This document shows, piece after piece, positions 1 through 14,673 of a stretch of DNA of 14,673 nucleotides. A program made the translations under genes and the position numbers. The notes below the pieces were generated by a model. That model was not told the DNA's origin, did no database searches, and saw only the letters and a list, made by a program, of their open reading frames with translations. The stretch is from Candidatus Mcinerneyibacteriota bacterium. Its GTDB lineage: Bacteria > Macinerneyibacteriota > Macinerneyibacteria > Macinerneyibacteriales > DSCS01. Each line of letters opens with the position of its first letter. The stretch's first letter is position 1. The stretch spans positions 1-14,673 of the forward strand of contig JAFGWL010000034.1 of the NCBI GenBank assembly GCA_016937175.1, read 5' to 3'.

Positions 1-1048
1 AAAACTCCTTGACCTTTTTGTGTACCAGGGGTACACGCGTGGAGCCTCCCACAAGGATGACTTCATCCACTTCAGAGGCTTTCAGTTTAGCATCGGCCAG
101 GGCTTTTTTACAGGGTTCAAAGGTCGATTCGACAAGATCGTAGATAAGTTTTTCGAATTCAGACCTGCTGATATCCAGGTTCAGGTGTTTCGGCCCGCTG
201 GCATCTGCTGTGATAAAGGGAAGGTTGACATTAGTGGTCGTCGAGGTGGAGAGCTCTTTTTTTGCCTTTTCAGCCGCTTCTTTCAAACGCTGCAGAGCCA
301 TCCTGTCTTTACGCAGATCGATCCCTTCCTGTTTTTTGAAAGCGTCGGCAATATGATCAAGGAGGATCTGGTCGAAATTATCTCCTCCAAGATGGGTGTT
401 TCCGTTTGTGGAAAGGACCTCCAGGACCCCGTCACCCAACTCCAGGATAGAGATATCGAATGTCCCGCCGCCAAGGTCATAGACAGCGATCTTATGAGCA
501 TGACTGCTCTGAAGCCCGTAGGCCAGCGCAGCGGCAGTAGGCTCGTTGAGAATACGCTTGACTTCCAGTCCGGCGATCTTGCCGGCGTCTTTTGTCGCCT
601 GCCTCTGCCGGTCGTTAAAGTAAGCAGGAACCGTAATAACAGCTTCTTTGACCTCCTGCCCCAGATATTTCTCAGCATCTTCTTTAAGCTTTCTCAGTAT
701 CATCGCTGAGATCTCAGGCGGGGTATAGTCCTTTCCCATGATCTCCACAGCAACGACGTTGTTCGGCCCGCCTTTGACTGCAAAGGGGACCATTGTCTTT
801 TCCTCTTTTACCTCATCCATAAAACGACCCATAAAACGTTTGATGGAGAAGACTGTATTTTCAGGATTGGTGACCGCCTGTCTTTTGGCCAGTTCACCGA
901 TCAGGCGTTCTCCATCTTTTTTAAAAGCGACGACGGAAGGAGTAATTCTGTTCCCCTCGTTACTGACAATGATCTTGGGCTGGCCGCCTTCCATAACGGC
1001 TACAGCTGAGTTTGTCGTTCCCAAGTCTATTCCAATGATCTTACCCAT
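1..1048 (-). CDS. dnaK: Chaperone DnaK (Hsp70), N-terminal 349 residues; 3' part outside window
   Basis: Cytosolic ATP-dependent Hsp70 chaperone that binds exposed hydrophobic segments of client proteins, working with GrpE and DnaJ. The frame is open from ATG at 1048 to the window edge without a stop. It covers nearly all of the nucleotide-binding domain. Visible motifs are phosphate-1 [10 protein letters not shown] (residues 5-14), phosphate-2 [10 protein letters not shown] (191-200, with the threonine equivalent to E. coli Thr199 at 196) and the adenosine motif [11 protein letters not shown] (330-340). Between SIKRFMG and YTPPEISA it carries the extra segment typical of Gram-negative DnaK. 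The start is supported by GGAGG six bases upstream. The gene lies 13 bases after grpE as third gene of the hrcA operon, so it should be under CIRCE/HrcA control. The substrate-binding domain is not in the window. The identification is certain. Confidence 0.98.
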
Positions 1049-1061
1049 TGTATCCCTCCTT

Positions 1062-1661
1062 TTATTCTTTGTTCAATCGTTTCGATACTTTGACCCGTGC
1101 AGGACGGATAACCGTTCCATAGAGAAGATATCCCTTCTGGAACTCTTCACTGACGATCTCCTCTTCCTCCTGGTCTTCAGATTCCTCAGACATCATGGCT
1201 TCGTGAAAAGCAGGATCGAAGGGTTTCCCTTTGGATTCGATCACTTCCACGCCGTTTTGCTTGAGGACATCGTAAAACTGTTTCACCACAAGTTCCAACC
1301 CCTGGAGAAGTGTCTCTGCCGAGTCCTCTTCTCTTTTCCTGATGCTCTCCAGGGCAAGCTCAAGGTTATCAAGGACCGGCAGGATGCTGCGGGCCATATC
1401 CGCATTGGCCAGTTTCATCCAGCGGCTCCTGTCCTCATCCATTCTCTTCTTATAGTTCTCAAAATCGGCCATAACCCGGGCCAGTTTGTCATGATATCTG
1501 GCCTTTTCTTCCTTGAGGTCATGGACTTCCTGTTTTAAAGCCTTGGCTTCCTTTTCCCAATTTTTCCCGTTATGAGCCTGAGATGAAGCCTTGGCCGGTC
1601 CATGGGATTTTTTCTCTTTATTCTCCTTATGGTCATCTTTTTTTTTGTGTGTCTCGGTCAT
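1062..1661 (-). CDS. grpE: Nucleotide exchange factor GrpE
   Basis: Dimeric cytosolic co-chaperone that drives ADP release from DnaK. From ATG at 1661 it has 199 residues, the usual size. A highly charged, lysine-rich N-terminus (about 1-35) is followed by a long helix predicted to form the dimer coiled coil, with the family motifs [12 protein letters not shown] (62-73) and [10 protein letters not shown] (95-104). FDPAFHEAM (138-146) and a C-terminal beta domain containing [18 protein letters not shown] follow. An acidic stretch ([11 protein letters not shown]) precedes the beta domain. A TTG two codons upstream could extend the frame, but it sits one base from the Shine-Dalgarno sequence, whereas the ATG has ideal 7-base spacing. 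The hrcA stop lies two bases before this ATG, which suggests translational coupling. A run of nine A encodes Lys6-Lys8. Confidence 0.97.
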
Positions 1662-1663
1662 GC

Positions 1664-2689
1664 TCAATCCTCCTTAAACATATCATCGATCATCTCTTCC
1701 AATATCCGGCCTGTATAATCCAGAAGGGACATGATCTTCCCGTAATTGACCCTCTTTTCCGCAACGATGGCGATCTTTCCCTTAAGTCCGTCAGGAATAT
1801 TAAAATTCCGTGTGATCAGGGTATACTCCTGAAGAGCCTGCAGCCTGTTCTCAGCTCCGATACGGACAGCCAGGCTCTTCTCTGTCTTTTCCTCTTCACT
1901 CTGTCCCAGGACACGGGCAAGGACCTCTTCAGAGAGAAATCCTTCTTGCCCTTCGGGACCGGATTTTTTCAAAAAATCGATCAGGCCCCCCACATAGACC
2001 TTCTTCTCCTCTTCGAGGCTCTTAGCCAGCTGGTCTCTGACGATTCCCATCATGAAGGTGCCAAATGTCATAAAATCACTTGTTTTCAGAAGCTCCAGGG
2101 CATCTTCAACGGCTTTCCCGACGACAAGGTCGTTGACATACCGGTTGACACGATCCAGAAGAGACCGGTCCAGCGGCTCAAGGATCCTGAAAAGGTGCTC
2201 CTTGATCATTCCCGAACGTGTGACAAGGACCGCCAGAAGCCGGTTAGAGGAGACCGGGATAAAAGTAAAGCAGGTAATGATATCCTTTTCAAGGTGAGGG
2301 ACCAGGGCCACCCCGATCTTATCAGAAATCTTGGAAAGGAGAAGGGAAGTGTCCCTGAGAATATTATCAAGCTCAGAGACCTCTTTTTGATATTGGTCTC
2401 TGATCCTCTGTTTTTCCCGGAGCGTCAACTCCTGAAGATGCATCATATTGTCCACGTAGAACCTGTACCCTGCGTCGGATGGGATCCGTCCTGCAGAGAC
2501 ATGGGGTTGGTAAATATATCCCTTCTCTTCCAGGTCGGCCATCACATTCCTGATGGTGGCCGGTGAAAGGTCGATGCTCTTATGACGGGAAAGAGACCGG
2601 GAACTCACCGGTTTTCCTGATGTGATATACTCGCTTACAATCAGGCTCAGAATCTGTTTTTCACGCGGATTTAAGACTTCATTACCCAT
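1664..2689 (-). CDS. hrcA: Heat-inducible transcription repressor HrcA
   Basis: Negative regulator of class I heat-shock genes. It binds CIRCE operators, and in well-studied bacteria it needs GroEL to stay active. The protein has 341 residues, the normal length. The N-terminal winged helix-turn-helix includes REKQILSLIVSEYI (9-22), SLSRHKSIDLSPATIRNVMA and EKGYIYQPHVSAGRIPSDAG, all strongly conserved in HrcA. The rest is the GAF-like and dimerisation region typical of the family. ATG at 2689 lies only three bases from the CIRCE element, and an AAGGTGAG ribosome binding site sits inside the operator, so repressor binding could block both transcription start and, in the RNA, the ribosome site. 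It is the first gene of hrcA-grpE-dnaK, which makes it autoregulated. Its last codons (Lys-Glu-Asp-stop) also encode the grpE Shine-Dalgarno sequence. Confidence 0.98.
   Translation of the reverse strand: MGNEVLNPREKQILSLIVSEYITSGKPVSSRSLSRHKSIDLSPATIRNVMADLEEKGYIYQPHVSAGRIPSDAGYRFYVDNMMHLQELTLREKQRIRDQYQKEVSELDNILRDTSLLLSKISDKIGVALVPHLEKDIITCFTFIPVSSNRLLAVLVTRSGMIKEHLFRILEPLDRSLLDRVNRYVNDLVVGKAVEDALELLKTSDFMTFGTFMMGIVRDQLAKSLEEEKKVYVGGLIDFLKKSGPEGQEGFLSEEVLARVLGQSEEEKTEKSLAVRIGAENRLQALQEYTLITRNFNIPDGLKGKIAIVAEKRVNYGKIMSLLDYTGRILEEMIDDMFKED
1669..1675 (-). promoter_or_regulatory. Ribosome binding site of grpE, inside the hrcA 3' end
   Basis: AAGGAGG on the minus strand, seven bases before the ATG at 1661. 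It overlaps the last hrcA codons, so grpE translation is probably coupled to hrcA. It decides for ATG 1661 over the in-frame TTG at 1667, which would lie only one base from the site. Confidence 0.85.
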
Positions 2690-2692
2690 ATA

Positions 2693-2719
2693 TTAGCACT
2701 CACCTTGCTTGACTGCTAA
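2693..2719 (-). promoter_or_regulatory. CIRCE operator of the hrcA-grpE-dnaK operon
   Basis: Inverted repeat that reads TTAGCACTC-N9-GACTGCTAA on the plus strand. The known CIRCE consensus is TTAGCACTC-N9-GAGTGCTAA, so arm length and the 9-base spacer are exact and only one base differs (2713). It lies directly after the -10 box, covers the expected transcription start and ends three bases before the hrcA ATG. HrcA is expected to bind here. The spacer and one arm contain the hrcA ribosome binding site. Confidence 0.96.
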
Positions 2720-2720
2720 T

Positions 2721-2749
2721 AATCTAACACGGGCTTGACGTATTGTCAA
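2721..2749 (-). promoter_or_regulatory. Sigma-70 type promoter of hrcA-grpE-dnaK
   Basis: On the minus strand: -35 TTGACA (2749-2744), exactly 17 bases of spacer, then -10 TAGATT (2726-2721). The -35 matches consensus fully and the -10 at four of six positions (TATAAT). The start site should fall near 2714, inside CIRCE, giving a leader of about 25 bases. The TGA stop of rdgB (2748-2746) is part of the -35 box, so this promoter begins inside the preceding gene. Confidence 0.88.
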
Positions 2750-2750
2750 G
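2734..2750. repeat. Perfect 6-bp palindrome over the hrcA -35 box
   Basis: CTTGAC-GTATT-GTCAAG on the plus strand: two perfect 6-base arms with a 5-base centre, separate from CIRCE. It covers the -35 hexamer and the rdgB stop codon. The outer CTTGA/TCAAG halves resemble those of HAIR, the HspR operator (CTTGAGT-N7-ACTCAAG), but they are four bases closer together. It could be an operator, a weak RNA hairpin or chance. No T-run follows it, so it does not look like a terminator. Confidence 0.5.
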
Positions 2751-3363
2751 AGTTGAAGTTGAGAAGATGTCTGAAATCCTGAGAAAGCAGTTTCTTTTTG
2801 AGTTCCTCCAGGGCTCTGGCCCTATGGCTCAGCTTATTCTTCATGTCTGTTGTCAGTTCTGCCATGGTTTTTCCCAATTCCGGGAGAAAAAAGAGAGGGT
2901 CATATCCGAATCCGTTCTCCCCCCGGGGAGATTCCAGGATGATTCCGCGGCAGGTTCCCTCCGCCCGAACCCACTCTCCGGACAGAGTGTAGAGGACTAT
3001 GACTGCCCGGAATGCAGCCCCTCTCTCGGGAAACGGGACCCCTTCCATCATCCGGAGAAGCTTTTCATTATTAGCTCTATCGTCTTTTGCAGGCCCTGAA
3101 AACCGGGCTGAAAAAATACCGGGGGCTCCTTTGAGGACATCCACTTCAAGCCCCGAATCGTCGGCCAGGGCGGGCTGTCCGCTCCATAGAGCATAGGACC
3201 TGGCCTTTTTCATAGCATTTTCAAAGAAATCAGAGCCGTCCTCCTCAACATCAGGAAGGTCGGGACGAATGTCAAAGTCAACACCGGGGAGGGCAAGGGC
3301 CGCTTCTATCTCCTTGATCTTTCCCCTGTTCCGGGAAGCGATAAGGATCTTAAGGCCGGACAT
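2746..3363 (-). CDS. rdgB: XTP/dITP diphosphatase (non-canonical purine NTP pyrophosphatase, RdgB/HAM1 family)
   Basis: Hydrolyses ITP, dITP and XTP to the monophosphate and pyrophosphate, which keeps deaminated purines out of DNA and RNA. The 205 residues match the family. Motifs seen are SRNRGK (10-15, substrate phosphate contact), FENAMKKA, the catalytic acidic motif [10 protein letters not shown] (67-76), [10 protein letters not shown] (81-90), GFGYDPLF (151-158) and LSHRARAL with the Ser-His-Arg triad at 179-181. The start at ATG 3363 has AGGAGGTGA nine bases upstream. The gene overlaps the 3' end of rph by 14 bases, so the two are co-transcribed and probably coupled. The rph-rdgB pairing is common in bacteria. 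Its stop codon overlaps the hrcA promoter. The identification is secure. Confidence 0.96.
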
Positions 3364-4078
3364 GGGCGAAAATCACCTCCTGCTGAAGCCGGATCAGGTC
3401 ACTGATCCCTTTTTCAGACAGGTCGAGGAGTTCGTTGAGGGCCTCTCTCTCAAAAGGGGCCCCCTCAGCTGTCCCTTGTATCTCGATGAGCTTTCCATCC
3501 TGGGTCATCACCACATTCATATCTGTTTCTGCTTCAGAATCCTCTTCATAACAGAGGTCCAGGACAGCCTCCCCCTTCACGATCCCTACACTCACGGCAG
3601 CGACAAACTGGTTGACCGGAAGAGAGGATATCCTGCCCGTGTCCCGGAGTCTGGCCAAAGCCATGTAGAGTGCTACAAAGGAAGCTGTGATCGATGCAAC
3701 ACGCGTACCGCCGTCGGCCTGGATCACATCACAATCGATCCATAAAGTACGCTCTCCCAGCTCTTTCAGGTCCACTACTCCCCTCAGGCTCCGTCCGATA
3801 AGCCGCTGAATTTCCAGGGTCCTTCCTCCGGCTTTTCCACGGGTGCTTTCTCGCTGCATACGGACCTGGGTAGACCGGGGAAGCATTCCATATTCCGCTG
3901 TGATCCATCCGCTTTGGGCCCCCCTCAAAAAAGAGGGGACCTTCTCTTCGACAGTCACCGTAGAGACGACTCTCGTCTTTCCCCATTCGATAAAGAGTGA
4001 GCCCTCTGCATGACTGATATAGTCCGGGGTCATCACAATAGGGCGGAGTTCGTCTTTTTTACGTCCGTCGATCCTCAT
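3350..4078 (-). CDS. rph: Ribonuclease PH
   Basis: Phosphorolytic 3'-to-5' exoribonuclease that trims tRNA precursors, releasing nucleoside diphosphates. It acts as a ring-shaped hexamer in the cytosol. The 242 residues equal the family length. The N-terminus [14 protein letters not shown] is typical. The phosphate-binding arginines corresponding to Arg86 and Arg126 of B. subtilis RNase PH are present at the same numbers, in [16 protein letters not shown] and [17 protein letters not shown]. The catalytic acidic residues lie in [17 protein letters not shown] (Asp180, Asp186), followed by [12 protein letters not shown]. The start codon overlaps the hslV stop in an ATGA junction, which points to translational coupling. 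The complete active site suggests a working enzyme, unlike the truncated rph of E. coli K-12. Confidence 0.97.
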
Positions 4079-4614
4079 GCCGGCTCTCCGAGTGTTACTA
4101 CAGAGATATTGTGATTAGTATAAATACAAATATCTGCCGCAATATCCAGAGACTTACGGACAACGGCCTCAGCATCAAGGTTCGTCTCACTCATCAGAGC
4201 CATGGCGGCAGCATAGGCAAAAGACCCCCCCGACCCGATGGCCAGGAGGCCGTTTTCATCTTCAATCACTTCTCCGCTGCCCGAGAGGAGAAAAGACTCT
4301 TCCTGCCCGGCAACGATCATCATCGCTTCCAGGCGCCTGAGGACCTTGTCCGACCGCCACTCTTTGGCAAGCTCTACCGCAGCACGGCGAAGATTATTCT
4401 TATACATGTTGATCTTCTCTGTAAACCGCTCCACCAGGGCAAAAGAATCGGCTACGCTTCCGGCAAACCCCACAAGTATGTTCTCATTGATCTTTCGCAC
4501 TTTGCTCGCCGTACTTTTCACCTGGGTATTCCCCAGGGTCACCTGGCCGTCTCCGCCGAGAGCCGTCTTTCCGGCTTTTCTCACCATGAGAATGGTCGTA
4601 CCTATAAATTCCAT
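4075..4614 (-). CDS. hslV: ATP-dependent protease peptidase subunit HslV (ClpQ)
   Basis: Proteasome-like threonine peptidase that forms a double hexamer and depends on the HslU unfoldase. The 179 residues match the family. A short propeptide MEFIG precedes Thr6-Thr7. Cleavage before Thr6 would expose the N-terminal threonine nucleophile. Counting from Thr6, the conserved Asp17 (Asp22, in GGDGQVTLG) and Lys33 (Lys38, in ASKVRKI) are both in place. [13 protein letters not shown] and [17 protein letters not shown] are also typical. The start ATG has GGAG four bases upstream, and the gene begins nine bases after xerC, the usual xerC-hslV order. However, hslU does not follow: rph is joined by an ATGA overlap. 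The partner unfoldase must be encoded elsewhere if the protease is active. Confidence 0.96.
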
Positions 4615-4623
4615 AACACTCCT

Positions 4624-5505
4624 TTATTCACTCTTTTTCCCCCCTCGGGGGTGACACTTCTGATAGACCTTTTTCATCGTCTCCATGGTCACATGGGTAT
4701 AGACCTGTGTGGTGGACAGGGAACTGTGGCCCAAAAGCTCCTGGACCATTCTGAGGTCAGCTCCTCTCTCCAGAAGATGAGTTGCAAAAGAATGGCGGAT
4801 CTTATGGGGGGTGATATGTTTGGCAAAAGCCATGGAATAGAGGGCATGGTCGAGAATACGGCGGATATCCCTCTCCTGAAGGGGGCGCTTGCGCAAACTC
4901 AGAAAAATCCTTTCCTCTTCTGAAGAGCGGACATCCAGGTAGCGGCTAAGAAGCCGGAAAGCCCTCTCATGGACCGGGGAAAGGCGCTCTTTTCCCCCTT
5001 TTCCCATGATACGCACAAGGCGGTCTTCAAAACGGATATCCTCTCTTTTCAGCCCGACAAGTTCTCCCACACGCATCCCCGTTGCATAGAGAAGTTCCAA
5101 AATCGTTTTGTCACGGAGCTCTTTTTCTGTCGTCTCAGGCAGAGAGTTCAGAAGAAGGGCCATCTCCTCCATTGTTAGAAAATCGGGAAGATGACGGAAA
5201 GTCTTTGCTGATGTGATATGAACTGAAGGATCGCTCTCCAAATGGCCTTCCCGAATATGATAATGAAAAAAACTCCTGATAGCTGAGATCTTTCTGTTGA
5301 TGGTAGTCCGTGCTCTGTCGATATCGTAAAGATGTTCCATAAAGGATCTGATATCCAGAGGGGTTACTTCGTAACAGGGTTTTTCGATAAACCTGAAAAA
5401 CTCCAGAAGGTCGTTTCTGTAATTGATGACAGTATGGGAGGAGTATCCCCTTTCCGTTTCGCAATATCGCAAAAACTCCTCGACAGGCCCTTCAGGATTC
5501 TTCAT
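4624..5505 (-). CDS. xerC: Site-specific tyrosine recombinase XerC
   Basis: Tyrosine recombinase that, normally with XerD, resolves chromosome dimers at dif. From ATG at 5505 it has 293 residues, close to the XerC/XerD norm. The N-terminal SAM-like core-binding domain includes EEFLRYCETERGYSSHTVINY. The catalytic set is complete: Arg145 (ATGMRVGEL), Lys169 (MGKGGKER), His234 and Arg237 (TPHKIRHSFATHLL), His260 (LLGHSSLS) and the nucleophile Tyr269 (TTQVYTHV). The spacing equals that known for E. coli XerD. A longer frame begins at 5568 with 21 basic residues inside topA, but the homology starts near the internal Met, so I prefer 5505; the weak Shine-Dalgarno site (GGAGAAAG) suits coupling. 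The gene overlaps topA by 14 bases and precedes hslV. This context argues for the housekeeping enzyme, not a phage integrase. Confidence 0.93.
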   Translation of the reverse strand: MKNPEGPVEEFLRYCETERGYSSHTVINYRNDLLEFFRFIEKPCYEVTPLDIRSFMEHLYDIDRARTTINRKISAIRSFFHYHIREGHLESDPSVHITSAKTFRHLPDFLTMEEMALLLNSLPETTEKELRDKTILELLYATGMRVGELVGLKREDIRFEDRLVRIMGKGGKERLSPVHERAFRLLSRYLDVRSSEEERIFLSLRKRPLQERDIRRILDHALYSMAFAKHITPHKIRHSFATHLLERGADLRMVQELLGHSSLSTTQVYTHVTMETMKKVYQKCHPRGGKKSE

Positions 5506-7690
5506 AAGTACAGTCTTTCTCCGAACAGGCGACCTTTTTTCCCTTTTCAACCAGGATCCCCTTTTCACATTGGGGACATCTCTCCCCTGTAGGTTTGTTC
5601 CAGCTTACAAACTCACAATCCGGGTAACGGCTGCATCCATAGAAAAGGCGCCCTTTCCGTGTGCGTTTCACCACGACATCCCCTTTCCCGCAAACGGGAC
5701 AGGTGATGCCTGTCTTGTTCTCGACCTTTTTTGTGTAGCGGCACTCAGGATAATTGGAGCAGGCGATGAACTTTCCGTACCTTCCCTGTTTCATCACCAG
5801 GTCCCCGCCGCATTGGGGACACTTTTCTCCTGTCAGGTCTCCTGTTGTATCGGGGACGATCTCCCCATTTTCCATACGGAAGTTCATCGTGTTCTTGCAT
5901 TCGGGATAGCCGCTGCAGGCCAGAAACTTTCCGTTTCTGCCCCATTTGACCACCATAGGCTTTCCGCACTTTTCGCAGACAAGAGAGGTCTCTTCCACAT
6001 TTTCCTCTTTGAGGGCGGGAAGTATCTTTTCAACCTCTTTCAGCCATGCTGTCAGTTCTCTGTGAAACTCCTCAAGGATTGCTTTATGTTCTGCCTCTCC
6101 GCTTTCGATCCGGTCAAGGTCCTCCTCCATATGGCTGGTAAATGCATAATCTACGATTTTTGGAAAGAGCTTGACCAGGTAATCAGTCACGGTGATGCCC
6201 AGGTCTGTAGCCTTGAGTTTCTTTGAATCACGCTCTACATAGCGACGGCTGATAAGGACGGAGATGATAGAAGCATACGTCGACGGACGCCCGATACCCA
6301 TGGATTCCAGTTTTTTTACCAGGGTGGCATCTGTATAATAAGGGGGCGGAGAGGTTTCCTTCTCTTCGCTGAAGACTTTATCGGGATTGACAACGCTGCC
6401 CAACGGATACCGGCTGAGGTCGAGTTCAACCTCGTCTCTCTGCCCGAAGGTATAGACCTTTTCAAATCCTTCAAATGTCCGTCTGCTCCCTGTAGCCTCA
6501 AAGAGTGTCCGTCCGTTCTCCAGATGGAGCACTGAGTTTATATAGCGGGCCGGCATCATCTGGGATGCGACAAAACGAGTCCAGATCAGTCTGTAAAGGC
6601 GGTAAAGGTCCTTTTCCATATGTCCCTGGACCTCATCGGGAGTAAGAGACAGAAGAGTGGGGCGGATAGCTTCATGAGCGTCCTGGATCTTGTTCCCTTT
6701 CTTTTTTCCGTAAAAGTTCGGTTTTTCGGGACAATAATTTGCCCCGTATTTATCCTGGATGAAGGCACGGGCCATATTCAGGGCTTCTCCTGAGACTCGG
6801 AGAGAATCAGTCCGCATATAAGTGATCAGTCCCGCATTTCCCGAGGGAAGCGGGATTCCTTCATAAAGGCGCTGGGCCAATGTCATGGTCTTCCGGGCTG
6901 AGAACCCCAGACGGTTATAAGCTTCCTGCTGAAGAGTGCTCGTACGGAAGGGCGGAAGAGGCCTCCGCGGGCTCTCCTTCTCTTCTGCTTTGACGACAGT
7001 GAACTCCCCCTGCCGGATCTCGCTGAGGAGTTCCTCCAGCAGAGCCTTGTCCCTGATATCCGCCTTTTTGCCGTCTATCTTGATCAGTTTTGCTTTTATG
7101 CCTTCAAAGATACAGAAGATCTCCCAATAGGTCTCCACGCGGAAACCGCGGATCTCCTTTTCTCTCTCGACCACAAGGCGGAGAGCGGCTGACTGGACAC
7201 GCCCGGCTGACAACCCCTTATACAAGATACGCCATAAGACAGGGCTGATCTTATAACCCACCAGACGGTCCAGAATACGGCGTGTCTGCTGGGAGTAGAC
7301 CATATCCATGTCAATATCGGTCAGCTCTTCCAGAGCCTGGAGTATCCCTGTATCGGTGATCTCGTTGAAACGGGCTCGCTGGACAATAATATCGCGGCCT
7401 TCAAGTTTTGACTTCACATGCCATGCGATGGCCTCTCCCTCCCGGTCGGGGTCGGTGGCGATGATCACCCTTTCTTTAGAGGCGGCCTTGGAGATGATCT
7501 CCTTGATGATCGGGCCCTTCCCCTTGATTGTAACATATTGAGGTTCCAGAGTCTCTTCATCTATCCCCAGTTTTGACTTGGGAAGGTCTATAACATGTCC
7601 AACAGTCGCTGTCACATCATAGTTTTTCCCGACGATTTTTTTGATGGTCTTTACTTTAGTGGGCGATTCCACAATAATCAGGCTTTTCAT
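5492..7690 (-). CDS. topA: DNA topoisomerase I (type IA), with four C-terminal zinc-ribbon motifs
   Basis: Relaxes negative supercoils by single-strand passage. The protein has 732 residues. The Toprim domain starts at MKSLIIVESPTKVKTIKKIV (Glu8) and holds the metal-binding acidic motif ATDPDREGEAIAW with Asp80, Asp82 and Glu84. The strand-cleaving tyrosine is Tyr291 in GLITYMRTDS. Other conserved stretches are SAGRVQSAALRLVVERE (161-177) and GIGRPSTYASII (465-476). Four Cys4 motifs follow: Cys572/575/592/598, 624/627/644/650, 664/667/686/692, and a shorter one, 705/708/722/727. The start overlaps the stop of the RseC-like gene as ATGA. In many bacteria dprA precedes topA, but here two small membrane protein genes do. 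The last 14 bases overlap xerC. There is no sign of disruption. Confidence 0.98.
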   Translation of the reverse strand: MKSLIIVESPTKVKTIKKIVGKNYDVTATVGHVIDLPKSKLGIDEETLEPQYVTIKGKGPIIKEIISKAASKERVIIATDPDREGEAIAWHVKSKLEGRDIIVQRARFNEITDTGILQALEELTDIDMDMVYSQQTRRILDRLVGYKISPVLWRILYKGLSAGRVQSAALRLVVEREKEIRGFRVETYWEIFCIFEGIKAKLIKIDGKKADIRDKALLEELLSEIRQGEFTVVKAEEKESPRRPLPPFRTSTLQQEAYNRLGFSARKTMTLAQRLYEGIPLPSGNAGLITYMRTDSLRVSGEALNMARAFIQDKYGANYCPEKPNFYGKKKGNKIQDAHEAIRPTLLSLTPDEVQGHMEKDLYRLYRLIWTRFVASQMMPARYINSVLHLENGRTLFEATGSRRTFEGFEKVYTFGQRDEVELDLSRYPLGSVVNPDKVFSEEKETSPPPYYTDATLVKKLESMGIGRPSTYASIISVLISRRYVERDSKKLKATDLGITVTDYLVKLFPKIVDYAFTSHMEEDLDRIESGEAEHKAILEEFHRELTAWLKEVEKILPALKEENVEETSLVCEKCGKPMVVKWGRNGKFLACSGYPECKNTMNFRMENGEIVPDTTGDLTGEKCPQCGGDLVMKQGRYGKFIACSNYPECRYTKKVENKTGITCPVCGKGDVVVKRTRKGRLFYGCSRYPDCEFVSWNKPTGERCPQCEKGILVEKGKKVACSEKDCTYEES

Positions 7691-8097
7691 AAATCACTCT
7701 TCTCTTTTTGAAGGGGGCTGACAAGGATCTTCTCTCGGTGGTTGAGACGACGTCCCGCTGCCCTGACCAGGGCCAGGCTCACAATAAAAAAAAGCGCTGC
7801 TCCCCCTACCCCTCCGCTCTCTCCCACATGGGGGAAAAGGAGAGTCCCTAAAACATAGCCTCCCAGGAGGAAGATGAGCGGCAGGCCGTAGACTAATCCT
7901 ATGAGAAGAGAAGGCGCCATCGTGGAACTCACCGTGACAGCATCTCCCTTTCGGACTCCGCGGGGCATGGATTCCACAGGCAGCTCTATCTCCCGGGCTG
8001 CATCACAAAGGCGGCAATGCAGGCAAGCCTCATCGGGATAGACTCTGAGCAGGGCCTTTGTCCCGGTTACCTCCAGCACAATCCCCTTTTGCTCCAT
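7687..8097 (-). CDS. RseC/MucC family (SoxR-reducing system type) inner membrane protein
   Basis: A protein of 136 residues with a cytosolic N-terminal half and two membrane segments. The start GIVLEVTGTKALLRV, the cysteine cluster CLHCRLC (Cys25, Cys28, Cys31) and GVRKGDAVTVSS match the RseC/MucC pattern. Hydrophobic segments are SLLIGLVYGLPLIFLLGGYV and a second one around ALFFIVSLALV. Known relatives modulate sigma-E signalling (RseC, MucC) or belong to the SoxR-reducing/Rnf electron-transfer context, and the cysteines may bind an iron-sulfur cluster. Neither rse nor rnf genes are visible here, so the role is open. Two adjacent ATGs (8100 and 8097) are possible. GAGGAG lies one base from the first and four from the second, so I prefer 8097. 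Both overlap the stop of the preceding gene, and the stop overlaps the topA start. Confidence 0.78.
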   Translation of the reverse strand: MEQKGIVLEVTGTKALLRVYPDEACLHCRLCDAAREIELPVESMPRGVRKGDAVTVSSTMAPSLLIGLVYGLPLIFLLGGYVLGTLLFPHVGESGGVGGAALFFIVSLALVRAAGRRLNHREKILVSPLQKEKSDL

Positions 8098-8630
8098 CAT
8101 ACTCCTCTTCTTTTAAAAAAGCCCATGACGACTCCCAGAGCCACAGACCAGAGAGCTGCCAGTCCGATCCGGTAATCTTCGGGAAGGAGAAAGGTCACAG
8201 TATGTGCCGGGATCCAGAACCAGAGAAGGGTCATAAAGGATTTCTCAAGCCCTGCGAACCCTTTTGTCTTCATGATCAGATTATCCGTGACACGATGAAA
8301 GGCCATCATCTGGGGGCCGAAAAGGGTATTCATGGAGACAGAGACAAAGAAGGCCTTCCCGGGACCGGAACGGAAAAAGGTGCCGATCATCCCCTCTTCT
8401 CCCAGAGCAGAGGCAAAACCCACAAAACCCGTAAAGGCGTATTTGATGATAAGGCCCAGAACTCCCCATGCGGCCATTTTTAAAAGAAACTGAAAGCCTG
8501 TCATGACCCGAAAAGGATTCTTCCCTGCAATATACAGGCCCAGACATTCGCCGGCCATGCCCAGGATAAAAAACTGAATAAAAGCCGACAAAAGGGTATG
8601 TGTATGGACAAAATGGCTATAGCTTTCCAC
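8097..8630 (-). CDS. Polytopic membrane protein, Mpv17/PMP22-like (tentative), GTG start
   Basis: A protein of 177 residues with about four hydrophobic segments (roughly 12-35, 46-75, 93-112 and 134-172), ending in FFKRRGV. The C-terminal part FWIPAHTVTFLLPEDYRIG plus a tryptophan follows the eukaryotic Mpv17/PMP22 pattern W-x-P...F..P...R......W (Trp139, Pro141, Phe147, Pro150, Arg154, Trp161). FGPQMMAFHR (from residue 104) resembles that family's GP...WY motif. The match is from memory and short, so the family call is tentative. Function is unknown; Mpv17 relatives are thought to form channels in organelle membranes. An in-frame TTG at 8681 lacks a ribosome binding site and overlaps the previous gene, whereas GTG 8630 has GGAGG five bases upstream. 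It lies 40 bases after the giant gene and overlaps the RseC-like gene. Confidence 0.7.
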   Translation of the reverse strand: MESYSHFVHTHTLLSAFIQFFILGMAGECLGLYIAGKNPFRVMTGFQFLLKMAAWGVLGLIIKYAFTGFVGFASALGEEGMIGTFFRSGPGKAFFVSVSMNTLFGPQMMAFHRVTDNLIMKTKGFAGLEKSFMTLLWFWIPAHTVTFLLPEDYRIGLAALWSVALGVVMGFFKRRGV

Positions 8631-8635
8631 AATCA

Positions 8636-8640
8636 CCTCC
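8636..8640 (-). promoter_or_regulatory. Ribosome binding site for the GTG start at 8630
   Basis: GGAGG, five bases before GTG on the minus strand (GGAGGTGATTGTG). It decides the start of the Mpv17-like gene and removes 17 poorly supported N-terminal residues. Confidence 0.85.
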
Positions 8641-8670
8641 ACTGATGATAAACACAATAGCAGGAGAATA

Positions 8671-11600
8671 TCATTCGTCAAGGATGTTCCCGGACAAAGA
8701 GCGGAGATGCCCCATGATCAGGCGGGAGACGATGGAGAGGAGATTCGCCTCGACATAGGTATACTCCTTCTTCTCCATACGGCTTGACAAGTAGAGTTTC
8801 AGCTTGACTTTACCCTCGTCCACGACCTGGATCAAGTCGGAATGGAGTCCCTTTTTCCCCTCTTCATACTTCCAGTTCACCGCGATCAGAGTGTCCTCGA
8901 TCCTGGCTGCATGTTCTATGTATTTTTCGATGGTCCTTATCTCGGGGTCACGATATTCGTAACCCTTTCCTCCGACCTCAAAGGAGAAATCGATGTAGTC
9001 ATAGTCCACAAACCGGCTGATCATCCCCAGCATGGTATTAAAAAAGATTTGCGGGGTTCCCGGGTCGAGCATGGTCAGTTCGATGATATTCCTTATGATA
9101 TCTTCGGTCAGAGCAATATCCCCCGTCACAATCCCCGCAAGAATGTCATGTTTTCCCTTGTAAAGGCCGTATTTTTCCTCCCAGAGGACAACGGGATGGT
9201 GGTTTTTTTTAGCTGCGTTCAAAGCTGCGATCCCCTTCGCCAGGACGATATCGGCTTTCTCCCCGTGGTCGGGGATATAACTGAGCCCTATACTGACAGT
9301 AGCTCCGTGCTCAGCCAGCAAAGGATCCTCTTTGATAAGCTTGGCCAGATGCTCTGCCAGCTCAACCAGGCGTCCCTTGGATACACGGGAATGAGCCACG
9401 GCGAACTCCTCTCCCATATACCGGCCTATGATATCGTTTGATTTAGCGTATTCCTTAATGATCTCTGCAACATGTTTTATAATACGGTCTCCCTGAATCT
9501 CACCATACTTTTTATTGATCTCTGACATATGGTCGATATCGATGAGCATAAATCCCAGTGTCTCATCCTTTTTCCTCTGGCTGATCCTTTTTTTCAGGGT
9601 ATTTAAAAAGAAATACCTGGTCATGACCCCCGTCAGGGGACAGAGAATGATCTCGTCCCGCAGCTCCCTGTAGCGCAGAAGGATGCTCATATACTGGACC
9701 AGCGGAAAGATAAACTCCACAAGGTCCTTCTGGATGTTGTTGCAATACTTTTTAGTATCCAGATAGAGCAGCCCCCGCACAGTATCCTGAAGAAGCCTGT
9801 TCCGGAGATCCCCCTCCTCAGGGTCTTCGGTAAAACCGAAATCGACAATGGGAAAGAGGCCGGCGGTGACGATAGATGAAGAGAAATGAGTATAATTCTT
9901 GACCCTGATATGACGCGGAGACCTGACCCCCGATGCCAGCAGGTCATAGCGGTATTCATCATCATCATAGAGGGCCCGTTTCACCTCTTCAAAGAGAGGC
10001 TTATAACGGTCTGCCCCGTCTTTGACAAAGAGGGTGATCCTGTCAGCCCGGGCGAAATCCATGATGAAACGCAAAGCGGTCTTTATATTCTCATCGATCC
10101 CGGTAAAATCATATTTCCAGGCTTCGATAAGCTGAAGCATCTCTCTTCTGAAAAACCTGAAGGAGTTGCCGGTATACTCGTCAAACCAGAATTTTTTGAT
10201 CACAGGGAAAGTGATTCGTGCCACGGGAAGCCGGAGGCGCTGAGCGACCGCTTTCTTTGTATCCAGAATATCACGGCAGAGGCTGGTCTTCTGGTAAAAA
10301 GCGATATACCCCTTGGGAAAGTTACTTTTGATGTGCTGCTCATAAAAGAGGATATCCGTCAGGATCTCATAAAGCCTGAAATTGTACTCTTTTTTCTCAT
10401 AAAGCGTCGACAGTTCCAGAAGGATCTTTAAAATACGGCTGTTGTTTTTTTCTTTTTTGTAACGGGCCAGAAGGCCTTCAAGGATCTCGATCTTCTCTTC
10501 ATCGTTTTGAATAAAAGGGATCCCTGCATACTCAAAATCGATATCGCCCAGCTCGGCTCCTGACGTCTCTTTGAGACGTATCAGCTTACTGAAGAGTCTC
10601 TTGGCTTCTGTCTTTTTCCCCCTATGGATATAGAGGATCCTGACTTTTTTGAGCATGGCGTCAAAGAACTCATAATTATAGACGTGATGTTTTTCGCACT
10701 CTTCGGCGACTTTCTCATAATAGGTGAGGGCCTGCGAAAAACGCCTCCAGGAGTAGTAGATATCTCCGTTATTGGAATAGTATTGGACAAGGTACTGCCA
10801 GTAGTTAATGGACCTGGCACTCTTTTTCATAAGCGAACTCAGAAAACGCGCTTTTTTAAAGTCCCCCATCTGTGTGACAATGGCAATAAGCTGGTCGAGA
10901 ACGACCAGATAGCGTCTCTTATCCTCTTTTTTGACATACCGCATGGCTTCTGCAATAGTCGTGTAAGCTTCCTTATAGTAAAAATTGTCTGCATAAAGCT
11001 CGGCAATATTCGACAGAGGGACCACAATACTTGTCTCATCCCCGGCCCTTTTCCCCAGGTTGACCGACTTGTTCAACTCATGGATGATCGCTTCATAAGA
11101 ATAACCGATATAATATTTCGCACTGGCAATATTATTATGCGCCTTGATCTGGTCTCTGTAGCTTCCTGTCTCACGGGCTTTTTCCAGGGCTTTCTCGTAA
11201 AAAGCCTGGGCTCGTGTGGCATCCCCTGAGTTAAGAGAGACATTCCCAAGGATAAAATAGGCCTGGATGGCAACGGCTCCTGTCTCCTCAGCCTCATCCC
11301 CTGTCCCGAGCCCTTCCAGAACCCTTTCACCAAGCTCCCGGACTTTCTCGTAGTCTCCCCTGGTGTAAAAATCGGTAGCTGCAGAAAGGGCAAGCTGATA
11401 TAAAAACCAGGGCATCCCTCCGCGGATATTCTTCAGCAAGAGGTCGCCCTGTCCGTTCTTTTCATGGGGAGCAGAGAGAAGATAGTCTATAAAAGCGAGA
11501 AGAAAAGCTACATAAGGCTGCTTCTGTTGGGCGAGGACAGACCTTTTCATACGTCTGAGAAGAGTTGTGGCCCCGGCACCTCGACCCACAAAAGGCTCCA

Positions 11601-13713
11601 GGACACGGACAGCTAGATAAAGAGAGAAGAGATCTTTCTCTTTTTCTGACCATAAGGAGACAACCTGCCCTTTATTTGAGATAAACTCACGAAGCCCCTT
11701 CTCATCATTGAGATGAAGCATAAGATGGAGACGTGTCTGGAGATAGATCCTCTTTTCAGACTCTGAGATCTTCTTTTCCAGCCTGGCCAGATAGGACCTG
11801 AATTGATCCAGGTCATGCCGCCCCAGATTATAAAGCTTCAACAAACGGGCCATATGCTCAAGTGCTTTTTTCGTCTCGCCCTGCTCCATATGGATCTGTA
11901 TCAGGTTCATCACCCGAATGGGGTCCGCCTGCTTTTGTTCCAGGAATGCAATAAAATTATCACGGAACCGGGGCGTCTCGTGGATCGTACCCTTCTTAAA
12001 GTAGTCGTTGATATCATCACGGACAATACGGTAATAGGCTGTCTCTTTTTCCCATATCTCATCGATATAGGCATGGGTCCGGAGAGACCCCAGAAAACCA
12101 AGGGTCTCCTCATGGGAAGAGTGGATCAGCTGGACAAGGTCGTCGAGTTTCAGTATTTTTCGACTGTGGCTGAGATACCAGAGGATCTCCTTTTCTTCTC
12201 TCCGGAGGTACTGGATCCTCTTCTCCAAAGCATCATCTGCGAGAAGATACGCGCTCTCTTCCTCGACTCCCGCTGAATTGATGAACATAATCTGATTTCT
12301 GTCATCGATGGACAAGAGATTCTTTTCCACCATCTTCTGGATAAAACTGATGATCTTTTCTGCCTGGGTGATCTGATAGGTATTAAGAAGATTTTCCAGA
12401 GGTTCCAGGGAAAGTTCTCCATCGAAGAGATGATGCAGCATCGCTCTTATTTCGCTTGAAGAGAGAGCCAGATATTCCTTGGTCACGATCTCAAAATGAG
12501 GGTCTTTGTAAAAGACATGGAACCTATTCTTTTCCATTCCCGCATCAAAAAGCAGGACGATATTCCCCCGATGCTTTACATGCAGCATCAGGTTGATAAA
12601 CCGGTTGATCTTGTCATCCATCCCCACCAGGTTCTGAATATGGAGGACGACCTTTTTTGTGATGGAAAAATCAAAGAGGAGTTCCAGCAGATAGGACTGG
12701 ACATTTAAAAGATACTGCTCGTTCAGCGTTTCATTATAAAGGGCAAACTGACGGTTGATGATCTTATTCAGGTCCTCACGGAGTTCATAATGGCTAAGGC
12801 AGTCAAAGAGGTATTTGAGAAAATCATAAAAATTCTGCATGATGATCTCAATCTTGAGGTATTTTTCAAATTTGAGATATTCAAGAAAATCCCGGATCAC
12901 CGTCTCTTTGAGAGAACCCGATTCACCGAAGAAGATAAAAGCGATCTTGGAATTCCGCTTGGCTTGGAATAAATATAGGTTCTGCAGGATCTCCGAATGA
13001 AGAGAGAGTCCCATCTCATAGGTCGTCCACTCCTTTTTTTCATAAAAATAGGAGTATCGGTTCTCTCTCAAAAACCCCTTTTCCTCAAGTCTGTCCAGAA
13101 ACTCTTCTAGCGAAGCCCCATCAAAAGAGGAGAGAAAGCCCGCATAATCCCTCAACAGAGGACTTTTCCCCGGAGAAGAATCCAACAGTTCCCCCATGTG
13201 ACGGCATAAGCCTTGAAAAGCCTCGCACGAAAACGAATCCTTCGTCTTCAGGTTAAAAAGATCTGCTTTTAAACGTTTTTTCTGAAGAAGGATCAGCTGT
13301 TCATCCGGAAACTCATAGATAAAGGTCTTCTGTTTGTAGAGGAAAAAGATAAGTTTCCAGAACTGATTCATGATATGGAGGATCTCCTCTTCTTTGAGGC
13401 TGCCGTTCTTCACAAGAGCGGGAAAGTTCTCCACCGGGGCATATTCACTTATCAGGATATAGTAATTGGAATAGGTGATCTTCCCGTCGAAAAACCAGAC
13501 TTTCTCATAATTGTAATATTCCAGAAGAGAGGGATGCTTCAGGCGGATAAGCTGATGATAAGAGGAATATCTCCCCAGCACATCACGCATGGTATCGAAG
13601 ATCCGCAGAAGGACTGTCTTGCTTTTGAAAAGATCCCGGGCCTGGTAAAGGGAAGTCCCGGACATTTCGGTCATCTTTTTTTTAAGCTCGTACCGGTCAT
13701 TAATGATCTTCAT
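8671..13713 (-). CDS. Giant signalling protein: pseudokinase, degenerate STAND-like ATPase, TPR, GAF, GGDEF (MGEEF), C-terminal GAF-like
   Basis: A 1680-residue protein with no signal peptide or membrane segment seen, so probably cytosolic. Residues 7-160 resemble a protein kinase N-lobe (RYELKKKMTEMSGTSLYQARD), but the VAIK lysine is Arg37 and no HRD or DFG motif is visible. Residues 235-500 look like an AAA/STAND ATPase, yet the Walker A site reads GESGSLKE (263-270), without GK[ST], and the Walker B acidic pair is absent (VVLHIQN). About 590-1120 are helical TPR-type repeats, clearest at 815-925. About 1200-1350 look like GAF. Residues 1355-1515 are GGDEF with signature MGEEF (1433-1437); metal ligands Asp1392 and Glu1435 and guanine contacts Asn1400 and Asp1409 remain. 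The last 165 residues may be another GAF. ATG 13713 has AAGGA four bases upstream. The order recalls the large kinase-ATPase-TPR-GAF signalling proteins. Output and ligand are unknown. Confidence 0.88.
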   Translation of the reverse strand: MKIINDRYELKKKMTEMSGTSLYQARDLFKSKTVLLRIFDTMRDVLGRYSSYHQLIRLKHPSLLEYYNYEKVWFFDGKITYSNYYILISEYAPVENFPALVKNGSLKEEEILHIMNQFWKLIFFLYKQKTFIYEFPDEQLILLQKKRLKADLFNLKTKDSFSCEAFQGLCRHMGELLDSSPGKSPLLRDYAGFLSSFDGASLEEFLDRLEEKGFLRENRYSYFYEKKEWTTYEMGLSLHSEILQNLYLFQAKRNSKIAFIFFGESGSLKETVIRDFLEYLKFEKYLKIEIIMQNFYDFLKYLFDCLSHYELREDLNKIINRQFALYNETLNEQYLLNVQSYLLELLFDFSITKKVVLHIQNLVGMDDKINRFINLMLHVKHRGNIVLLFDAGMEKNRFHVFYKDPHFEIVTKEYLALSSSEIRAMLHHLFDGELSLEPLENLLNTYQITQAEKIISFIQKMVEKNLLSIDDRNQIMFINSAGVEEESAYLLADDALEKRIQYLRREEKEILWYLSHSRKILKLDDLVQLIHSSHEETLGFLGSLRTHAYIDEIWEKETAYYRIVRDDINDYFKKGTIHETPRFRDNFIAFLEQKQADPIRVMNLIQIHMEQGETKKALEHMARLLKLYNLGRHDLDQFRSYLARLEKKISESEKRIYLQTRLHLMLHLNDEKGLREFISNKGQVVSLWSEKEKDLFSLYLAVRVLEPFVGRGAGATTLLRRMKRSVLAQQKQPYVAFLLAFIDYLLSAPHEKNGQGDLLLKNIRGGMPWFLYQLALSAATDFYTRGDYEKVRELGERVLEGLGTGDEAEETGAVAIQAYFILGNVSLNSGDATRAQAFYEKALEKARETGSYRDQIKAHNNIASAKYYIGYSYEAIIHELNKSVNLGKRAGDETSIVVPLSNIAELYADNFYYKEAYTTIAEAMRYVKKEDKRRYLVVLDQLIAIVTQMGDFKKARFLSSLMKKSARSINYWQYLVQYYSNNGDIYYSWRRFSQALTYYEKVAEECEKHHVYNYEFFDAMLKKVRILYIHRGKKTEAKRLFSKLIRLKETSGAELGDIDFEYAGIPFIQNDEEKIEILEGLLARYKKEKNNSRILKILLELSTLYEKKEYNFRLYEILTDILFYEQHIKSNFPKGYIAFYQKTSLCRDILDTKKAVAQRLRLPVARITFPVIKKFWFDEYTGNSFRFFRREMLQLIEAWKYDFTGIDENIKTALRFIMDFARADRITLFVKDGADRYKPLFEEVKRALYDDDEYRYDLLASGVRSPRHIRVKNYTHFSSSIVTAGLFPIVDFGFTEDPEEGDLRNRLLQDTVRGLLYLDTKKYCNNIQKDLVEFIFPLVQYMSILLRYRELRDEIILCPLTGVMTRYFFLNTLKKRISQRKKDETLGFMLIDIDHMSEINKKYGEIQGDRIIKHVAEIIKEYAKSNDIIGRYMGEEFAVAHSRVSKGRLVELAEHLAKLIKEDPLLAEHGATVSIGLSYIPDHGEKADIVLAKGIAALNAAKKNHHPVVLWEEKYGLYKGKHDILAGIVTGDIALTEDIIRNIIELTMLDPGTPQIFFNTMLGMISRFVDYDYIDFSFEVGGKGYEYRDPEIRTIEKYIEHAARIEDTLIAVNWKYEEGKKGLHSDLIQVVDEGKVKLKLYLSSRMEKKEYTYVEANLLSIVSRLIMGHLRSLSGNILDE

Positions 13714-13721
13714 AAGTTCCT

Positions 13722-14673
13722 TTACAACGCCAGCCTGTAGATATGGACGATATCATGATAATCAAGCCGGCGGAAAGCTCCGATGATCCCGTAGAGATCG
13801 TTGATACTGGAGGCCATCTCCTCGAACTGCTCTGTCCCCACCTCTCTCTCACTTAAGCGGATAGGAAGCTGAAGGTTGCGGTAAAACTCTTCAAGCCTTC
13901 GGGCAAGCCCCTCAGGCGACCCTTCCTGGGTCTGAAAAAGGATCCGCTCCAGCCGGGCCATTCGGCCGTATTTGTCACTCTCGGCCACATAACGGATCCA
14001 GGCCGGGTAAAGGATGGAAAAAGTCTCGCCATGGATCAACCCATAGCGCGCGCTCAACTCGTGGCTCATCTTATGGACAGACCAATCTGTCTTTTTCCCC
14101 AGCCCCATAAGCCCGTTGAGGGCCACTGTAGAGGCCCACATGAGATTGGATCTGGCTTCGATATCCCTGCCGTCCCGAAAAGCACGGGGGCCCATTTCGA
14201 TGCAGATACGCAGGACAGCTTCGGTCATGTAGTCTGTAATGGCAGCTTCTACATCCGGAGAAAAATACTGTTCGAAAAGGTGAGCCATAATATCAGAGAC
14301 ACCCGCCGCAGTGTGACGGGGTGAAACAGTAAAGGTATATTCAGGGTCCATGATCGAAAACCTGGGAATGATCATCTCAGAGTGGATGGCGCACTTCTTT
14401 TTCTCTCCTTCATGGGTGATCACTGCATGCTCATTAGCTTCTGAACCTGTCGCGGCAAGGGTCAGGACCGTTCCCACTGGAAGAGCACGGGTAATGGGTT
14501 CGCGTCCTAAAAACATATTCCAGAGATCTCCTGTGGCATAAACACCTGCTGCGATGGCTTTGGCTGTATCGATGACGCTGCCTCCGCCCACGGCGAGGAT
14601 CAGGTCTGATCCCTGCTCCCTGGCCAGGCGCACTCCCTCTTTGACCCGCTGGAGAACGGGATTGGGCGCGACT
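13722..14673 (-). CDS. Iron/zinc-dependent alcohol (butanol) dehydrogenase, YqhD/BDH type; 5' end outside window
   Basis: NAD(P)H-dependent oxidoreductase of the iron-containing alcohol dehydrogenase family, expected to interconvert aldehydes and alcohols such as butanal and butanol in the cytosol. The window holds 316 codons; members have about 385-390, so roughly 70 N-terminal residues are missing. The frame is open to the edge, with VAPNPVLQRVKEG upstream of a GTG at 14633, so that GTG is not the start. Motifs seen are the cofactor site AVGGGSVIDTAKAIA and LTLAATGSEANEHAVI. The metal ligands are Asp127, His131, His200 and His214 counted in this fragment. Their spacing (4, 69, 14) equals that known for E. 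coli YqhD (Asp194, His198, His267, His281). FEQYFSP and HELSARYGLIHG are typical of the butanol dehydrogenase branch. The giant gene starts eight bases after its stop, so the two are probably co-transcribed. Confidence 0.94.
   Translation of the reverse strand, partial: VAPNPVLQRVKEGVRLAREQGSDLILAVGGGSVIDTAKAIAAGVYATGDLWNMFLGREPITRALPVGTVLTLAATGSEANEHAVITHEGEKKKCAIHSEMIIPRFSIMDPEYTFTVSPRHTAAGVSDIMAHLFEQYFSPDVEAAITDYMTEAVLRICIEMGPRAFRDGRDIEARSNLMWASTVALNGLMGLGKKTDWSVHKMSHELSARYGLIHGETFSILYPAWIRYVAESDKYGRMARLERILFQTQEGSPEGLARRLEEFYRNLQLPIRLSEREVGTEQFEEMASSINDLYGIIGAFRRLDYHDIVHIYRLAL

Follow-up and report, generated by a model that had tools for sequence, protein, structure and literature searches.

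We analysed a window of 14,673 nucleotides, which is the whole of contig C48 in the 1.88-Mb genome G000 of the phylum Mcinerneyibacteriota. The window contains the following genes and features, given in window coordinates and all on the minus strand.

13722–14672, minus: iron-containing alcohol dehydrogenase (Fe-ADH) gene, upstream of the large gene (Pfam ADH_Fe_C 2e-36)
8671–13713, minus: gene for a pseudokinase–pseudoSTAND–TPR–GAF–degenerate GGDEF–GAF protein, complete, ATG start, 1680 aa, uninterrupted ORF
13066–13713, minus: kinase-fold domain, residues 1–216 (AlphaFold pLDDT ~85, match to PknB 1o6y, hhalign)
13291–13323, minus: place of the HRD catalytic loop, residues 131–141, FIYEFPDEQLI (hhalign against FIHYDIKPSNV of intact kinases)
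12469–12963, minus: STAND ATPase core, residues 251–415 (hhalign, conservation)
12904–12927, minus: former Walker A motif, residues 263–270, GESGSLKE (motif comparison)
12019–12213, minus: winged-helix part of the STAND module, residues 501–565 (AlphaFold secondary structure and colinear hhalign)
10324–11373, minus: TPR superhelix, residues 781–1130 (Pfam TPR_12 2.1e-10 and TPR_2 4.4e-9, three stretches each)
9646–10104, minus: GAF-like domain 1, residues 1204–1356 (AlphaFold; hhalign to L076)
9178–9645, minus: degenerate GGDEF domain, residues 1357–1512 (Pfam 4.7e-26 over 1359–1505; model match to 3ign)
9403–9417, minus: signature MGEEF, residues 1433–1437 (comparison with orthologues and relatives)
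8674–9117, minus: GAF-like domain 2, residues 1533–1680 (AlphaFold; start aligned to the GAF_3 domain of L076)
8097–8681, minus: hydrophobic membrane-like protein, 194 aa, next gene, overlapping the stop of the large gene
7687–8100, minus: RseC/MucC family protein (Pfam RseC_MucC 6e-14)
5492–7690, minus: topA, after the RseC gene (gene order)

The locus and the domains of the encoded protein

The large gene is read from window position 13713 to 8671, and its frame is open throughout. The Fe-ADH gene ends 8 nt ahead of its ATG and is the same neighbour in genome G001; the two genes are likely to belong to the same operon. No Pfam family matched the 194-aa hydrophobic protein, a similar gene for which occupies the matching place in G001; no counterpart was found in G002. 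The order pseudoenzyme–RseC–topA is preserved in both G001 and G002, and the gene lies in a tight, conserved operon-like run consisting of the Fe-ADH gene (two genomes), the pseudoenzyme gene, the gene for the 194-aa protein (two genomes), the RseC gene, topA, xerC, and hslV. Its housekeeping neighbours are topA, xerC, hslV, rdgB, hrcA, grpE, and dnaK. Assignment to a phage-defence STAND system was set aside on the basis of these neighbours and of a PADLOC search that gave only weak kinase-type and weak TPR matches.

Our phylum sample consisted of three genomes, G000, G001, and G002. A contig search with the single protein gave no match; a query built from the orthologue alignment then matched relatives. 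Each of the two other genomes carries a single full-length orthologue upstream of topA at the matching locus, one with 70% identity (L052:5241-10280, in MAG SpSt-1200) and one with 37% identity (L053:125-5176, in Candidatus Mcinerneyibacterium aminivorans ARYD3).

By hhalign, the whole N-terminus of the three orthologues (residues 1–564) was colinear with intact kinase–AAA_16 proteins of other phyla (98.5%, E 1.5e-15), and the kinase part alone matched intact kinases at 97.4% (E 1.1e-11) and the STAND part alone at 92% (E 6.7e-7). The AlphaFold model of the N-terminus (610 residues) had a pLDDT of 84, and its kinase fold matched PknB 1o6y with a Z of 17.3 over 209 residues at 3.0 Å. Foldseek matches to Apaf-1 (7.2e-8) and ZAR1 (1e-7), which are multi-domain alignments with high rmsd, agree with the predicted STAND module. 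In the C-terminal model (561 residues, pLDDT 79), the GAF-like domains have an α/β fold and the GGDEF domain matched 3ign with a Z of 24.7 over 160 residues at 1.8 Å. The GAF-like domains on either side of the GGDEF domain align to the GAF–GGDEF–GAF region of L076, a protein of another phylum (hhalign 99.8%, 6.7e-29), which scores with Pfam GAF (2.3e-19) at the place of GAF-like domain 1 and has GAF_3 at the place of domain 2.

A preliminary description, made from the sequence alone, had proposed an uninterrupted 5-kb frame of 1680 residues joining kinase-like, ATPase-like, TPR, GAF, and GGDEF modules. The frame stands, on the minus strand, and profile–profile alignment, HMMs, and AlphaFold agree with the proposed order. 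GAF-like domain 2, absent from that description, is added. The folds for which it proposed profile searches were found by Pfam for GGDEF and TPR and by hhalign for kinase and STAND; Pfam GAF, however, gave no score in any of 15 family members, and the front half of the G000 copy diverges too far for Pfam, with Pkinase below the threshold there (4.5e-5 in the G001 orthologue).

Erosion of the GGDEF, kinase, and ATPase motifs

We compared the GGDEF domain of the three orthologues with that of 16 other proteins, consisting of 12 paralogues and 4 more distant relatives. The first signature residue is Met in all three orthologues (MG[DE]EF) and Gly in 16/16 comparison proteins. Off-consensus residues occur at positions 1358, 1397, 1401, 1405, 1424, and 1433 and at the GRN segment (1504–1506). 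In 3/3 orthologues, the Asp of the DxLT motif is replaced by Cys1358 and D1401 and H1405 are altered; K1397, present in 16/16 comparison proteins, is Ser or Thr in two orthologues and is retained in G002; and the GRN segment that follows K1502 is missing. By contrast, D1392, D1394, N1400, D1409, E1436, K1502, and an acidic residue at 1435 are retained in 3/3 orthologues, and the G002 orthologue still has an RxxD I-site. Reading these positions by way of PleD-type cyclases, we take D1392 and D/E1435 to be metal ligands and N1400 and D1409 to contact guanine, and the roles of the eroded positions are likewise assumed from established knowledge of this cyclase type. All 12 full-length paralogues compared keep GG[DE]E[FI], and none of the orthologue changes occurs in the sister paralogues; thus, the loss in the GGDEF domain is specific to the orthologue clade.

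The retained positions bear on a different reading, in which the domain remains an active diguanylate cyclase despite its atypical MG[DE]EF signature and the protein is a sensor-regulated cyclase with dead N-terminal modules. Some cyclases with an altered first Gly are active, the GGDEF region is among the best conserved parts of the protein (81% identity between G000 and G001), and its predicted fold is that of a normal GGDEF domain. As judged from residues, moreover, loss would not prove inactivity, with the metal and guanine positions and Lys1502 kept throughout and K1397 and RxxD kept in G002. However, the first Gly is fixed as Met, and this change is accompanied by the Cys1358, D1401, and H1405 changes in every orthologue, by the K1397 change in two of three, and by loss of the GRN segment, whereas the sister paralogues lack such changes. 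We therefore consider an atypical cyclase unlikely and prefer a GGDEF fold that has probably lost normal c-di-GMP synthesis.

Erosion is more extensive in the kinase fold, in which the glycine loop, VAIK Lys, αC Glu, HRD Asp, DFG, and APE are all gone except for Asp151. The place of the glycine loop (residues 15–20) reads TEMSGT, with AEEGNT and ETPYDF in the orthologues; the VAIK Lys is Arg37 in 3/3 orthologues; and the αC Glu is Ser, Ser, and Asn. The catalytic (HRD) loop, which reads FIYEFPDEQLI, has lost its H, D, K, and N, and the activation segment comprises ~10 residues compared to 33–45 in intact homologues, with no APE. Because the DFG column of the pseudoenzyme clade was shifted in the MAFFT alignment, it was placed by hhalign and by D151, which is invariant in 15/15 aligned family members. 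This residue, together with the invariance of R37 among the orthologues, is what might favour the idea that one of the N-terminal modules performs other chemistry, for example that the kinase fold moves a different group, as do other atypical kinase-like folds. No orthologue, however, has a glycine-rich loop, an αC Glu, or an HRD-type Asp or Asn, and few modules of the clade are less conserved than the kinase (24% of positions invariant), making such chemistry quite improbable.

The ATPase core supports the same non-catalytic reading. The place of Walker A is GESGSLKE in G000 and GDTSSLKE and GPEDSQKS in the orthologues, compared to GESGIGKS in the intact homologue L072, and the consensus GxxGxGK[ST] is absent from all three. 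The Walker B Asp aligns with Asn361, which is invariant in 3/3 orthologues. With these motifs missing, we rejected an annotation of the G000 copy as a working kinase or ATPase. Comparison thus shows that the folds are present but that all three orthologues lack residues on which phosphotransfer, ATP hydrolysis, and normal c-di-GMP synthesis depend.

Paralogues, conservation, and selection

Besides the pseudoenzyme, G000 encodes five or more full-length paralogues of 1471–1704 aa, giving a family of at least six; G001 and G002 each contain a set as well. The short activation segment (9–20 residues compared to 33–45, with no APE) and the missing P-loop are family-wide and, judging from the aligned sequences, are older than the orthologue clade. 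That clade is sister to the C10 group, which adjoins priA (support 95/95). C10 keeps the glycine loop, Lys, catalytic-loop Asp, and DFG; total loss of the kinase motifs is thus specific to the orthologue clade. Two proteins of 1473–1475 aa that have a short kinase, lack a P-loop, and end in GGDEF (L061:2618-7042, plus strand, and L070:3766-8184, minus strand) come from a different phylum, which extends the degenerate subfamily beyond Mcinerneyibacteriota. No full-length eukaryotic-like kinase was found in G000, G001, or G002, where Pkinase matches end at ~134–158 of 263 profile positions and fall mostly within the long paralogous family. Weak kinase matches also occur in proteins of 567–587 aa (G001:C49:7097-7543 and G002:C34:144250-144486), possibly a further relative without the long tail.

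Positions invariant among the three orthologues made up 60% of the STAND core (251–415), 34% of the TPRs, and 32% of the whole protein. The best other 165-aa window elsewhere in the protein reached 41%, making the dead ATPase core its most conserved stretch. In the C10 trio the corresponding values were 24% for STAND, 39% for the kinase, and 20% for the TPRs. This reverse pattern indicates that, in the orthologue clade, constraint has shifted away from the kinase and onto the TPRs and the dead ATPase core. Between G000 and G001, the overall pN/pS was 0.25, falling to 0.16 in the STAND and GGDEF regions, and topA gave 0.22. Because synonymous sites approach saturation, these values, given with identities in place of a formal dN/dS, are bounds.

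Both orthologues show the same losses, and the paralogues keep GGDEF motifs, which indicates erosion beyond chance; a species-specific accident was rejected because the losses are common to all three phylum genomes. The sequences compared show the pseudoenzyme to be under purifying selection, with the losses fixed in the phylum sample. A decaying paralogue heading towards a pseudogene, which would explain the disappearance of catalytic motifs from three modules and the free variation of the glycine-loop and P-loop places among orthologues, is so unlikely as to be negligible, because the 1680-codon frame is open in three genomes down to 37% identity, pN/pS is ~0.25, conservation peaks in the dead ATPase core, the replacement residues R37, N361, C1358, and M1433 are invariant, and the operon position is conserved.

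These comparisons bear out the proposal in the preliminary description that the kinase and ATPase signatures are eroded, and they extend it to GGDEF. Its idea of selection for something besides catalysis agrees with the fixed losses, the purifying selection, and the conservation of the dead ATPase core. The homologue alignment that it suggested as a check shows the catalytic losses recurring in both orthologues (70% and 37% identity); the alternative it named, a merely decaying copy, is contradicted by these shared losses and by the frame open in three genomes. Two of its suggestions are not supported: a working nucleotide-second-messenger domain at the C-terminus, given the MG[DE]EF signature and altered substrate positions, and an undescribed system, since the protein belongs, as a degenerate member, to a paralogous family with a published architecture that also exists intact in other phyla.

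Known relatives and proposed function

The domain order is already known, from intact homologues in other phyla and from published kinase–TPR–GGDEF and CP1 proteins. L076, from genome G107 of another phylum, has a kinase (9–272), AAA_16 (300–466), TPRs, GAF (1521–1675), GGDEF (1685–1837), and GAF_3 (from 1885); it is colinear with the pseudoenzyme at both ends by hhalign, and its full order, including both GAFs, is intact. Unlike the pseudoenzyme, it has a full-length kinase, a D-K-N catalytic loop, APE, the Walker A motif GAAGIGKS, and a GGDEF motif. A Clostridium thermocellum protein of 1826 aa with a kinase, 6 TPRs, and GGDEF (Krupa and Srinivasan, 2005, PMC1262709) shares the overall order and size, with the kinase N-terminal and GGDEF towards the C-terminus; the part of that paper dealing with it reports a kinase and does not describe comparable catalytic losses.

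Published CP1 pseudokinases, in which the kinase is fused to a COG3899 ATPase, often with FhlA/GAF or PAS, are found mainly in cyanobacteria and proteobacteria (PMC12599244). They likewise combine a cytosolic kinase fold, a predicted-ATPase/TPR module, and GAF-type sensors with variable erosion, a likeness that concerns domain order. Unlike CP1, the pseudoenzyme kinase shows near-total motif loss with the activation segment gone, and its ATPase and GGDEF modules are dead too. The text of the CP1 review makes no mention of GGDEF (PMC12599244), and our literature search found no paper linking COG3899 with GGDEF and none on Mcinerneyibacterium. As far as the compared sequences indicate, the new element is a set of orthologues that has all three modules (kinase, ATPase, and GGDEF) broken and in which conservation is highest in the dead ATPase core.

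We propose that the protein is a conserved, non-catalytic binding paralogue of the kinase–STAND–TPR–GAF–GGDEF family, a reading that draws on three orthologues and to which we assign a probability of about 0.7. It would work by binding because the folds and interaction surfaces are kept and the active sites are not. Partner proteins would dock on the TPRs and on the highly conserved STAND core, and the two GAF-like domains would bind ligand, which makes a ligand-sensing scaffold plausible. The degenerate GGDEF domain, with metal and guanine positions kept and the first Gly and GRN segment lost, may bind GTP or c-di-GMP without cyclising.

Degenerate GGDEF domains are known to act by interaction, as in the CdgI and PdeR heteromers (PMC5635695), and as nucleotide sensors, as in GTP sensing by FimX (PMC8846402). 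E. coli CdgI and P. aeruginosa FimX resemble the pseudoenzyme in having a GGDEF fold with a broken signature; they differ in lacking the kinase–STAND–TPR front half and, for FimX, in having an EAL domain. Because of these precedents, control of a sister cyclase is the leading candidate for output, and the pseudoenzyme would most probably tune its better-preserved sister C10 or the local c-di-GMP pool, through mixed dimers or sequestration. The choice of C10 or any other partner is tentative and has much less support than the non-catalytic binding role. It is possible, but not what we would expect, that the dead STAND core is a hydrolysis-independent ligand or partner module that controls better-preserved sister kinase–GGDEF proteins via the degenerate GGDEF domain, making the pseudoenzyme a regulatory subunit derived from a duplicated c-di-GMP synthase family.

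A multi-enzyme signalling protein that has lost three catalytic sites under strong selection offers a clean natural case, for which the better-preserved sister genes of its genome serve as internal controls. The conservation pattern points to the STAND core, rather than the kinase, as the working part, and pseudoenzymes may be a source of regulatory subunits for bacterial c-di-GMP networks. A search of the G000 genome gave no match to EAL or PilZ; it contains 14 GGDEF loci and 5 proteins with HD-GYP-type domains, and thus a c-di-GMP circuit exists in this organism.
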